Positions 1-64,000 of a DNA stretch of 64,000 nt are shown here, one piece after another. Where the stretch lies: contig JAGRIU010000029.1 of assembly GCA_020443075.1 (NCBI GenBank), forward strand, positions 62,001 through 126,000. Direction: 5' to 3'. The notes beneath the pieces were generated by a model. That model was given only the letters and a program-made list of their open reading frames with translations. It did no database searches and was not told the origin of the DNA. Position numbers and translations under genes: made by a program. This stretch comes from Alphaproteobacteria bacterium. GTDB lineage: Bacteria > Pseudomonadota > Alphaproteobacteria > Micavibrionales > Micavibrionaceae. How positions within the stretch are numbered: the first letter of the stretch is position 1; every line of letters begins with the position of its first letter.

Positions 1-752
1 CCGCGGTCGCCCATATCAACGCGCAGACGCGCCAAGACACACGCATTACCACTTTGCGTGATGGTGGCAAAACGCGGGTTTGTTTCCATACGATCAAGGT
101 TACAGCTCACCGGGGAAAGCGGGTCGAAAGCGGATGACAAATCACCCAGTGTCACCTGCACCATTTTTTCCACGAGCTTGGTTTCGATGGTGGTATAGGG
201 ACGGCCCTCGACGCGGATGGCGGGTGTACCTTTCCGACCGCCGAGCAGCACATCAACGATGGAGTAAATCAGTGCGGAGTCTGTCACCAGAAGACCATTA
301 TTGTCCCATTCTTCGGCCTTGAAGACTGAAAGCATAGCGGGCAAGGGAATAGAGTTCATATAATCGCCGAAGCGCACGGTGGAAACCTGATCGAGGGACA
401 CTTCGACGTTGTCAGAGGTCAAATTCCGTAAACTCGTAGACATCAAACGCACCAGCCGGTCAAACACAATATCGAGCATCGGCAGACGCTCGTAGTTGAC
501 CATGGCCGAGTTAATCAGCGCCATGACGCCGGATTCTTCTATGCCGCCGCCATCATCGTCAAACCCTAAGAGCGAGTCGATTTCTTCCTGGTTCAGGATG
601 CGGGTATCACCATCGTCACCGCCGCCGTCGAAGGCCGGCGTTGCCTCGGCGTCACCGTCCGAAGGTTCATCGGCCATGGACTCCCATTGTTCCATCATAG
701 CCTTTTCTTCGTCGCTCATTTGTTCGAGCTCATCTGTGCCCGCTTCGCTCAT
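1..752 (-). CDS. fliM: Flagellar motor switch protein FliM (partial, 3' end outside window)
   Basis: FliM links the C ring to the chemotaxis response: CheY-P binds its N terminus, and its middle and C-terminal domains contact FliG and FliN. I read 250 codons from an ATG at 750-752 with no stop before the window edge, so about a third of the protein is missing. An acidic N terminus is followed by EEIDSLLGFDDD (residues 56-67), the family's recognisable early motif, then a middle domain that includes VSLDQVSTVRFGDYM and LLGGRKG. It lies 89 bases downstream of fliL on the same strand, the usual fliL-fliM order. Recognition is by sequence reading only, but the motif and neighbour agree. Confidence 0.93.
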   Translation of the reverse strand, partial: MSEAGTDELEQMSDEEKAMMEQWESMADEPSDGDAEATPAFDGGGDDGDTRILNQEEIDSLLGFDDDGGGIEESGVMALINSAMVNYERLPMLDIVFDRLVRLMSTSLRNLTSDNVEVSLDQVSTVRFGDYMNSIPLPAMLSVFKAEEWDNNGLLVTDSALIYSIVDVLLGGRKGTPAIRVEGRPYTTIETKLVEKMVQVTLGDLSSAFDPLSPVSCNLDRMETNPRFATITQSGNACVLARLRVDMGDR

Positions 753-841
753 GACTTTCCTTATCGCTTTGTCCGCTTTCGCGTATAAAAAACCCTACAC
801 TTGAAGAATATGCAATAAGCATGCCTTTTCAAGCTAAGGAG

Positions 842-1501
842 CTATTGGATCAGGATTTCCTGAAACAGAACATCCTTCACTTCAACCGGAGCTGCCGCTT
901 GGTTGACGCGCCATAACAATTCCATCTGCAAGCGGTAAATCCCGGCGGAACCTCTTAAATCCTTCACGCGCAGCTCCCGCAGATAGGTCTGAAACTGATC
1001 GATAACCCGCGGTAGAATGGCTTCAACCGCCCCGCGATCTGCGTCCGATTTTAACTCCAGTTGCACCGTCAGGCGCAAATAGCGCGGCGTGCCATCATCG
1101 GTATTGAGATTGACCAGCATCGTCGGGACTTCGACAAAATTGCCTTCGCCTGCGCCTTCGCCGTGCCCGCCGCCGTGACCACCGCCGCCTTCCGCATGTT
1201 CTTCGGACGCCTTTTCTATCATAACCGGTTCACCGTGCTCATCAAGAACAGGCTCGCCATGTTCGTCAAGTTGAGGAACCATTTCAGGCTCGCCCTTGCC
1301 GAGCAAGCCATCAAGCATGCCTGTAAAATAGAGCCCTGCTCCCCCACCACCGAGCAACAACACGAGGGCCCCGGCGATGATCAGAATCAACTTCTTTTTT
1401 GAACCGCCGCCTTCGCCGCCCTCGCCTTCGCCCTCAGCGCCTTCTTCGCCGCTTTCGGCATCTTCGGTTTCGGGGTTTTCGGTTTCGTCGTCTTCGGCCA
1501 T
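842..1501 (-). CDS. fliL: Flagellar basal body-associated protein FliL
   Basis: FliL is a single-pass inner-membrane protein that sits around the stator and supports motor torque. The 219-residue product has a very acidic cytoplasmic N terminus (1-34), one membrane helix at about 37-60, and a C-terminal periplasmic domain starting near NFVEVPTMLVNLN, which is typical of FliL. The linker is unusual: LDEHGEPV occurs twice in tandem (about 78-93) and is followed by a His/Gly-rich stretch with HGGGHGEG. The ATG at 1499-1501 is kept because the acidic tail is a common FliL feature. fliM follows 89 bases downstream, so the two are probably co-transcribed from the promoter near 1560-1588. Confidence 0.92.
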   Translation of the reverse strand: MAEDDETENPETEDAESGEEGAEGEGEGGEGGGSKKKLILIIAGALVLLLGGGGAGLYFTGMLDGLLGKGEPEMVPQLDEHGEPVLDEHGEPVMIEKASEEHAEGGGGHGGGHGEGAGEGNFVEVPTMLVNLNTDDGTPRYLRLTVQLELKSDADRGAVEAILPRVIDQFQTYLRELRVKDLRGSAGIYRLQMELLWRVNQAAAPVEVKDVLFQEILIQ

Positions 1502-1558
1502 GATGTTTTGAATTCCGTTTTGTTGACAGCGTTACAAGACAAAGTCTAGCAAGAGCTG

Positions 1559-1588
1559 ATTATAAAAGAAAGATTTACGCACGTCTAA
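1559..1588 (-). promoter_or_regulatory. Candidate sigma-70-type promoter for fliL-fliM
   Basis: On the minus strand a perfect TATAAT (plus-strand 1559-1564) is preceded by TTAGAC (plus-strand 1583-1588) with an 18-base spacer. The -35 match is weak. It points at fliL, whose ATG is at 1501. This is a pattern match only. Confidence 0.35.
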
Positions 1589-1721
1589 CTGCCAGCGCGT
1601 TCTGAACAAACTATACACAGGCATATTTTTCCGCCCCGGCTCGTTTTGTCTATCGAAAAAATACCTGCTTTCGCGCTCAACCGCCTGCGAACAAAAAGCT
1701 CAAGCTATTGATTTTAAATCA

Positions 1722-1747
1722 TTTTTAAAACTGGCACGGCGCGTGCA
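1722..1747 (+). promoter_or_regulatory. Sigma-54 (-24/-12) promoter of the flgFGAH operon
   Basis: CTGGCACGGCGCGTGCA at 1731-1747 carries GG (1733-1734) and GC (1745-1746) exactly 10 bases apart, the sigma-54 signature. The preceding T-run/A-run makes a 16-base block, TTTTTAAAACTGGCAC, that recurs exactly upstream of flgI. Transcription should start near 1757. FlbD, the expected enhancer-binding activator, is encoded at 24899-26347. Confidence 0.82.
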
Positions 1748-1837
1748 AGTTCACCGGGCAAGGATCGCAGTCCGATGATGGCGGCGACACAAATTTAAAA
1801 ACGACCGGAACAGATACACCGGGTAAGGATTAAGACA

Positions 1838-2560
1838 ATGGAAAACAGTATCTATGTCGGCTTGTCCCAGCAAATGGCTTTGAAAACCAATATGGACTTC
1901 ATTGCCAACAACATCGCGAATATGAGCACATCGGGCTATCGCGGCCAGCACATGTTGTTCGAGGAATATATTGCCGATCCGCTCGGCGGTGATGACGAGC
2001 TGTCGATGGTTTACAACCGCGGGCAATATCAGGACACAACCCAAGGCTCTTTGCAACGTACCGAAAATCCGCTGGATATCGCGCTGGAAGGGCCGGGCTA
2101 TATCGGTGTGCAGGCGCCGAACGGACAAATTGCCTATACGCGCGCCGGTGAATTCCAGTTATCTGCCGAGGGCACGCTGGTGAATTCGAACGGACGTCCG
2201 ATCGCCGATGCCGGGGGGGCCAGCATCACCATTCCGCCGGGATCGCGCGAGATTAAAATCGATGAGAAGGGCTTTGTATCCAATGAAGACGGGCAGCTCG
2301 GGCAGATCATGGTCGTGGAATTCGAAAACATCCAGACGCTCGAGCCTTACGGGCACAATATGTACCTCAACAAAGATCAAGGCCAGTTGGCAACCAATAC
2401 CCGCGTCAAGCAAGGCCAATTGGAAGGATCAAACGTACAGCCGATCATGGAAATGACACAGATGGTCGAGACGCTGCGCACCTATCAGTCGATCACCCGG
2501 ACGCTGCAGAGCGAAAATGACCGTCTGCGCACCGCTATACAAAAATTAACCGGCGGTTAG
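1838..2560 (+). CDS. flgF: Flagellar basal-body rod protein FlgF
   Basis: FlgF is a proximal rod subunit exported through the flagellar type III system. The 240-residue product has the N-terminal rod signature MDFIANNIANMSTSGYRGQ (about 19-37) and the C-terminal helix around MEMTQMVETLRTYQSITRTL, which together form the D0 coiled-coil of axial proteins. Length matches the family. The ATG at 1838 has a good Shine-Dalgarno sequence (GTAAGGAT) 8 bases upstream. It is the first gene of flgF-flgG-flgA-flgH behind the sigma-54 element at 1731, placing it in the middle class of a FlbD-dependent hierarchy. Confidence 0.95.
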   Translation: MENSIYVGLSQQMALKTNMDFIANNIANMSTSGYRGQHMLFEEYIADPLGGDDELSMVYNRGQYQDTTQGSLQRTENPLDIALEGPGYIGVQAPNGQIAYTRAGEFQLSAEGTLVNSNGRPIADAGGASITIPPGSREIKIDEKGFVSNEDGQLGQIMVVEFENIQTLEPYGHNMYLNKDQGQLATNTRVKQGQLEGSNVQPIMEMTQMVETLRTYQSITRTLQSENDRLRTAIQKLTGG

Positions 2561-2609
2561 ACGCCATATTGGAAACCTTGAAGGATTAAACGCGTAAGGA
2601 GACACAACA

Positions 2610-3395
2610 ATGAGATCACTTGATATCGGCGCTTCGGGCATGCTGGCCCAGCAAACAAATGTGGATGTGATATCCAACAACATCGCCAACATGACGACGA
2701 CCGGCTTTAAACGCCAGCGCGCGGCTTTTCAGGATTTGATTTACCAGACGATTGACCGTCCGGGCTCGACCTCTTCGGATGCAGGCACGACGGTGCCTTC
2801 AGGGCTACAACTCGGTCTGGGCGTACGCAACGGCGCGGTCTACCGCATGCACGGTCAGGGCGCTTTGCAGCTCACAGAAAACAACCTCGATCTGGCGATT
2901 ACCGGCGAAGGATTTTTCCAGATCCAGATGCCCAACGGACAAACCGCCTATACGCGCGATGGGACATTCCAGATGAACGAGAATGGCGAGATCGTGACCA
3001 TTCAGGGCTATCTGGTCGATCCGGGCATTACAATCCCGGCCGATGCCACGAGCATTGATATCAATATTAACGGCGAGGTTCTAGTCGCGCAGTCCGGTAC
3101 AACGGGCAGCACGAATGTCGGGCAGCTCCAGCTGGCGAACTTTATCAATCCGGCCGGTCTGGAAGCCATCGGCGATAACCTGCTTTTGGAAACCGATGCT
3201 TCGGGCTCGCCGACCACGGGGACGCCGGGCACCGACGAGCTGGGCGGCATCCGTCAGGGCGCTTTGGAACAATCGAACGTGAATGTGGTGGAAGAGATTA
3301 CCAAGCTGATCGTAGCGCAGCGCGCTTACGAGATGAACTCGAAGGTGATTTCAACCTCCGATGAAATGATGCAATCGGTCACGCAGCTCCGCTAA
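2610..3395 (+). CDS. flgG: Flagellar distal rod protein FlgG
   Basis: FlgG forms the distal rod that crosses the P and L rings. The 261-residue product starts MRSLDIGASGMLAQQTNVD and carries SNNIANMTTTGFKRQRAAF (about 23-41). It ends with the conserved helix VVEEITKLIVAQRAYEMNSK, diagnostic of FlgG. Size is the usual 260-262 residues, with no visible deletion. It follows flgF by 49 bases, with a GTAAGGAG ribosome binding site before the ATG. FlgF and FlgG share N- and C-terminal motifs, and the longer C-terminal QRAYEMNSK helix identifies this one as FlgG. Confidence 0.96.
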   Translation: MRSLDIGASGMLAQQTNVDVISNNIANMTTTGFKRQRAAFQDLIYQTIDRPGSTSSDAGTTVPSGLQLGLGVRNGAVYRMHGQGALQLTENNLDLAITGEGFFQIQMPNGQTAYTRDGTFQMNENGEIVTIQGYLVDPGITIPADATSIDININGEVLVAQSGTTGSTNVGQLQLANFINPAGLEAIGDNLLLETDASGSPTTGTPGTDELGGIRQGALEQSNVNVVEEITKLIVAQRAYEMNSKVISTSDEMMQSVTQLR

Positions 3396-3430
3396 GAGAT
3401 AGCGCGATGACGGGATAAGGAGATGATGAG

Positions 3431-4384
3431 ATGAATACAGTGAAACTCACATTTAAGGCCTACATGCTCCTCATGGCCCTTTTGCCTTTGCTTCTGTTCG
3501 GCCTATCCAAGCAAGCTTCGGCGATTGACTTGAAACATCACAGCATGGTCGAAAGCGATCTCATCACCTTGGGCGATGTCTTCGAAGGGCTGGAGCGCGA
3601 TGAAGACCGCGTTTTAGGCGCGGCGCCCCTGCCGGGACAGGATATGGTTTTGAATGCACGGACACTGCTGCGCATTGCTGTGGCGATGGATTTGCCGTGG
3701 CGTCCGCGCTCGCACGCCGATCAGGTCGTATTGCGCCGGGCAGCCACTGTGATCAAGCAGGACATGATGAAAGACCGTCTGCAGAGCGCTCTTCTCGAAC
3801 AGGGGCTGAGCAACCGCTATAATATTACAATTATCAGCGGCGGCGATGATATCGTTATGCCGCCCTCTACACCGGAAACGCTGGAGGTCGAATCTCTGGA
3901 TATATCCGCACAGCAAAACCGCTTTGAAGCTGTTCTGGCCGCCCCGTCCAAAGACAATCCTGTGCGCCGCGTTTCCATCAAAGGCACGCTGGAGCGTCTT
4001 GTGTCCGTGCCGGTGCTGCGCGAAAGTATGACAGCGGGCACCGTCATCGGCGCGAATGATCTGGACATGATCGATTTGCCGGATTACCGCGTCAAACACA
4101 ATATTATTCTCAACGCCGATGATTTGATCGGCACGACGCCGCGGCGCGTTCTTCATGCGATGGAACCGGTCGTGAGCGGTGACATCGAGGCGCCCCGGAT
4201 TGTCGAGCGCGGAGAAAGCGTGACTATGGTTTTCCGTCAAGGCGGCCTGCTTTTGACCGCGCAGGGCAAGGCTCTGGAATACGGGGCGAAGGGCGACATG
4301 ATCCGCGTGGTTAATCAAAACAGCAGTAAAACCGTACAAGGGCAAGTCACCGGCGAACGTGAAGTCACTGTGGCGGCCTTCTAG
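3431..4384 (+). CDS. flgA: Flagellar P-ring assembly chaperone FlgA
   Basis: FlgA is the periplasmic chaperone needed to polymerise FlgI into the P ring. The 317-residue product has a cleavable signal peptide, with a hydrophobic core at about 11-27 and probable cleavage after QASA near residue 32. The C-terminal half contains a SAF-like module (VPVLRESMTAGTVIGANDLDM) and the closing stretch MVFRQGGLLLTAQGKALEYG typical of FlgA. It lies 35 bases after flgG and 23 bases before flgH, in the usual alphaproteobacterial flgFGAH order. An N-terminal extension makes it longer than the short enterobacterial form. Confidence 0.9.
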   Translation: MNTVKLTFKAYMLLMALLPLLLFGLSKQASAIDLKHHSMVESDLITLGDVFEGLERDEDRVLGAAPLPGQDMVLNARTLLRIAVAMDLPWRPRSHADQVVLRRAATVIKQDMMKDRLQSALLEQGLSNRYNITIISGGDDIVMPPSTPETLEVESLDISAQQNRFEAVLAAPSKDNPVRRVSIKGTLERLVSVPVLRESMTAGTVIGANDLDMIDLPDYRVKHNIILNADDLIGTTPRRVLHAMEPVVSGDIEAPRIVERGESVTMVFRQGGLLLTAQGKALEYGAKGDMIRVVNQNSSKTVQGQVTGEREVTVAAF

Positions 4385-4407
4385 AAATTATAAAAAGGAG
4401 TAAGGTT

Positions 4408-5160
4408 ATGAGACAACGCATATTTATAAAGCTGGGATTTCTGGCGATCGGATGCAGCATGCTGACAGCCTGCGGGGCGACCGAGCGGCTGGCCGATATC
4501 GGTAAAGCGCCGGATATGAGCACGATCGCCAACCCAACAACGCAGCCGGGCTACCAGCCGGTGAGCCTGCCGATGCCTTCGCCGAAAAATGTCAATCCGC
4601 AGAAAAATTCCCTGTGGGCGTCGGACCGCACAACCTTTTTTAAAGACCAGCGCGCCAGCGATGTCGGCGATATTATTACCGTCACCATTGATATCGATGA
4701 CAAGGCGGAACTGGATAATGAAACCTCGCGCTCGCGCACCAGTAGTGAAACCGCGGCCCTGCCCTCCCTGCTCGGCTATGAACAGGCTTTGGCGCAAGTC
4801 CTGCCCGAGGCGATCGATAACACCGATTTGACCGACTTTGGCGCTGATTCCAACCACAAAGGTACAGGCAGCGTTGCGCGCGATGAGAAAGTCGAGGTGC
4901 AACTGGCGGCTCTGATCACGCAGATTCTTCCCAACGGCAATATGGTCATTCACGGACGTCAAGAAGTGCGCGTGAATTTCGAAAAACGAATTTTAGAGAT
5001 CGACGGGGTTATTCGCCCGGAAGATATCTCTGTAAAAAATACCGTATCGTATGAACAAATCGCCGAGGCCCGTATTTCCTATGGCGGCAAGGGGCAAATT
5101 ACCGATATGCAGCAGCCGAGATACGGACAGCAGCTCTATGACATCGTGTTCCCGTTTTAA
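4408..5160 (+). CDS. flgH: Flagellar L-ring lipoprotein FlgH
   Basis: FlgH forms the L ring in the outer membrane. The 250-residue product begins with a lipoprotein signal ending in the lipobox LTAC, so the mature N terminus is Cys22. Downstream are SLWASDRTTFFKDQRASDVGDIITV, a core FlgH block, and a C terminus with VNFEKRILEIDGVIRPEDI and ISYGGKGQITDMQQPRYGQQ. The last gene of the flgFGAH operon, it is followed by a long inverted repeat and an intrinsic terminator at 5311-5347. The start has AAAAAGGAG upstream. Confidence 0.95.
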   Translation: MRQRIFIKLGFLAIGCSMLTACGATERLADIGKAPDMSTIANPTTQPGYQPVSLPMPSPKNVNPQKNSLWASDRTTFFKDQRASDVGDIITVTIDIDDKAELDNETSRSRTSSETAALPSLLGYEQALAQVLPEAIDNTDLTDFGADSNHKGTGSVARDEKVEVQLAALITQILPNGNMVIHGRQEVRVNFEKRILEIDGVIRPEDISVKNTVSYEQIAEARISYGGKGQITDMQQPRYGQQLYDIVFPF

Positions 5161-5260
5161 GCTTTGCAGGAATTTCAGCGTGGCGGCGTCAAAAATCGGC
5201 TCCCTTATGAAATATAAGCTTCGCCTCTTTTTCCTAGCCACGCTAAAACCTGCTTCGCTT
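5158..5260. repeat. Long imperfect inverted repeat after flgH
   Basis: The arm GCAGGAATTTCAGCGTGGC (5166-5184) is matched in reverse complement by GCCACGCTAAAACCTGC (5237-5253), and flanking AAGC/GCTT can extend the pairing. The loop region is about 52 bases and contains further GGCG/CGCC complementarity. No T-run follows directly, so it is not itself a standard terminator. It could be a palindromic element or a processed 3' UTR hairpin. Confidence 0.6.
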
Positions 5261-5574
5261 AACCGAAACGGATATTGATTTTTTAAGAATACCTTACCCA
5301 CCAACTGCTCCCGGCCTTTCTTTTGATTAAGAGGGCCGGTTTTTTTATTAACCACGAATCACGCCGGAGTGGTATCTGCACCACCGTGACCATTCCGAGC
5401 CTGCTCTATAGCACGACGGGCCTTTTGCTTCCCCCGTGAAAACGGGGGCCTTGGCATATCGCACAAAAGATCCCCGCTAAGCGTTTGAGATAAAGGTTTT
5501 AGGGAGATAACATCTGTCTTTGCACAACAATGTTGAAAAACAGAGGTTTTCTTTTGCAAAGCTGACGAACTGCC
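5161..5574. other. Convergent flgH / dksA intergenic region
   Basis: The gap holds the long inverted repeat at 5158-5260, the flgH terminator at 5311-5347, and a small perfect hairpin (CCCCCG/CGGGGG, 5431-5448) that could help end dksA transcription although no T-run follows. Short ORFs here show no ribosome binding site or recognisable product, so I call no gene. Confidence 0.55.
5311..5347 (+). terminator. Rho-independent terminator of flgFGAH
   Basis: CCGGCC (5311-5316) pairs with GGCCGG (5334-5339) and is followed by seven T residues. It lies 150 bases after the flgH stop. Confidence 0.8.
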
Positions 5575-6009
5575 CTAATCGTCGCGTTGGGTTTTTTCCA
5601 TACGCTCGTGGCGTTCTTGGGCCTCGATGGACAGAGTGGCGATCGGGCGGGCCTTGAGGCGGCCGATGGAGATCGGCTCTCCGGTTTCCTCGCAATAGCC
5701 GTATTCACCGTCGTCGATGCGCTCCAGCGCGGAATTGATCTTTTTCACCAACTTGCGCTCGCGGTCGCGGGTGCGCAGCTCCAGCGCGTGATCTGTTTCT
5801 TCGGACGCGCGGTCGGTCATGTCCGGCTTTTGCAGCTCGGCGGTTTGCAGCGTATTGGCAATCGTTTCCTGAGATTCCCGCAGAAGCTCGCTGCGCCATG
5901 TCATCAGTTCGCGGCGGAAATATTCCTGCATCACAGGGTTCATAAATTCGCTTTTGTCTTTTTCCGGATCATAATCAGTGGGGACAATAACACTACCGGG
6001 TGCAGCCAT
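5575..6009 (-). CDS. dksA: RNA polymerase-binding transcription factor DksA
   Basis: DksA binds the RNA polymerase secondary channel and, with ppGpp, resets promoter choice. The 144-residue product has the coiled-coil with LELRTRDRERKLVKKI (about 76-91) and the C-terminal globular region YGYCEETGEPISIGRL. Only one cysteine (Cys106) of the classical four-Cys zinc finger is present. This is the usual alphaproteobacterial form rather than damage, since the surrounding RPIATLSIEAQERHE block is intact. It lies downstream of fliX on the same strand, 123 bases away. Placement in a flagellar cluster does not by itself show a flagellar role. Confidence 0.93.
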   Translation of the reverse strand: MAAPGSVIVPTDYDPEKDKSEFMNPVMQEYFRRELMTWRSELLRESQETIANTLQTAELQKPDMTDRASEETDHALELRTRDRERKLVKKINSALERIDDGEYGYCEETGEPISIGRLKARPIATLSIEAQERHERMEKTQRDD

Positions 6010-6132
6010 TTTTCTCGATTCCCTATATGTTCGTTAAATTTTAGCTACGAGACTATAAGCACCGCCGGATGTGAAAACAAGCAAAAGAATCAGATGCTGC
6101 ATCTTTATAAACCGCTTTGCCGATCCGGCCCG

Positions 6133-6597
6133 CTAAGCTTCGGCGTGCGAGGCTTTTTGCGCGGCCTGCGCATCTAGAGCAACGCGCATTTTGGCCAGTT
6201 CGACCTGAGCGCGCAGGTCAATCTCGTCCATGATGGATGTCAGGCCGGGGTCGGTAATTTTTTCCCGGTGGGAGGCCACGACATCGGCGATATCGATCAT
6301 GTGGCCTACGGTCAGGTTACCGCAGAGCATGGCCGTGCGGATTTTATCCAGCCCGTCGAGCAAATCGTGTGAGCGCTGGCGCATACGTTTTTTAGCCGCG
6401 CGCGCAGTGGGATCTTCGGCGCCCTGAATAGCCAGCAGAGCATCCACTTGCGCAATATTGCGGGTGTGCTGCACGTTGCCGGTTTCGGACGGGCCCGAGG
6501 CGATAAAATCTCCGAAGCTGCCTTCACTGGAGGAGGCTTTGCCGGTTTTCTTTGTGCTGGAAGGCCCTTGCGAGCGGCCCGGCCCTGTGACTTTCAT
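6133..6597 (-). CDS. fliX: Flagellar assembly regulator FliX
   Basis: FliX couples early basal-body assembly to FlbD activity in Caulobacter-type hierarchies. I choose the ATG at 6595-6597 (MKVTGPGRSQG), giving 154 residues. It has AAAGGA about 10 bases upstream, the family starts with MKV, and the open frame further upstream has no family likeness. The C-terminal block DPGLTSIMDEIDLRAQVELAK (about 118-138) is the recognisable FliX core. The gene is divergent from flgI, the known alphaproteobacterial arrangement. Its partner FlbD lies 18 kb away in this window. Confidence 0.9.
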   Translation of the reverse strand: MKVTGPGRSQGPSSTKKTGKASSSEGSFGDFIASGPSETGNVQHTRNIAQVDALLAIQGAEDPTARAAKKRMRQRSHDLLDGLDKIRTAMLCGNLTVGHMIDIADVVASHREKITDPGLTSIMDEIDLRAQVELAKMRVALDAQAAQKASHAEA

Positions 6598-6664
6598 GGG
6601 CTGTTGTCCTTTTTGTGTTTGATTAGAGGCCGCGCAAACGCCGCCGTTTTTGAATCCTTCTTCT

Positions 6665-6670
6665 ATTATA
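6665..6670 (-). promoter_or_regulatory. Candidate -10 element for fliX
   Basis: The minus strand reads GCTATAATAG with no good -35 hexamer at standard spacing. The context GAAAT...GCTATAATA resembles the element before flbT at 16251-16270. Confidence 0.3.
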
Positions 6671-6782
6671 GCGTAAATTTCAAGACTGCGTGGAAAGAAT
6701 TGCCCTTCTCTTTTCATCTTTTTTATTGGCGCACACGCTTTTCCTTTGAGCGTTATTTAAACAACCCATTGTAAAACAACGG

Positions 6783-6808
6783 TTTTTAAAACTGGCACAG
6801 CGTTCGCA
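6783..6808 (+). promoter_or_regulatory. Sigma-54 (-24/-12) promoter of flgI operon
   Basis: CTGGCACAGCGTTCGCA (6792-6808) has GG (6794-6795) and GC (6806-6807) 10 bases apart. The upstream 16 bases, TTTTTAAAACTGGCAC, are identical to those of the flgF promoter. Transcription should start near 6819, about 56 bases before the flgI start. Confidence 0.82.
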
Positions 6809-6874
6809 TGTATAAACCCGCGCAGATCGCCTACTCGGGTATTTGCGTCACAATAAACGAAGGATCGAAAGACA

Positions 6875-8122
6875 ATGCTTTTTACGAGCATCCATTCAGA
6901 CAAAGCCGAGATCGCCCACTCAAGGGCGGCCAGTGCTACGGGTAAGGTCCGGTCGCCACTGTTCCTCCAATTTCACGGGCAATTTCAAGGGCAATATCAG
7001 TGGCTCATCCACGTCATGCTTTTGGCGGCCGGCCTCTTTCTTTTCTCGTTTATCACAGCGCAGCAAGCACACGCAGCGACTTCACGCATTAAAGACATTG
7101 TGAATATCGAAGGCGTGCGCGATAACCAGCTTGTCGGCTACGGTCTTGTGGTCGGCTTGAACGGCACGGGCGACAGCCTGAACAACTCCCCTTTCACCGA
7201 GCAAAGCCTGATTGCGATGTTAGAGCGCATGGGCGTGAATGTGCGCGGACAGAATTTAAATACCGGCAATGTGGCCGCCGTGATGGTGACATCCACCCTC
7301 CCTCCCTTCACCAATCAGGGCAGCCGCATTGACGTGAGTATTTCCGCGCTGGGCGATGCGACGAGCCTGCAAGGCGGGACGTTGCTGGTAACGCCTTTGC
7401 TGGCGGCTGACGGCGAGGTCTATGCCGTGGCACAGGGCGAAGTCAGCGTTTCCGGATTTTCCGCGCAGGCCGATGGCGGCTCTGTAACGCAGAATATTCC
7501 GACCTCCGGACGCATTGCCGAAGGCGCGATTGTCGAGCGTGAAATCCAGTTCCAGCTCGAAGATTTACCGCAAGTGCGTCTGGCGCTTAAAAACCCGGAC
7601 TTTACGACCGCGCGCCGGATTGCGCAGGCGATTAACGGCTTTACCGCCTCCACGCTTGCCAAGGCCGAAAACTCCGCCAGCGTTGTGCTACGCCGTCCGG
7701 GCAATTATGACGGCTCGATCGTTGATCTGATCACCGATATAGAGCAACTGGCCGTGCAGCCGGATCAACCTGCGCGCATTGTGATCTCCGAGCGCTCCGG
7801 CGTGATTGTGATGGGTGCGAATGTACGCATCAGCGATGTAGCGATTGCACAGAGCAATCTGACGATCAAGGTCAATGAAACGCCGCAGGTCTCGCAAGCC
7901 AATCCATTTGCCGATCAGGGGCAGACCGTGGTCGTGCCTCGTTCCGATATCGACATTAATCAAGGTGATGATGTGAAGCTCGCTATGGTCGAGACCGGCG
8001 TAACCTTGCAGGATCTGGTGACGGGCCTGAACCGTCTGGGGCTGCAGCCGCGCGATATCATCACCATTATTCAGGCCGTCAAAGCCGCCGGGGCCTTGCA
8101 GGCAGAAATCGAGGTGATGTGA
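6875..8122 (+). CDS. flgI: Flagellar P-ring protein FlgI
   Basis: FlgI builds the periplasmic P ring around the rod with help from FlgA. The 415-residue product has an unusually long polar N-terminal region before the hydrophobic signal core (about 46-60), with likely cleavage after QQAHA (about 68). The mature part begins SRIKDIVNIEGVRDNQLVGYGLVVGLNGTGD, which is diagnostic. The ATG at 6875 has GAAGGA upstream and lies just inside the sigma-54 transcript. An in-frame ATG at 7016 would give a conventional signal peptide but lacks a good ribosome binding site. The C terminus ELGLQ-type motif appears as LNRLGLQPRDIITIIQAVKAAGAL. Confidence 0.95.
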   Translation: MLFTSIHSDKAEIAHSRAASATGKVRSPLFLQFHGQFQGQYQWLIHVMLLAAGLFLFSFITAQQAHAATSRIKDIVNIEGVRDNQLVGYGLVVGLNGTGDSLNNSPFTEQSLIAMLERMGVNVRGQNLNTGNVAAVMVTSTLPPFTNQGSRIDVSISALGDATSLQGGTLLVTPLLAADGEVYAVAQGEVSVSGFSAQADGGSVTQNIPTSGRIAEGAIVEREIQFQLEDLPQVRLALKNPDFTTARRIAQAINGFTASTLAKAENSASVVLRRPGNYDGSIVDLITDIEQLAVQPDQPARIVISERSGVIVMGANVRISDVAIAQSNLTIKVNETPQVSQANPFADQGQTVVVPRSDIDINQGDDVKLAMVETGVTLQDLVTGLNRLGLQPRDIITIIQAVKAAGALQAEIEVM

Positions 8123-8484
8123 TGGCGTCAAACCTGAGCCCCGATACGAATATTGCCCTCTTGCAAGCCACACAGGCCGATACCAGCGCCGGCACAAGAA
8201 GCTTGAAGGCAGCCGCCAAGGCCCGTGAATTAGAGAAAGTCGATGCGGCGGCTGAGGATTTCGAGGCGATGTTTATCGCCGAAATGATGAAACCGATGTT
8301 CGAAGGCATTACGACAGACGGACCGTTTGGCGGCGGCAAGGGCGAAGAAATTTTCCGCGACTTGCTTTTGCAGGAATACGGCAAGATCGTTTCCAAAACC
8401 GGCGGACTGGGCATGAGCGCCGAAGTGCGCGAACAGATGATCCGCATGCAGGAAGCGCAAAACGACAAGATAACAATCGAGTAG
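8122..8484 (+). CDS. flgJ: Rod-binding protein (FlgJ N-terminal domain type)
   Basis: This 120-residue protein corresponds to the rod-binding domain of FlgJ, which helps the rod assemble. It lacks the C-terminal muramidase found in enterobacterial FlgJ, as is usual in alphaproteobacteria. Recognisable are DFEAMFIAEMMKPMF (about 49-63) and GGGKGEEIFRDLLLQEYGK. The ATG at 8122 overlaps the flgI TGA (TGATG) and has GAGGTG five bases upstream. A GTG one codon earlier (8119) is possible. Tight coupling to flgI indicates translation from the same mRNA. Confidence 0.88.
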   Translation: MASNLSPDTNIALLQATQADTSAGTRSLKAAAKARELEKVDAAAEDFEAMFIAEMMKPMFEGITTDGPFGGGKGEEIFRDLLLQEYGKIVSKTGGLGMSAEVREQMIRMQEAQNDKITIE

Positions 8485-8503
8485 TGAGAAAGGACCTAAA
8501 GAG

Positions 8504-8932
8504 ATGAACACACAGAGCCAAGCGATCAAGCAAGAGAGCAGCACCCCCATTTTGCCGGGCGATCAAACCCGTGCTTTGAATACGTTGATCAAAGCGACGC
8601 GCGATCTGGTCGATCTGGCGGATAAAGAAGCCCAGGCTTTGGCGGTCAATGACATGATGGCCTTTAATATCCTGCAGGAAGAAAAAACGTTTCTGGTCAA
8701 GCGCTACGAGAAACTGGCCGGAGAGTTTCGCGGCCGTTTGGAAGAATTTCGCGGCGTTGACAGAGGTCTTTTGGATCGTTTGGAGAATTTGCAAAACCTG
8801 TTGGGTGAGAAAACTCTGAACAACAATATCGCGGTGTCGAATGTTTACGACAATGCCAAGAACAAAACCCAAAGCAGCTTGATCAGCGCGCAAGAAATGG
8901 GCCAGCGCATGCGCGATGAGGACAAAAAATAA
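8504..8932 (+). CDS. FlgN-like flagellar export chaperone, copy 1
   Basis: The 142-residue product is almost wholly helical, with the pattern LVDLADKEAQALAVNDMMAF followed by a Lys/Arg/Glu-rich helix. This fits the FlgN family of hook-associated protein chaperones in length and helix organisation, but the match is by general features, not a diagnostic motif. It begins 20 bases after flgJ with GAAAGGACC as ribosome binding site. The next gene has the same QAL...D..AF..LQ pattern, so the two look like paralogues. Alternative: another small type III export chaperone. Confidence 0.6.
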   Translation: MNTQSQAIKQESSTPILPGDQTRALNTLIKATRDLVDLADKEAQALAVNDMMAFNILQEEKTFLVKRYEKLAGEFRGRLEEFRGVDRGLLDRLENLQNLLGEKTLNNNIAVSNVYDNAKNKTQSSLISAQEMGQRMRDEDKK

Positions 8933-8947
8933 GGCAGGAGCAGTATG

Positions 8948-9454
8948 ATGAACACGCCCAATCAACAGTATAGCTCCGGCATGAGCACTCCGGAATTTAT
9001 CCCGGTCAAGCTGGCGCGCGATCCCAATAGAGCCATGCAGCAAATGATGGAAACCATTGATGCGTTGCGCCAGGTTTACGAGCAGGAAACGCAAGCCCTA
9101 CAAGCCCTTGATACGCAGGCTTTCTTGGCTTTGCAAGACGCGAAGCAGCGTTCAGCCCACGCCTATCAGAGCCATGTGAATGAGATGATTATGCGTAAGG
9201 AGGACATGCAAAAAGCCGACCCGGCGCTTAAACAGCAGCTTGAGCGGATGCGCAATGATTTTGCCGAGCTTTCCCGCTTGAACATGGAGGCCCTGGACCG
9301 CATGCAGCGCACAATGGACCGCCTGAGCATGACGATCCGCAGCGCAGCGAAAGATGCCGCCCAGAAACACAGTGCGTATAGCTACAGCGAGACGGGCATG
9401 CTGCAGATGAATAACAAGAAATGTATTTCCCTGGGGGATAGCGAAACCGCTTAA
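8948..9454 (+). CDS. FlgN-like flagellar export chaperone, copy 2
   Basis: A 168-169-residue helical protein with ETQALQALDTQAFLALQDAK (about 55-74), similar to the corresponding segment of the preceding gene, and a Met/Arg-rich second helix. The tail NNKKCISLGDSETA is not shared with copy 1. Two adjacent ATGs (8945 and 8948) are possible starts after GGCAGGAG. It lies 12-15 bases after copy 1 and 16 bases before fliK, so it is part of the flgI-fliK transcript. A hook-associated-protein chaperone role is inferred from position and helix pattern only. Confidence 0.55.
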   Translation: MNTPNQQYSSGMSTPEFIPVKLARDPNRAMQQMMETIDALRQVYEQETQALQALDTQAFLALQDAKQRSAHAYQSHVNEMIMRKEDMQKADPALKQQLERMRNDFAELSRLNMEALDRMQRTMDRLSMTIRSAAKDAAQKHSAYSYSETGMLQMNNKKCISLGDSETA

Positions 9455-9470
9455 TAAGGATAGACTAATT

Positions 9471-11378
9471 ATGAGCGCAGATTTACTTTTTACAGCCGTA
9501 GCTTCGGGACAGGGATTGCAGGCCAATGCCTCGGGCAAGATTTTGCTGGGCGGTGCACAAGGCGGATTGCCGGCCGGGCTCGAGAATTTTACGCAAGTTT
9601 TGCTGGCGCGCCTGAGCGAGAATGCGAATGATCCGAAGCAACACGGGAAAGCTGCAGCGACTCCTTTAGAATCCGATAACCCTCTTTTGACGAAAACACC
9701 CAAGTTATCACTAGCGCAGTTAGTGGGCGTTACTCCCGAGATCAAAGAGAGCATTCAAGGTCTTGAAAAGATATTGCCCGAAGGGGATGCGGGCGCTTTA
9801 CTTCAGGCGCTGTCTTTGAACCAGAAAGCCTTTGACGAGGATTTAAAGCCGTTAAAACCGGAAATCCTGACGAGCGCCGAAGAACAAGAGAAAGGGCGGA
9901 AGCATTTACCCCTGCTTTATGAATTACTTGGAGTCCAATCCTTAACCTCTAAATCAATCCTGGACGGACAAGGCTTTGGGCTTGAATCAAATTCCGAAAA
10001 TAACGCCGTAACAGATTCTAATACTGTAGATATTACTGCGCCACACACTCCCTTAACAGGCGAAGATTTATTGGGTGCGGCGCTTAATGCGATTGAACCG
10101 GACACGGCCGTCTCCGCTGATGTTTCTGGGCGTGACATTTCCGAGATTTTGGACAGCTTTACCTCCGGACTGCCGGAGGATGCTCAAGATCTGCTGGCCA
10201 AACACCCGGGCTGGCTGACCTCGCTCAAGCACGTTGTAGAAGCTCATATCAAGCGTCAGGCCGCCCTGCAAAGTATTCAGACTAACGCCGAAGCATCCGC
10301 CAACGCGCAAGCGGCGGCTCTTTTGGACGGCAATCTCAACGATTCAGAGGCGGATACAGCATCCAATGGCGGCGCGGCAGAGGCATCCATCCCCGCTCCC
10401 GTTTTAGCCCTGATCGAACGCCTTGCAAAACAGGATGACTCCATCACTTCGGGGCAGATTGATACGCTCAAACAGCAACTCGCGGGCCTTTTCGCCGGTG
10501 CAGGGCTGCAGACGCTTCCGGCAGAGCCCTTACAAAGCGGCACTTTGACACCTCCGTCTCTCCTGACACAACCGGTAGAGGAAACACCCTCCCTGCCCCA
10601 GCCTTTCAATACATCCGATGAGGCGGAGACCTTACCGGAGACCTCCGATTTCGAACTGGCTTTGGAAGCGGCGTTGAAGGGCAAAACAAGCGCCCAGGAG
10701 TTTCAGGCGCTTTTGAAGAATAATTCTCAAAACGCTGTTTTGCACGCACAAGGGCTGCAGCATGCCTCTTCGCACGGTGTGTCTCATGTTTTACAGGGCT
10801 GGCCGTTTACGCTGGAAGGCAGCTTATTTGCTCCGGCCGGATTTTTTGAAGGCTCGGAAGAGCAGTACGGCTTAATGCCCGCTGCGCAAGCCCAGGCCCA
10901 GCTCGGCTCGCTTAGCAGCCTTGTGACGCAAGCCCATAGCGCAGGCGCACCGCATCCGGCGACCGCCCTGATCGCTGTTAACATGCAGCGCGCCGCCAAC
11001 AATGCCGGAGACAAGACTTTGACATTCCAGCTTGATCCGCCGGAGCTCGGACGCGTGCGCATCCAGATGAGCTTCAGCAAGGACAAGAGCCTGAAGGCGA
11101 CGATTATTGCTGAAAAACCCGAAAGCTACATGATGTTGCAACGCGATGCGCAAACGCTGGAGCGGATGCTGCATGACGCCGGCATGGACGGCGGCGCGAA
11201 TTTGAACTTCGAACTGGCTGAACAGGGCTTTGATTTCGATCAGAACAACCAGCGCGGCGGCGGTCACGACCAAGGCGGTACGGGCCATGATGGAGAAAAC
11301 GTAGAACTTATCCAATCCACAATGACCTGGCACATAGACCCGCAAACCGGGCACATGCGCTATGACATTTTGGCTTAG
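9471..11378 (+). CDS. fliK: Flagellar hook-length control protein FliK
   Basis: FliK is exported during hook growth, measures its length and switches the export gate to filament substrates. The 635-residue product has a long low-complexity Ala/Ser/Gln-rich N-terminal region. The C-terminal Flg_hook domain contains LTFQLDPPELGRVRIQMSFS (about 511-530) and ESYMMLQRDAQTLERMLHDAG. A His/Gly-rich loop, GGGHDQGGTGHDGE, precedes the C terminus. It sits directly before flgD and flgE, the usual hook cluster. The window holds a second FliK-like gene at 38357-40735, and this one, beside flgD/flgE, is the better FliK. Confidence 0.9.
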   Translation: MSADLLFTAVASGQGLQANASGKILLGGAQGGLPAGLENFTQVLLARLSENANDPKQHGKAAATPLESDNPLLTKTPKLSLAQLVGVTPEIKESIQGLEKILPEGDAGALLQALSLNQKAFDEDLKPLKPEILTSAEEQEKGRKHLPLLYELLGVQSLTSKSILDGQGFGLESNSENNAVTDSNTVDITAPHTPLTGEDLLGAALNAIEPDTAVSADVSGRDISEILDSFTSGLPEDAQDLLAKHPGWLTSLKHVVEAHIKRQAALQSIQTNAEASANAQAAALLDGNLNDSEADTASNGGAAEASIPAPVLALIERLAKQDDSITSGQIDTLKQQLAGLFAGAGLQTLPAEPLQSGTLTPPSLLTQPVEETPSLPQPFNTSDEAETLPETSDFELALEAALKGKTSAQEFQALLKNNSQNAVLHAQGLQHASSHGVSHVLQGWPFTLEGSLFAPAGFFEGSEEQYGLMPAAQAQAQLGSLSSLVTQAHSAGAPHPATALIAVNMQRAANNAGDKTLTFQLDPPELGRVRIQMSFSKDKSLKATIIAEKPESYMMLQRDAQTLERMLHDAGMDGGANLNFELAEQGFDFDQNNQRGGGHDQGGTGHDGENVELIQSTMTWHIDPQTGHMRYDILA

Positions 11379-11399
11379 CGGGATTTAAGGAGAGACATT

Positions 11400-12119
11400 A
11401 TGGTTTCAAACGTAACAATCAATACCGCGCTGGACCAGCAATCCAAGACAGCGGCTGCGCAAGACAAGCTGGCTACGGATTTCAGCCAGTTCCTGAGCCT
11501 GCTGACAACGCAGCTCCAGCACCAGGATCCGCTTTCGCCGATGGATACGACCGAGTTCACCAACCAGCTCGTGGCCTTTACCGGCGTGGAACAGCAAATC
11601 AACACTAACCAGAAGCTCGACAGCCTTGTCTCTTTACAACTGGGCAACGCCATGGGCTCGGCTCTGGGCTATGTCGGGCTGGATGTCAGCTATATTTCTT
11701 CCGAATTTTATAATGACGGAAACGGCGCGCCCAGCACGATCAATTATGCGATGGATAGCGAGGCTATTACAGCCAAGCTGCGGATTTATGACGAATCCGG
11801 AGATCTGGTCTATGAAACGGATGCGGAGAAAGCACCGGGCAGCCATGAATTTGTCTGGGACGGGCTGGATAAGTACGGCAACCCTGTGGAGCCCGGTACT
11901 TATGATGTCAGCATAGACGCTCTGGACATCAACGATGACGCCGTGGGCTCGACAATCGTTGTCGAGGGCCGCGTGCGGGGCGTAGAAACACAGGGCGGCA
12001 GCATCTTCCTGTTGGTTGGTGACCGCGCCGTTTCGACAGGTAACATTTTGAATGTCAGTTTACCGCCAGAGCCTTCAACACCCCCGGAGGAAATACCGGA
12101 AGGAGGCTCGGATGCCTAG
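11400..12119 (+). CDS. flgD: Flagellar hook cap protein FlgD
   Basis: FlgD caps the growing hook so that FlgE subunits fold at its tip. The 239-residue product has the conserved N-terminal block FSQFLSLLTTQLQHQDPLSP followed by MDTTEFTNQLVAFTGVEQQ (about 29-68). A C-terminal FLgD Ig-like region contains HEFVWDGLDKYGNPVEPGTY. It is 21 bases after fliK with AAGGAGAG before the ATG, and is followed after 70 bases by flgE. Length and domain order are normal for the family. Confidence 0.95.
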   Translation: MVSNVTINTALDQQSKTAAAQDKLATDFSQFLSLLTTQLQHQDPLSPMDTTEFTNQLVAFTGVEQQINTNQKLDSLVSLQLGNAMGSALGYVGLDVSYISSEFYNDGNGAPSTINYAMDSEAITAKLRIYDESGDLVYETDAEKAPGSHEFVWDGLDKYGNPVEPGTYDVSIDALDINDDAVGSTIVVEGRVRGVETQGGSIFLLVGDRAVSTGNILNVSLPPEPSTPPEEIPEGGSDA

Positions 12120-12189
12120 CTTTTTCAATATTTTCACCCCAACCCTTTATTTAACGAATTTGAGTATTTCTAGGAAAGGAGAGTAACTC

Positions 12190-13983
12190 ATGGGACTTTT
12201 TGGATCACTATTTACCGGCGTGTCGGCGCTGTTCGGGCAATCGCAAAATACCGCGATTATTTCCAACAACATCGCCAATATCAGCACCAACGGCTTTAAG
12301 CGCTCGGAAGCGTCTTTCAGCAGCTTGGTGACCACCGAAAGCCGTCTGGCACAGTATTCACCAGGTACGGTGGCTGTGAACCGGATTCAGCGCGTGGATC
12401 AGCAGGGCTCTATCCAGCAGACCTCCTCTTCGACCGATGCGGCGATTTCCGGAAACGGTTTCTTCCCCGTCAAACGGGCAACAACAGCCGGGCAGGAATT
12501 CCTGTACACCCGCGCCGGACAGTTCAGCGAAGACGCGCAAGGGCTTTTACGCAATGCTGCCGGTTTCGTGCTGTATGCCTGGCCGGTTGACTCTGACGGC
12601 AATCTGCCGGCCAACCAGGGGGACCTTGTGTCTCTGGTCCCGGCCGACGTGGCCTTCTTGGGCGGGTTGACCCGTCCGACATCGGCCGCCGATCTGGCGA
12701 TCAACCTTGATGCGGATGAAATCGGTTATGACCCGCATAACTTTAGCACCCCTGCAGAGCTCCCCGTCGACTCCCAAAGTCCGCACTTCTCTCGCGGTCT
12801 GACGGTCTTTGACGCGTTGGGCGATTCCCATACGTTGACAATCGAATACCGAAAAATTGTCGGCCCGATGGCTCACTTCACCAGTAACGCTCCGGCTGTC
12901 CTGACAGCCACCGATACGATCGCCGGGTTGCCGATTACGGCTAACTCCGGGGTTTTGGGCGGTATCACCGAAGGCCATGCTCTGGATATCACTATCGGCG
13001 CAACAACCGAAACGTTTGAATTTGTTCAAACAGCCGGGGCCGGGGCGATTGTCGGAGCGAACGAGGTTATTACCGTTCAAGATTACATTGATGCGATCAA
13101 TGCTTTTGGTACGGGGAATGAGCTTGAAGCGCGTTTGACAGCTAACGGCCAAATTCTGGTTCAGGCGGTGGATCCGACGGCGACGGTTATTGTTGCCAAC
13201 AACACCGGTACTCCGGCCACCAACGGGACGGGCTTTAACATCGTGACCGACCCGAGCGCCAACAACGCGGCGCCGGACTTGACGTTCGAACCGGATTACG
13301 ACATCACAGGTGCCGCCGTTGCTCCATATCTCAGTCAAAGCGATTTCCCTCAAATTTCCAACGTCACAAGCCCCAATACTCAGGGCTGGTGGGAGATGAG
13401 CATCGTACACCCCAATGGCAGCAACGTTTCGCAAGGTATGATCAACTTCGATGGGGATGGCGGGCTGAACGCTGCGGCGGACTCCTCGGGTAACATTGAT
13501 ATCGAATTGACGAACATTGACTGGGGGAACGGTTCGGATCTACAAAATATCAATATTGATATTGGCCGTTTCTCGCAGTTCTCTGGGAATTATGACGTGA
13601 TCTTTACCGATCAGAACGGTGCCGAGCTTGGTTTGCGGACTGGGATTGAGCTCACCCGTGAAGGGAAGGTGGTGGCCCGGTTCTCCAACGGAGCCTCGGC
13701 AGACCTGTATCAAATTCCTTTGGTCACGTTCTCGAACTCCAACGGTCTGACGGAAGTGTCCGGGACAGCCTACAGCACGTCTGAAGAATCAGGTGAGGAA
13801 AACCTGCGTGAAGCGGCCACAGGCGGCGCAGGCTTTGTTGAGCCTTCGACGCTGGAAGCCTCCAACGTGGACCTTGCGGACGAATTCGCGCGATTGATTA
13901 TCTCCCAGCGGGCTTTCGGCGCCGGTACGAGGGTGATTACCACCGTCGACCAGATGACCGAAGATCTGTTGAGATTGCGTTAA
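12190..13983 (+). CDS. flgE: Flagellar hook protein FlgE
   Basis: FlgE polymerises into the hook. The 597-residue product has the axial N-terminal motif ISNNIANISTNGFKRSEASF and the C-terminal coiled-coil FARLIISQRAFGAGTRVITT, with FlgE-type domains between. The long central region (about 230-400) is variable and repetitive-looking in Thr/Ala/Asn, as expected for surface-exposed D2-type domains, and makes the protein larger than enterobacterial FlgE (about 400). The ribosome binding site is AGGAAAGGAGAG. It ends the hook operon, and the downstream 477 bases are rich in hairpins. Confidence 0.95.
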   Translation: MGLFGSLFTGVSALFGQSQNTAIISNNIANISTNGFKRSEASFSSLVTTESRLAQYSPGTVAVNRIQRVDQQGSIQQTSSSTDAAISGNGFFPVKRATTAGQEFLYTRAGQFSEDAQGLLRNAAGFVLYAWPVDSDGNLPANQGDLVSLVPADVAFLGGLTRPTSAADLAINLDADEIGYDPHNFSTPAELPVDSQSPHFSRGLTVFDALGDSHTLTIEYRKIVGPMAHFTSNAPAVLTATDTIAGLPITANSGVLGGITEGHALDITIGATTETFEFVQTAGAGAIVGANEVITVQDYIDAINAFGTGNELEARLTANGQILVQAVDPTATVIVANNTGTPATNGTGFNIVTDPSANNAAPDLTFEPDYDITGAAVAPYLSQSDFPQISNVTSPNTQGWWEMSIVHPNGSNVSQGMINFDGDGGLNAAADSSGNIDIELTNIDWGNGSDLQNINIDIGRFSQFSGNYDVIFTDQNGAELGLRTGIELTREGKVVARFSNGASADLYQIPLVTFSNSNGLTEVSGTAYSTSEESGEENLREAATGGAGFVEPSTLEASNVDLADEFARLIISQRAFGAGTRVITTVDQMTEDLLRLR

Positions 13984-13997
13984 TAGACCATAAGAAT

Positions 13998-14072
13998 TGG
14001 GCCTTGTAAAAGCGCGCAGGTATGCTACCCGGCAACTCCCTAACCACCTGCCGCTTAAGAGGCCCAGTTTTT
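13998..14072 (+). terminator. Probable terminator hairpin of the flgI-flgE operon
   Basis: TGGGCC (13998-14003) pairs with GGCCCA (14061-14066), and an inner stem AGCG-GCAGGT/ACCTGCCGCT (14011-14021 with one bulged C, and 14046-14055) closes a 24-base loop. Five T residues follow at 14068-14072. They are also the left arm of the next hairpin. Confidence 0.6.
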
Positions 14073-14115
14073 CGCAAATATTTTGATCCAGAACGGATTA
14101 TGGTTTTGCGAAAAA
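14068..14115 (+). promoter_or_regulatory. Perfect 11-bp inverted repeat overlapping the terminator T-run
   Basis: TTTTTCGCAAA (14068-14078) and TTTGCGAAAAA (14105-14115) are exact reverse complements around a 26-base loop. The left arm is the T-run of the preceding hairpin, so pairing would sequester the U-tract. Confidence 0.55.
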
Positions 14116-14232
14116 GGGCGCATCGGGCAATGCCCTCGCAGCCTCACCCACCCAAAGAGGCTGTGATTTCAAGACCCGCCTAACCCTGGCGGATCTGCCC
14201 CTAGAAAGCTTGGTGCGCCCCCTCTTTTTTTC
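14116..14232 (+). ncRNA. Candidate multibranch structured RNA with U-tract
   Basis: Four nested or adjacent stems can be drawn. P1 is GGGCGCA (14116-14122)/TGCGCCC (14214-14220). P2 is GGGCA (14125-14129)/TGCCC (14196-14200). P3 is CGCAGCCTC (14137-14145)/GAGGCTGTG (14157-14165), including one G-U. P4 is CCGCC (14176-14180)/GGCGG (14188-14192). P3 and P4 lie inside P2, and the whole is closed by P1 and followed by CCTCTTTTTTT. This resembles a terminated small RNA or 3' UTR-derived RNA. It matches no riboswitch or RNA family I can recall, and no promoter for it is evident. All pairing is by eye. Confidence 0.4.
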
Positions 14233-14268
14233 AAGCCCGGCCCGTAGAAACGGCCGGGCTTACCTTTT
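14233..14268 (+). terminator. Strong GC hairpin before flagellin gene
   Basis: AAGCCCGGCC (14233-14242) and GGCCGGGCTT (14252-14261) pair perfectly over a 9-base loop. A short TTTT follows at 14265-14268, so termination may be partial. Confidence 0.5.
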
Positions 14269-14357
14269 GAGGGCCGTTATCTTCGACTGCGCTGCGCCCT
14301 TGTTTTTTTACGAAAAATTCGTGAGAAAAACTGTGTAAAAGACTGAGAATGTTTTAT

Positions 14358-14385
14358 TTGTTAACCCCCTGTTCATTTTTATGAT
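14358..14385 (+). promoter_or_regulatory. Candidate flagellin promoter with overlapping TTAA site
   Basis: TTGTTA (14358-14363) and TATGAT (14380-14385) are 16 bases apart and would start transcription near 14392. TTAA-N7-TTCA (14361-14375), one base from the CtrA consensus TTAA-N7-TTAA, lies between them. No GG-N10-GC sigma-54 element is present. Confidence 0.35.
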
Positions 14386-14400
14386 ATATTCTGAATCTAT

Positions 14401-14421
14401 GTGGTCACAGTACGTGGCCAT
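14401..14421 (+). promoter_or_regulatory. Flagellin mRNA leader hairpin
   Basis: TGGTCAC (14402-14408) pairs with GTGGCCA (14414-14420) through seven pairs including one G-U, with loop AGTAC. It lies close to the predicted 5' end of the flagellin mRNA. In Caulobacter, FlbT acts on the flagellin leader, and flbT follows directly here, so this is a candidate target. Confidence 0.4.
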
Positions 14422-14460
14422 TGCAGTATGCAAAACATAACCTAGGAAAGGAGAGACATC

Positions 14461-16140
14461 ATGTCTGATGTTGTATTGACCGCTGCTCTCCGCAGCAACC
14501 TACTTTCACTCCAGAACACGCAGAGATTGATTGACGACACGCAGCTTCGTTTGGCTACGGGTTTGAAAGTTAACTCCGCTCTGGACAGCCCGCAGAACTT
14601 CTTTGCGGCGCAATCCATCAACAACCGTGCAAACGACCTTAACCGCCTGTTGGACGGGATTTCCCAGTCCATTAGAACGATTGAGGAAGCCGATAACGGG
14701 ATTACCGCTCTGACAACGCTTGTTGAACAAGCTAACTCGATTGCTCAGGAATCTTTATCAGAAATCCGTGCAGCTGAAGGCTTTGCAAGCATTACCGGGA
14801 CGGTTGACCTGAGCGTCTTTGACGATTTGGTTACAGATTCCAACGGCGCGATTGCTAACGGTGATGACGTCAACTTCACGTTCTTCCATGAAGATGTAAA
14901 CTCCGGCGCACCTATTACGGTCGGCGTTAACATCGCTACTGGCGATACGATTTATGACGTTGTCGGGACTATCAACTCCACAGCAACGATCAACCCATAC
15001 CTGAAGGCCAGCGTCGATTCTAACGGCCGCCTGAAGATTGAATCCCTCTATGACGGCGGTATTATCCGCGTTGGAGACGGGACAACTTCACCGGGCGCGG
15101 ACGGCTTTGCCTTCCTCGGTCTGGATGATCTTGTCGGTGTTGAAGATACGGTTGCAACGACCCGTCTTGCGGGTTCTATCGTTGCCGGCCGGACCGTTAC
15201 ATCGAAAGTTTCCGCCGCCGGTAAAGTGAACGGTAAGTATGAAGCTGGTGCACAGCTTGATGCCGCCGGTTTCATTGACAACTTCGGCACGGCAGCAACC
15301 GACGATGTGACCATCACCCTTCGCGTTGATGACACCAGCGTTATCATCGGCAGCTATATCGATACAGATACGATTCAAGAGCTTGTTGACGACATCAACA
15401 ACTCGGCTCTGAGTTCCTCTGTAACGGCCAGCTTCAACGTCGATACAGGTCGTATCGAACTTGATTATGCCGAAACCGTTGGTCAGGCCGAAATCACGAT
15501 CGAATCCAATGACGGTACCTCGACCGGGGATATCGCATTCGGTTTCGCATCCGGGGTTACCGGTTACGGTACGATCGGGGGCGCAGCGGATATTACGCTG
15601 GCTGCCGGGGATGCCGCAGGCGAGATCCTGAACTTCGTTGGTACAAGCGCAAACCTGACTCAGTTCCGTGACGACTACAACAACGTCCGTGAACAGATCG
15701 ACGGTTTGGTTCAAGACGCTAACTACCGCGGCGTGAACTTGCTGAATGGTGATGACTTGACCACTTACTTCAACGAAGACCGTGACAACAGCCTTGTCAC
15801 TGACGGTGTGGACTTTACATCGACCGGTCTTGGTTTGGATGAAGTGAACTTCCTGACATCGTTGGACGTCCAAAACGCTATTGATGCTACAGACGCTGCA
15901 CTTGCAAGCGTGCGGAACTTCGGTACATCTATCGCGAACGACCTGGCCATTATCCAGACACGTCGTGACTTTACGGAGTCCACGATTAATACGCTGGAAG
16001 CCGGTGCGGACGACTTGACATTGGCAGACCAGAACGAAGAAGGTGCAAACTTGCTCGCTCTGCAGACCCGTCAGACATTGGGTGTTACATCCTTGTCTCT
16101 GGCGTCTCAGTCTCAGCAAGCTGTGCTTCGTTTGTTCTAA
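14461..16140 (+). CDS. Flagellin
   Basis: This is the filament subunit. The 559-residue product has the N-terminal D0/D1 region with LRLATGLKVNSALDSPQNFF and IRTIEEADNGITAL, and a C terminus with SLASQSQQAVLRLF, the paired helices of flagellins. The central D2/D3 region is Thr/Asp/Gly-rich and longer than in the 270-300-residue flagellins of many alphaproteobacteria, which suggests extra surface domains. GGAAAGGAGAG precedes the ATG. Codon use is markedly optimised, as expected for a highly expressed gene. It is followed by a terminator at 16181-16213, then flbT and flaF. It is the only flagellin gene in this window. Confidence 0.96.
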   Translation: MSDVVLTAALRSNLLSLQNTQRLIDDTQLRLATGLKVNSALDSPQNFFAAQSINNRANDLNRLLDGISQSIRTIEEADNGITALTTLVEQANSIAQESLSEIRAAEGFASITGTVDLSVFDDLVTDSNGAIANGDDVNFTFFHEDVNSGAPITVGVNIATGDTIYDVVGTINSTATINPYLKASVDSNGRLKIESLYDGGIIRVGDGTTSPGADGFAFLGLDDLVGVEDTVATTRLAGSIVAGRTVTSKVSAAGKVNGKYEAGAQLDAAGFIDNFGTAATDDVTITLRVDDTSVIIGSYIDTDTIQELVDDINNSALSSSVTASFNVDTGRIELDYAETVGQAEITIESNDGTSTGDIAFGFASGVTGYGTIGGAADITLAAGDAAGEILNFVGTSANLTQFRDDYNNVREQIDGLVQDANYRGVNLLNGDDLTTYFNEDRDNSLVTDGVDFTSTGLGLDEVNFLTSLDVQNAIDATDAALASVRNFGTSIANDLAIIQTRRDFTESTINTLEAGADDLTLADQNEEGANLLALQTRQTLGVTSLSLASQSQQAVLRLF

Positions 16141-16180
16141 TCAGCACACTCTTTCTAACGAGGGCATTGCCCGTTTATTC

Positions 16181-16213
16181 AAAAGCCCTGGCAGAACGCT
16201 GGGGCTTTTTTTA
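16181..16213 (+). terminator. Rho-independent terminator of flagellin
   Basis: AAAGCCCTGGC pairs with GCTGGGGCTTT (two G-U pairs) around AGAAC, followed by a T-run. It lies 41 bases after the flagellin stop. Confidence 0.88.
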
Positions 16214-16250
16214 CGCTCTTTTCTTTCCCATTTCCCTTCCTTGTTTTTGT

Positions 16251-16270
16251 CGAAATATGCTATAATATAG
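16251..16270 (+). promoter_or_regulatory. Candidate flbT promoter (extended -10)
   Basis: A perfect TATAAT at 16261-16266 sits in CGAAATATGCTATAATATAG, with no convincing -35. The context resembles the fliX -10 region. Confidence 0.45.
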
Positions 16271-16313
16271 GGGTAAGGCAGAAGCCTTTGGCCTTAGCGA
16301 AAGGAAGGGTTCC

Positions 16314-16721
16314 GTGGCTCTTGTTATTGATCTCAAACCCGGTGAAAAGATTTTAGTCGGCGAAGCTGTCATCACGAATGATAAGCAGCGTACGCGCTTA
16401 CATATTGCCGGGGATGCTCCGATTATGCGCGAAAAAGACATCATGAAAGAAGACGAGGCGATACAAAGTCCTTGCTCTCGTATTTATTTCCTTGTTCAAT
16501 GCATGTATCTTTCGCGCGCGCCGGAGGAATATCACGATAAATATTTCGAACAAGTCAAGCTGGTTCAGGAGGCTGCGCCTTCATGCAAGATCTTTATTAT
16601 GCAGATTAACGATGAAATCATGGGGCGGCATTATTACAAGGCCCTCAAACTGTCCAAACAACTTATCGAGCATGAAAGGGAGTTGATCGGTTATGCCACC
16701 GCCAAATCCGCCGAACAATAA
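16314..16721 (+). CDS. flbT: Flagellin expression regulator FlbT
   Basis: FlbT is a small RNA-associated regulator that, in Caulobacter, lowers flagellin mRNA stability until the hook is complete. The 135-residue product reads MALVIDLKPGEKILVGEAVI and IYFLVQCMYLSRAPEEYHDKY, both typical of the family. The start is GTG at 16314, with AAAGGAAGG just upstream, and no ATG fits better. It overlaps flaF by 29 bases. Its own -10 (16261) and the terminator after flagellin allow expression independent of flagellin. Confidence 0.94.
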   Translation: MALVIDLKPGEKILVGEAVITNDKQRTRLHIAGDAPIMREKDIMKEDEAIQSPCSRIYFLVQCMYLSRAPEEYHDKYFEQVKLVQEAAPSCKIFIMQINDEIMGRHYYKALKLSKQLIEHERELIGYATAKSAEQ

Positions 16722-17106
16722 TCCTTACGCCAAAGCGGCCAGCGCTTATGGCGATAATGCGCGCAAGCACGCACCTGATCAGCGTGAGCTGGAGGCACGC
16801 GTGCTGTTAAAGGCTGCTCATATGCTTGGCGACTTGCAGGATAACTGGGAGAACCTTCACGGGGAAGCTCTGGAGAAGACCCTGAAATACAACCGGCAAA
16901 TCTGGATGATGTTTTACGATACGGCGCTGGAAAACCCTGAAGGCAACCGGCCCAATGATTTGCGGAGCAATATCATTAATCTGGCCAATTTTGTCTTTAA
17001 GCGCGAAGTCGAAATTATGACCGATCCGCAAAAGCAAAAGCTGGATGTGCTGATTAACATCAACAAGGAAATTGCCGCCGGTCTGATGACCAAGCCTGCG
17101 GAGTAA
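16693..17106 (+). CDS. flaF: Flagellar biosynthesis regulator FlaF
   Basis: FlaF acts with FlbT, and in Caulobacter it is needed for flagellin synthesis or secretion. The 137-residue product has YAKAASAYGDNARKHAPDQRELE (about 12-34), then NRQIWMMFYDTALENPEGNRP and DLRSNIINLANFVFKREVE, which fit the FlaF family closely. A proline/asparagine-rich N terminus (residues 2-10) arises from the overlap with flbT. The overlap of 29 bases implies translational coupling. It ends 9 bases before the convergent GH13 gene. Confidence 0.93.
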   Translation: MPPPNPPNNNPYAKAASAYGDNARKHAPDQRELEARVLLKAAHMLGDLQDNWENLHGEALEKTLKYNRQIWMMFYDTALENPEGNRPNDLRSNIINLANFVFKREVEIMTDPQKQKLDVLININKEIAAGLMTKPAE

Positions 17107-17114
17107 GCGTTTGT

Positions 17115-18893
17115 TTACGAGTGGTACGCGTGCGCATGTTGATGACTTTTTGCCTCATTCTCGACTTCAGCGGTATGATGTGCATGCGGCGCATAAGCCG
17201 GATCGCGCCGGAAGATCGCTTTCCAAGCCGTTACGGGTTCGCCCGCTCTTGTCGCATCAAAGCTGGCTTTCAACCCTGCTCTTTCTTGCCTCACATCCTC
17301 GTAGCAAACCTGCGGCATATAGACCGGACCGCATTCGGGTTTATTATTTAAGTAGAGTTCCAGTGTCCCCACGGGCTCTTCGGTTTCACGATCGGTGAGA
17401 GCGATGTTCATTCGCGCCAGGTTGTCGCCGACCCAGTCCACGGATTGCAGCGCAAAAATCGCGTCGGGCGCATTTAAAGATTGCTTGAATTCATTAATTT
17501 GCCGCATCCGCGCAGCAATGTTCAAAGGATGGCCTTCGGGCCGTTCTTCCATAAACCGTCTCCAAGACGCGGGATCGGTATCTTCTTTGTGAACTCCGAC
17601 CTGATCGGCGCAGAGTTCGTAGCCGAGTTGGGCATAATGCGCATTCCCTATCAATGCCGCTATCGCATAGTTTCGCACACAGATATCGGCAATGACAGGC
17701 TGCTTATCGGGTCTTTCATCATGCTCCAACAAGCTGGACGCGAACTGTGCAATAGTCGTTTCCATGTCATGATTATCCGGGAAACCGGCGCCGCCATAGA
17801 CGGAAATGTCCTGCATTTGGCGGACTTCATCAATGAACCAATGCGGGTCTTTGAGATTGAGCCAGGGCGCTGAAAGCATGGCGTGATCTATTCCCGGGCG
17901 CTCTTGCCCATCAACAATAATTTTTACATCGGCCAAACGCGGAATCAACTCTCGAGCGCCAACATCCTCGACACCCGCCAGCGTTTCGGCAATAGTGACC
18001 ATGCCGGGTTTGCTGTCGTGGGCGTGCTGGATTAACTCGGATAGCCAGTGCGGCGGCACCTTATAGGCAATATCAAGGCGTAGTCCCGTGAAGCCTAGAT
18101 CGATATCACGGTCAATTGTCTGCTTCCAATAGCCGGGAACAAAGTTTTCTCCGTCCTGATAACCGCGGACGAAAAAGTCATAGGCCTGCGGAGACGCATA
18201 ATTGATCTGCACCGTGTCATAGTCCGGCATGCCGTGATAATTCAGAGCATCAAAGTCGCGGTTACGGCAAAACTTGAAACAATACTCAGAGGGTTTTTCT
18301 CCCTCACGACCGTAGGATATCCCGATAATCTGTTTTGTTTGGTAATCTTCGTCCGGAAACTCAGGCTGGACTTGAGGCTTTTGGTCCTGAGGCTCGGCAT
18401 GTTTATCGACGACGATATATTGCCATTTTAGTCCCCGTTCCCGGCAGCTCCTTATCAGAGCTGTGATTTCGTCTGTTTCTGCCTGAACAATCGGATTATC
18501 GCGCGCGACGTGGTTAAAGACCTTGTCGGAAAACACCAGCATCCCTTCTTCGGCCATCTGGGCGTTAAAATGCTTGATATGCATTCTATCCAAAAACGAG
18601 CGGGCGACACCTGACGCATTTGGATCCGGGTGCGCACTCAACTCACGGCTAAAACGGAAATGCTGGCGCTCAGCATACAGGCTTCTTGAAACCTTTTGAT
18701 TATCTTTTCTGGGGTCTTCATACCCTATGCGCGTTGACTCGGTTAAGGGATTAAACCAAATCGCATTCGCCCCCATGGATTTTAGATGCCGGATCAACCA
18801 CGGACCATCCACATCATTGGCACCGGACCAATCTCTAATCGGCCCGAGCTTTCGGTGGTTGACGTTACATATAACCAGATTCTGCGCTTGCAA
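17115..18893 (-). CDS. GH13 (alpha-amylase family) glycosidase or transglycosidase
   Basis: The 592-residue product is an alpha-amylase-fold protein. Conserved region I appears as DKVFNHVA (about 123-130). The catalytic aspartate lies in GLRLDIAYK (Asp274), the acid/base glutamate in TIAETLAG (Glu303), and the transition-state aspartate in DNHDMET (Asp376). All three GH13 catalytic residues are therefore present. There is no signal peptide, so it is probably cytoplasmic. Its substrate cannot be told. The Asp/Glu context reminds me of the maltosyltransferase (GlgE) side of the family, but weakly. The C terminus is His-rich. It sits alone between flaF and a FlaG-like gene, an unexpected place for a carbohydrate enzyme. 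Confidence 0.8.
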   Translation of the reverse strand: MQAQNLVICNVNHRKLGPIRDWSGANDVDGPWLIRHLKSMGANAIWFNPLTESTRIGYEDPRKDNQKVSRSLYAERQHFRFSRELSAHPDPNASGVARSFLDRMHIKHFNAQMAEEGMLVFSDKVFNHVARDNPIVQAETDEITALIRSCRERGLKWQYIVVDKHAEPQDQKPQVQPEFPDEDYQTKQIIGISYGREGEKPSEYCFKFCRNRDFDALNYHGMPDYDTVQINYASPQAYDFFVRGYQDGENFVPGYWKQTIDRDIDLGFTGLRLDIAYKVPPHWLSELIQHAHDSKPGMVTIAETLAGVEDVGARELIPRLADVKIIVDGQERPGIDHAMLSAPWLNLKDPHWFIDEVRQMQDISVYGGAGFPDNHDMETTIAQFASSLLEHDERPDKQPVIADICVRNYAIAALIGNAHYAQLGYELCADQVGVHKEDTDPASWRRFMEERPEGHPLNIAARMRQINEFKQSLNAPDAIFALQSVDWVGDNLARMNIALTDRETEEPVGTLELYLNNKPECGPVYMPQVCYEDVRQERAGLKASFDATRAGEPVTAWKAIFRRDPAYAPHAHHTAEVENEAKSHQHAHAYHS

Positions 18894-19117
18894 TGCTTTC
18901 TACCCTTTATGTCAGCGAATTCCATTTAAACAAACACACCCTAATATGAACTATAATTACAATAACTATTCTTTTTTAGTAATTTTTTATGCTTTTTTTA
19001 TTCTGTACACGACTTTTTATTGTGCAAAGCACCAAAGTCGCAGCCAGCCTTGCGTTTGCACGTATCGCTTAAAATATTTTTTTTCCGGAAACTATTTCAA
19101 AGACGTCAAAAAGGCAT

Positions 19118-19140
19118 AAAAAAAGCCCCCTCGGGAGCCT
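19118..19140 (-). terminator. Terminator of FlaG-like gene
   Basis: On the minus strand AGGCTCCC-GAG-GGGGGCTT (with G-U pairs) is followed by a T-run, 26 bases after the stop codon. Confidence 0.8.
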
Positions 19141-19165
19141 GCATATCGAGCGATATGGCCACTTT

Positions 19166-19687
19166 TTAAGCCGTCAAACTCACCGCACCGCCAGCCGGGG
19201 GTTGCCCCGCTTGCGCGCCGATACTTAAAGCTGCGATGGCCGCCTGGGCAACGCCTGCGCCAAGAGACTGCGACGGTGCGTCGGAGGCCTGAACAACGGT
19301 CACGACGCCCAAAGACCCACTATCCCCAGCCGAACCGCCCGAAGATGAAGCGGATTCAATGGCGCCGTCATCATCCCCGCCTCCGTGAATTTGCCTTAAT
19401 TCGGCTTGCAGACGCGCCGCTTCTTCAATTCTACGGGCGCGCAGCGTCGATTCGGACGGGAATTGCTTAAGAACATCCCCCGTATCCGAGTCGCGAATCT
19501 GAATTACGGCTTTCCGGTAGTTATTATCAACGGAAATATACGGGCTGATGTACGGTGCAACAGGGGCACGGGCTACGGCTTCAATATTCTCTGGATTAGC
19601 CGCAAAAGAGCGCGCAGTGGAGCTTTGCTCCGCTACGTGGCGAAGAACCGAGGTGTTCACAACTACTGAACCAACAGTTTCAACCAT
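19166..19687 (-). CDS. FlaG-like flagellar protein
   Basis: The 173-residue product has a compact segment ISVDNNYRKAVIQIRDSDTG followed by DVLKQFPSE (about 50-78), which matches the FlaG pattern (beta-strands, then D-x-E/D-TG-x-V-I/L-x-Q-x-P). The remainder is low-complexity Ser/Gly/Ala and is much longer than classical FlaG. FlaG proteins affect filament length in other bacteria, and a similar role here is inferred only. It has its own promoter (19746-19774), a leader hairpin, AGGAG before the ATG and its own terminator, so it is a single-gene unit between flagellar operons. Confidence 0.6.
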   Translation of the reverse strand: MVETVGSVVVNTSVLRHVAEQSSTARSFAANPENIEAVARAPVAPYISPYISVDNNYRKAVIQIRDSDTGDVLKQFPSESTLRARRIEEAARLQAELRQIHGGGDDDGAIESASSSGGSAGDSGSLGVVTVVQASDAPSQSLGAGVAQAAIAALSIGAQAGQPPAGGAVSLTA

Positions 19688-19702
19688 TTGTTACTCCTAA
19701 CC

Positions 19703-19729
19703 GCCCAGAAAAACCCTATAATTCTGGGC
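19703..19729 (-). promoter_or_regulatory. Leader hairpin upstream of FlaG-like gene
   Basis: GCCCAGAA (19703-19710) and TTCTGGGC (19722-19729) are perfect 8-base complements around an 11-base loop. In the minus-strand mRNA the hairpin lies within the first 40 bases and just upstream of the ribosome binding site. Confidence 0.5.
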
Positions 19730-19745
19730 ATACTACCCTAGTATC

Positions 19746-19774
19746 ATATTAACGCAACTTAGAGCAAAAGTCAA
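19746..19774 (-). promoter_or_regulatory. Sigma-70-type promoter of FlaG-like gene
   Basis: The minus strand reads TTGACT, a 17-base spacer, then TAATAT, which would start transcription near 19739. Confidence 0.6.
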
Positions 19775-20050
19775 CACCTGTTTTCATAATTTTTTCCTTA
19801 TTCACAACAAAAAGATGAAAACTTGAAGGGCTCCCCCACCCCCTTCTTTTCACCCCGATTCGGCCCGCCATAGCAAAGGATTTCAAAAAAGACTATACTT
19901 AAAGGATAGAGTGTTTGCATGTTTTGTAAACTTGATTCATATTATAAAGAGCATATGGCTGTGAGTACCGCCCTTTTCCGTCATGGGCTCTCAGGAAAGC
20001 AGAGGTCTGTCCGCGCGGGACAGGCTATTCAATAAAAAGGATTAAAGATA

Positions 20051-21685
20051 TTGAGCAGTTTTGCAGATACCATTAGACAACTCGGGGCGCCGCGCCTGGC
20101 TATCATGGCCGCTATCATGGCGGGGATGGTGCTGTTTTTTATTTTCGTTTCCCTGCGCGTTTCCACGCCGCCGATGAAGATGCTCTATTCCGAACTCTCC
20201 TCAGCCGACTCCGGTGCGATTGCCGCTAAACTGGAAGAGAGCCAAATTCCGTATGAGGCCTCGATCGACGGCTCGCAGATTATGGTTCCGGAAGACGAAG
20301 TTGGCCGCGCGCGCTTGTTATTGGCCGAGGCCGGATTGCCGAACGGCGGCTCCATGGGGTATGAGCTGTTTGACGAGCAATCAAGTTTCGGGACAACGAA
20401 CTTCGTTCAGAATATTAATCAGGTGCGGGCGCTGGAAGGTGAGCTCGCGCGCACGATCAGCTCTTTGGACAGTGTGCGCAGCGCCCGCGTTCACCTTGTC
20501 CTCCCGCAACGTGAGCTTTTTAGCCGAGAGAGCCGCAGCTCAAGCGCCAGCGTTTATCTGGGCGTGCGCCCCGGTGCGCAGGTCGAGCGGGAAAATATCT
20601 ACGCTATCCAGTCTTTGGTGGCTTCGGCCGTTCCCGATTTAAAAGCCTCGAATGTGACGATCATCGACAGCAACGGGAATTTGCTGGCGCGCGGCGGGCA
20701 AGACGGCGAAGCCAATCAGATGACGGTCAAGGCCGAAGAAATGCGCCGCAGCTATGAAGGACAGTTGACCAGCAAAATCGAAGATCAGGTGAGCCGCGTT
20801 GTCGGTTTTGGGAATGTGCGGGCGATCGTCACGGCGGAGATGAATTTTGACCGCATCAGCACAAATGAAGAGCTCTATGACCCGGAGGGGCAGGTTTTGC
20901 GGTCTTCTCAAGTCACTTCCGAATCCTCGACCGAGCGCGACACGACAGGACAGGATGTCTCGGTGGCGAACAATCTGCCCGGCGTTGGCGGGGACTTGCT
21001 GGGCGGGGATCAACCTTCTGCCGAGAATAACCGCTCGGAAGAAGTGACGAATTTCGAGATCAGCAAAACCATCCGCAGCGTTGTGCGCGAGGTTGGCGAA
21101 ATCAATAAACTGTCCATCGCGGTGTTGGTGGACGGGCGCTATAACACCGATGAAGAGGGCAATAAGACTTATCAGGAACGTTCGCCCGAAGAAATTGCGC
21201 AGATCGAGGAGCTGGTGAAAAGCGCGGTCGGATATGACGAAGAACGCGGCGATGTCATTACCGTTAAAAATATGCAATTCGCCGAAGTTGATACTGACGA
21301 GGAATTCATTGACGACAATCTCATTCTGGGCTTTCCGAAAAGCGATTTGATTGATGCCGCCGAGCTGATTTTGATCTTTATTATGGTGATTTTGGTCATC
21401 TTGCTGGTGCTGCAGCCCATGGTCAAGAAACTGCTGGAAAACACCTCTATGGAGCGTATGGACCCTGATCTGGAGATGGACTTGCTGGCGGCGCGGCAGG
21501 AGACCCCTGCTCTGTCCAGCCCGGAAATGTACGAAGAGGAACCTGAAGAAGAATCTCTTATTAATATCGGTGGGGTTGAAGGCAAGGTTAAGTCGTCTTC
21601 TATTAAAAAAGTCGAAGAGATTGTCGAAAATTATCCGAACGAAACCGTGTCGGTTATCCGCAGTTGGATGACACAGGATGGCTAA
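20051..21685 (+). CDS. fliF: Flagellar MS-ring protein FliF
   Basis: FliF forms the MS ring, the membrane foundation of the basal body. The 544-residue product has membrane helices at about 15-36 and about 435-455. Between them are the ring-building domains, with ELARTISSLDSVRSARVHLV and SASVYLGVRPGAQ. The C-terminal cytoplasmic tail ends NYPNETVSVIRSWM, the FliG-binding segment. I accept TTG at 20051 as start because AAGGATTAAAGATA precedes it and the first residues (SSFADTIRQLG) fit the family. It opens the fliF-G-H-N-motA-flbD run, all on the same strand. Confidence 0.95.
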   Translation: MSSFADTIRQLGAPRLAIMAAIMAGMVLFFIFVSLRVSTPPMKMLYSELSSADSGAIAAKLEESQIPYEASIDGSQIMVPEDEVGRARLLLAEAGLPNGGSMGYELFDEQSSFGTTNFVQNINQVRALEGELARTISSLDSVRSARVHLVLPQRELFSRESRSSSASVYLGVRPGAQVERENIYAIQSLVASAVPDLKASNVTIIDSNGNLLARGGQDGEANQMTVKAEEMRRSYEGQLTSKIEDQVSRVVGFGNVRAIVTAEMNFDRISTNEELYDPEGQVLRSSQVTSESSTERDTTGQDVSVANNLPGVGGDLLGGDQPSAENNRSEEVTNFEISKTIRSVVREVGEINKLSIAVLVDGRYNTDEEGNKTYQERSPEEIAQIEELVKSAVGYDEERGDVITVKNMQFAEVDTDEEFIDDNLILGFPKSDLIDAAELILIFIMVILVILLVLQPMVKKLLENTSMERMDPDLEMDLLAARQETPALSSPEMYEEEPEEESLINIGGVEGKVKSSSIKKVEEIVENYPNETVSVIRSWMTQDG

Positions 21686-21717
21686 AGGTTTTGTTTTAAT
21701 AACGGGGATGTAAGCGC

Positions 21718-22737
21718 ATGCGGGTACGCGAGGATTACAGGACATTAACGGGCGCCGAGAAGGCTGCGATTTTGATGCTTTCTTTGGGAGAAGATCAAAC
21801 GGCAAAGCTGTTTGAACAGATGGACGATGATGAAATCCTCGAAATCTCCCAAACGATTGCCGGGCTGGGGAAGGTCAGTCCGACGGTCGTCGAGCGGTTG
21901 TTTGTGGACTTTGCCGAGCAAATGTCTTCGACCAATGCTCTGGTGGGGACACAAGATAGTACGGCGCGTTTGCTGGCGCGCGCCGGTCTGAATGATGAGC
22001 GGATCAACAACATTATGGAGGAAATCCGCGGTCCGGCGGGCCGGACCATGTGGGATAAGCTCGGGAATGTGAACGAAGAGATTCTGGCGACGTTCCTGCA
22101 AAAAGAATATCCGCAAACTGTATCGGTTGTGTTGTCGAAAATTTCTACCGATCACGCCGCGCGCGTACTGGCTCTTTTACCTGAAAATTTTGCGATGGAA
22201 GTCATCAACCGCATGTTGCGGATGGAAGCCGTGCAAAAAGATATTCTGGACGAGGTTGAACGCACTTTGCGTCAGGAATTCATGACCAATCTGGCGCGCA
22301 CACAGAAAAAAGATTCTCACGAGTTGATCGCCGAAATTTTCAACTCTTTGGAACGCTCTGTCGAAACCCGGTTTATGGAAGAATTGGAGAAAATTTCGCC
22401 GGATGCGGCCGAGAAAATCCGTTCGCTCATGTTTACCTTCGAAGATCTGGTCAATCTGGATCCGGCGTCCGTGCAAACGCTTATTCGCGCTGTTGATAAG
22501 GAAAAACTGCCTGCGGCTCTTAAAGGCGCGACCGATGCGATCAAGGATCTATTCTTCTCGAATATGTCCGAGCGTGCGGCCAAGATTATGAAGGAAGACA
22601 TGGCCGCCATGGGGCCTGTGCGCTTGCGTGATGTTGAGGAGGCCCAGCAATATATCGTCAACGTTGCCAAAGACCTTGAGTCCAGAGGCGAGATTACAAT
22701 CGCCAGCGGCGAAGGCGATGACGAACTGATCTATTAA
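21718..22737 (+). CDS. fliG: Flagellar motor switch protein FliG
   Basis: FliG is the rotor component that contacts the stator and transmits torque. The 339-residue product has an N-terminal FliF-binding domain beginning [20 protein letters not shown], a middle domain with [14 protein letters not shown], and a C-terminal domain with [20 protein letters not shown] followed by [13 protein letters not shown], where the charged torque residues lie. Length is normal. It follows fliF by 32 bases. A small hairpin plus T-run lies between fliG and fliH and may reduce downstream expression. Confidence 0.96.
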
Positions 22738-22744
22738 TCAAAGA

Positions 22745-22777
22745 CGGCTTTGTTGAGCCGCCTATTTTGCTTTTTTT
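22745..22777 (+). terminator. Weak hairpin and T-run between fliG and fliH
   Basis: CGGCT (22745-22749) and AGCCG (22756-22760) close a 6-base loop, and seven Ts follow after a 10-base gap. Because fliH begins directly after, it more likely attenuates than terminates. Confidence 0.35.
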
Positions 22778-22782
22778 AAAAA

Positions 22783-23553
22783 ATGACCCACGACGACCCG
22801 GAGACGATCGAGAAGAAGTTTTTTTTTGATGCTCATGTTTTTGACGAAGGACATGAGGAGGAGGAAGGGCCGCCGCCTGAACCCATGTTTTCTGCAGAAG
22901 AGCTTGATCAGGCTCGCGCGGACGGGTTTAAAAAAGGTTTTGATCAGGCTACGCAGGAAGAGCAAACAAACCGCAAGCAGATTTTGACCGAAACCCTCAA
23001 CCATATCGGGGGAGAAATGGGCAAGCTTTTGGCCGCCGAACATTTGCGGGAAAAGCGTTATGAGCAAGAAGCTCTGCATCTGGTTTTGCGAATCTTTAAA
23101 TCCGTATTTCCGTTTTATGCCGATCGATGCGGTTTTGAAGAATTAAAGGCGGCTCTGCAATCCATTTTGGAAAAACACCGGCAGACGCCGCAGATTTCTG
23201 TTTTTGTTACCCCCGATATGGCGCAAGGCGTTGAAGGCTTTCTCAAGGCGCTGCCCGGACAAGAGCAGGGCTTTGTTTTCAGCGTTCACAGCGATGAAAC
23301 CATTACAGATCATAGCTGCCGTATATTGTGGGAAGATGGCGGAGCTATGCATAATCCACAGTCTGTAGCCAATGATATCTTAACAATCCTTGAGCAAACT
23401 CTTGCAGAGGATGGTTTTACACGTCATGATAAGGAAGAACCTGAAACACTTCAGGATGCTTTGCTGCAAAAAGATGATGCGGCGCCAACCGAGGAGGCTC
23501 AGGTCGAGCCGCAGGACTCCCCTGCCCCTGACGAGACTGGAGACACGCCATGA
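22783..23553 (+). CDS. fliH: Flagellar export ATPase regulator FliH
   Basis: FliH anchors and regulates the export ATPase FliI. The 256-residue product has an acidic N terminus, a helical segment with EELDQARADGFKKGFDQATQ, and a C-terminal region of the FliH/V-type stalk kind (about 90-215). Identification rests on this helical organisation and the position between fliG and fliN, where alphaproteobacteria usually have fliH (flbE in Caulobacter). No clear Shine-Dalgarno sequence precedes the ATG, only an A/T run, so translation may be weak. The tail (about 216-256) is acidic and proline-rich. The stop overlaps the fliN start by four bases. Confidence 0.8.
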   Translation: MTHDDPETIEKKFFFDAHVFDEGHEEEEGPPPEPMFSAEELDQARADGFKKGFDQATQEEQTNRKQILTETLNHIGGEMGKLLAAEHLREKRYEQEALHLVLRIFKSVFPFYADRCGFEELKAALQSILEKHRQTPQISVFVTPDMAQGVEGFLKALPGQEQGFVFSVHSDETITDHSCRILWEDGGAMHNPQSVANDILTILEQTLAEDGFTRHDKEEPETLQDALLQKDDAAPTEEAQVEPQDSPAPDETGDTP

Positions 23554-23984
23554 GTGATGAAAGCGAAACCAATCAGGATGACATCGACAAGATGTTCGAT
23601 GAAGGTGGTGATGATACGAGTAGCGGTGGCGCAGACGGTGGCGCAGCGGGTGGCGGCTCTCTTAACCTGAGCGAAATAGAGGCAGCGGAAGGGGCTGATC
23701 AGACGCCGCAGCAAAATTATGCCGTTGGCGAGCCCATGGCTAGCGATGTCAGCGCTATTTACGATATTCCGGTGCAGATTTCCGCCGTGCTGGGGCGTTC
23801 AACCATGCAAGTCAGCCAGCTTCTGAAACTGGGGCGGGGCGCGGTTGTCGAACTGGATCGCAAGGTCGGTGAAGCGATTGATATTTATGTGAATAACCGT
23901 CTGGTGGCACGCGGCGAGGTCGTTGTTGTCGAGGACAAACTCGGTGTGACGATGACCGAGATTGTCAAATCGGACCGGAGCTAA
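23550..23984 (+). CDS. fliN: Flagellar motor switch protein FliN
   Basis: FliN completes the C ring below FliM and helps target export cargo. The 144-residue product has an acidic, Gly-rich N terminus including DDIDKMF, and the conserved C-terminal surface-presentation domain from about 67 on, with VSQLLKLGRGAVVELDRKVG and VVVVEDKLGVTMTEIV. The ATG overlaps the fliH stop (ATGA), indicating coupling. fliM itself is not adjacent: it lies at the start of the window on the other strand. Confidence 0.95.
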   Translation: MSDESETNQDDIDKMFDEGGDDTSSGGADGGAAGGGSLNLSEIEAAEGADQTPQQNYAVGEPMASDVSAIYDIPVQISAVLGRSTMQVSQLLKLGRGAVVELDRKVGEAIDIYVNNRLVARGEVVVVEDKLGVTMTEIVKSDRS

Positions 23985-24037
23985 GCTGAGTTTGTATTTT
24001 ACTTGTTTGAGAAAGACATTCAGGAATTCATAAGAAC

Positions 24038-24874
24038 ATGAGTGATGCGCCGCCAACCACCGCTAGTCCTGCGCCGAATATACGCATTGAAAGTTCACAG
24101 CCGACCGTTGATCTGGCCACGGTTTTAGGGCTTGTTTTTGCCGTTGGTCTGATCGTCATAGCGATTGCCATGGGGCAGAGCGATGCTTCGTTTTTTAACG
24201 TCCCGTCCTTGTTGATTGTTTTGTTGGGCACTTTGGCGGCAACGGCGATTTCTTATTCCGGTGAAGAACTGGCTAATGCCGGCAATATTATTGCTCATTC
24301 TATTGTTGTGAGTAAACGTGATCCTGCAAAGCTGGCCGAAGCCTTGCTGGATACGGCCGTGCTGGCCAAAAGCAAAGGCATATTGAGTCTAGCTTCGTTT
24401 GACCGGGAATTTGCCAAGGATGCTTTCCTTAAAAATGCCGTTCAACTGGTGATGGACGGGTACGAGCCGAAGGATATAGACTTTTTCCTGACGCAGGAAA
24501 TTGACGCCGAATCCGAACGGCAAAAACGCTCAGCCGGGATCACGCGCCGCGCTTCGGAAGTGGCGCCGTCGATGGGATTGATCGGAACGCTCGTGGGGCT
24601 TGTGCAGATGCTGGCCGATCTAGAAAACCCGGAAACAATCGGTCCGGCGATGGCGGTGGCGCTGCTAACGACGTTTTACGGGGCCATTTTGGGGACGATC
24701 GTGATGGCGCCTTTGGCCGTAAAACTGGAGAAGCGCCACAGCGACAGCTTTTTAATCAAAACCATGATCAAACTGACGGCTGTTTCACTTGCGCGGCAAG
24801 ATAACCCGCGTAAGCTTGAAATGCTGCTCAACGCCGAACTGCCGGCCGCCAAGCGTATCCGGTATTTTGATTAG
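24038..24874 (+). CDS. motA: MotA/PomA-family flagellar stator protein
   Basis: This is the stator subunit that, with MotB/PomB, forms an ion channel driving rotation. The 278-residue product starts, after a 23-residue polar extension, with DLATVLGLVFAVGLIVIAIA and NVPSLLIVLLGTLAAT, reminiscent of the PomA branch. The cytoplasmic loop has RRASEVAPSMGLIGTLVGLV followed by PAMAVALLTTFYGAILG, the third and fourth membrane segments. No motB follows, so the partner is elsewhere. PomA-like features hint at sodium use, but ion choice cannot be decided from this subunit. It lies 53 bases after fliN and 24 before flbD. Confidence 0.93.
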   Translation: MSDAPPTTASPAPNIRIESSQPTVDLATVLGLVFAVGLIVIAIAMGQSDASFFNVPSLLIVLLGTLAATAISYSGEELANAGNIIAHSIVVSKRDPAKLAEALLDTAVLAKSKGILSLASFDREFAKDAFLKNAVQLVMDGYEPKDIDFFLTQEIDAESERQKRSAGITRRASEVAPSMGLIGTLVGLVQMLADLENPETIGPAMAVALLTTFYGAILGTIVMAPLAVKLEKRHSDSFLIKTMIKLTAVSLARQDNPRKLEMLLNAELPAAKRIRYFD

Positions 24875-24898
24875 GGTTTTATAAAAGAAGAGTCGAGT

Positions 24899-26347
24899 AT
24901 GCGCCTGATTATCATCGGACAGTTGGAAGGATATATATCGCAAGCCGGGAAGATTGCCCTGCAAAAAGGGGCGAAGGTCATCCATTGCGAGGATACGGAT
25001 CAAGCGATCGGTGCTTTGCTGAACGGCAAGGGCGCGGATCTGGCGATGGTCGATGTGAAGCAGAAAATCCGCGAATTTATCGACCGGCTGGAGGCCGAGC
25101 GAATCCATATGCCGGTGATTGCCTGCGGAATCGGCACGGATGCGCGCTCGGCGGTCAAAGCTATCCAGCAAGGCGCGAAGGAATATGTGCCCCTGCCTCC
25201 GGATGCGGACATGATTGCCGCGGTCATTGCCGCGGTCACCGAAGAGCAAAGCGATATGATTGCGGGCGATCCGTCGATGCAGGCTGTGGTGAAGCTGGCC
25301 GACAAGATCGCGCCGAGCGAGGCCACGGTTTTGATCACCGGAGAGTCGGGGACGGGGAAAGAGGTGATGAGCCAGTATATCCACCGCAAGTCCAAGCGCT
25401 CTTCGGGGCAATTTATTGCCGTGAACTGCGCGGCGATCCCGGAGAATTTGCTGGAGTCCGAATTGTTCGGCCATGAAAAAGGTGCTTTTACCGGCGCGAG
25501 CGCGCGGCGGATCGGTAAGTTCGAGGAAGCGCACGGCGGAACGCTGCTCTTGGATGAGGTGAGCGAAATGCATCCTTTGTTACAGGCCAAATTGCTGCGC
25601 GCGATTCAGGAAAAAGAAATTACGCGCGTGGGTTCTAATGATGCGGTGAAGGTGGATGTGCGAATTCTCGCCACATCAAACCGCAATCTTGAAAAATCGG
25701 TCGAAAAAGGCGAGTTCCGCGAAGACCTCTATTTCCGTTTGAATGTGGTGAATATTCCCCTGCCCCCGCTGCGCGAGCGGCCACAGGATGTGATCAAGCT
25801 GGCGCAGTTTTTTGCCGATAAATATGCCGAGGCCAACGGCGTGGCGAAGAAGCTTTTATCTGCCGAAGCCAAATCGAAGCTGCAAGCCTATGGTTGGCGC
25901 GGGAATATCCGCGAGCTGGAAAACACGATGCACCGCGCGATTTTGATTTCGATCGAGGACGAGTTGGAGGCCGAGGCCATTCATTTGCAGGAAGACGGGT
26001 TTTCTGCCGGACTCGGCGGGGCTCAGGCTGCCGCACACGCGCCGGATCCGGCCGGTGTGGGCAAAGCCGGACAAAGCGCCGAAGCGCCGCCTGCTGAAAC
26101 GGCCCCTGCCCCCGCGCCGAGCGGCGGAGCGGCGGCCGGCGTGAAAAATCCCGGCGCGGTGGAAACGCTTGTCGGGCGCTCGATCGCCGATGTCGAGCGT
26201 GATATGATCGTCAACACACTGGAGCATTGTCTGGGTAACCGCACGCATGCGGCGAATATTCTCGGGATTTCCATCCGTACGCTGCGCAACAAACTCAATC
26301 AATATAAAGACGAAGGCGTGAACATTCCGAAAGCGGCGGGTGAGTAG
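24899..26347 (+). CDS. flbD: Sigma-54-dependent flagellar transcription activator FlbD
   Basis: FlbD activates middle and late flagellar genes through sigma-54 polymerase. The 482-residue product has an N-terminal receiver-like domain (1-115) without the usual acidic pocket pair near residues 8-13, in keeping with the atypical FlbD receiver. A full AAA+ domain follows, with Walker A GESGTGKE (148-155), GAFTGA (195-200) and Walker B LLLDEVSEM. A Pro/Ala-rich linker (about 380-415) leads to a Fis-type helix-turn-helix (NRTHAANILGISIRTLRNKL). Its expected targets in this window are the -24/-12 promoters at 1731 and 6792. FliX (6133-6597) is the expected partner. Confidence 0.94.
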   Translation: MRLIIIGQLEGYISQAGKIALQKGAKVIHCEDTDQAIGALLNGKGADLAMVDVKQKIREFIDRLEAERIHMPVIACGIGTDARSAVKAIQQGAKEYVPLPPDADMIAAVIAAVTEEQSDMIAGDPSMQAVVKLADKIAPSEATVLITGESGTGKEVMSQYIHRKSKRSSGQFIAVNCAAIPENLLESELFGHEKGAFTGASARRIGKFEEAHGGTLLLDEVSEMHPLLQAKLLRAIQEKEITRVGSNDAVKVDVRILATSNRNLEKSVEKGEFREDLYFRLNVVNIPLPPLRERPQDVIKLAQFFADKYAEANGVAKKLLSAEAKSKLQAYGWRGNIRELENTMHRAILISIEDELEAEAIHLQEDGFSAGLGGAQAAAHAPDPAGVGKAGQSAEAPPAETAPAPAPSGGAAAGVKNPGAVETLVGRSIADVERDMIVNTLEHCLGNRTHAANILGISIRTLRNKLNQYKDEGVNIPKAAGE

Positions 26348-26408
26348 CCTCTCATTTGCATAATTTAATTTATTTTGCTATGTCTTCGTTTTGAACCGGA
26401 GGACGTGG

Positions 26409-26840
26409 ATGGGTATTTCAGGCGGCTTTAACACATCGCTATATAATATTCGTACTCTTGATGCAGTCGCCGCTGCCGATTTTCAAGGGGTTGTAAGCTA
26501 TGCTCTAACCTCCCATATAGTCGAGGCCTTGGAAAGCGGCGCTCCACCCGCTGCGCTTATGGACGCCCTTTCAACCTTTGCGCGAAGCAACGGGCCAAGC
26601 GCCCGGAAACCTCTCAGAGATATATGCGCGGATGCGGCTTGGGGCGGGGCTTCTACGGCTCCGGTCTTTGATAAAAATGGCCGGGAGCAAGACCCTCTTT
26701 TTACGCTCAGTCCAGATTCTTCGCTCACGGAGCGTTTTCAGGCAGCCTGTCCGGCCGAAGTTATCAATCATCTCCGCGCACTGGCCGAATTACCTCCTTT
26801 GCCGGATGATACCCCGCCACCGCCTGCCGCTGCGGCTTAG
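26409..26840 (+). CDS. Hypothetical protein
   Basis: The 143-residue product begins MGISGGFNTSLYNI. I choose the ATG at 26409 because CGGAGG lies 7 bases upstream. A TTG at 26391 would place that ribosome binding site inside the gene. The first half is Ala-rich and helical (AAADFQGVVSYALTSHIVEAL), and the tail is Pro/Ala-rich. No signal peptide, membrane segment or catalytic motif is visible. It lies 61 bases after flbD and may share its transcript, but nothing ties it to motility. I do not recognise it. Confidence 0.6.
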   Translation: MGISGGFNTSLYNIRTLDAVAAADFQGVVSYALTSHIVEALESGAPPAALMDALSTFARSNGPSARKPLRDICADAAWGGASTAPVFDKNGREQDPLFTLSPDSSLTERFQAACPAEVINHLRALAELPPLPDDTPPPPAAAA

Positions 26841-26973
26841 AACGCGCACATTAACAGGGCCGGATTTTTCTCTTACATCCCCGAGTAAATTCATTATTAT
26901 GGCGTGATTGTTGTCGGGGTTAGGCTGGGCGACTTTGTTCTTTTATAATTAATCTGGATGCTTCTCATAGATC

Positions 26974-28914
26974 ATGTCTCCTAAATACCGCCCTGAAATT
27001 GATGGTCTTCGAGCCCTTGCCGTTCTTCCGGTCATATTGTTCCATGCCGGATCGCAAGTTTTTAGCGGCGGGTTTTTAGGCGTTGATGTTTTTTTTGTCA
27101 TCAGCGGATATTTAATCACCACCATTATCTCGAACGAACTGGCGCAACAAAACTTTAGCCTTATCAATTTTTATGAGCGGCGCGCCCGGCGCATTTTACC
27201 GGCTTTGTTTGTTGTGATGCTTGCGTGCATTCCCTTGGCGTGGATCTGGCTGACGCCGCCGGACATGAAAGATTTTTCGCAAAGTCTGGTGGCGGTTTCG
27301 GTTTTTGCATCTAATTTTCTGTTCTGGAAGGAAAGCGGTTATTTTGACGGGGCGGCGGATATCAAGCCCTTGCTGCATACCTGGAGTCTTGCCGTTGAAG
27401 AGCAGTATTATATTTTCTTTCCGCTTTTCCTGATGCTTGCCTGGCGATTGGGGCAGGACCGGTTATTGTGGCTTCTCGTAAGCATATTCGGCATTAGTTT
27501 AACGCTTGCGCACTGGGCGGCCCATTACATGCCTGCGGCGGCTTTTTATCTTTTACCCACGCGCGGGTGGGAATTGCTGGTCGGGGTTTTTTGCGCTTTT
27601 TACCTCAACCGCTTTGAACGCAAAAATAATCTGCCGACGCAAATAGGCAGCGCTCTGGGGCTGGCGATGGTTTGCTTTTCGATGCTGGTCTTCAACGAGG
27701 AAACACCGACGCCCAGCCTGTACACGCTTGTGCCGACCTGCGGGGCGGCGTTGATCATCGTCTTTGCCGCGCCCGGAACACTGGCTGTGCGCATCCTCGG
27801 TCACAAAATCTTGGTCGGGATCGGCCTCATTTCCTATAGCGCGTATTTGTGGCATCAACCGTTGTTTGCGTTTGCCCGCCATTCCTCTATCACGCCGCCT
27901 TCCTTTGCTTTATTGTCAGGCTTGTCTGCTGCGTCTCTTTTTCTAGCTTTTCTGACGTGGAAATATGTCGAACAGCCGTTCCGGAACAAAAAACTTATCA
28001 GCCGGAAAGTTATTTTTTCTGTTTCGGCGGCGGGGATTATTTTCTTTGCAGGCGTAGGGCTTTTGGGGCATTTAAAGAACGGTTTCGAAAAAGAAATTAT
28101 CGATAACCGCCTGAGCGGGGAAAAGCGTCACCTTTACACCATTATTTCCAACAATACCGGCTATGATCTCTATGATTATATGGTGCAGAAAGATTGTAAT
28201 CTCTGGGTTAGAAACACGCAGGACCTCGATCCTGTCAAAGTTGATGCCTGCGCGGCGCAGTTTGGTCAAGCTACAGTTATTTTGGGCGATTCACATGCGA
28301 TGAATCTTTACAATATTCTGGCCAAATCGGAGCGATTTCCGTTTTTGATCGGTGTCTCGCAAGGCGGATGCCGTCCGCATGATGAAGGGGAAACGTGTCA
28401 TTACAGAGCCTTTGAAGATTTTCTGTCTGAAAATAAAAACAGAATTTCCAAAGTGATTTACCATCAATCGGGCTCCTACTTTGTCGAAGATAAAAACGGG
28501 AAGCTGGACTCACAGTGGGCGTTTGCCGGAGAGTATGGCGGCATTCATAAAGACAATATTGATACGGTTATCGCGTATCTCCAGCACCTTAAAGATGCCT
28601 ATAATATCAGAGTTCAATGGATCGGGCCGTTTGTTGAGTACCGTTTTGATCCTATGATGGCCCTGTCTTATCCGGGCGGAACAGACGTTAATCCGGAATC
28701 GGAGCGGATTTTCAAAATCGTCGAGCAGGCCATCAGGACCGCCGTTCAAGCGCATAATTTCGGTGATTATATCGCGTTTTCGGACATCTTCACAGTGCCC
28801 TTAAAGGGTATCGAGGGCGAATGCTTCATGTTCAGGGACAAAGATCATTACAGCCGCTGCGGCGAGGACTTACTAGCGTCAGAGTACGCTAAAAACCTTG
28901 AAGCCCTTCAGTAG
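26974..28914 (+). CDS. OafA-like acyltransferase 3 family protein with C-terminal SGNH domain
   Basis: These proteins O-acetylate surface polysaccharides: a membrane acyltransferase moves an acyl group across the inner membrane and a fused periplasmic SGNH domain can finish the transfer. The 646-residue product starts YRPEIDGLRALAVLPVILFH, with GVDVFFVISGYLI and YERRARRILPAL, diagnostic of the family. About ten membrane helices run to about 370. The SGNH part has ILGDSHAMNL (Asp439, Ser440) and, near residue 626, DKDHYS, supplying the Asp-x-x-His pair. The substrate (O-antigen, capsule or flagellar glycan) cannot be told. It is on the same strand as flbD but separated by an unknown gene. Confidence 0.9.
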   Translation: MSPKYRPEIDGLRALAVLPVILFHAGSQVFSGGFLGVDVFFVISGYLITTIISNELAQQNFSLINFYERRARRILPALFVVMLACIPLAWIWLTPPDMKDFSQSLVAVSVFASNFLFWKESGYFDGAADIKPLLHTWSLAVEEQYYIFFPLFLMLAWRLGQDRLLWLLVSIFGISLTLAHWAAHYMPAAAFYLLPTRGWELLVGVFCAFYLNRFERKNNLPTQIGSALGLAMVCFSMLVFNEETPTPSLYTLVPTCGAALIIVFAAPGTLAVRILGHKILVGIGLISYSAYLWHQPLFAFARHSSITPPSFALLSGLSAASLFLAFLTWKYVEQPFRNKKLISRKVIFSVSAAGIIFFAGVGLLGHLKNGFEKEIIDNRLSGEKRHLYTIISNNTGYDLYDYMVQKDCNLWVRNTQDLDPVKVDACAAQFGQATVILGDSHAMNLYNILAKSERFPFLIGVSQGGCRPHDEGETCHYRAFEDFLSENKNRISKVIYHQSGSYFVEDKNGKLDSQWAFAGEYGGIHKDNIDTVIAYLQHLKDAYNIRVQWIGPFVEYRFDPMMALSYPGGTDVNPESERIFKIVEQAIRTAVQAHNFGDYIAFSDIFTVPLKGIEGECFMFRDKDHYSRCGEDLLASEYAKNLEALQ

Positions 28915-28917
28915 AGC

Positions 28918-29385
28918 CTAATTTTCGACTTCGACCTTTAGGATCGTGCCTTCTATGGCGTTGACTTTGACTTTTTGTCCGGCTTCAATGTCGGCGGCGG
29001 CTTCAATCTTCCAGATAGAATCATCGACTTTGACCTTACCGAAGCCGTTGACGACCGGCTCTGTGAGGGTAAAAGTGCGCCCGATATATTGCTGGCCGCG
29101 TTTATTCAGCGCGGGTTCATCAGAGGCGTGCATATCCGGGTTTTTCTTTTTATAGACGCGCCAAAGTACGGCGGTGATGACGGAGAGCCCTGCCCATAGA
29201 GTGAATTGCAGCGGCCACAAGATCGCGGGCAGCATCAGGATCAAAAGACCGACGATGACGGCGGCCAGGCCGAGCCAAAGGAAAAAGAAGCTTAAGGAGA
29301 GAACCTCGAAGAGGAAAAAGACTCCGGCGACGATCCACCAGTGCCAGAAAACGAGGTTTTCAAGATTAAAACCGAAGAGTTCCAT
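28918..29385 (-). CDS. NfeD-family membrane protein
   Basis: NfeD proteins partner with SPFH/stomatin proteins in membrane microdomains. The 155-residue product has two to three N-terminal membrane helices (about 12-75) and a C-terminal OB-fold domain beginning RGQQYIGRTFTLTEPVVNGFG. This is the short form lacking the N-terminal protease domain of long NfeD. It follows the SPFH gene by 25 bases on the same strand, the usual nfeD-stomatin pairing, and is convergent with the acyltransferase gene (3 bases apart). Confidence 0.88.
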   Translation of the reverse strand: MELFGFNLENLVFWHWWIVAGVFFLFEVLSLSFFFLWLGLAAVIVGLLILMLPAILWPLQFTLWAGLSVITAVLWRVYKKKNPDMHASDEPALNKRGQQYIGRTFTLTEPVVNGFGKVKVDDSIWKIEAAADIEAGQKVKVNAIEGTILKVEVEN

Positions 29386-29410
29386 TATGCCTGTCCTTTT
29401 TCGTTCTAGC

Positions 29411-30331
29411 TTACGCCGCCTTGTCCTTTTTATCGAAGATCTCTTTCGAGATTTCCGCTACGCCGCCCAGAGCGCCAATCACGCCGGAAGCATCCAGCGG
29501 CATCATTAAGAGTTTCTGGTTCGGGGAGTTGGCGAATTTGCCCAGCGCTTCGACATATTTTTGTGCGACGAAGTAATTGATTGCCTGTGTATTGCCTTTG
29601 GCGATAGCTTCGGAGACCATGCGCGTGGCGTTGGCTTCGGCCTCGGCAGAGCGCTCGCGGGCTTCGGCGTCACGGAAAGCTGCTTCCTTGCGCCCTTCGG
29701 CTTCTAAAATCGCGGCCTGTTTTTCGCCTTCGGCGCGTTCGATTTCGGCCTGACGGAAACCTTGGGCTTCAAGGATGGTCGCGCGCTTGTCCCGCTCGGC
29801 TTTCATCTGGCGGGCCATGGAATCCACCAGATCGCGCGGCGGGGTAATGTCTTTAATCTCGATCCGCGTCACTTTAATGCCCCACGGCTCGGTCGCTTCG
29901 TCAACAATAGAGAGCAGACGCGCATTGATCGCATCGCGTTCGGACAGAAGCTCATCGAGATCCATCGAGCCCATAACGGTCCGGATGTTGGTGGTGGTCA
30001 GGTTCAGCGTCGCGCGTTCCATGTCGCGCACTTCATAGGCCGCGCGGGCGGCGTTGAGGACCTGATAGAATACTACGCCATCCACCTGCACAACCGCGTT
30101 ATCCTTGGTGATAACCTCTTGGCTTGGCACGTCGAGAACGGTTTCCATCATGTTCATGCGCGCGCCGATCGCATCGATAAAGGGGTAGATGAAATGCAGG
30201 CCCGGCTCCATCGTGTGGGTGTATTTGCCGAAGCGCTCGACCGTGAATTCATAGCCCTGCGGGACCGATTTCACGCCCTTGAAGACCAGCAGCACGCAGA
30301 GTGCGACGAAAATAATGACGAATGTTTCCAT
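29411..30331 (-). CDS. SPFH/stomatin-type protein (QmcA-like)
   Basis: A membrane-anchored SPFH protein, probably a scaffold for membrane protein quality control. I set the start at the ATG 30329-30331 ([20 protein letters not shown]), because the family begins directly with this membrane helix. The 22-residue upstream extension is basic and unlike the family. The SPFH domain spans about 20-190 with [23 protein letters not shown] long helical Glu/Ala/Lys-rich coiled-coil (about 190-270), typical of stomatins, follows. The product is 306 residues. It is probably co-transcribed with nfeD. Confidence 0.9.
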
Positions 30332-30417
30332 GGATTTACGGCCCTTGTTCTTTGATTTTGCGAGCCTAATTGTGGCGGATTTATCCGGGGATGGCAAGTG
30401 AGAAAGGGTTTCCGTGG

Positions 30418-30442
30418 CGTCATTGCGAGAGCGCGTAGCGAG
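30418..30442. repeat. Half copy of dispersed palindromic repeat
   Basis: CGTCATTGCGAG followed by AGCGCGTAGCGAG matches the left arm of the element at 37669-37747 and the reverse complement of that at 51074-51100. It lies in the gap between the SPFH gene and the next plus-strand gene. Confidence 0.6.
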
Positions 30443-30540
30443 CCGATTTTAACCCTTCCTTAATCTTTGCCCCTCATAATGGGGGCGAATAAACAGGTTC
30501 GGATAAACGGGCCGGAAATAGAGAAGAAAAGATGGTGTGA

Positions 30541-31410
30541 ATGGCTCAGGATAGTTCACAGGATACGGCAGAAGACAGACTCAGGCAGCTTAGAGAAAAT
30601 GCCGGGGAGGTTGTTAAGATTCTCGGTGACGAGAAGAGTCGCACAAACATCTTTAACGCTGTGGTTGACGGTACGGCTGCAGCCGCCGATAAAGGGCTTG
30701 ATTACCTTAACAGTATGGCTGAGGGCGCTAAAAACACGGCTCGAGATGCCGGGGATGGGAAATACAGCAAAGAGGCTATCCGCACGGCGATTGATGCAGG
30801 CGCCGAGAAGCTCAACAAAACCGTCGAAAATATGAGCCCGAACGAAATTGCAGCAACCTTAGCAGCCTCGCGCATTAATGTTCCGTTGCAAATTATTTCC
30901 GGTATGGCTGGCTCCAGTTCCCAAAGTATAGCAGCAGGTGTTTTAGATTTCCTCAATCCCGGCGGGGCAGGAAAGACGAAAGAGCCGGAGAAAAAAGCCG
31001 GCATCATGGGCATGATTGATGGCTGGTTTGACGAACAGTTTTCCGGCCTATCGCAAATCGGATCGTTTTTTCCCGACCTTAATATTGGCGGCTGGATGAA
31101 TAGCATAAAGGCGGCCATTTTCAGTATTTTCCAATCCATATTGCCCAGTTTCGGTAATTTTGATTTAGGCGGGATCGGTAAACTGCTCGGCATGTCGGGT
31201 GATGACGAGGATGGTGGCGCAAATGTTGATGAAGCGCCCGAGACGCCTCGCGTTGACGTCGCCAGCGCGCCTACGCAGTCCCGTAGCCGACTTGATGATC
31301 AGAAGCCTGTCGGAGACGAATTCGCGGCGGCGCATGATCACGCACAGCCGCCTGCGGTTGATCCGAAGGCAGCGCCCAGACCGGGTGCGGCTCCCGGCAT
31401 CACGGGCTAG
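30541..31410 (+). CDS. Hypothetical protein
   Basis: The 289-residue product is helical and charged at the N terminus (EDRLRQLRENAGEVVKILGD). It has an Ala/Lys-rich stretch (about 30-110), a central Gly/Phe/Ile-rich amphipathic region (about 155-220, FFPDLNIGGWMNSIKAAIF) and a disordered Pro/Ala/Asp-rich tail. No signal peptide or enzyme motif is visible. It precedes flhA by 50 bases on the same strand and could be its operon partner. I do not recognise it, and codon use looks normal for the window. Confidence 0.6.
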   Translation: MAQDSSQDTAEDRLRQLRENAGEVVKILGDEKSRTNIFNAVVDGTAAAADKGLDYLNSMAEGAKNTARDAGDGKYSKEAIRTAIDAGAEKLNKTVENMSPNEIAATLAASRINVPLQIISGMAGSSSQSIAAGVLDFLNPGGAGKTKEPEKKAGIMGMIDGWFDEQFSGLSQIGSFFPDLNIGGWMNSIKAAIFSIFQSILPSFGNFDLGGIGKLLGMSGDDEDGGANVDEAPETPRVDVASAPTQSRSRLDDQKPVGDEFAAAHDHAQPPAVDPKAAPRPGAAPGITG

Positions 31411-31460
31411 ATAAAATCCCTATCGCAAAAATGGCGGTTTTCCCTTAAGATAGTGGGGTC

Positions 31461-33617
31461 ATGGCCGATTCGTCCAATTTACCAGCCACGCAATCTTCTT
31501 CCCCTGCTCCACCGGTTTCCGGCGGCGGGATGAGTTTTGGCGGGCTGGCGGGAACGATCGCGCCGTATTTCCGCTCCGATGTGATTTTCGCGCTGGCGAT
31601 TATCGGCATTATCCTGTTTATGCTGATCCCGATGCCGACCTTTATGCTCGATCTGGGGCTATCGGTGTCGATCATGTTTTCGGTGATGATTTTGATGACG
31701 GTCCTGTTCATTCAAAGGCCGCTGGAATTTTCAACCTTTCCGACTGTTTTGCTGGTGGCGACCTCGCTGCGGCTGGGCCTCAACGTGGCTTCGACGCGGC
31801 TTATTCTCTCCGGCGGGCAGGAAGGCACGGATGCGGCCGGGAAAATCATTCAGGCTTTCGGGACGTTTATTATCGGCGATGATTACATTATCGGCGCGAT
31901 CGTTTTCGCCATTTTGGTGATTGTGAACTTTGTCGTGATTACCAAGGGTTCGGGGCGGATTGCGGAAGTGGCCGCGCGCTTTACCCTGGATGCGATGCCC
32001 GGCAAGCAGATGGCGATTGATGCGGATTTGTCGGCGGGGCTGATCACCGAGGACGAGGCCAAGACGCGGCGTAAAGATCTGGAGCATGAGAGCACGTTTT
32101 TCGGGGCTATGGACGGTGCGGCGAAGTTCGTGCGCGGGGATGCGATTGCAGGCCTTCTCATCACGTTTGTGAATATTATCGGCGGGATTATTATCGGTAC
32201 GGTTTCGCAAGGGATGAGCCTTGGCGAGGCGGCGCAGACTTTTTCAATCCTGACGATCGGTGATGGTCTGGTGAGCCAGATTCCGGCGTTGATTGTGTCC
32301 GTGGGTGCGGGTTTGCTGGTGTCCAAAGCGGGCGTGGAAGGCTCGGCGGACCGCGCTTTGTTCGAACAGTTCAGCGCCTATCCGCGCGCGCTGGCGGTCA
32401 GTGCGGGGCTGATGCTGACTCTGGGGGTTATTCCGGGCATTCCTTTGATGCCGTTTGCTACGCTGGCGGCGGTGACGGGCGGACTGGCGTATGTGTCTTT
32501 GAAGCGGCAGAAAGAAGTCGAGGCTCAAGCCGCGGTTGCGGCCAAGAAATCCGCGCCCGGCGGTCCCGGCGCGCCTGTGGCGGAAGAGCCGATTTCCAAA
32601 GCGCTGGCGATGGATATTATCCGCCTTGAGCTAGGCTACGGTTTGCTGCCTTTGGTGCAGGGCGAGGACGGGAACAAGCTCACCACCCAGATCAAGGGTC
32701 TGCGCCGCCAGTTGGCCGAGGATATGGGCTATGTGCTGCCCGCCGTGCGGATACAGGATAATTTACAGCTCGAAGCCAATACCTACATTGTGCGGATCAA
32801 GGAAATTGAATCCGGACGCGGGGATGTACGGCCCAATATGATGATGTGTATGGACCCGGGCGGATCGAGCATTCATCTGCCCGGCGAGAGCACAACCGAG
32901 CCGACTTTTGGTCTACCCGCGATGTGGATTGACGAGCGCTACCGCGAGGAAGCGCATTTCAAGGGCTATACGGTGGTGGATGCCTCGACGGTGATTACGA
33001 CGCACATCACGGAGATCATCAAAGACAATATGCCGGACTTGCTGAACTATGCGGAGACGCAGAAGCTTCTGGATGAGTTGCCGCAGGAATACCAAAAATT
33101 AGTCGCGGATGTTATTCCGGGGCAGGTCAATGTCGGCGGGCTGCAACGGATTTTGCAAAAGCTGCTGGCCGAGCGGGTGTCGGTGCGCGATCTGCCGACG
33201 ATCTTGGAAGGCATTGCCGAAGCCGCCGCCTATACAAAAAACGTCGCGCATATCACCGAGCATGTGCGCGCGCGGCTGGCACGGCAATTGTGCGATTCCC
33301 ATACCAACGCATCGGGCGTAGTGCCGTTGGTAACGCTTTCGCCGGAATGGGAGCACGCCTTTGCCCATGCGCTGGTCGGGGATGGTGAGGACAAACAGCT
33401 CGCCATGCCGCCGACAGAGCTACAGGAGTTTATTACGGCTGTGCGCGAGCGCTATGACGAGCTTTCGGCGATGGGGGAAATTCCTGTGCTGCTGACCTCG
33501 CCCGCGATCCGCCCGTATGTGCGCAGCGTTATCGAACGCTTTCGCCCACAAACCAGCGTGATGAGCCAAAACGAAATCCATCCCAAAGCACGGATCAAGA
33601 CTTTAGGGCAGGTGTAG
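31461..33617 (+). CDS. flhA: Flagellar export gate protein FlhA
   Basis: FlhA is the large export-gate subunit of the flagellar type III system, and its cytoplasmic ring receives chaperone-substrate complexes. The 718-residue product has about eight membrane helices in the first 340 residues. The conserved loop FSTFPTVLLVATSLRLGLNVASTR precedes the FHIPEP-type region, visible here as AARFTLDAMPGKQMAIDADL. A long cytoplasmic domain (about 380-700) contains PEYQKLVADVIPGQ-like and VVPLVTLSPEWE motifs. The length is at the upper end of normal because of a Ser/Pro-rich N-terminal extension (1-25). No flhB is nearby. Confidence 0.97.
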   Translation: MADSSNLPATQSSSPAPPVSGGGMSFGGLAGTIAPYFRSDVIFALAIIGIILFMLIPMPTFMLDLGLSVSIMFSVMILMTVLFIQRPLEFSTFPTVLLVATSLRLGLNVASTRLILSGGQEGTDAAGKIIQAFGTFIIGDDYIIGAIVFAILVIVNFVVITKGSGRIAEVAARFTLDAMPGKQMAIDADLSAGLITEDEAKTRRKDLEHESTFFGAMDGAAKFVRGDAIAGLLITFVNIIGGIIIGTVSQGMSLGEAAQTFSILTIGDGLVSQIPALIVSVGAGLLVSKAGVEGSADRALFEQFSAYPRALAVSAGLMLTLGVIPGIPLMPFATLAAVTGGLAYVSLKRQKEVEAQAAVAAKKSAPGGPGAPVAEEPISKALAMDIIRLELGYGLLPLVQGEDGNKLTTQIKGLRRQLAEDMGYVLPAVRIQDNLQLEANTYIVRIKEIESGRGDVRPNMMMCMDPGGSSIHLPGESTTEPTFGLPAMWIDERYREEAHFKGYTVVDASTVITTHITEIIKDNMPDLLNYAETQKLLDELPQEYQKLVADVIPGQVNVGGLQRILQKLLAERVSVRDLPTILEGIAEAAAYTKNVAHITEHVRARLARQLCDSHTNASGVVPLVTLSPEWEHAFAHALVGDGEDKQLAMPPTELQEFITAVRERYDELSAMGEIPVLLTSPAIRPYVRSVIERFRPQTSVMSQNEIHPKARIKTLGQV

Positions 33618-33641
33618 CGAACCGTCACGGGAGCTTGTAGA

Positions 33642-33938
33642 TTATTCGCTTCCTTCCGGTGACGGCGTCATGCACTCTTGTTGCCTTATCTGGTCATAGT
33701 CGTGGAGCGCTTTTGCGTATGCGGCGCCCCCTTCGGTACTCGTCTCTTTCTTTCGGCGCTCCGCATCTTTGAGAGCCGCCATAGCTTTCGGCGAAACGGT
33801 TTTCCATTGGAGATTTCCCCCGAAGACATTGCACGCGACTGCGTTCTTTGGAGGGGTCGAAGACTCACATCCGGCGATTATCAAAAATACTCCGGCCATC
33901 GCCCCTGTTGCCCATGATGTTTTCATTGTTCTACCCAT
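33642..33938 (-). CDS. Small hypothetical lipoprotein
   Basis: The 98-residue product carries a lipoprotein signal ending IIAGC (Cys24), so the mature protein is a small, Lys/Glu-rich, probably helical lipoprotein of about 75 residues with two further cysteines (about 36 and 89). AAGGA lies 8 bases before the ATG at 33938. An internal ATG four codons on is also possible. It is convergent with flhA (24 bases). I do not recognise a family. It could be a small entericidin-like or lysis-related lipoprotein, but nothing supports that specifically. Confidence 0.6.
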   Translation of the reverse strand: MGRTMKTSWATGAMAGVFLIIAGCESSTPPKNAVACNVFGGNLQWKTVSPKAMAALKDAERRKKETSTEGGAAYAKALHDYDQIRQQECMTPSPEGSE

Positions 33939-34031
33939 TTGACTTTCCTTAACCCTACAGACCTTTAAGTCTTTTTATATGAAAAAGCAATCTTAACTTC
34001 GCATGGCTGGCTTTGAAAGAAAACAACGGCC

Positions 34032-34634
34032 CTAGAAATGAAGCGCAGGAACATGAGTATACTTGTGCTCTGGCGGTTTTGTTGGTCTTTGCGATGGTCC
34101 GCTGACCACGGCCCACTCGCCACTCAAGATTTTGCTCATCCCCCTGATGTTGTTAAACGTTCTGACAAGAGACGAACTACAGACCAAAGTTGAAAACATA
34201 ACACCGGTCGGGACATCATTTGTCGTCACACTAAAAAGTGTTGAGCAGAATAAAAACAATCCTCCCCCACCTGCTGCATAACCTTTCTTTGCCTTTTTCG
34301 CCGACGACGAATATTTCAAAACGCTTCTTTTTGCCTGATGGGAAGACGGTGCTTTTTCTATCTCCATATTTGTTGAAGAAAAAGAAAATAGGAGCACAAT
34401 TTTATCCAGAATGTATTTGTGTATGGAGCTTATAAACATATTCAGCATGAAAAGTTTGGGGCTGGCCTCTATAAGGCTTTGATGATCACCGCCCGAAATG
34501 GCCCCTGCTGCTGCGAAAAAAGCAGATGTTATCCCTGCCGTTTTAAATTCCGGCGACATCAGGAATGCTGCGACCGGATGCGTGTCAACAGGATCACCCA
34601 ACATTGTGATACGTGTGCTCTTCTTCATTTTCAT
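34032..34634 (-). CDS. Doubtful hypothetical protein
   Basis: An open frame of 200 codons with a moderately hydrophobic middle (LFMLNMFISSIHKYILDKIVLLF) and two further weakly hydrophobic stretches. No clear Shine-Dalgarno sequence precedes the ATG, codon use is less GC-biased than neighbours, and I recognise no family. It occupies an 870-base stretch between the lipoprotein gene and the outer membrane protein gene that otherwise holds only the Fur-like sites. It may be a real orphan membrane protein or non-coding DNA. Confidence 0.3.
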   Translation of the reverse strand: MKMKKSTRITMLGDPVDTHPVAAFLMSPEFKTAGITSAFFAAAGAISGGDHQSLIEASPKLFMLNMFISSIHKYILDKIVLLFSFSSTNMEIEKAPSSHQAKRSVLKYSSSAKKAKKGYAAGGGGLFLFCSTLFSVTTNDVPTGVMFSTLVCSSSLVRTFNNIRGMSKILSGEWAVVSGPSQRPTKPPEHKYTHVPALHF

Positions 34635-34713
34635 AAACCCAATACTTTAAACGCTTATCCCTTACCCCGTCCACTAATCCTATGTCAATAAACTAATGAC
34701 TGCCTTTCCCCAG

Positions 34714-34758
34714 TTGACAATCATTCTTAACTACGGCAATAAATGAGAATAATTCGCA
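34714..34758 (+). promoter_or_regulatory. Two Fur-box-like operators overlapping a TTGACA promoter
   Basis: TGACAATCATTCTTA (34715-34729) and TGAGAATAATTCGCA (34744-34758) both fit the 7-1-7 Fur pattern TGATAAT-N-ATTATCA with two to three mismatches each. The first overlaps a perfect -35 TTGACA (34714-34719). The second lies just downstream of the likely -10 (about 34737-34742). This suggests iron-dependent repression of the outer membrane protein gene. Confidence 0.6.
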
Positions 34759-34808
34759 TTTGCGATTCTGTTTTTGTTTTAATTCATTTTTTTCGAAAGT
34801 TTTTATCC

Positions 34809-35549
34809 ATGAAATTTCTCTCTGCCCTGCCTCTTGCGTTCGCTGCGTTCTGTATCACTTCGCTTCCCGCCCCGGCTCACGCCACCAAAAAAGTTTACAG
34901 CCCCTATGTCGAGGCCGGTGAGCTGGAGATCGAATGGAAAGGCGGTTACGATGTTGACGGGAACAACGCGGTTGACGGCGGGTGGAAGCAAAAGCTGGGC
35001 GTGGGGTACGGCGTTAATGATTTCTGGTTTACCGAAGTCGAGGCGGAAGTGGAGAAAGACGGCACGCGCGGGGCGGATACGGATTTTTCGGCGCTGGAGT
35101 GGGAGAATAAATTCATGCTGACGCCGCAAGGACAGTACTTTGTCGATGTCGGGGCGCTGGCGGCGGTGGAATATAATACCTCCGGCGGGGCGGACAAGGC
35201 GGAACTGAAATTGCTGTTGGCCAAGGATACGGGGCCATGGAGTCATTTACTGAATGTGAGCGGCGAGCGGGAATTCGGCGATCATTCAGGTCACGATACG
35301 GAATTCGGGCTGGCGTGGGGTAGCCGTTACCGCTATAGCCCTGCATTCGAGCCGGGCTTTGAAATCCACAGCAATTTCGGTTCGCTTAGCGACGGTTCGG
35401 ATTTTGATGCGGAAGACCACCGTATCGGTCCGGTCGTTTACGGGAAGCTGGGCGCGGTTAAATATGATGTCGGATATTTGTTCGGCGCTTCGGACGGCGC
35501 GCCGGACGGGACACTCAAAGCGATTTTGGAATACGAAATGCGGTTTTAG
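34809..35549 (+). CDS. Putative iron-regulated outer membrane beta-barrel protein
   Basis: The 246-residue product (ATG at 34809) has a classical signal peptide, MKFLSALPLAFAAFCITS, cleaved after PAHA. The mature part is all-beta in appearance, with alternating polar and hydrophobic strands rich in Glu, Gly, Tyr and Trp (VEAGELEIEWKGGYDV), and it ends LEYEMRF. The C-terminal phenylalanine is the BAM-recognition signature of outer membrane barrels. An upstream in-frame start would add 22 residues lying inside the operator, so I reject it. The Fur-box-like sites suggest a role under iron limitation. Ligand unknown. It is not TonB-dependent, since it is far too short. Confidence 0.75.
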   Translation: MKFLSALPLAFAAFCITSLPAPAHATKKVYSPYVEAGELEIEWKGGYDVDGNNAVDGGWKQKLGVGYGVNDFWFTEVEAEVEKDGTRGADTDFSALEWENKFMLTPQGQYFVDVGALAAVEYNTSGGADKAELKLLLAKDTGPWSHLLNVSGEREFGDHSGHDTEFGLAWGSRYRYSPAFEPGFEIHSNFGSLSDGSDFDAEDHRIGPVVYGKLGAVKYDVGYLFGASDGAPDGTLKAILEYEMRF

Positions 35550-35576
35550 GGAGTGCGTTTATTTATCCCATCCCAG

Positions 35577-35606
35577 AAGCCCGCTTTTAAAAAACGGGCT
35601 TTTTGC
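35577..35606 (+). terminator. Rho-independent terminator after outer membrane protein gene
   Basis: AAGCCCG (35577-35583) pairs with CGGGCTT (35595-35601) across an A/T loop, followed by a T-run. Confidence 0.85.
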
Positions 35607-35733
35607 ACTGCCCGTCCCTGCTCCTTCCCCACACTTACCCCCATTTTTATGTCAGATCGCCGCTTGAAGGATTTGGCGCGATCCTTTATCCTTGATTATA
35701 CTTAGTAACCAAGGGATTCTATTATTTTCCACC

Positions 35734-36828
35734 ATGCGGCTAAAATCCTTTTACGCCAGAACCATGACAGAGGCGATGCAAATGGTCCGTGAAACGCTCG
35801 GTGAAGACGCCGTGATTGTGGCGACCCGCGATGAAAAAGGCGGGCCGGGCCATGGCGGCGGCGTGCGCGTAACGGCGGCTATTGACCCTTCAGATTATAA
35901 TGCCGATTACAATGACGAGATGTTCGGTGCGCCGGCCTTTGAAACGCATGGGCGCGCGGCCCCGTCGGCGGCCGAGACATGGCTGCAATATGACGCAGAG
36001 GACGAGGAAGCGGCGGTGGCCGAAGAGATCACCGATGCGATGTTGCGCCATAGTGTGCCGGAAGATGTGATGGACCAGATTCTCTCCTGCGCGACGGTGA
36101 TCGGTTTCGAAGAGCCGGGGATTGCGTTGATTGCGGCGGTGGAACATTTGTTTCACTTTACGCCGCTGCCCACGGGCAAGACCGCCAAAGCGATCATGAT
36201 GGTCGGTCCGCCGGGGTCCGGCAAAACGCTGGCGGTGGCCAAACAAGCCGCACGGGCGGTGATGAACGGCCTGAAAGTCGGGGTGGTGACGACCGATACG
36301 GTGCGCGCGGGCGGCCTGGAGCAGTTGCAGGGCTTTATGAAGCTTTTGAACATTCAGCTCGTCAAGGCAAAGAATACGGCAGAGTTGCAAGGCGCGCTTG
36401 AAGGCTTGCGCGGGTGTGACCAGATTTTGATTGATACGGCCGGGGTTAATCCGTTTAACGGCGATGATTTGCGCGGCCTTGCGCGGATGATCGGCGCGGG
36501 CGCGATCGAGGCGTATCTGGTGCTGCCCGGCGGGATGGATTCGGAAGAATCCGGAGAGATCGGGCGCGTATTTTCGACCATCGGCGTGCATAAGCTTATC
36601 CCCTCGCGCGTGGATATTGCGCGCAGGCTGGGCGGGTTGCTTTCGGCGGCGCACCACGGGGGGATGAGTTTTGCCGAGGCGACGAATACGCCGAAAGTTG
36701 CCGATGGTTTCCTCTCGCTAAATCCTAAAAATTTGTCTAAACTTCTCATGCCTGCGGCCTACCGCGATTCCTCTTCTTCGCCCGGACGCATGGACCAAGC
36801 GCGCAAAGGAGCACGACGAGCCCAATGA
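35734..36828 (+). CDS. flhF: Flagellar biosynthesis GTPase FlhF
   Basis: FlhF is an SRP-type GTPase that marks the pole where the flagellum is built. I start at the ATG 35734 (MRLKSFYARTMTEAMQMVRE), because this is the conserved FlhF N terminus and the frame upstream is unrelated. The 364-residue product has the N-terminal B region with GEDAVIVATRDEKGG, then the G domain with P-loop GPPGSGKT (158-165), DTVRAGGLEQLQGF, and DTAGVNPF as the G3-like motif. No overlap or operon link upstream, and the start of flhG overlaps its stop by four bases, as is typical of flhF-flhG. Confidence 0.93.
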   Translation: MRLKSFYARTMTEAMQMVRETLGEDAVIVATRDEKGGPGHGGGVRVTAAIDPSDYNADYNDEMFGAPAFETHGRAAPSAAETWLQYDAEDEEAAVAEEITDAMLRHSVPEDVMDQILSCATVIGFEEPGIALIAAVEHLFHFTPLPTGKTAKAIMMVGPPGSGKTLAVAKQAARAVMNGLKVGVVTTDTVRAGGLEQLQGFMKLLNIQLVKAKNTAELQGALEGLRGCDQILIDTAGVNPFNGDDLRGLARMIGAGAIEAYLVLPGGMDSEESGEIGRVFSTIGVHKLIPSRVDIARRLGGLLSAAHHGGMSFAEATNTPKVADGFLSLNPKNLSKLLMPAAYRDSSSSPGRMDQARKGARRAQ

Positions 36829-37655
36829 GTGATACATCCAGCACAGCTTCCCCCAGAACCGGCGCGCCGGTTTTTCGCCGCGGAACGAACCTGATCGCTG
36901 TGGCCAGCGGCAAGGGCGGCGTGGGCAAGACATGGTTTTCGATTACGCTGGCGCATGCGCTGACCAAGATGGGCAAGAAGGTTCTCTTGTTCGACGGCGA
37001 TCTGGGGCTGGCGAATGTGGATGTACAATTGGGCCTTATGCCCAAGCGGGATTTGAACGATGTCATCCGCGGGCGCTTGTCTTTGGATAAGGTCGTGCAG
37101 CGCTATGAAGACGGCGGGTTTGATATTGTCGCCGGACGTTCGGGGCAGGCTTCACTGTCCGCCCTGCCCTCACAAAGGCTGGCGCATTTGCGCGATCAAA
37201 TTCTGGAAGTCGCCAATGATTACGATATCGTGATTGCCGATCTGGGCGCGGGCGTGGACCGGACGGTGCGCATGCTCTCGGCCACGGCGACGCGGACAAT
37301 TTTGCTGACCACCGACGAGCCGACCTCGCTGACCGATGCGTATGCATTTGTGAAGCTGGGCAATGCGGCAGGGATGTCGAAGAATATCTCGATCGTGGTC
37401 AATCAGGCCTCCAGCGAGATGGAGGGCGAGAAGACCTATAAGACGCTGCTCAAGGCGTGCCAGAATTTCCTGCGCCTGACCCCGCCTTTGGTCGGGCTGG
37501 TGCGGCATGATCCGAAGGTCAAGGAAAGCATTCGCTATCAAACGCCGATCCTGACGCGCTCACCTAATGCGCAGGCCGCCGAAGATGTCGAGGCAATTGC
37601 GCAGAAAGTCTGGCAGGCGCTCAAAGAATCGCAAAAAGAAGCGGTCGGAGCTTAA
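36825..37655 (+). CDS. flhG: MinD-like ATPase FlhG
   Basis: FlhG (YlxH/FleN) is a MinD-family ATPase that restricts flagellar number together with FlhF. The 276-residue product has the deviant Walker A ASGKGGVGKTWF (about 27-38), followed by LLFDGDLGLANVDVQLGLMP and IADLGAGVDRTVRMLSATAT, the switch regions. Overlap with the flhF stop (ATGA) shows coupling. The pair suggests polar, number-controlled flagellation. A palindromic repeat follows directly at 37669-37747. Confidence 0.94.
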   Translation: MSDTSSTASPRTGAPVFRRGTNLIAVASGKGGVGKTWFSITLAHALTKMGKKVLLFDGDLGLANVDVQLGLMPKRDLNDVIRGRLSLDKVVQRYEDGGFDIVAGRSGQASLSALPSQRLAHLRDQILEVANDYDIVIADLGAGVDRTVRMLSATATRTILLTTDEPTSLTDAYAFVKLGNAAGMSKNISIVVNQASSEMEGEKTYKTLLKACQNFLRLTPPLVGLVRHDPKVKESIRYQTPILTRSPNAQAAEDVEAIAQKVWQALKESQKEAVGA

Positions 37656-37668
37656 GGCAAACCTCTCC

Positions 37669-37747
37669 CGTCATTGCGAGGCGTAAAAGCGACGAAGCAA
37701 TCCAAGTTTGTCTCGTACTGGATCGCTGCGCTGCGCTCGCGATGACG
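37669..37747. repeat. Full-length dispersed palindromic repeat
   Basis: CGTCATTGCGAG (37669-37680) and CTCGCGATGACG (37736-37747) form the ends. Inside, GAAGCAATCCA and TGGATCGCTGC are imperfect complements. Partial copies lie at 30418-30442 and 51074-51100. It follows the flhG stop by 14 bases. Confidence 0.7.
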
Positions 37748-37766
37748 ATCTAAGCGGGAAGTGTTT

Positions 37767-38243
37767 TTACGACGGGTCGGCGGATTCTAAAGGCCCCCAG
37801 ATTCCGACCCCTCCGCCGCGTTTGTTTTCTTCAACTGTAGCATAAGAGCCTCCAGTCTCATTAGTCCATGCCGCCTGCTGTTGTTCAGTATAGTGTTCAC
37901 GGCCTGTCGGCTCTTCTATTACTGCGCCGGGATAGAATTTGTCATCACTTCCGAACACATCACGGACAACACCGCAGCTCAGTTGCAGCGCGCCTTTTCC
38001 TTGGGCATTTGTAATCCATTTCCGCATAATGCCATCGGGGAATGTTTTGACGGTAGGCAAAGGCGGCGTCGTTTGCCCCGGGGTGGAGAGACGGTCTTCT
38101 TCTGGGAAACGGGGGGCGTCTTTGTAAAAATAATCTGTTCCCGGGACGTCAGCAAAAGTGCGACACAAAGAAGGTTTTTTTATGCTATCAATGATGCGTC
38201 TAACAGACTCCTCATCAAAAAGTGGTTTTTTATCGTCGCTCAT
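37767..38243 (-). CDS. Hypothetical protein
   Basis: The 158-residue product begins MSDDKKPLFDEESVRRIIDS and has a Pro/Asp/Gly-rich, probably weakly structured body with two cysteines (about 27 and 90). AAGGATACGCACA before the ATG is a good ribosome binding site, which is the main support that it is real. No signal peptide, membrane segment or known motif is visible. It is transcribed opposite to flhG and the following FliK-like gene. I do not recognise it. Confidence 0.55.
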   Translation of the reverse strand: MSDDKKPLFDEESVRRIIDSIKKPSLCRTFADVPGTDYFYKDAPRFPEEDRLSTPGQTTPPLPTVKTFPDGIMRKWITNAQGKGALQLSCGVVRDVFGSDDKFYPGAVIEEPTGREHYTEQQQAAWTNETGGSYATVEENKRGGGVGIWGPLESADPS

Positions 38244-38356
38244 TGTGCGTATCCTTAAACATGTCGTTTGAATTTCGCGGCATCCTACCTCCCCCGCTAA
38301 ATTATGTCAACAAAAAGTGTCTTTCGCTTTGGGGATTGCTCTTTTAAAGTGAAGGG

Positions 38357-40735
38357 ATGAGCGATACGGATTTTTCCCGTTTGAATGCCGGTCTGCGGGC
38401 CGGGACGCAAGAGCCGCGCGGCGAGATCGGGCGCGAGTTGAATGCGAAGCTGATCGGCGTGCCCGAAGAGGTGAGCCGTGAAACGCGGGCCTTGCGCAAA
38501 ACGGTGCGGCTGCGCGGAGAAGTGGCGGCGCAAAACCGTGACGGGTCGGTGCGCGTGCAAACCGCGCGCGGGACGATTGATCTGCGCCCGCGTGAAGGCG
38601 GACCACAGCCGCAAAAGGGCGATCAGGTCGAAGTACAAATTCCGCCGTCTAAAAACCCTAAAGCCTCGCCGGATCAAGCCTCTGTACGGATTATCAAGTC
38701 GCAGAGCGAAGGGGCCGCGCCCACGCGGGGCAGCGAAACACCGGTGCGGGTCGAGGTGCGCGGCGAGGCCCGCGGCCATGCGCCGAACAATGCGCGATCT
38801 GACCCTGCGCAAACTTCGCCTTCCGGTGGGCTTGAGGTCCGCGCGCCCGTGCATCCGGCGGCCAACACACAGCCAACTCAGGGGCAAACGCAGGGTCCGG
38901 CGCAATCTGCTACTTCCGCTTCCCCGCCACTCCAAGGGCCGCCACCTGCTGCGAGTCCGGGCGGGCAAGCCTTACCCCCTCCAGCGCCCAGCGTTTCACT
39001 AGAAACCGCGCTGCCTCCTCAGTCTCTGCCGCCTTCCCCGTCGTTACCCATAGCGAACACCGCTTCCGTTGCGGCGTCTGCACCTTCTGTCGAAATCTCG
39101 TCGAAGGATTCTAGCGGCGAGGCCGCGCCTGTGGTCGATAAAACGCAGGCGGCGTTGCAATCAGCGCCTCTTTCCAGACCATTTACACCGAGCCTCTCCG
39201 CCGCCCCGCAAACACCTGTAACGCCCGCTTTGCCGAATGCCCCAAGCATTTTAAGCGAGGGTGCTTTGGTGCGGTTTTTGGCGCTTTCCCCGCAGAAACT
39301 GGCCGCCTTACCCGCGCCGCAGACCTTGAATCAAATTCTCAACCCTACCCTGCAATCCCCTGTTTTGAATCCAAAAACAATAACCGACAATCAAACGTCA
39401 GCTCAAAGCAACTCAAATCTGACTTTAACAAGCCCGGTCAACGATTCTTCGCAAAACACTTTTTTTGCTGCGAGCCAATCCGATGCGGTCATCCAAACGC
39501 CCGCAGGCGCGCACAGCCGCGCAGGAACGGCGGAAGAACACGATTTTATCCGCACATCCCTACCCGCCTTGCCTGCGGATGCCTTTATAAAGTCCTCAAT
39601 CACGATCACGCCTCCGCCTGCCGAGAATGCGGCAGTACTGACATCTCATGTTCAAAGTTCGCCCCTGTCGATAAAACCTCCGCAGAGCTTTGACGGGCTG
39701 GCGCGCTTACTGCCTCCGGCTTCTCCCGCCATACCGAGCGGCGCGCCTCCCGCTGAAAATCCGGCGTCATCAACGGCCAATACAATTAAAATCACGCCAG
39801 AAACGCTTATCCTACAAGGGCAAAGAGCGGAAAGCCTCAGCGGCACAATCACGCAGATTACGCCAGACAACCTGCCGGTGGTGAGCGTGTTTTTCCCGCA
39901 GAGCGGCGAGGAACAGCTTTTTGCCCTGCAACTCCCCCTAAGCGGCTTAACCGTCGGAAGCACGCTTGAAATCACGCCACACACCGACGGGCCCTTAACA
40001 GCGAATATTTCCAGCCCCGTCCTTTCCGGAGTGCAAGTTCCTTTGCCCGCTCTGGTCGCACCAGGACCGTGGCCGGTGATGGAAGAATTACAGCAAAGCC
40101 TGGCGCGTACCCTTACCACGAGCGCACACGCTACCGTGAGCACGCTTATGCCCTCCCCTTCCCAGCCCGCGCAGATGGGTCCGGCGATGTTGTTTTTCAT
40201 CGCGGCGGTGCGCGGGGGCGATCTGGGTTCGTGGTTAGGCGATAAAGCGCTGGATGCTTTGCGTGAGGGCGGAAAGAAGGGTCTGATTAGCCGCCTGCTT
40301 CAAGAAGGGCAGAGCCTGAACCGGATTGCCAGCGAACCCTCGCCGCAGGACTGGCGGATCTTGAACCTGCCGATGAGCTGGGACGGGCATATGCAGAAAA
40401 TCGCCCTCTATTACAAGCATGAGCACGACCATAGCGATGAACAGGCGGGCGCGCCCAAAGGCACACGCTTTGTGTTCGATCTCAGCCTCGATCATATGGG
40501 CACGGTGCAGGTTGACGGGCTGTTCCGTCCGGTGAGCGAGGCCGGGAAGCGGCTGGATCTGGTGGTGCGCACGCAGCAGCATTTTGCCCAAAGCACGCAG
40601 GCCGAAATGCGGCGCACCTATGCACGGGCGCTGCGCGATACAGGCGTTACGGGCGAGCTTTCCTTCCAGACACAGCTTGAGAGCTGGGTCACGATCCAGC
40701 CGCGCGCGCGTGATGGATTGGGTGTAGACGCTTGA
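38357..40735 (+). CDS. Second FliK-like (Flg_hook domain) protein
   Basis: The 792-residue product has a basic N-terminal domain (about 1-115) that contains VEVQIPPSKN. A very long Pro/Ala/Ser/Gln-rich region (about 116-560) follows, then a folded C-terminal part with FVFDLSLDHMGTVQVDGLFR and RTQQHFAQSTQAEMRRTYARA. The latter resembles the C-terminal domain of FliK, in which such helices interact with FlhB. The true fliK beside flgD is at 9471-11378. This one may be a divergent hook-length or export-switch protein, or a FliK-related fusion of other function. It is flanked by flhF-flhG and fliJ-fliI. Confidence 0.65.
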   Translation: MSDTDFSRLNAGLRAGTQEPRGEIGRELNAKLIGVPEEVSRETRALRKTVRLRGEVAAQNRDGSVRVQTARGTIDLRPREGGPQPQKGDQVEVQIPPSKNPKASPDQASVRIIKSQSEGAAPTRGSETPVRVEVRGEARGHAPNNARSDPAQTSPSGGLEVRAPVHPAANTQPTQGQTQGPAQSATSASPPLQGPPPAASPGGQALPPPAPSVSLETALPPQSLPPSPSLPIANTASVAASAPSVEISSKDSSGEAAPVVDKTQAALQSAPLSRPFTPSLSAAPQTPVTPALPNAPSILSEGALVRFLALSPQKLAALPAPQTLNQILNPTLQSPVLNPKTITDNQTSAQSNSNLTLTSPVNDSSQNTFFAASQSDAVIQTPAGAHSRAGTAEEHDFIRTSLPALPADAFIKSSITITPPPAENAAVLTSHVQSSPLSIKPPQSFDGLARLLPPASPAIPSGAPPAENPASSTANTIKITPETLILQGQRAESLSGTITQITPDNLPVVSVFFPQSGEEQLFALQLPLSGLTVGSTLEITPHTDGPLTANISSPVLSGVQVPLPALVAPGPWPVMEELQQSLARTLTTSAHATVSTLMPSPSQPAQMGPAMLFFIAAVRGGDLGSWLGDKALDALREGGKKGLISRLLQEGQSLNRIASEPSPQDWRILNLPMSWDGHMQKIALYYKHEHDHSDEQAGAPKGTRFVFDLSLDHMGTVQVDGLFRPVSEAGKRLDLVVRTQQHFAQSTQAEMRRTYARALRDTGVTGELSFQTQLESWVTIQPRARDGLGVDA

Positions 40736-40812
40736 TTTTATATGAAAATCCTTGCTTTGCGTTTTTTGCATATGCTAATGGATTATACAGGACAACCTGA
40801 GTTGAGAACTTA

Positions 40813-41268
40813 ATGCGCGAATCTTATCTTGAAAAACAAACCCGGCGGCATGCCCGCACGTCTATGGGCGGACTTTTAAGAACAGCCTTCAGGCAACAAC
40901 AAGAGTCCGATACATGGCCTTTGCAGCAAGCTATCTCCCAAGGCCATGACTCGGTTTTAAAATGGCTCTTGCATTACGATCGTGAATGCGCCGACTGCCC
41001 TGCGCAACACGTTTTAAAAACACTTAAGAATGCGGGATACAAAACAACGGAAAAAAAATCTTTCAACTGGGGGGATTCCGATGTTTTTGGTCGCAACCTT
41101 GTCGCGCGGGCCATGCAACAAATTGATGCGGGACACCCCCTTGATGACAAACTGCGCGAGGCTATTTTTTATTACGATATGAGGCTGAGAGATGAACGCT
41201 CCTGCACTTCTTATGAAGAAGCCCTTCGCTTAAACGCATCTTCATCTCACCGACACCTTGATTCTTAA
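40813..41268 (+). CDS. Hypothetical protein
   Basis: The 151-residue product is basic at the N terminus (YLEKQTRRHARTS) and has a Cys pair CADCPAQH (about 58-65), then a helical charged body, KLREAIFYYDMRLRDERSC. No membrane segment or known domain. The ribosome binding site is weak, and the stop overlaps the convergent fliJ by four bases. The lone C-x-x-C is not enough to claim zinc binding. I do not recognise it. Confidence 0.5.
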   Translation: MRESYLEKQTRRHARTSMGGLLRTAFRQQQESDTWPLQQAISQGHDSVLKWLLHYDRECADCPAQHVLKTLKNAGYKTTEKKSFNWGDSDVFGRNLVARAMQQIDAGHPLDDKLREAIFYYDMRLRDERSCTSYEEALRLNASSSHRHLDS

Positions 41269-41690
41269 CCTTCATCCTGTTTCCGGCGAAAGCCTTCGAT
41301 GGCGATTTCGTCGAGTTCGGCGGATTCTTTTTTGTTTATAGCCTTCTCCTCTTCATCTTCGCGGCGCTCTTGCGTGATTTCGATTTTTTTCAGCTCGGCA
41401 AAGGCGCGGCGCATATCGTCGCGGGCGACTTCGATGCGGGTTTCCAGCAGAGCCTCTTTTTCTTCTATAGAGGCGACGCGGTCTTTCACAGCCTCGGAAT
41501 AGGGTCCGAAATAGCTCATCATCTCGACACTCATGTCCTTGACCCGCTCTTCTTCAGCTTCGAGATCGCCCAGCAATTTCGCCTTTTGCGCGGCCAGCTC
41601 TTCGGCCTCTCGGTAGAGCTCGGCGACACGTTTTTGCTTTTGTTCGACGCTGTGCTTGCGAACACGGATGAGGGAGGAGAGGTCAGCCAT
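41265..41690 (-). CDS. fliJ: Flagellar export chaperone FliJ
   Basis: FliJ is a small coiled-coil that sits in the FliI hexamer, like the central stalk of F1, and escorts export chaperones. The 141-residue product is two long charged helices (VEQKQKRVAELYREAEELAA and DDMRRAFAELKKIEITQERR), exactly the FliJ shape and length. It overlaps the fliI stop by eight bases on the same strand, the standard fliI-fliJ order. Sequence identity in this family is low, so identification leans on position and coiled-coil. Confidence 0.85.
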   Translation of the reverse strand: MADLSSLIRVRKHSVEQKQKRVAELYREAEELAAQKAKLLGDLEAEEERVKDMSVEMMSYFGPYSEAVKDRVASIEEKEALLETRIEVARDDMRRAFAELKKIEITQERREDEEEKAINKKESAELDEIAIEGFRRKQDEG

Positions 41691-43032
41691 GGCTTATGCC
41701 CATATATTCCATGCCCAAAATATCGGACAGGCGCATAAAGCCGTCTTCGATGGTGGTGGAATCGTTTTTGTTCTGGGTCAGGAATTCCTCGATCTGCGGA
41801 TAGAGCACCAACGCCTCATCGACCGCCGGATCGGAGCCTCTACGATAAGCCCCGAGGCGGATCAGCTCGGCCATATCTTCATACGTTGTCACGACCTGTT
41901 TGGCGCGGCGGATGATCGCGTTTTGCTCATCGCTCAAGGCTGCGGGCATCGAGCGCGAGACGGATTTGAGCACGTTGATCGCCGGATAGCGTCCGCGATC
42001 GGCAATTTCGCGCGCCATCACAATGTGCCCGTCAACGATCCCGCGCACGGCATCGGAAATCGGTTCGTTATGATCATCGCCCTCGACCAGCACGGAGAAT
42101 AAGCCCGTGATCGAGCCTTCGCCCGGTGCGCCGGGGCCTGCACGCTCTAATAATCTTGCCAGTTCGCCGAAAGTGGTGGGCGGATACCCCTTTGAGGTCG
42201 GCGGCTCTCCGGCGGAAAGGCCGATTTCGCGCTGGGCCATGGCAAAACGGGTCACGGAGTCGATCAGGCAAAGCACCTGCTTGCCTTGCGAGCGGAAATA
42301 TTCGGCCACCGCCAGCGTGACATAGGCGGCTTGCCTGCGCATCAAGGCCGGTTCATCGCCTGTGGCCACGACAACGACCGAGCGCGCCAAACCGTCGGGA
42401 CCGAGATCGTCTTCGAGGAATTCCTGCACCTCGCGGCCACGCTCGCCGACCAGCCCGATAACCGAGACATCGGCCGCGGTATAGCGCGCCATCATCGAGA
42501 GCAGCACGGATTTCCCGACGCCGGAGCCGGAGAAAATGCCCATACGCTGCCCCTGACAGGTAGCCAGAAACGTGTTGACCGCGCGCACGCCCAAATCAAG
42601 TTGCTTGCCCAGTCTCTGGCGGGAATGCGGCGGCGGGGGCTTGTTTTTGAGCCGCACGGGATGGCCGCCCTGATAAAGCGGGCCGAGGCCGTCGATCGGC
42701 TCGGCCATGCCGTTAATCACACGCCCGAGCCAGCGATCATCGGGCGTTATGGTCGGGGGCGTGTCCTGAATATAGGCGCGGCAACCCAGCCCGACGCCTT
42801 CCAGCGTGCCAAAGGGCATCAGCAGCGCGTGGCCGTCTTTGAAGCCGACAACCTCGCAGGGAATGTTCGTTTGATCATTCGGACGCAGATGGCAGATCGA
42901 GCCAATGGATAAAGACGAGCCGAAACCGGCGATTTCCACCAACAGGCCAAGGATCTTCGTGACCTCGCCATAGCTTTGGTGGGTCGATAGAGCGTTGATT
43001 TTAGCTTCGGCTTGTTCGGCGAGACGGTCCAT
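41683..43032 (-). CDS. fliI: Flagellum-specific export ATPase FliI
   Basis: FliI is the hexameric ATPase that readies export substrates. The 449-residue product has the F1-beta-like fold, with Walker A GIFSGSGVGKS (about 165-175), LIDSVTRFAMAQREIGLSAG, and PPTSKGYPPTTFGELARLLERAG, which are diagnostic for FliI/YscN. Length is normal (440-460). fliH, its regulator, is 19 kb away in the fliF operon, and fliJ follows here with an eight-base overlap. Confidence 0.96.
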   Translation of the reverse strand: MDRLAEQAEAKINALSTHQSYGEVTKILGLLVEIAGFGSSLSIGSICHLRPNDQTNIPCEVVGFKDGHALLMPFGTLEGVGLGCRAYIQDTPPTITPDDRWLGRVINGMAEPIDGLGPLYQGGHPVRLKNKPPPPHSRQRLGKQLDLGVRAVNTFLATCQGQRMGIFSGSGVGKSVLLSMMARYTAADVSVIGLVGERGREVQEFLEDDLGPDGLARSVVVVATGDEPALMRRQAAYVTLAVAEYFRSQGKQVLCLIDSVTRFAMAQREIGLSAGEPPTSKGYPPTTFGELARLLERAGPGAPGEGSITGLFSVLVEGDDHNEPISDAVRGIVDGHIVMAREIADRGRYPAINVLKSVSRSMPAALSDEQNAIIRRAKQVVTTYEDMAELIRLGAYRRGSDPAVDEALVLYPQIEEFLTQNKNDSTTIEDGFMRLSDILGMEYMGISHG

Positions 43033-43111
43033 AAGGGGTATTTTAACCTAATGTAAAGATTTTACGAAGTAGGATACGGAGGAATTTTTTAAATAACAGT
43101 GATTTTAAACC

Positions 43112-43558
43112 ATGAAAGCTCTTATCCTTACAGATGTCGCAGACACCTCGAAACCCTTTATACATCAGATAGCCGATTTTTTGCGAAGCGCTGAGGTTGA
43201 GCCTTTGATCATGGCGTATGATAACGATTATAGAGCTTTATTTGAAAGCGAAGGACACGGCATCGGTGTTGTTTTGGCAGATACATCCAAAATTCATGGC
43301 AGAAACCCGATCCAAGCCCTCAGAAGAAATATTTCAGGTACTCCCGTCCTTGGTTTTTCTTCCACGAGTGTTCTTGATCAAGGCCGCCACAATCATGCTT
43401 CTTATAACGCCGAGCAACTCGCAGACCTGTTTTCAATCAGGGCTTATGTTCGCTATGAAGACGGTGCACAGGCTATCGTTGCCAGAGCTCTGGAGATTGC
43501 TTCACCTCCCAAAGGTCCGAACTTGGCAGACGAACTTTATCCATCAAACGGCTCTTAA
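43112..43558 (+). CDS. Receiver-like single-domain protein upstream of ctrA
   Basis: The 148-residue product follows the alternating strand/helix pattern of response-regulator receivers: a first strand KALILTDVAD with acidic Asp8 and Asp11, a third strand GIGVVLADTS with Asp57 at the place of the phosphoacceptor, a fourth strand TPVLGFSST with the conserved Ser/Thr, and a helical C terminus. A fifth-strand lysine is not obvious (AYVRYEDGA has Arg). No output domain exists. It lies 158 bases before ctrA on the same strand. A role in CtrA phosphorelay is a guess from fold and position. No close ribosome binding site is visible, so the start is uncertain. Confidence 0.5.
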   Translation: MKALILTDVADTSKPFIHQIADFLRSAEVEPLIMAYDNDYRALFESEGHGIGVVLADTSKIHGRNPIQALRRNISGTPVLGFSSTSVLDQGRHNHASYNAEQLADLFSIRAYVRYEDGAQAIVARALEIASPPKGPNLADELYPSNGS

Positions 43559-43590
43559 AAATTCATCCAATAAACAATTTGTGCCTTTTG

Positions 43591-43626
43591 TTAATCTTTG
43601 TTAATATGGGCGTTAATAAAGGTTAA
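43591..43626 (+). promoter_or_regulatory. Cluster of four TTAA half-sites upstream of ctrA
   Basis: TTAA occurs at 43591, 43601, 43613 and 43623, mostly as TTAAT or TTAAC. Start-to-start distances are 10, 12 and 10 bases, against 11 in the Caulobacter CtrA consensus TTAA-N7-TTAA. They lie 90-125 bases before the ctrA start and are candidates for autoregulation. Confidence 0.4.
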
Positions 43627-43716
43627 CACGGGGTTCTGGCCTGTCGCCCTCCCCCTCCCCGCGAAGTGCGACAAACGAACTGAAGAAACGCAAAATAATA
43701 CAAAGGAATCAAAACC

Positions 43717-44418
43717 ATGCGCGTATTGCTCGTAGAAGATGACAGCTCGACCGCGAAGTCGATTGAACTGATGCTCAAGTCCGAAGGTTATATCGTCGAT
43801 ACGACCGATCTGGGCGAGGACGGGCTGGAGATCGGCAAGATTTACGAATACGACATTATTATTCTCGATCTGATGCTGCCGGATATGGACGGCTATGACG
43901 TGCTCAAGGCGCTACGCGAGGCGAAGATCGAAACGCCGATCCTCATTCTCTCCGGTCTGACGGAGTTGGATAACAAGATCAAGGGTCTAGGCTATGGCGC
44001 GGATGATTATCTGACCAAGCCGTTTGACAAGCGCGAGTTGATCGCGCGGATTCAAGCGATTGTCCGGCGCTCGCAAGGCCATTCGCAAAGCGTGATCGAA
44101 ACCGGCAAGGTCAAGGTCAATCTGGATACGCGCACGGTCGAGGTGGCGGGCCAGCCTTTGCACCTGACCGGCAAGGAATACGGGATCATCGAGCTCTTAT
44201 CCTTGCGCAAGGGCACAACGCTGACCAAGGAAATGTTCCTGAACCACCTTTACGGCGGGATGGACGAACCGGAGGTGAAAATTATCGACGTGTTTATCTG
44301 TAAGCTGCGCAAGAAAATCCAGGATGCGGCGGACGGAGATAACTACATCGAAACCGTCTGGGGACGCGGCTATGTCCTGCGCGATCCGCAGGAAGCAGCA
44401 AGGGCTGTGAGCGGTTGA
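43717..44418 (+). CDS. ctrA: Cell-cycle response regulator CtrA
   Basis: CtrA is the OmpR/PhoB-type master regulator that, in alphaproteobacteria, controls replication, division and flagellar early genes. The 233-residue product is [20 protein letters not shown] at the N terminus, then [20 protein letters not shown] with phosphoacceptor Asp51, [12 protein letters not shown] with the conserved Lys, and a winged helix with [20 protein letters not shown]. Length and motifs match CtrA closely. AAAGGAATCAAAACC precedes the ATG. CtrA fits the TTAA cluster upstream and the TTAA-N7-TTCA site before flagellin. Confidence 0.95.
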
Positions 44419-44428
44419 TGGGCGAATA

Positions 44429-44501
44429 GGTCTTGGGATTTAGGTGATAGGATTGTTTGCCGTGTTCAAAACCCATAACCCAATACCGAAAACCTAAGAT
44501 C
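44429..44501. repeat. Imperfect inverted repeat between ctrA and pgsA
   Basis: The arms GGTCTTGGGATTTAGGTGAT (44429-44448) and CCCAATACCGAAAACCTAAG (44480-44499) are about three-quarters complementary. No T-run follows. It may act as a ctrA 3' end hairpin. Confidence 0.35.
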
Positions 44502-45050
44502 ATGTGGACGATTCCCAATATATTGACGGTGGCGCGGCTGGCTTTATTGCCGGTGATGATTGCGCTGTTTTTTCTGCCCTTTAGCTGGGCGGCGTGGACC
44601 TGTCTGGGGCTGTATGCGCTGGGCTCGATCAGCGACTTTCTCGATGGGTGGATCGCCCGGCGCTACAACCAACACTCGGAGTTCGGGGCGATGATGGATC
44701 CGATTTCGGATAAAATTTTCGTCGTTACTATTATGCTGATGCTGGTGGCGGTGGGGCGGATCGACGGGCTGATGGTGCTGTCGGTCGTGGTGATTATCGT
44801 GCGCGAGTTCACGGTTTCGGGCTTGCGCGAATATCTGGGGCCGAAGGGCATCAAGATGCCGGTGACGAAGCTGGCGAAGTGGAAAACGACGCTGCAGATG
44901 GTCGCGCTCGGGTTCTTGATTGTCGGCCCCTTTGTGCCGCTGGCGCTGTGGGCGGGCAACGGCGCTTTGCTGGGGGCCGCCGCACTGACGGTTATGACCG
45001 GATGGGGTTATTTGAAAGCAGGGCTGGACCATATAAAGAAAATGGCGTAA
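44502..45050 (+). CDS. pgsA: CDP-diacylglycerol-glycerol-3-phosphate 3-phosphatidyltransferase
   Basis: PgsA makes phosphatidylglycerol phosphate from CDP-diacylglycerol and glycerol-3-phosphate. The 182-residue product (ATG at 44502, MWTIPNILTVARL) has the CDP-alcohol phosphotransferase signature D-x2-DG-x2-AR-x8-G-x3-D-x3-D, read as SDFLDGWIARR then SEFGAMMDPISDK, and four to five membrane helices. The 15-residue extension upstream lies inside the inverted repeat and has no family likeness. It starts one short gap after ctrA and is followed at 45061 by pyrD. Confidence 0.92.
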   Translation: MWTIPNILTVARLALLPVMIALFFLPFSWAAWTCLGLYALGSISDFLDGWIARRYNQHSEFGAMMDPISDKIFVVTIMLMLVAVGRIDGLMVLSVVVIIVREFTVSGLREYLGPKGIKMPVTKLAKWKTTLQMVALGFLIVGPFVPLALWAGNGALLGAAALTVMTGWGYLKAGLDHIKKMA

Positions 45051-45060
45051 ATCTCTATTT

Positions 45061-46140
45061 ATGCTCGATCTTTATGCCCTTGCACGCCCCCTGCTCTTTC
45101 AGCTTGCGCCCGAAACCGCGCACGGTTTGAGTATTCTCGCCATGAAAACGGGGCTGATGCCCGGTTGCAAAGGCGTGCAAAATGCCGCGCTGGAGCAAAC
45201 CTTGTGGGGCCTGAAATTCCCTAACCCTGTGGGGCTAGCCGCCGGATTTGATAAAAACGCCGAAGTGATCGGGCCTTGTTTTAAGCTGGGCTTTGGTTTT
45301 GTCGAGGCCGGAACTGTCACCCCCAAAGCGCAAGGCGGCAATCCGCGCCCGCGCATTTTCCGTTGCCCCGAGCGTGAAGCCGTGATTAACCGGATGGGTT
45401 TTCCCAATCAGGGGATGCAGGCCTTTAAAGCCAATCTGGAAGCTTTTTTAGGGCGAAAGCACCGCCCCGCCGGGGTTTTGGGCATCAATATCGGGATGAA
45501 CAAAACACAGAGCGAGCCGGTGAAGGATTATGCGGCGCTGATCCAGATGCTCGGGCCGATGGCCGATTATCTGACGATCAATATTTCCTCGCCGAATACG
45601 CCGGGCTTGCGGGATTTGCAAAAACGGGGCGTACTGCTGGAGATGCTCGGAGAGCTTAAAGAGGTGCGGCGCAAGTCTTGTGGCGAGCACCCGCCGCCGC
45701 TTTTGGTCAAATTCGCGCCGGATCTGGATGAGGCACAGCAGGAGGAGCTGGCGAGCGCGGCGCTGGAGGGCGGCGTGGACGGGTTGATCCTGACCAATAC
45801 GACGCTGGCGCGCCCCGATGATTTGCCTGGCGCGTTTGCCGCCGAAAAAGGAGGTTTGAGCGGTCAGCCCTTAACGGACAAATCCACGCAGGTCATTCAC
45901 AATTTTTATGCGCTCACAAAAGGGCAAATCCCGATTATAGGGGTTGGCGGCGTATCCAGCGGCGCGCAAGCCTATGAGAAGATCAAGGCGGGCGCATCTC
46001 TTGTGCAGCTTTATTCCAGCCTTGTCTATCAGGGGCCGTTTGTGGCACAGTCGATTAATTCCGAGCTTTTAAGCTTGCTGCAACAAGATGGTCTACGCCA
46101 TATCGGTGAGGCCGTGGGGATGGCGCATGACAAAGGCTAA
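45061..46140 (+). CDS. pyrD: Dihydroorotate dehydrogenase (quinone), class 2
   Basis: PyrD oxidises dihydroorotate to orotate in pyrimidine synthesis, passing electrons to quinone at the inner membrane. The 359-residue product has an N-terminal helical membrane-binding segment (LYALARPLLFQLAPETAHGL), which marks class 2, FMN-binding PVGLAAGFDKNAEVIG and the active-site region INISSPNTPGLRDLQ with the catalytic Ser. It lies 10 bases after pgsA and overlaps the next gene by 14 bases. Confidence 0.95.
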   Translation: MLDLYALARPLLFQLAPETAHGLSILAMKTGLMPGCKGVQNAALEQTLWGLKFPNPVGLAAGFDKNAEVIGPCFKLGFGFVEAGTVTPKAQGGNPRPRIFRCPEREAVINRMGFPNQGMQAFKANLEAFLGRKHRPAGVLGINIGMNKTQSEPVKDYAALIQMLGPMADYLTINISSPNTPGLRDLQKRGVLLEMLGELKEVRRKSCGEHPPPLLVKFAPDLDEAQQEELASAALEGGVDGLILTNTTLARPDDLPGAFAAEKGGLSGQPLTDKSTQVIHNFYALTKGQIPIIGVGGVSSGAQAYEKIKAGASLVQLYSSLVYQGPFVAQSINSELLSLLQQDGLRHIGEAVGMAHDKG

Positions 46141-47542
46141 GGCCAAGAAAACCGGACACTCCAAACGCTTTCCGCATGCGTTTCAAAAGCCTGTGACGCG
46201 GCTAAAGGTTTTGGGCGCGGTTTTTACCGCCTCCATCCTGATTAGCACCGCGAGCTTTGTTTCTCTTCCACTGGGGCTGTTGTGCCTTGGCGTTTTGAGC
46301 CTTCTCGCCATGATTTACAGCGAATATGCGGGGCGGCGATACTGGGAAAAGGCGGCGAGCTTTAAAATGCAGCGCCTTGAAAAAGGACAAACCGAGACGC
46401 AGACAGCCCTATCCGCGCACGAAAGCGCGCTTACAGAGCTTAAAGACAAGATGAGCGGCTTGCAGGCGAGTATGCGGGCCTTGAGAAGTCCGAGCGTTTC
46501 ATCCGTGCCTCCTCCTGCCGCATCCACCGATCCTTCTTTTGCAGAATCTGAAAATCGCGGACTAAGCCACGTGAATACCTTGAAAAACTTGGCTTCCATG
46601 CGGTATAAAGAAACCATGACATCAAACCCTCCTTCCCATCACCATTCCGATATGCCGCGCGCTTTAAAGCCGGGACAGACGATGGATGCAGAAGAAGAAT
46701 TCGGGGCCACATCGACGCAGGCTGACTTACCCGAAGAAATCGCCGAAATGAGCGATTTGCTGGTGAAAGAGCTGTTGTCCCATGCACTGGATCACAAGCG
46801 GATTGACGTGTTCGTGCAGCCGATTATGCGCCTACCCCAGCGTCAGACGCGGTTTTACGAGCTGTTTGCCCGCATTCGCGCCAAGCCCGGCCTATACATG
46901 CCGGCCAGCCGTTACATGCCCGTGGCCGAGCAGGATAATATGAACAAGCAGATTGACGACTTGCTGCTTTTGCACAGCTTGAAAACCATTGAAGAGAGTG
47001 CGCACGTTGCCCGCGCCGCGCCGTTTTTTATCAATATAACTAGAAATACGCTCCGTAACGGATCGTTTATGAAGCGCTTGCTGAGTTTCCTTTCCAGCAA
47101 GAGACATCTGGCGCCGCGTTTGATTTTCGAAATTGCCCAGAGCGATTTTGAAGATATGGCGCCACCGCTTCTGGAGGTGCTGCGCGGTCTGGGCACTTTG
47201 GGGTGCTCCTTGTCTTTGGATCATGTCACGCATGTCGATATGGATATTGCGACGCTTCAGCGCTATAAGGTTCGTTTCATTAAACTAGATGCGCAGATGT
47301 TACTCAAGGCCAGCCCCGATGATAAACATTTTGCCTCTATGCACAAAGCCAAACGCCAGTTAGAAGCCAATGGCGTCGGTGTGATTATAGAGAAAATCGA
47401 GAGTGAAGCGCAGATGCGCGAGCTTCTGGAGTTCGATCCGCATTACGGTCAGGGGTATTTGCTGGGCCGTCCCGATCTCGAAGGGGCCTATAAAAACCGC
47501 AAACCTGTGGCAGATGGCCGGAGCGGTGCGCGGCGCGCGTAG
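46127..47542 (+). CDS. TipF-like membrane protein with degenerate EAL domain
   Basis: The 471-residue product (ATG at 46127, inside the pyrD end) has two membrane helices (about 26-46 and 50-66), a coiled coil (about 75-125), a disordered linker and a C-terminal EAL domain (about 225-465). This order is that of Caulobacter TipF, a c-di-GMP-binding factor for polar flagellum assembly. EAL residues kept are Glu245 (YELFARIR), Asn303, Glu335, Asp365, Lys386 and Glu422, plus GQGYLLGRP. The DDFGTG loop reads DHVTHV, so the second Asp is His, and the ETES-type Glu is Gln338. Catalysis is therefore unlikely, while binding may remain. The neighbours are not flagellar. Confidence 0.7.
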   Translation: MTKAKAKKTGHSKRFPHAFQKPVTRLKVLGAVFTASILISTASFVSLPLGLLCLGVLSLLAMIYSEYAGRRYWEKAASFKMQRLEKGQTETQTALSAHESALTELKDKMSGLQASMRALRSPSVSSVPPPAASTDPSFAESENRGLSHVNTLKNLASMRYKETMTSNPPSHHHSDMPRALKPGQTMDAEEEFGATSTQADLPEEIAEMSDLLVKELLSHALDHKRIDVFVQPIMRLPQRQTRFYELFARIRAKPGLYMPASRYMPVAEQDNMNKQIDDLLLLHSLKTIEESAHVARAAPFFINITRNTLRNGSFMKRLLSFLSSKRHLAPRLIFEIAQSDFEDMAPPLLEVLRGLGTLGCSLSLDHVTHVDMDIATLQRYKVRFIKLDAQMLLKASPDDKHFASMHKAKRQLEANGVGVIIEKIESEAQMRELLEFDPHYGQGYLLGRPDLEGAYKNRKPVADGRSGARRA

Positions 47543-47576
47543 ATATTTATCTTTTAACTTAGAAGGTTAAGCGAAA

Positions 47577-49400
47577 ATGTTCAGATTTCTTGTTTTCTGC
47601 CTTATGTGCCTAAGCACCCCCGCCATGGCGCAGGACGCCCCTGCCCCGCAGCACGGGATTGCTCTGCACGGCGCGCCGAAATACGGGCCGGATTTTACGC
47701 ATCTATCTTATGTGAATCCGAACGCCCCCAAGGGCGGGACTTTGAAACAGGCGGCAATCGGCTCTTTTGACTCGCTTAACCCCTTTATTATCAAAGGCAC
47801 GCCGGCGGCGGGGATGAATTTCCTGCGTTCGGGCTACGTTTATGAAAGCCTGATGCAAAATGCCTGGGACGAGCCGTTTTCTCTCTACGGAATTTTGGCG
47901 CAGAGCATCGAGGTGCCGGAAGATAAAAGCTGGGTCGCCTTTATGCTGCGGCCCGAGGCCAAGTGGGCGGACGGGGTGCCTGTGACGGCTCAGGATGTTG
48001 TGTGGACGTTCAATACATTGTTGAGCAAGGGCAATCCGTTTTTCAAAGCCTATTACGGAGACGTTGAAAAGGTCGAAGCGCTGTCTGATCGCCGCGTCAA
48101 GTTCAGCTTCAAGGTCAAGGGCAATGCGGAATTACCGCTGATTGTCGCCGAAATGGCGATCCTGCCCCAGCATTACTGGGAAGCCGAGGGACGAGTCTTT
48201 GACGAAACATCACTGGAAGCGCCTTTGGGCAGCGGACCTTATGTGGTGGAGAAAGTCGAGGCCGGACGCTCGATCACTTTTAAAAAGCGTGATGACTGGT
48301 GGGGGAAAGACCTGCCGTTTTTCAAAGGGTTCTATAATTTTGACCGGCTCGAATATGATTATTACCGTGATTCCAATGTTGCGCATGAAGCCTTTCTGGC
48401 CGGTGAATATGATGTGAAGCTGGAGAATACTGCGAAGATGTGGGCGACTGCCTACGATTCTCCGGCGCTCAAGAGCGGCAAGCTGATCAAGGAAGAGATC
48501 GATGATCATAGTCCGGCGGGCATGCAGGGCTTTATCTATAATATTCGCCGCCCTGTGTTTCAGGACGAGGCCGTGCGCAAGGCATTGGCCTATGCGTTTG
48601 ATTTCGAGTGGTCGAACAAGCAATTTGCCTATGGGGCTTACGTGCGCACCAACAGCTATTTCGACAATTCGGAGCTGGGGTCGAACGCGGCGGCGGGCGG
48701 ATTGCCGAGCGGGGACGAGCTTAGCATTCTGGAGCGTTACCGCGGGCGCGTTCCGGAGAGCGTTTTTACCGACATTTATAAAGCGCCGCTAACGGACGGG
48801 TCGGGGAATAACCGCGCCAATCTGCGCAGCGCGATGCAAATTCTCGATGCCGCGGGATATACGCTTGGCGAAGATGGTGTGCGGGTGAAAGACGGCGTGC
48901 GGCTGGAGTTTGAAATTCTGGATTCCAATCCGCAGTTCGAGCGCTGGGTTCTGCCGTTTATCAAGAATCTGGAGCGCCTTGGCGTCAAAGCCACTTTCCG
49001 TGTGGTGGACAGCGCGCAATATCAAAACCGGATGACGGATTTCGATTTCGACATGACGATCGGCAGCTTCGGCCAGTCCAGCTCTCCGGGTAACGAACAG
49101 CGCGATTTCTGGGGCAGCGAAAAAGCCAATATGCCCGGTTCGCGCAATTATATCGGCGTGTCCGATCCAGCCGTTGATGCGATTATCGAAGAGCTTATCC
49201 ACGCCGAAAGCCGTGAGGATCTGGTGGCGCATACGCGGGCGCTGGACCGGATTTTACTGCATCATTATTACGTGATTCCGATGTGGCATTTTTCGAAGTG
49301 GCGGATTGCGTACTGGAACAAGCTCGCGCATCCAGAGAACTTTTCCGATGTCAGCCCGCTGATCCCGCAAACGTGGTGGATTAAAGAGGGCGCGGAGTAA
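47577..49400 (+). CDS. yejA: Periplasmic peptide-binding protein YejA
   Basis: YejA is the family-5 solute-binding protein of the YejABEF importer, which takes up oligopeptides and, in enterobacteria, microcin C-type peptides. The 607-residue product has a signal peptide cleaved after PAMA (about 18), then the YejA hallmark HGIALHGAPKYGPDFTHLSY and NPNAPKGGTLKQAAIGSFDS. Length fits the long YejA group (about 600). It opens a run that continues with kdsB, a phosphatase, slyX, yejB and yejE. The ATPase yejF is on the other strand at 53721-55364. Confidence 0.93.
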   Translation: MFRFLVFCLMCLSTPAMAQDAPAPQHGIALHGAPKYGPDFTHLSYVNPNAPKGGTLKQAAIGSFDSLNPFIIKGTPAAGMNFLRSGYVYESLMQNAWDEPFSLYGILAQSIEVPEDKSWVAFMLRPEAKWADGVPVTAQDVVWTFNTLLSKGNPFFKAYYGDVEKVEALSDRRVKFSFKVKGNAELPLIVAEMAILPQHYWEAEGRVFDETSLEAPLGSGPYVVEKVEAGRSITFKKRDDWWGKDLPFFKGFYNFDRLEYDYYRDSNVAHEAFLAGEYDVKLENTAKMWATAYDSPALKSGKLIKEEIDDHSPAGMQGFIYNIRRPVFQDEAVRKALAYAFDFEWSNKQFAYGAYVRTNSYFDNSELGSNAAAGGLPSGDELSILERYRGRVPESVFTDIYKAPLTDGSGNNRANLRSAMQILDAAGYTLGEDGVRVKDGVRLEFEILDSNPQFERWVLPFIKNLERLGVKATFRVVDSAQYQNRMTDFDFDMTIGSFGQSSSPGNEQRDFWGSEKANMPGSRNYIGVSDPAVDAIIEELIHAESREDLVAHTRALDRILLHHYYVIPMWHFSKWRIAYWNKLAHPENFSDVSPLIPQTWWIKEGAE

Positions 49401-49409
49401 ATTTTAACC

Positions 49410-50201
49410 ATGAAAACATCCATCGTTATTCCTGCGCGTTATGGATCGACGCGGTTTCCCGGTAAGCCGCTGGCGTTGATCGGCGGGAAAAGCATGCTGG
49501 CGCGGGTGATCGAGGTGGCACAGGCTGCTCGGGACGGGCGGGATGATATTTCCGTGCTGGTGACCAGTGAAAGCGAAGAGATTGCCGCGCATGCAGAAGA
49601 CTTGGGGACGCGGTGTATTTTAACACCCGAGGCTTGTGCGACCGGATCGGACCGTGTTTTGGCCGCGTTACAGCACGCCGGAGAGTGTCCGGATTTTGTG
49701 GTGAATTTGCAGGGCGATGCGCCGTTTACGCCGCCTGCGGTGGTGCGGGCGCTGATTGAGGCGTTTGAAGCCAATCCGGCGCTGGACGTGGTGACGCCCG
49801 TGCATGCGTTAAGCTGGGATGATCTGGAGCGCTTGCGCGAAGCCAAAAAGACAACGCCGTTTAGCGGTACAACGGCTGTGATTGATGCGGGCGGGCGGGC
49901 ACTGTGGTTTTCGAAAAACATTATCCCCGCCATTCGCAAGGAAGAAGCCTTGCGCGCGGCAGGGGCGCTTTCGCCCGTGTATCAGCATATGGGCCTGTAT
50001 GGCTATAAAATGAGCGCACTGGAGCGGTTTTGCACCCTGCCCGAAGGCCGCTATGAAGCCTTGGAAGGACTGGAGCAGCTTAGAATGCTGGAAGCCGAGA
50101 TGCATGTGCACACGGTCAAAGTCGAGGTTGAGGCGGGCGCGATCCATTCGGGCATTGATACGCCGGAGGATCTGGCGCGTGCGGAGGCTTTTCTGGCATG
50201 A
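49410..50201 (+). CDS. kdsB: 3-deoxy-manno-octulosonate cytidylyltransferase
   Basis: KdsB activates Kdo to CMP-Kdo for lipopolysaccharide core synthesis. The 263-residue product begins MKTSIVIPARYGSTRFPGKP, with the nucleotide-binding N terminus, and has ATGSDRVLAAL, VNLQGDAPFTPP, VYQHMGLYGY and GIDTPEDLARAEA. The usual VQGDEP motif reads LQGDAP, an Ala for Glu change worth noting, so an acid-sugar cytidylyltransferase with slightly different substrate is possible. It starts 9 bases after yejA and overlaps the next gene by four. Confidence 0.9.
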   Translation: MKTSIVIPARYGSTRFPGKPLALIGGKSMLARVIEVAQAARDGRDDISVLVTSESEEIAAHAEDLGTRCILTPEACATGSDRVLAALQHAGECPDFVVNLQGDAPFTPPAVVRALIEAFEANPALDVVTPVHALSWDDLERLREAKKTTPFSGTTAVIDAGGRALWFSKNIIPAIRKEEALRAAGALSPVYQHMGLYGYKMSALERFCTLPEGRYEALEGLEQLRMLEAEMHVHTVKVEVEAGAIHSGIDTPEDLARAEAFLA

Positions 50202-50815
50202 CCACACTCATCATTGCGCGGCATGGCAATACGTTCGGCCCTAATGAAACGCCGACGCGGGTGGGTGGGCGCACGGATTTACCGCTGGTGGCCAGCGGCG
50301 AGGATCAGGCGCGAAAGCTTGGAAAATACTTAAAAGAAAACAAGCTTTTGCCGGATGTTGTTTACAGCGCGACTTTGCAGCGAACACAAAAAACCGCGCA
50401 GCTCGCCATTCAAGAAACAGGTTTGACAAATCCAATTTATCCCCTTGATATATTTAACGAGATTGATTACGGCCCCGATGAAAACATGCCTGAGGATACG
50501 GTGATTGCGCGGGTGGGCGAGAATGCCATCAAGGGCTGGAACGAGAAAGCCATCGTGCCGGAGGGCTGGGGCGTCGATCCCGAAGAGATTATCCGCAACT
50601 GGCAGGGGTTTGCCGATCAGATTTGCGCCCATGATGACGGGGAAATTGTTCTCGTTGTCACCTCCAACGGGATTGCCCGGTTTGCGCCGCATATCACTGG
50701 CGACTTTGATGGTTTTGCCGCGCGTTTTCCCCTAAAACTTTCGACCGGAGCGCTCGGAATTTTAAAATATGAAGGCGGGCGCTGGCACGTTAAAGACTGG
50801 AATATACGACCATGA
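50198..50815 (+). CDS. Histidine phosphatase family protein
   Basis: The 205-residue product is a branch-1 histidine phosphatase. The catalytic histidine is in LIIARHGNTFG (about 5-14), and VYSATLQRTQKTAQLA carries the second conserved Arg. VTSNGIARFAPHITGD occupies the place of the C-terminal His motif and no clear VAHG is visible there. Such proteins include phosphoglycerate mutases and many sugar or nucleotide phosphatases, and substrate cannot be told. Four-base overlaps with kdsB upstream and slyX downstream suggest translational coupling, and linkage to kdsB could mean sugar-phosphate metabolism. Confidence 0.85.
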   Translation: MTTLIIARHGNTFGPNETPTRVGGRTDLPLVASGEDQARKLGKYLKENKLLPDVVYSATLQRTQKTAQLAIQETGLTNPIYPLDIFNEIDYGPDENMPEDTVIARVGENAIKGWNEKAIVPEGWGVDPEEIIRNWQGFADQICAHDDGEIVLVVTSNGIARFAPHITGDFDGFAARFPLKLSTGALGILKYEGGRWHVKDWNIRP

Positions 50816-51042
50816 ATGAAAAACGTTTGGAAGAGATTGAAAGCACTTTGGCGCATCACGAACAGAGCTTGCAGGATTTGAGCGATCTGGTGCAGGTGCA
50901 ATGGAAAGAGATCGAGCGTCTCAAGCGCCATCTGGAGCGCGCCAGCGATACGATCGAGGATTTGCAAGACCGGCTGGAGAGCGGCGACAAGCCCATGAGC
51001 GTTTCGGACATCGCCGCGCGTAACAAGCCGCCGCATTATTGA
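50812..51042 (+). CDS. slyX: SlyX family protein
   Basis: A 76-residue coiled-coil protein of the SlyX family: [20 protein letters not shown] then [17 protein letters not shown], with heptad-spaced Leu, and a short tail ending ARNKPPHY, the P-P-H-Y ending common to SlyX. Function is unknown in general. The start overlaps the previous stop by four bases. It is followed by a palindromic repeat before yejB. Confidence 0.88.
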
Positions 51043-51073
51043 GCGTCAGGGGAAAATCAGAGGTTATTTTTCT

Positions 51074-51100
51074 GGATTGCTTCGCTCCGCTCGCAATGAC
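51074..51100. repeat. Partial dispersed palindromic repeat before yejB
   Basis: GGATTGCTTCGCTCCGCTCG-type sequence ending CAATGAC is the reverse complement of the arm found at 37669 and 30418. It ends 13 bases before the yejB start. Confidence 0.65.
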
Positions 51101-51112
51101 AATATACAGGGC

Positions 51113-52219
51113 ATGGCTTCTTATATTCTCAAACGTCTACTGTTGATGATTCCGACTTTGCTGGGGATTTTACTGGTGAGTTTTGTCATCATCCAGTTTG
51201 TGCCCGGCGGGCCTGTGGAGCGCATGATCGCGCAGCTTCAAGGGCACGGCACGGAAGCGACGGCGCGTTTTGGCGGCGGCAATGGCGGGGATATGGGCGC
51301 AGGCTCCATGAGCGCGCAATCGGCGGGGCAATCTTCGAAATATCGAGGCGCGCAGGGGCTGGACCCGGAATTCATCCAGGAGCTCGAGGCTTTGTACGGA
51401 TTCGATAAGCCCGCGCCGCAGCGGTTTTTGTTGATGGTCAAAAACTATGTGCATTTTGATCTGGGGACGAGCTATTACCGCGATGTCGGCGTGCTGGATC
51501 TGGTACTGGAGAAAATGCCGGTGTCGATTTCTCTGGGGCTGTGGAGCACGCTGATTATCTATCTGGTGTCGATCCCGCTGGGGATTAAAAAGGCGGTACG
51601 CGACGGCTCGGCGTTTGATATCTGGACCAGCGCGGCCGTATTTGTCGGTTATGCCATCCCCTCCTTTATGTTCGCGATTTTGTTGATCGTTGTGTTTGCG
51701 GGCGGGCGGTATTTCGACTTGTTTCCCTTGCGCGGGCTGGTGTCGGATAATTGGGAAGAGATGGGACCGTTGCAACTGGCGGGCGATTATATGTGGCATA
51801 TGACGCTGCCCATCGCGGCGATGGTGATTAGCGGGTTTGCCTCACTGACGCTGCTGACCAAGAATTCGTTTCTGGATGAGATCGGCAAGCAATATGTGTT
51901 GAGCGCGCGGGCGAAGGGGCTGAGCGAGAAACAGGTGCTCTACGGGCATGTGTTCCGCAATGCGATGCTGATTGTGATTGCCGGATTTCCGGCGGCGTTC
52001 ATCCATATTTTCTTTACCGGATCGCTCTTGATCGAAGTGATTTTTTCGCTCGACGGGCTGGGCTTATTGAGTTGGGAATCCATCATCAACCGCGATTATC
52101 CGGTCGTTCTGGGGACGTTGTATATTTACGCGTTAATCGGGTTGATTATGACGCTGGTGCGCGATGTGGTTTATGTGCTGGTCGATCCGCGGATTGATTT
52201 TGAAGGGCGGGCGGCATGA
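51113..52219 (+). CDS. yejB: Peptide ABC transporter permease YejB
   Basis: YejB is one of two permeases of the YejABEF peptide importer. I use the ATG at 51113 ([20 protein letters not shown]). The 12 residues added by starting at 51077 come from the palindromic repeat. The 368-residue product has about six membrane helices, a long periplasmic insertion (about 45-110, Gly/Gln-rich), and the inner-membrane component motif [21 protein letters not shown], the EAA loop contacting the ATPase. It overlaps yejE by four bases. Confidence 0.93.
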
Positions 52220-53241
52220 CACTCTCACCCATCACACAGCGGCGGTTGGCGCAGTTTAAAGCGAATAAGCGCGGTTTTTGGAGCCTGTGGGTTTTCCTGG
52301 GGCTTTTGCTTGTGTGTCTGTTTGCCGAAGTGATCGCCAATGACAAGCCGATCCTCGTCAAATTCGACGGGGCGTATTATTTTCCGGTGTTCAAGGCCTA
52401 TCCGGAAACCGTGTTCGGCGGGGATTTCGAGACCGAGGCCGAGTACCGCGATCCGTATGTTAAGGAGCTGATCGATGCGAAGGGCTGGGCCGTGTGGCCG
52501 CCTGTACGGTTTTCGTATGATACGATCAATTATGATTTGCCTGTGCCGGCCCCTTCGCCGCCGGATGGCGTGAATTTGCTGGGCACGGATGATCAGGGGC
52601 GCGATGTGGTGGCGCGGGTGCTCTACGGGTTCCGGATTTCGGTTTTCTTCGGCCTGATCCTCACTTTTATCAGCTCGGTGATCGGGGTTACGGCAGGCGC
52701 TGTGCAGGGGTATTACGGCGGCAAGCTCGATTTGACGATGCAACGGCTGATCGAGATTTGGTCATCCCTGCCCTCCTTGTACATTCTGATCATTTTTTCC
52801 TCGATTTTTATTCCGGGGTTTTGGACGTTGCTACTTATCTTGCTGCTGTTTTCGTGGGTGAGCCTTGTGGACGTTGTGCGCGCGGAGTTTTTGCGGGCGC
52901 GTAATTTCGATTATGTGCGCGCGGCGCAAGCGCTGGGCGTATCCAATCCGGTAATTATCCGCCGTCATGTTCTGCCCAATGCTATGGTGGCGACGGTGAC
53001 GTTTATGCCGTTTATTCTTACGGGCTCGATTACGGCGCTGACGTCACTGGATTTTCTGGGGCTGGGATTGCCGCCGGGCAGTCCTTCATTGGGGGAATTG
53101 CTGGCGCAGGGAAAGAATAACCTGCAAGCGCCGTGGCTGGGGATTTCGGCCTTTGTTTCTCTGGCGCTGATGCTCACGCTTTTGACCTTTATCGGCGAAG
53201 CGGTGCGCGATGCGTTCGATCCAAGGAAAGCGGTTTTGTAA
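52216..53241 (+). CDS. yejE: Peptide ABC transporter permease YejE
   Basis: YejE is the second permease of the Yej importer. The 341-residue product has an N-terminal helix (about 21-38), a periplasmic region typical of YejE ([20 protein letters not shown], about 46-65), [28 protein letters not shown], about five further helices and the EAA loop [20 protein letters not shown]. It overlaps yejB by four bases and is followed by a bidirectional terminator. Confidence 0.95.
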
Positions 53242-53256
53242 TCTTCGGGGATAAAA

Positions 53257-53280
53257 AAACCGCCTCAAACAGGGCGGTTT
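53257..53280. terminator. Bidirectional terminator between yejE and rpsU
   Basis: AAACCGCC (53257-53264) pairs with GGCGGTTT (53273-53280). The plus strand has a short T-rich tail, and on the minus strand a run of seven Ts lies at the end, so it may serve both yejE and rpsU. Confidence 0.85.
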
Positions 53281-53361
53281 CTTCATTGCGCGATACGCTC
53301 TTAGGTTATTATCTTACGCAAATGCGTCGTCGCAAACTTTCGTTTGCTCGGGATTTGCGTT

Positions 53362-53568
53362 TTAATACCCGTCGCGTTCGCGGCGTTTGCGATCCATCTT
53401 ACGCGCGCGGCGCACAGATTCGGATTGTTCGCGGGCTTTCTTTTCAGAAGGCTTTTCGTAATGACGACGCAGCTTCATTTCGCGGAAAATGCCTTCACGT
53501 TGCATTTTCTTTTTCAGCGCTCTGAGGGCTTGTTCGACATTGTTATCGCGTACATTTACACTGACCAC
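53362..53568 (-). CDS. rpsU: Ribosomal protein S21
   Basis: bS21 is a small, very basic 30S subunit protein. The 68-residue product reads [20 protein letters not shown] followed by [20 protein letters not shown], the family sequence. The start is GTG at 53566-53568, with GGAG about nine bases upstream, since no in-frame ATG fits. It is alone on the minus strand between the yejE terminator and two hairpins at 53596-53654. Confidence 0.96.
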
Positions 53569-53595
53569 AGTGCATCACTCCATTCTAATGTGTTA

Positions 53596-53622
53596 GGCCT
53601 TCTTTCGGAGGCCGGGTTTTTT
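53596..53622 (+). terminator. Plus-strand terminator-like hairpin upstream of rpsU
   Basis: GGCCT (53596-53600) and AGGCC (53609-53613) enclose an 8-base loop, followed by GGG and six Ts. In the rpsU (minus) direction it lies in the leader. Confidence 0.5.
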
Positions 53623-53623
53623 C

Positions 53624-53654
53624 AAAAAAACAGCCCCTCTTAAACGAAGGGCTG
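53624..53654 (-). terminator. Terminator of yejF
   Basis: On the minus strand CAGCCC pairs with GGGCTG over a 12-base loop and is followed by seven Ts, 67 bases after the yejF stop. Confidence 0.8.
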
Positions 53655-53720
53655 GGCTTTGTTAACATTTCGGGCGGACGGACGCAAGGGAAAATTTAGG
53701 GCACGTCCTTGGTTCAAGCT

Positions 53721-55364
53721 TCAGGCCGCTTTGCGGGTTTTGAGGTTTAGGGCGGCCTCGAGCAAGGCTTTGGTGTATTCATCCTGCGGGTTTTCGAAGA
53801 TTTCATGCGCGGGACCGGCCTCGACGACCTTTCCGTCTTTCATGACGATCAGATCATGGGCCATGGCTTTGACGACGCGCAGATCGTGACTGATGAACAG
53901 ATAGGAGAGATCGTGGCGGGTTTGCAGTTCGCGCAACAGGTCAACGATTTGCGCCTGTACGGAGAGATCGAGCGCGGAGGTCGGCTCGTCCAGTACGATG
54001 AATTTCGGGCGCAGTGCGAGCGCGCGGGCGATAGAGATGCGCTGGCGCTGGCCGCCGGAGAATTCATGCGGATAGCGATGGCGGGTTTCGGGGTCCATAT
54101 GCACGTCTCGCAGCGCTTCGATAATGAGTTTTTCGCGGGCGGATTTATCGAGATCGCGGCGGTGGACCTTGAGCCCTTCGCCGATGATTTCTGCGACGCT
54201 CATGCGCGGAGAAAGGCTGCCGAACGGATCTTGAAACACGATCTGCATGTCGGCGCGCAAGGGAAGCATTTCGCGGCGGTTATAGCGCGCGATATCTTGG
54301 CCTTCGAAGCGGATTTGGCCTTCGACCTTGAGGAGGCGCAGCAGGCCAAGGCCTAGCGTGGTCTTGCCCGAGCCGCTCTCGCCGACCACGCCGATGGTCT
54401 GGCCTTTTTTAGCGACAATGTCGATATTATCTACAGCCTTAACCCAAGAAGTTGGGTGGCCAAAGAAATTCTTTGTTTTCGGGAAGTGAATGCGCACCCC
54501 CCTGCCCTCAAGAATGACCGGAGCGTTGTTGTCGGCCTTGACTGCGTCGCCTTTGGGCTGGGCGGAGAGCAGCATTTTGGTGTAGTCGTGCTGCGGGCTT
54601 TTGAAGAGCGCCTTCGTTTCGCCCTGCTCGACGATTTTACCGTTTTGCATGACGCAGACCTGATCGGCCATTTTTTCAACGATGGTCAGGTCGTGGGTAA
54701 TAAGAATGAGCGCCATGTTCAGGCGTTTTTTAAGATCGTTCAGGAGTTCAAGAATTTGCGCCTGAATGGTCACATCCAGCGCGGTTGTGGGTTCGTCCGC
54801 GATCAGAAGCTGCGGGTTATTGGCGAGCGCCATAGCAATCATGACACGCTGGCGCTGGCCGCCGGAGAGTTGATGCGGGTAGGCATCGAGGCGGGTTTTA
54901 AGGTTTTCCAGGCCGACGAGATCGAGGAGTTCGGCGACGCGGGCGCGCGCTTGATCCTTATTCATCTTCTGGTGCAGAAACAGCACCTCGGCGATTTGTT
55001 TTTCGATTGTGTGCAGCGGGTTGAGGGCGGTCAGAGGCTCCTGGAAAATCATGCCGATTTGCTGGCCGCGGATGGTGCGCATAAAGCTGTCGCCTTTGCC
55101 CACCAGTTCTTCGCCTTCGAACAGGACGGAGCTTTCGGACGTGTGCGAGGCCAGCGGATAGGGCAGAAGCTGCATCACCGAGAGCGCCGTGACCGACTTG
55201 CCGGAGCCGGATTCACCGACGAGGGCCAGCGTCCGGCCTTTTTCGAGAGAAAAACTCACATCATCGACCGCGCGGAACTTATTGTTTCCGGGGCCGCCAC
55301 CATCACTGCGCGGGCGCTTGAAATCAACGGAGAGGTTTTGGACAGTGAGAAGCTTTTGATTCAT
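53721..55364 (-). CDS. yejF: Peptide ABC transporter ATP-binding protein YejF
   Basis: YejF is the fused double ATPase of the Yej importer. The 547-residue product (ATG at 55362-55364, [20 protein letters not shown]) has two ABC modules. The first has Walker A GESGSGKS, signature LSGGQRQRV and a Walker B of the [12 protein letters not shown] type. The second has [17 protein letters not shown] and [12 protein letters not shown]. The nine residues upstream from GTG-like starts have no family likeness. It is on the strand opposite to yejABE, separated by rpsU, so the importer genes are not one operon. Confidence 0.95.
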
Positions 55365-55374
55365 AACCTTATTT

Positions 55375-55433
55375 AACCACAACGGGCGCAACGATCACGA
55401 CGTTTTTTTGTTTTTTATAAGAAATCGTTGTGG
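55375..55433. repeat. Inverted repeat with CCACAACG arms upstream of yejF
   Basis: AACCACAACG (55375-55384) is opposed by CGTTGTGG (55426-55433), with ACGATCACGACG between. Related sequence is found at 58207-58234 and, inverted, at 58645-58672. Confidence 0.4.
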
Positions 55434-55487
55434 GCGTCAGGTTTGTTTTTTCAGTGCGGGCGAAAAGTTAAGACATCCGGTTTTTCA

Positions 55488-55517
55488 TTGACCGGCCGAA
55501 TTGTAATGTGCTTATAT
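55488..55517 (+). promoter_or_regulatory. Candidate promoter of first tandem unknown gene
   Basis: TTGACC (55488-55493), an 18-base spacer and TTATAT (55512-55517). The upstream block TTAAGACATCCGGTTTTT (55468 on) recurs before the second tandem gene (56130 on). Confidence 0.45.
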
Positions 55518-55552
55518 TTTTTATGAAAACAATAAAAACAGGATAGTCTGCT

Positions 55553-56074
55553 ATGGTTGCATATTGCGATGAAATGAGCCCCATTGGGGTGGGCCGTATA
55601 TGGAGAAACTCTACAACTCACGCCGCATTTTGCCCTCGAACGCAAACAGAGCTCACTATTTTTGATTTTTATAATGAATGCAAGGCCTTGTACGGATCCG
55701 GATTTGCGCTCATATATACGGATAATTTTGACAGAAAAGATAAATTTGAGCACGTTGAAGCCACAAATCTGGATGCTCATGCGTTAATAAAACGGATTCA
55801 AACCGGAAACATGGATGGCGCGGAGGTTGATTCACAGCAGAGAGTTTTGGCTATCCTTGATCTTGGAAAACCATTCGAAGAGCAATGGCCATACAGCCCA
55901 GGCACTGTTAAGTACCGGGAGCAGTTAGTCAAACGTCCGGTCATATCACCGCAGGTGATTTGCCGAGACGATATGGACTTTAAAAGCCGAAAGCCCTACC
56001 AAGGCTTGTTCAATAACGGTCCTCTCAAAGGGATTGTTCAGGGTGGAAAACCACCAGAACCAGTCGGCGAATGA
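55553..56074 (+). CDS. Hypothetical protein, tandem paralogue 1
   Basis: The 173-residue product is of unknown function. Its middle and C terminus (GSGFALIYTDNFDRKD, then AILDLGKPFEEQWPYSPGTV and RPVISPQ) align with the next gene's RFVVMYGDK, LLDTEQSFQAQWPFVPGL and HPVISLPR, so the two are paralogues. No signal peptide, membrane helix or catalytic motif is evident. A 24/25-identical block precedes both genes. It is followed by a copy of the argH 3' end (56082-56128). Codon use is more AT-rich than the neighbours, consistent with recent acquisition. Start ATG at 55553 lacks a strong ribosome binding site. Confidence 0.6.
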   Translation: MVAYCDEMSPIGVGRIWRNSTTHAAFCPRTQTELTIFDFYNECKALYGSGFALIYTDNFDRKDKFEHVEATNLDAHALIKRIQTGNMDGAEVDSQQRVLAILDLGKPFEEQWPYSPGTVKYREQLVKRPVISPQVICRDDMDFKSRKPYQGLFNNGPLKGIVQGGKPPEPVGE

Positions 56075-56081
56075 TCATCCC

Positions 56082-56128
56082 GCTATTTCTTCACACTTAA
56101 AACCTTGTAAATTTCATCGGTGATGCGG
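56082..56128 (-). pseudogene. Second copy of the argH 3' end
   Basis: On the minus strand this reads RITDEIYKVLSVKK and a stop, the same 14 C-terminal codons as argH (56887-56932). The 47-base copies differ at five positions, and all five are synonymous. The rest of argH is absent, so this is a displaced tail, not a gene. Confidence 0.8.
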
Positions 56129-56129
56129 A

Positions 56130-56154
56130 TTAAGACATCCGGTTTTTTATTGAC
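56130..56154 (+). repeat. Duplicated upstream block of tandem genes
   Basis: A 25-base segment starting TTAAGACATCCGGTTTTT and ending ATTGAC matches 55468-55492 with one mismatch. It begins directly at the end of the argH tail copy. Confidence 0.75.
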
Positions 56155-56208
56155 ATAGAATACTTCCTGTATTACGAAAAAACGAGATCAAAAAAGGATG
56201 CATAAAAA

Positions 56209-56880
56209 ATGCCAAAACGTTCGAATCCGTTGGGTCAGCTAGAACAAAGCCTGGCTGCTCTAGAGGAATTCTCAAAAACTGCACCTGAGCTTGTGGCAAG
56301 CCTTCGAGACACCTTAGAGCGGTATAAGGGCGGCGAGGTTGACAGCGCCGCGTTGTATGACGCGGCAACAGCGCTTTCAGGGCCTTTTACACAGGCGCAC
56401 ACAAAACATTTTGACGTATTATGGACGACGGAGGACATAGATCGCGATGAGGGGGCTCGGCGATTGCGGAATGAATGGATTCAATCCGGGAGAGTTTTTA
56501 CGCCGAAGTCTCCGATTGAATGTGATTTATGGCGCAAGTTTCATGAGTTTAAGCAACAAGGATATCGCTTTGTTGTGATGTATGGCGATAAGAGTGGAAT
56601 GGGCAGCCATCCCATAGAGGCGATTGAAAACGATCAAGACGCAAGACGCATTTTATCTCACATACAGTTTGACCGTGAGCTAAGCCTTATGGCTTTGCTC
56701 GATACGGAGCAATCTTTTCAAGCGCAATGGCCCTTTGTTCCCGGGCTCATTCAACAGCCACAAGATCTGTATCATCATCCCGTTATTTCGCTTCCTCGGG
56801 ATGAGGCAGAAGCAAAACCTGATGGTGATTATATCGACGGGGTCGCTACTCGTGTAGACGAGCATATGCTGCTGCGTTGA
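56209..56880 (+). CDS. Hypothetical protein, tandem paralogue 2
   Basis: The 223-residue product has an N-terminal helical region absent from paralogue 1 (LEQSLAALEEFSKTAPELVA), then the shared domain: FKQQGYRFVVMYGDKS, ILSHIQFDRELSLMALLD, QAQWPFVPGL and HPVISLPR. No membrane helix or known motif is seen. AAAAAAGGATGC lies before the ATG at 56209. It ends six bases before the convergent argH stop. Both paralogues look like recently inserted or duplicated genes at the argH 3' boundary. I do not recognise the family. Confidence 0.6.
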   Translation: MPKRSNPLGQLEQSLAALEEFSKTAPELVASLRDTLERYKGGEVDSAALYDAATALSGPFTQAHTKHFDVLWTTEDIDRDEGARRLRNEWIQSGRVFTPKSPIECDLWRKFHEFKQQGYRFVVMYGDKSGMGSHPIEAIENDQDARRILSHIQFDRELSLMALLDTEQSFQAQWPFVPGLIQQPQDLYHHPVISLPRDEAEAKPDGDYIDGVATRVDEHMLLR

Positions 56881-56886
56881 TTCCGG

Positions 56887-58230
56887 CTATTTCTTCACGC
56901 TTAGCACTTTGTAGATTTCATCGGTGATGCGGGGTTCGACGAATTTCATGTCATCGAGCGGGAGTTCGTCGAGTTTGCAGCCCTTATCCTCGGCCATTTT
57001 GACGATGCGTCCGGTTACGTGGTGGGCGTCGCGGAATGCCAGGCCCAGACTTATCACCAGCCAGTCGGCCAGCGCGGTGGCCGTGGTGTAGCCCATTTCG
57101 GCGGAATTGAGCATGGCTTGGGTGTTAAAGGTCGCGGTTTGCAGCATACCTTTAGTGGCTTCAAGACACAGAATGAGCGTATCGTAGCTGTCGAAGACGG
57201 GTTCCTTGTCTTCCTGTAGGTCCTTGTTATAGGCCAGCGGCAAGCCTTTGAGGACTGTCATCATCTGGATCAGGTTGCCGTTCAGGCGGCCCGTTTTACC
57301 GCGCACGAGTTCGGCGGCGTCCGGGTTTTTCTTTTGCGGCATGATGGAGGAGCCTGTGCTCCATTGGTCGGAGAGCTTCATAAAGCCGAATTGCGGGGTG
57401 GCCCAGAGGATGATTTCCTCGGCTAGCCGCGAAAGGTTCAGGCCGCACTGGGCGCAGCAAAAGAGGAACTCGGCGGCGAAATCGCGCGCGGATACGGCAT
57501 CGAGCGTATTGACCATCGGGCGTTTAAAGCCGAGCTTTTCCGCCGTGTAGTCACGGTCGATCGGATAAGGCGTACCGGCTAGCGCGGCCGCGCCCAGCGG
57601 GCATTTATTCAAACGCTCCGCGCAATCGCGCAGGCGGGTTTTATCGCGGTTGAGCATCTGCGCATAGGCATCGAGGTGGATGCCGAGCGTGATGGGCTGG
57701 GCGGCCTGAAGATGGGTGAAGCCGGGCATGATATCGCCTGCGTGTTTGTCGGTGAGATCGCCGAGCGTATCTTGCAGCGCCTCGATCCGCGCGATGAGGT
57801 TTTGCGCGGCTTCGCGTGTCCACATGCGAAAATCTGTGGCGACCTGATCGTTGCGGGAACGCGCGGTATGAAGCTTGCCTGCGGGCTCGCCGATCATTTC
57901 TTTCAGGCGAGATTCGATATTCATGTGAATATCTTCGAGCTCGGTTTTGAATTCCAGTTCGCCGCGTTCGATTTCTCCGGCGATCCGGTTCAACCCGTCG
58001 ATGATGGCTTTGGCTTCTTTTTTCGTGATGATGCCCTGCTTGCCCAGCATTTCGGCATGGGCGACCGAGCCGCGGATATCCTGAGCCCACAGGCGCTGAT
58101 CGACATGGATCGAGGCGTTGATTTGTTCCATGACGTCCGAGGGCTTTTCGGCGAAACGCCCGCCCCACATTTTATTGGCGTTGTTGTTATTTTTTTCACT
58201 CTTTTGAACCACGACGATCACTACGGTCAC
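56887..58230 (-). CDS. argH: Argininosuccinate lyase
   Basis: ArgH splits argininosuccinate to arginine and fumarate, the last arginine step. The 447-residue product has WGGRFAEKPSDVMEQINASI near the N terminus, GEPAGKLHTARSRNDQVATD, and the fumarase-superfamily signature GSSIMPQKKNPDAAELVRG. The start is uncertain. The frame opens at GTG 58230, with further GTG codons at 58221 and 58212 and an ATG at 58170 just before the conserved WGGRF. None has a good ribosome binding site, and the region lies in the CCACRACG repeat (58207-58234). I keep the longest frame, but 58212 or 58170 is as plausible. The last 14 codons recur at 56082-56128. Confidence 0.94.
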   Translation of the reverse strand: MTVVIVVVQKSEKNNNNANKMWGGRFAEKPSDVMEQINASIHVDQRLWAQDIRGSVAHAEMLGKQGIITKKEAKAIIDGLNRIAGEIERGELEFKTELEDIHMNIESRLKEMIGEPAGKLHTARSRNDQVATDFRMWTREAAQNLIARIEALQDTLGDLTDKHAGDIMPGFTHLQAAQPITLGIHLDAYAQMLNRDKTRLRDCAERLNKCPLGAAALAGTPYPIDRDYTAEKLGFKRPMVNTLDAVSARDFAAEFLFCCAQCGLNLSRLAEEIILWATPQFGFMKLSDQWSTGSSIMPQKKNPDAAELVRGKTGRLNGNLIQMMTVLKGLPLAYNKDLQEDKEPVFDSYDTLILCLEATKGMLQTATFNTQAMLNSAEMGYTTATALADWLVISLGLAFRDAHHVTGRIVKMAEDKGCKLDELPLDDMKFVEPRITDEIYKVLSVKK

Positions 58231-58234
58231 AACG
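58207..58234. repeat. CCACRACG-type repeat at the argH start
   Basis: AACCACGACGATCACTACGG followed by TCACAACG resembles the element upstream of yejF (55375-55402) and, inverted, 58645-58672. All three lie at gene starts on this strand. Confidence 0.4.
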
Positions 58235-58235
58235 T

Positions 58236-58634
58236 TTATAAAATAAAGCGTTTAATCCCGTCCTTTAGAAGTTGCGTATTAAAATTCAGGAGTAACCCTA
58301 AACGAATATCTGTCAGTTTTAAATAGGTTAGTAACTGGGCCTCGTGAACAGGCAATACTTTTTGAACCGATTTTATTTCGACAATGACTTTGTCATCAAC
58401 CAGCATATCCAATCGGTATCCGGCATCGATTTTTGTCCCTTCATGGATCAAAGGGAGTGTTTTTTGGGTTTCAACTTTTAAGTTTTGATTTTGAACCAGT
58501 TCATAGGCCAACAGGTGTTCGTAAGCATTTTCAAGCAATCCCGCGCCATATTGCCTATGGATTTTAAAGGCTGAATCCAAGATTTTCTCAGCCACTCCAT
58601 TTGCCGGATCATTTGGATGTAAATCTTTCGGCAT
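58236..58634 (-). CDS. GxxExxY family protein
   Basis: The 132-residue product carries GAGLLENAYEHLLAYEL (about 31-47), the G-x2-E-x2-Y motif, and RLDMLVDDKVIVEIKSV (about 74-90), whose D...E-x-K resembles the core of PD-(D/E)xK nucleases. The role of these small proteins is not known. Length is normal (about 125-135). It lies between the phnA-like gene and argH on the same strand, with different codon use (more AT-rich), so it may be an insertion into the arginine cluster. Confidence 0.88.
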   Translation of the reverse strand: MPKDLHPNDPANGVAEKILDSAFKIHRQYGAGLLENAYEHLLAYELVQNQNLKVETQKTLPLIHEGTKIDAGYRLDMLVDDKVIVEIKSVQKVLPVHEAQLLTYLKLTDIRLGLLLNFNTQLLKDGIKRFIL

Positions 58635-58644
58635 TCTTTAATCC

Positions 58645-58672
58645 CGTTGTGATCGTCGCGTTCGTTGTGGTT
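58645..58672. repeat. Inverted CCACAACG-type repeat upstream of GxxExxY gene
   Basis: CGTTGTGATCGTCGCGTTCG then TTGTGGTT is the reverse-complement orientation of the repeats at 55375 and 58207. Confidence 0.4.
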
Positions 58673-58680
58673 ATAGAATC

Positions 58681-59127
58681 TTAAAGCTTTTTCACAAAAC
58701 AGGTTTTGAGGACGAGGCCTTTGACCTCTTTGGTGCGGCAGTCGATTTCTTCGGGGTTTTGGGTCAGGGAAATGTTTTTCACCGTTGTGCCGCGTTTGAG
58801 CGTAACGCCCGCACCTTTGACCTCCAGATCCTTGATCAGGGTGACGTCATCGCCATCGTTGAGCGGTGTGCCGTTGCAGTCCACTGCCTTGACCGAAGCC
58901 TCCTGCCCCGTGCTTTCCCATGCGCTTTTCGGCACACCCCAGTCGGCGGCGGCCAACACTTTGGCGTCATCTTCACTCATGTTCCAGAATTCGAAGAGCG
59001 GCGCGGTCTCTAAGGCTTCGTGGCCATAGAGATACCATCCGTCAGTATCGGGGTCGAATTCGAGACTCAGGAGTTGCACGCCGTCTTTTTGGCCGGCGGC
59101 GGGGACGGGGGCTGTTTGTTTGGTCAT
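58681..59127 (-). CDS. PhnA/YjdM-like domain protein
   Basis: The C-terminal half of this 148-residue product (about 78-148) is the PhnA/YjdM domain: VDCNGTPLNDGDDVTLIKDL, then GTTVKNISLTQ and the ending LKTCFVKKL. The N-terminal zinc-ribbon of YjdM is absent. Instead there is a ~75-residue region (SLEFDPDTDGWYLYGHEALE) without the Cys-x2-Cys knuckles. The family name PhnA is historical, and a phosphonate role is not established. It is 16 bases after argG on the same strand. Function here unknown. Confidence 0.8.
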   Translation of the reverse strand: MTKQTAPVPAAGQKDGVQLLSLEFDPDTDGWYLYGHEALETAPLFEFWNMSEDDAKVLAAADWGVPKSAWESTGQEASVKAVDCNGTPLNDGDDVTLIKDLEVKGAGVTLKRGTTVKNISLTQNPEEIDCRTKEVKGLVLKTCFVKKL

Positions 59128-59143
59128 GGCTTATCTATACCTT

Positions 59144-60388
59144 TTAAGCCGCTTTGTTTTTCAAAGCCGGAGCGCGGCCGCGCACGTTGGTGTTGTTTTT
59201 CAGGCGCACGGCGTTGATACGGATGAAGCCTGCGGCGTCTTTTTGATCGTAGCCGCCCTCTTCGTCCATAGAGGATTGCAGCGGATCATACAGCGCATTC
59301 GGCGATGTACGGGCCAGCGGATAGGCGCTGCCTTTGTAAAGCTGCACGCGCACTTCGCCGTTGACGGTTTCCTGCGCCTTGTCCATGAAGGTCATGAGCA
59401 GTTCGAATTCAGGCGAGAACCAGAAGCCGTTATAGATCAACTCCGCCACTTTTAGCGACATTGTATCGCGTAGCTTCATCACTTCACGGTCCAGCGTTAA
59501 ACCTTCGAGGTCGCGGTGGGCATTATGCAGGATTGCACCGCCCGGTGTTTCATACACGCCGCGCGATTTGATGCCGACGAAGCGGTTTTCCACCATATCG
59601 AGGCGGCCGATACCGTGTTTGGAGCCGAGTTCGTTGAGGAACTGGAACAGGGCCAGCGCATTGGTTTCGCTGCGTCCATCCGCTTCGACCTTGACGGGGA
59701 TGCCTTGTTTAAAGGTCAGGGTGACGATTTCCGGCTCATTGGGCCAAGCCTCAGGGTGCGAGGTGCGGGAATACACGTCCTCATCGCACGGGGCGTTCGG
59801 GTCTTCGAGAATACCGGCCTCGTGGGAAATATGCAGCAGGTTGTCATCCTCGGAGTAAGGTTTCTTGCGCGTCGCCGTGACCGGAATGCCGTATTGATCG
59901 GCGTAATTGAGCATATCTGAGCGCCCTTTAAAACGGGTGAGAAATTCCTCCATTTTCCACGGGGCCAGCACTTTAATATCGGGCTTGAGCGCGTAATAAG
60001 ACAGTTCGAAGCGTACCTGATCGTTGCCTTTGCCTGTCGCGCCGTGGGAGACAAACTGCGCGCCTTCTTTTTCGGCGATTTCGATCTGGCGTTTTGCGAT
60101 GATGGGGCGGGCGACGGAAGTGCCGAGCAAATAGCGGCCTTCGTAGACGGCTTGGGATTTAAAGGCCGGGAAAATATAATCCGTCACAAACTCTTCTTTG
60201 AGGTCTTCGACGTAGACCTTGGCGGCGCCGACTTTCAGAGCTTTTGCGCGGGCTGCTTCGAAATCTTCGTCCTGACCGACATCGGCAATATAGGCCACGA
60301 CTTCATAGCCTTCCTCGATCAACCATTTGAGAATCACGGAGGTATCCAATCCGCCCGAATAGGCCAGTACGACTTTTCCTTTGCTCAT
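59144..60388 (-). CDS. argG: Argininosuccinate synthase
   Basis: ArgG condenses citrulline and aspartate with ATP. The 414-residue product has the ATP-pyrophosphatase P-loop [17 protein letters not shown] (about 7-23), [38 protein letters not shown] and a closing domain with [20 protein letters not shown]. Length is normal for the family (400-420). It overlaps the 85-residue membrane protein gene by four bases upstream, and is followed at 59127 by the PhnA-like gene. Confidence 0.97.
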
Positions 60389-60642
60389 AGTTTTGTTCCT
60401 TTATAAACAGCTTTCAGCCAGAAATTTTTGATAAACGGTAATGTCAGCGTTGATAGCACATAAGCGAGGGGCGGCACAAGCGCATGCAGCCATGCTTTTT
60501 CAATGCCGAGGAGTTGCAGGTAACCGCCGATGATTATATAGGTTCCCAGCGCGATGACCGTGCGGCGCGTGCGCGAGGTTTCCCAGGCTTTGTCGGCTTC
60601 GACGCGGGCATTGCGCCGGTAAATGCTTTCCACCTCATCCAT
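60385..60642 (-). CDS. Small hypothetical membrane protein
   Basis: The 85-residue product has a charged N terminus ([16 protein letters not shown]) and two hydrophobic segments (about 28-46, [19 protein letters not shown], and about 53-70), so it is probably a two-helix inner membrane protein. Its start overlaps the argF stop by one base and its stop overlaps the argG start by four, so it is read as part of the same operon. I recognise no family. Being wedged between argF and argG suggests a linked role, but none is supported. Confidence 0.65.
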
Positions 60643-61556
60643 TATTCATTGCCGAAGTTAAAGCTTTTTTGCGAGACGCTGACGCCGGCGTTTTCGAGGC
60701 ACCATGCGAGGATGGCTTTTTGCGCGTGCAGGCGGTTTTCGGCCTCGTCATAAATGACGCTGGCCGGTGATTTAGCGACCTCTTCGCTGACCTCTTCCCA
60801 TTCATGCATCGGCAGGCAATGCATGAAGATGGCGTGGTCTTTGGCGCAGGCCATCAGATCGGCATTGATCTGATAGGGCCAGAATTTATCGAGTGTTTTA
60901 CCTTCCTGGCCCATCGACACCCAAGTGTCGGTCACCAGAACATCCGCATTTTTAGCGGCCTCTTTCGGATCGGCAACGTAGTGGGGGTTGCCTGCGAACA
61001 AATCTTCCGGTCCGCTCATGGCCAATTCAAAACCGAAAATGGGCGCGGCCTGAATGAATGTATTTGAGACATTGTTGCTATCTCCAAACCAAGCGATTTT
61101 TTTACCTTCGATATCACCGAGCTTTTCTTCAATCGTCAGCAGGTCGGCCATAATCTGGCACGGATGGGATTCGTCCGTCATACCGTTAATTACCGGGATT
61201 TGCGCGTGACGGGCCAGTGCCTCCATAGGGGCTTGATCGCTCATGCGGATCATAATCGCATCGACGTAGCGCGAGAGAACATTGGCTGTACTTTCAACGC
61301 TTTCCGCGCCGCCGAGCTGTATTTCCGACATGTTCATAACAATCGTATGTCCGCCGAGCTGCTTCATCGCAACTTCGAAGCTGATGCGCGTGCGGGTCGA
61401 GCGCTTGTCAAAGACCATCGCCAGCGACAGACCCTTAAAGAGTTGCGGCGGATTGAATTTCTGTTTCTTCAGCGCGTGCGCTTTTTTCAGGATCGCTTTG
61501 AGCACATCCGGGTCGATATCGGGCAGGTTGAGAAAATGTCTTGTTTCTTTTTGCAT
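60642..61556 (-). CDS. argF: Ornithine carbamoyltransferase
   Basis: ArgF transfers carbamoyl phosphate to ornithine giving citrulline. The 304-residue product has FDKRSTRTRISFEVAMKQLG (the STRTR phosphate site), GMTDESHPCQIMADLLTIEE and FMHCLPMHEWEEVSEEVAKS (HCLP, the ornithine region). In the anabolic enzyme the last motif is usually HCLPAHRGEEV, and here MHEWEEV replaces AHRGEEV, a small variation worth noting. Length is normal. It is downstream of the amidinotransferase-like gene and upstream of the small membrane protein gene. Confidence 0.96.
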   Translation of the reverse strand: MQKETRHFLNLPDIDPDVLKAILKKAHALKKQKFNPPQLFKGLSLAMVFDKRSTRTRISFEVAMKQLGGHTIVMNMSEIQLGGAESVESTANVLSRYVDAIMIRMSDQAPMEALARHAQIPVINGMTDESHPCQIMADLLTIEEKLGDIEGKKIAWFGDSNNVSNTFIQAAPIFGFELAMSGPEDLFAGNPHYVADPKEAAKNADVLVTDTWVSMGQEGKTLDKFWPYQINADLMACAKDHAIFMHCLPMHEWEEVSEEVAKSPASVIYDEAENRLHAQKAILAWCLENAGVSVSQKSFNFGNE

Positions 61557-61647
61557 GCTGAATATTTTCTGCGATTAAATGGACGAAAACAGCACGCAGC
61601 TTAGCTCAACTCAGCAGCCTGTCAAAGAAAAATCAAAGAAAGAATTA

Positions 61648-62742
61648 TCAGGGCTGCACTGTAAGAATTGACTCAGCGACTACTTGGTTGATGCGGTTAA
61701 CCATGCAATGGGCGCCGCCGCCAGCCATGTGGAATTGTGATAAATCAACACGATGCACTTTATAGCCTTTGCCTTCAATTTTCTCTTTGAGCTCATCGCT
61801 TATTGCAGATGTCACAATATCGGTGTCGTTCACGGCCACGAAATTACAGGCAAATTTGTCTGCATCCGCTCGATCAATCTCAATTAAATAGTCTTTTTCG
61901 TTCAGACCATAATCCGCAAATGCTTTTTGTCTCATCAAGGCAAGAGAATTCTCTGTCATCCCTCCCGGATAACAAATAACCTCGCCTCTTGGTAAGACGC
62001 CAAAAGTTGTATCCAGATGAAAGAATCCATCCGCTACATGTAACGGATGACAGCGATCGGCGAAATTCATTCTTTGCTCAATAACCTCATGAAACTCTAA
62101 ATCAGAGCGCCCACGAGTTGGATCGGGCTCCCCATGTTTATGATTATAACCGCACCAAAATACATTTCTTGCCGGATCGTAGATATTATCTCCCGTACCT
62201 TCACCAAAACACTCGTCTTGAAAAATCATGTGTAGATCTGCTGCTACGCCATAGCGTTCGTGAGCAAGGTTTTTGACAAATACAAAGTCGCTTTGCTGAT
62301 TGCTAACTTCCGGCTGACGCGCATGATGGCAAAAATTGCTAGACAATACTCTAAAGCACATTTTCTGGAGGTTGTTTTGATCATCAAACTGAGGCTTCAC
62401 AAGGTTTAAGGAAGGATCAGCTTTAAACACCTCATCCAACAAACCTGCCGTGCTGGGCCGTAATACAATACTTGCTCCCAAGCTCTGCAGTTTATCGCGC
62501 AGCATTACAAATTGCTCTTGAGCTTTTTGGGGGACAAATTCTACAGAATCTGAGCCGTGAACCATTCCATTCTCAACATAACCGTTGACCTCTTCATGAA
62601 CCTCAGATCGCGGGTCATAACTATCAGGCGCGCACATCAAAAATATGGGTTTCAGAATAAGGTCATTGGGCCCTGAAAAGCCTTCGCCTTCATACCATTC
62701 GTGTATATCCGCTGACGGATCTCTTGCAATCAATGTTGTCAT
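61648..62742 (-). CDS. Amidinotransferase/guanidine-modifying fold protein
   Basis: The 364-residue product has the hallmarks of the amidinotransferase superfamily. FLMCAPDSYD (about 34-43) is the first strand, LLDEVFKAD (about 101-109) the substrate-acid region, FGEGTGDNI (about 179-187) supplies the acidic residues, FFHLDTTFGVLPRGEVICYP (about 240-259) contains the catalytic His242, and GGGAHCMVN contains the nucleophile Cys346. Members include arginine deiminase, arginine dihydrolase and dimethylarginine hydrolase, and the exact substrate is not evident. It lies between argD and argF. Base composition is more AT-rich than in the adjacent arg genes, which suggests acquisition by transfer. 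No signal peptide is present. Confidence 0.8.
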   Translation of the reverse strand: MTTLIARDPSADIHEWYEGEGFSGPNDLILKPIFLMCAPDSYDPRSEVHEEVNGYVENGMVHGSDSVEFVPQKAQEQFVMLRDKLQSLGASIVLRPSTAGLLDEVFKADPSLNLVKPQFDDQNNLQKMCFRVLSSNFCHHARQPEVSNQQSDFVFVKNLAHERYGVAADLHMIFQDECFGEGTGDNIYDPARNVFWCGYNHKHGEPDPTRGRSDLEFHEVIEQRMNFADRCHPLHVADGFFHLDTTFGVLPRGEVICYPGGMTENSLALMRQKAFADYGLNEKDYLIEIDRADADKFACNFVAVNDTDIVTSAISDELKEKIEGKGYKVHRVDLSQFHMAGGGAHCMVNRINQVVAESILTVQP

Positions 62743-62791
62743 AGCGATGCAAATTGCATAACCTTTTTTACTTTGTCAAGCCATATGAAAA

Positions 62792-63991
62792 CTATTTTTT
62801 CATTTCTTGAAGTGTTTTGCCGATAATCTCCAGCGCTTCTTTGGCTTCGTCTTCGCTCATGATCAAAGGCGGGGTCAGGCGCAGCGTGGCCTCTCCGGCT
62901 TGCGTGGACATCAGGCCGTTATCGCGCAAAGCGGGCAGCAGTTTTTTAATATCAAACACCGTATCGACGCCGATCATCAGGCCTGCGCCGCGGATATCGG
63001 TGATTTTATTGGAGCTGCGTTTGAGGTCTTCGAGGCCGGTGCGCAGAAATTTTCCGGTTTTTTGCACGTGCTCCATAAAGCCGGGTTTGAGCATTTCTTC
63101 CATGACGCTTGCCACCACGGCGCAGGCCAGCGGATTGCCGCCATAGGTCGTGCCGTGCGAGCCGGGCTGGAAGGCAGCGGCGAATTTATCTCTGGCGGCC
63201 ATTGCGCCGACGGGGAAACCTGCGCCCATGCCCTTGGCCCAGGCAGCGATGTCGGGTTCGACGCCGAAATATTCGTAGGCGTAGAGCGTACCCAAACGGC
63301 CAAATCCGGTTTGTACTTCATCGAAAATCAGGGCGATATTGTTTTCATCACACAGGGTGCGCAGACCTTTGAGAAAGTCCGCATCGGCCGGGGTGAGGCC
63401 GCCCTCGCCCTGCACGGGTTCGAGGATGATGGCCGCCGTTTTATCGCTGACCAGCGCTTTGACGGAAGGTAAATCATTGAAGGTGGCGTAGTGGATGCCT
63501 TCGATATAGGGCGCGAAATAGGGCTGGGTGTGGCGCTTTTCGGTGATGGACGCCGAGCCGTATGTGCGGCCGTGGAAGCTGTTGTGAAAAGTGATAATTT
63601 CGTGGCAGCCTTCCCCTTTTTCCTCATATGCCCATTTGCGCGCGAGCTTAAGCGCGGCCTCGACGCTTTCGGTGCCGGAGTTGGAGAAATATATTTTATC
63701 AAAGCAGCTTGTCTCTATAAGCAACTTTGCCGCTTTTTCTTTTGGCTCTGTCGCGTAAGAGGCCTGACAGATCATCAGTTTGGCGGCTTGCTCGGTGATG
63801 GTTTTCAAAACCGCAGGTGACGCGTGACCGAGCGAAGCCACGGCAATTCCGGCGGCACAATCGAGATAGGCCTTGCCGTCCGTATCATAAGCGCGGCAGC
63901 CTTTGCCGTGATCCAGCGCTACGGGCTGGAGCTTATAGGTCTGCATCAAAGACGATGCGCTGCCCTTGATAATTTTTTGCGTGTCGGTCAT
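62792..63991 (-). CDS. argD: Acetylornithine aminotransferase
   Basis: ArgD is the PLP-dependent class-III aminotransferase that makes N-acetylornithine. The 399-residue product has YFSNSGTESVEAALKLARKW, ITFHNSFHGRTYGSASITEK, ALIFDEVQTGFGRLGTLYAY, and DIAAWAKGMGAGFPVGAM, in which the Lys carries PLP. Length and motif order are those of ArgD (390-405), and context favours ArgD over other class-III enzymes. It is the most upstream gene of the minus-strand cluster visible here. Its own promoter lies outside the window. Confidence 0.95.
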   Translation of the reverse strand: MTDTQKIIKGSASSLMQTYKLQPVALDHGKGCRAYDTDGKAYLDCAAGIAVASLGHASPAVLKTITEQAAKLMICQASYATEPKEKAAKLLIETSCFDKIYFSNSGTESVEAALKLARKWAYEEKGEGCHEIITFHNSFHGRTYGSASITEKRHTQPYFAPYIEGIHYATFNDLPSVKALVSDKTAAIILEPVQGEGGLTPADADFLKGLRTLCDENNIALIFDEVQTGFGRLGTLYAYEYFGVEPDIAAWAKGMGAGFPVGAMAARDKFAAAFQPGSHGTTYGGNPLACAVVASVMEEMLKPGFMEHVQKTGKFLRTGLEDLKRSSNKITDIRGAGLMIGVDTVFDIKKLLPALRDNGLMSTQAGEATLRLTPPLIMSEDEAKEALEIIGKTLQEMKK

Positions 63992-64000
63992 GCTCTGCCT

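Follow-up and report, generated by a model that had tools for sequence, protein, structure and literature searches.

Displaced argH 3' ends as probable scars of integrase-free, homology-anchored gene insertion in Micavibrio-type alphaproteobacteria

Introduction

In the genome of a Micavibrio-type alphaproteobacterium (here G000; 1.97 Mb in 71 contigs), whose named relatives are Micavibrio MAGs, the minus-strand genes for argininosuccinate lyase (argH) and a double-ATPase transport protein enclose two plus-strand genes, gene 1 and gene 2, and between these two lies a second copy of the end of argH. The question raised by the locus is how a stranded, well-preserved end of an intact gene came to lie there, and whether it records duplication within one genome or the arrival of DNA from another. 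The window (the whole stretch of DNA analysed, 64,000 nucleotides, on contig C16 of G000) was compared with the genomes of 103 other members of the family. The features under discussion are as follows.

53721-55364, minus strand: dipeptide/oligopeptide ABC transporter ATPase (double ATPase), which directly follows argH in relatives without cargo
55468-55492, plus strand: 25-base unit end upstream of gene 1, TTAAGACATCCGGTTTTTCATTGAC
55553-56074, plus strand: gene 1, 173 aa, distant paralogue of gene 2 with the same family profile, convergent with the displaced tail
56083-56128, minus strand: displaced argH 3' end of 14 codons and a stop, probably the earlier, resident one (5/5 differences synonymous; 4/5 sites match argH of congener G002)
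56126-56141, plus strand: predicted terminator-like hairpin followed by a T-run, spanning the junction, which would end the gene 1 transcript (from a consensus scan only)
56128-56130, no strand: junction of the displaced argH end with the 25-base sequence of the gene-2 unit, a presumed non-homologous joint, where the alignment breaks
56130-56154, plus strand: 25-base unit end upstream of gene 2, TTAAGACATCCGGTTTTTTATTGAC, 24/25 identical with 55468-55492
56209-56880, plus strand: gene 2, 223 aa, function unassigned, of a family with the motif F-x-x-Q-W-P, convergent with argH
56887-56932, minus strand: current argH tail, probably incoming (in the tree, argH groups with genus g5, G010, and not with its own genus g1)
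56887-58230, minus strand: argH, intact (Pfam Lyase_1 4.6e-77, ASL_C2 9.4e-23)

The displaced argH end and its neighbors

That the last 47 bases of argH recur on the same strand, with the same 14 codons and stop and only synonymous differences, had been proposed in the initial annotation and was confirmed in each respect. Positions 56082-56128 and 56886-56932 are identical at 42 of 47 bases (41/46 for the displaced end at 56083-56128), and in the argH frame on the minus strand both copies read RITDEIYKVLSVKK-stop. The five differences, ATC/ATT, AAA/AAG, GTG/GTT, CTA/TTA and AGC/AGT, are all synonymous, an outcome with a probability of about 4e-4 if five single-codon changes between the two tails fell by chance. 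Chance similarity of the tails is excluded: they align locally with a score of 33.5, and none of 500 Markov resamples of the region scored above 13.0. No third copy turned up when the whole G000 genome was searched. Past the junction at 56128-56130, argH reads on GGGTTCGACG and the displaced copy reads on ATTAAGACATCC, with no microhomology evident at the joint. The consensus scan that predicted the terminator-like hairpin at this point returned 3 such elements, with 1.5 expected. It should be kept in mind that the argH tails compared are short and that the genomes are draft or metagenome assemblies.

The two flanking genes had been described as paralogous; homology was indeed found, the word covering here proteins of only about 30% identity (29-31%, E 1e-6 to 1e-8) whose promoter regions do not align. 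Neither gene had a match in Pfam, PHROGs or PADLOC, and the predicted structure of gene 2 (mean pLDDT 50) was too poor for use. Beyond G000, the family has distant homologues of the two genes in no more than three genomes (G107, G044 and G041), each time between xerC and lpd; no relative has gene 2 at argH, and a donor locus was not found. The 25-base sequence occurs only in its two copies in G000 among the 104 genomes of the family. On the other side of argH, between it and the next gene, the minus strand at 58236-58634 encodes a 132-aa protein, which looks to be of the GxxExxY family, with no homologue nearby in the loci of the named relatives.

Two argH lineages in tandem

One account of such a repeat would be that the argH end and a gene were simply duplicated in tandem and that the spare copy then drifted. 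The same-strand copies, the homologous flanking genes and the 25-base upstream sequence common to both are what such a duplication would leave, and yet three observations make it very improbable, as had been surmised from the synonymous differences alone. First, all five differences are synonymous. Second, polarised against the outgroup G002, a congener, four of the five changes map to the functional argH and one to the unconstrained displaced copy; an unconstrained copy should change faster than argH, and the opposite ratio of 4:1 is not expected even under equal per-site rates (relative-rate test, P=0.004). Third, against 89% identity of the tails stand flanking genes with about 30% protein identity and unalignable promoters; genes so much more diverged than an unconstrained, non-coding tail cannot be of the same age as it.

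The simplest reading of these sequences is that the two tails would derive from two diverged functional argH genes. That one tail comes from a diverged but functional argH had also been suggested earlier, and synonymous-only divergence, the relative-rate test and the displaced tail's codons, which match argH of G002 at four of five discriminating sites, all bear this out. Over 39 bases, however, the two G000 tails are still each other's nearest sequences, with five differences, a distance tied with that between the displaced tail and G002, which means either a closely related donor or a faint signal. G000 carries a tandem pair of diverged, functional argH ends, with a cargo gene of its own beside each (cargo denoting genes between argH and the ATPase gene).

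Phylogenetic analysis agreed with this in part. The ATPase tree unites all five genus-g1 genomes, G000 included, in a single clade (96/85); by argH, G000 is instead paired with G010 (96/95), a member of genus g5. AU tests rejected a single clade of all five g1 genomes for argH (p=0.001) and a pairing of G000 with G010 for the ATPase (p=2e-5); a grouping of G000 argH with three of its four congeners was not rejected (p=0.10). From this tree conflict and these tests, argH of G000 has probably been replaced, on a case made up of several moderate signals. Trees of argG, argF and argD mostly had too little support to place G000. A second argH exchange is probable in G003, which groups with G012 in the argH tree (100/97) and is kept in g1 by the ATPase.

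The argH-ATPase interval as a cargo site

Among the 43 genomes of the family with both argH and the ATPase gene in range, 33 hold cargo between the two, and in the remaining 10 the genes lie less than 100 bases apart (for example -8, 3, 14, -4 and 25 bases in G007, G001, G003, G015 and G030). The cargo interval ranges from 445 to 2885 bases and accommodates many unrelated families, including transglutaminase-like, ArsC, fasciclin, pyrophosphatase and GNAT proteins. Neither integrase nor transposase was present among the Pfam families listed for 46 cargo proteins, at E values down to about 3e-5 (3.5e-5). Two earlier suggestions, that the argH end is a recurrent insertion site and that no integrase accompanies it, are thereby upheld, the first also by displaced argH ends in three further genomes (below). 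The locus fits the class of horizontal-transfer hotspots without mobile elements in which recombination occurs at flanking core genes.

Within genera, the argH C-terminus takes either a long form (approximately NAVKSRNG) or a short one (approximately KVLSVKK or KI), and the short form accompanies cargo (loci L035-L104); by hand count it was found in 28 of the 33 genomes with cargo and in 5 of the 10 without. Two loci differ in what they contain. In G011 (L044, 1424-3752) the gap between argH and the ATPase gene holds three tandem paralogues of 254-261 aa and about 40% identity, without displaced tails. In G092 (L065, 938-6290) a complete rRNA operon and two tRNAs occupy the place downstream of argH that belongs to the ABC ATPase gene in relatives.

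Displaced ends in other genera and at other genes

Displaced argH ends were found in four genera, in G000 and in G012, G058 and G106. In G012, which has no congener for comparison, the displaced end lies between two unrelated genes, and 32/32 identical bases switch abruptly to a diverged but homologous end, in the manner of a recombination breakpoint: argH ends IYKVLSIR-stop and the displaced copy IYAALSVRHE-stop. In G058, two tandem units follow argH, each made up of an argH end and a gene, with tails identical at 45/47 positions; a different, long end, ITEYIFSVLSMENAVKNMHG-stop, still adjoins the ATPase gene, as in the congener G007 (ITDDIFSVLSVKNAVKNRNG-stop). The genes of these two units (L068, 363-2563) are transglutaminase-like paralogues 50% identical, and the unit ends are near-identical while the interiors have diverged. 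In G106 the displaced end, PKITNDIFSVLKIKP-stop, is more like that of the congener G015 (ITNDIFKVLKIK-stop) than like its own argH. Since the displaced end resembles that of a congener in both G058 and G106, it looks to be the resident one. In all four genera the junction lies shortly ahead of the codons I-T, and its positions span only about 12 bases.

Two further candidates were set aside. At the junctions of G058 and G106, the sequence AAAATN8-10ATTTT, a palindrome considered as a recombinase site, follows from the codons K-I-T...I-F. The other candidate, some 66 codons of an argH C-terminus at the end of a G014 contig (C10, L050), is unlike argH of G014 itself and was too diverged to count as another displaced end. 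In G000, a search of about 0.94 Mb in pieces (some overlapping, about half of the genome) together with the window revealed no displaced gene end other than that of argH, so the event is rare per genome.

Scars of the same form were found at two other genes. In G107 (L143, 1693-1740) a displaced lpd 3' end lies beside a distant homologue of genes 1 and 2 in the xerC-lpd interval, with six codon differences in 15, five of them synonymous; it is the only one in 39 readable lpd loci. Two successive units there have an identical 43-base unit end and unrelated genes inside; this unit end has the look of a dispersed intergenic repeat. In G045 (L092, 3923-4107), displaced ends of ggt (64/73 identical) and of the ABC ATPase gene (107/122) are fused to each other between a 66-aa gene and aqpZ. 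The order in G045 is ATPase, 66-aa gene, 73 nt of ggt end, 122 nt of ATPase end, aqpZ, ggt, and that in the relative G003 is ATPase, aqpZ, ggt (genes that we presume to be aqpZ and ggt from their sequences, without a search). Comparison of the two orders indicates that the G045 insert ends inside the ggt coding sequence and has a different spacer gene. On sequence grounds the insert would therefore be a piece of a relative's chromosome, running from an ATPase end via a different spacer gene into ggt and joined to the resident ATPase end. An end inside a second coding gene speaks against integration at one set attachment site, and duplication alone would not account for the change of spacer gene. 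G045 is the clearest evidence on mechanism, and its arrangement points to captured chromosomal fragments rather than a cassette or phage.

Proposed mechanism

Taken together, the segment 56082-56932 is probably the scar of related Micavibrio-type DNA that was inserted at the argH 3' boundary by an integrase-free, homology-anchored process. For the donor, the order of events and the route we infer the following. Before the insertion the resident locus would have consisted of argH, gene 1 and the ABC ATPase gene. A fragment of a relative's chromosome, on which gene 2 lay with the 25-base sequence and the 3' end of an argH, would have recombined with the resident argH through homology, and its other end would have been joined, without homology, to the resident gene at a point 46 bases short of where the stop codon ends. 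The resident argH end would thereby have been stranded downstream of the new gene 2, and argH would have stayed intact because the incoming end encodes the same residues. The current argH end of G000 does run on into homologous argH, and the other side breaks abruptly at 56128-56130. Upstream of gene 1 there is no remnant above chance of an original long argH end.

Homologous recombination had been named earlier as the simplest route. The conflict between the argH and ATPase trees agrees with it; its plain two-sided form, however, leaves no displaced tail, and one non-homologous joint is thus also needed. Such a joint could arise by a single crossover of a re-circularised fragment (insertion-duplication) or by homology-facilitated illegitimate recombination of a linear fragment. 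Both routes are integrase-free and would give exactly this product; on sequence alone, either may have acted. In E. coli, linear DNA that had been trimmed and re-circularised duplicated 109-950 bases of the lacZ end by a single crossover, and for naturally competent species homology-facilitated illegitimate recombination has been described (PMC3240628). G000 has ComEC, which is only permissive for DNA uptake and not specific to it, since E. coli also matches ComEC.

The same process probably marked argH in the three other genera, lpd in G107 and the ATPase gene in G045. In every scar, homology on one side is matched by a non-homologous joint on the other, in the same gene and 46 to about 122 bases before the gene end. 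Counter-points to the proposed mechanism are the clustering of the argH junctions, which plain illegitimate joining does not predict, the failure to find a donor locus or a relative with gene 2 at argH, the lack of a long-end remnant upstream of gene 1 and of microhomology at the G000 joint, and the nearness of the two G000 tails to each other and the unrejected argH grouping described above.

Alternative explanations

That clustering, within about 12 bases in four genera and just before the same codons, is what site-specific integration would give, in which single-gene cassettes with a surrogate argH 3' end are inserted by an integrase acting in trans. The prophage e14 leaves the same kind of scar at icd, with a 165-bp end (PMC11148124), and in G000 and G107 two tandem units are alike at both ends and differ inside. 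We nevertheless consider site-specific integration unlikely. The cargo includes no integrase, the same scar is found at lpd and the ATPase gene as well, the G045 insert ends inside the ggt coding sequence, and unit ends differ between genomes, the 25-base end being unique to G000. Insertion specific to the argH end also does not predict a conflict in the argH tree, and gene 2 had no match in phage, plasmid or viral-contig collections. A search of viral contigs for the argH-end pattern gave three matches, all of them unrelated sequence. Slightly more doubtful still is the idea that Micavibrio-type bacteria harbour very small mobile cassettes of a hitherto undescribed family, holding one or a few genes together with a stand-in for the 3' end of the target gene, which an enzyme supplied from elsewhere would place at one set position shortly ahead of the final argH codons. 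Integron gene cassettes were rejected, with no integrase in the cargo and no repeated recombination site in the family (attC looked for via Rfam only).

No better placed than site-specific integration, and to our minds similarly unlikely, is an old tandem duplication of argH end, gene and 25-base end within one genome, of which the first copy and argH were later overwritten by recombination with a relative. Tandem units with common ends in G000, G107 and G058 have the topology that this would leave, and the G058 units, by their tails and their half-identical paralogues, look like ordinary tandem duplicates; against it, two events are needed for each scar, and the units of G045 and G107 hold unrelated genes. 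An assembly artefact, in which two metagenome strains were joined at a variable locus, would look alike in an assembly of 71 contigs whose relatives are mostly MAGs, and can be largely dismissed, as the junction is seamless and consists of novel sequence that no shared k-mer would create, contamination of G000 is estimated at 0.16%, and the pattern repeats in five other independent assemblies.

Relation to known systems

Homology-anchored insertion of a relative's DNA, the preferred reading, gives the locus a wider meaning. Gene gain at hotspots without recognisable mobile elements has been argued mostly from statistics, and a stranded, synonymous-only gene end is a base-level record of one event, indicating the resident sequence, the incoming sequence and the position of the non-homologous joint. 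Scanned across genomes, displaced gene ends would give a countable signature of integrase-free gene gain. The short argH C-termini of the family may be replacements rather than products of slow drift, and insertion hot spots can grow without a dedicated insertion enzyme in sight.

A close parallel for the scar itself is e14 in icd of E. coli K-12, where a 165-bp icd end is displaced and differs by 12 base changes and two amino-acid changes (PMC11148124). There as here, a housekeeping gene has received a new 3' end from incoming DNA, its former end has been pushed aside and bears mainly synonymous differences, and the 3' end of the target gene stands as a direct repeat at both ends of the insert. 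In contrast, e14 is a prophage at an attachment site, and the inserts described here comprise one or few genes with no integrase, in several target genes. The single-crossover and homology-facilitated insertions in E. coli likewise duplicated part of a gene end, 109-950 bp of lacZ, beside the inserted DNA (PMC3240628); those arose under laboratory selection, whereas the present cases are drawn from natural genomes and have diverged donor ends.

Of the horizontal-transfer hotspots known, about half have no recognisable mobile elements (PMC5635113). As a site of gene gain, the locus resembles the integrase-poor hotspots of Oliveira et al. 2017 (PMC5635113): variable cargo lies between two conserved genes, mobile-element genes are not recognisable, and a flanking core gene has a conflicting tree. 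Two-sided homologous recombination was inferred for those hotspots (PMC5635113), whereas the stranded gene end here would record one non-homologous joint at base resolution. The argH locus is thus a well-resolved case of hotspots without mobile elements, and its scars point to one-sided, homology-anchored insertion.
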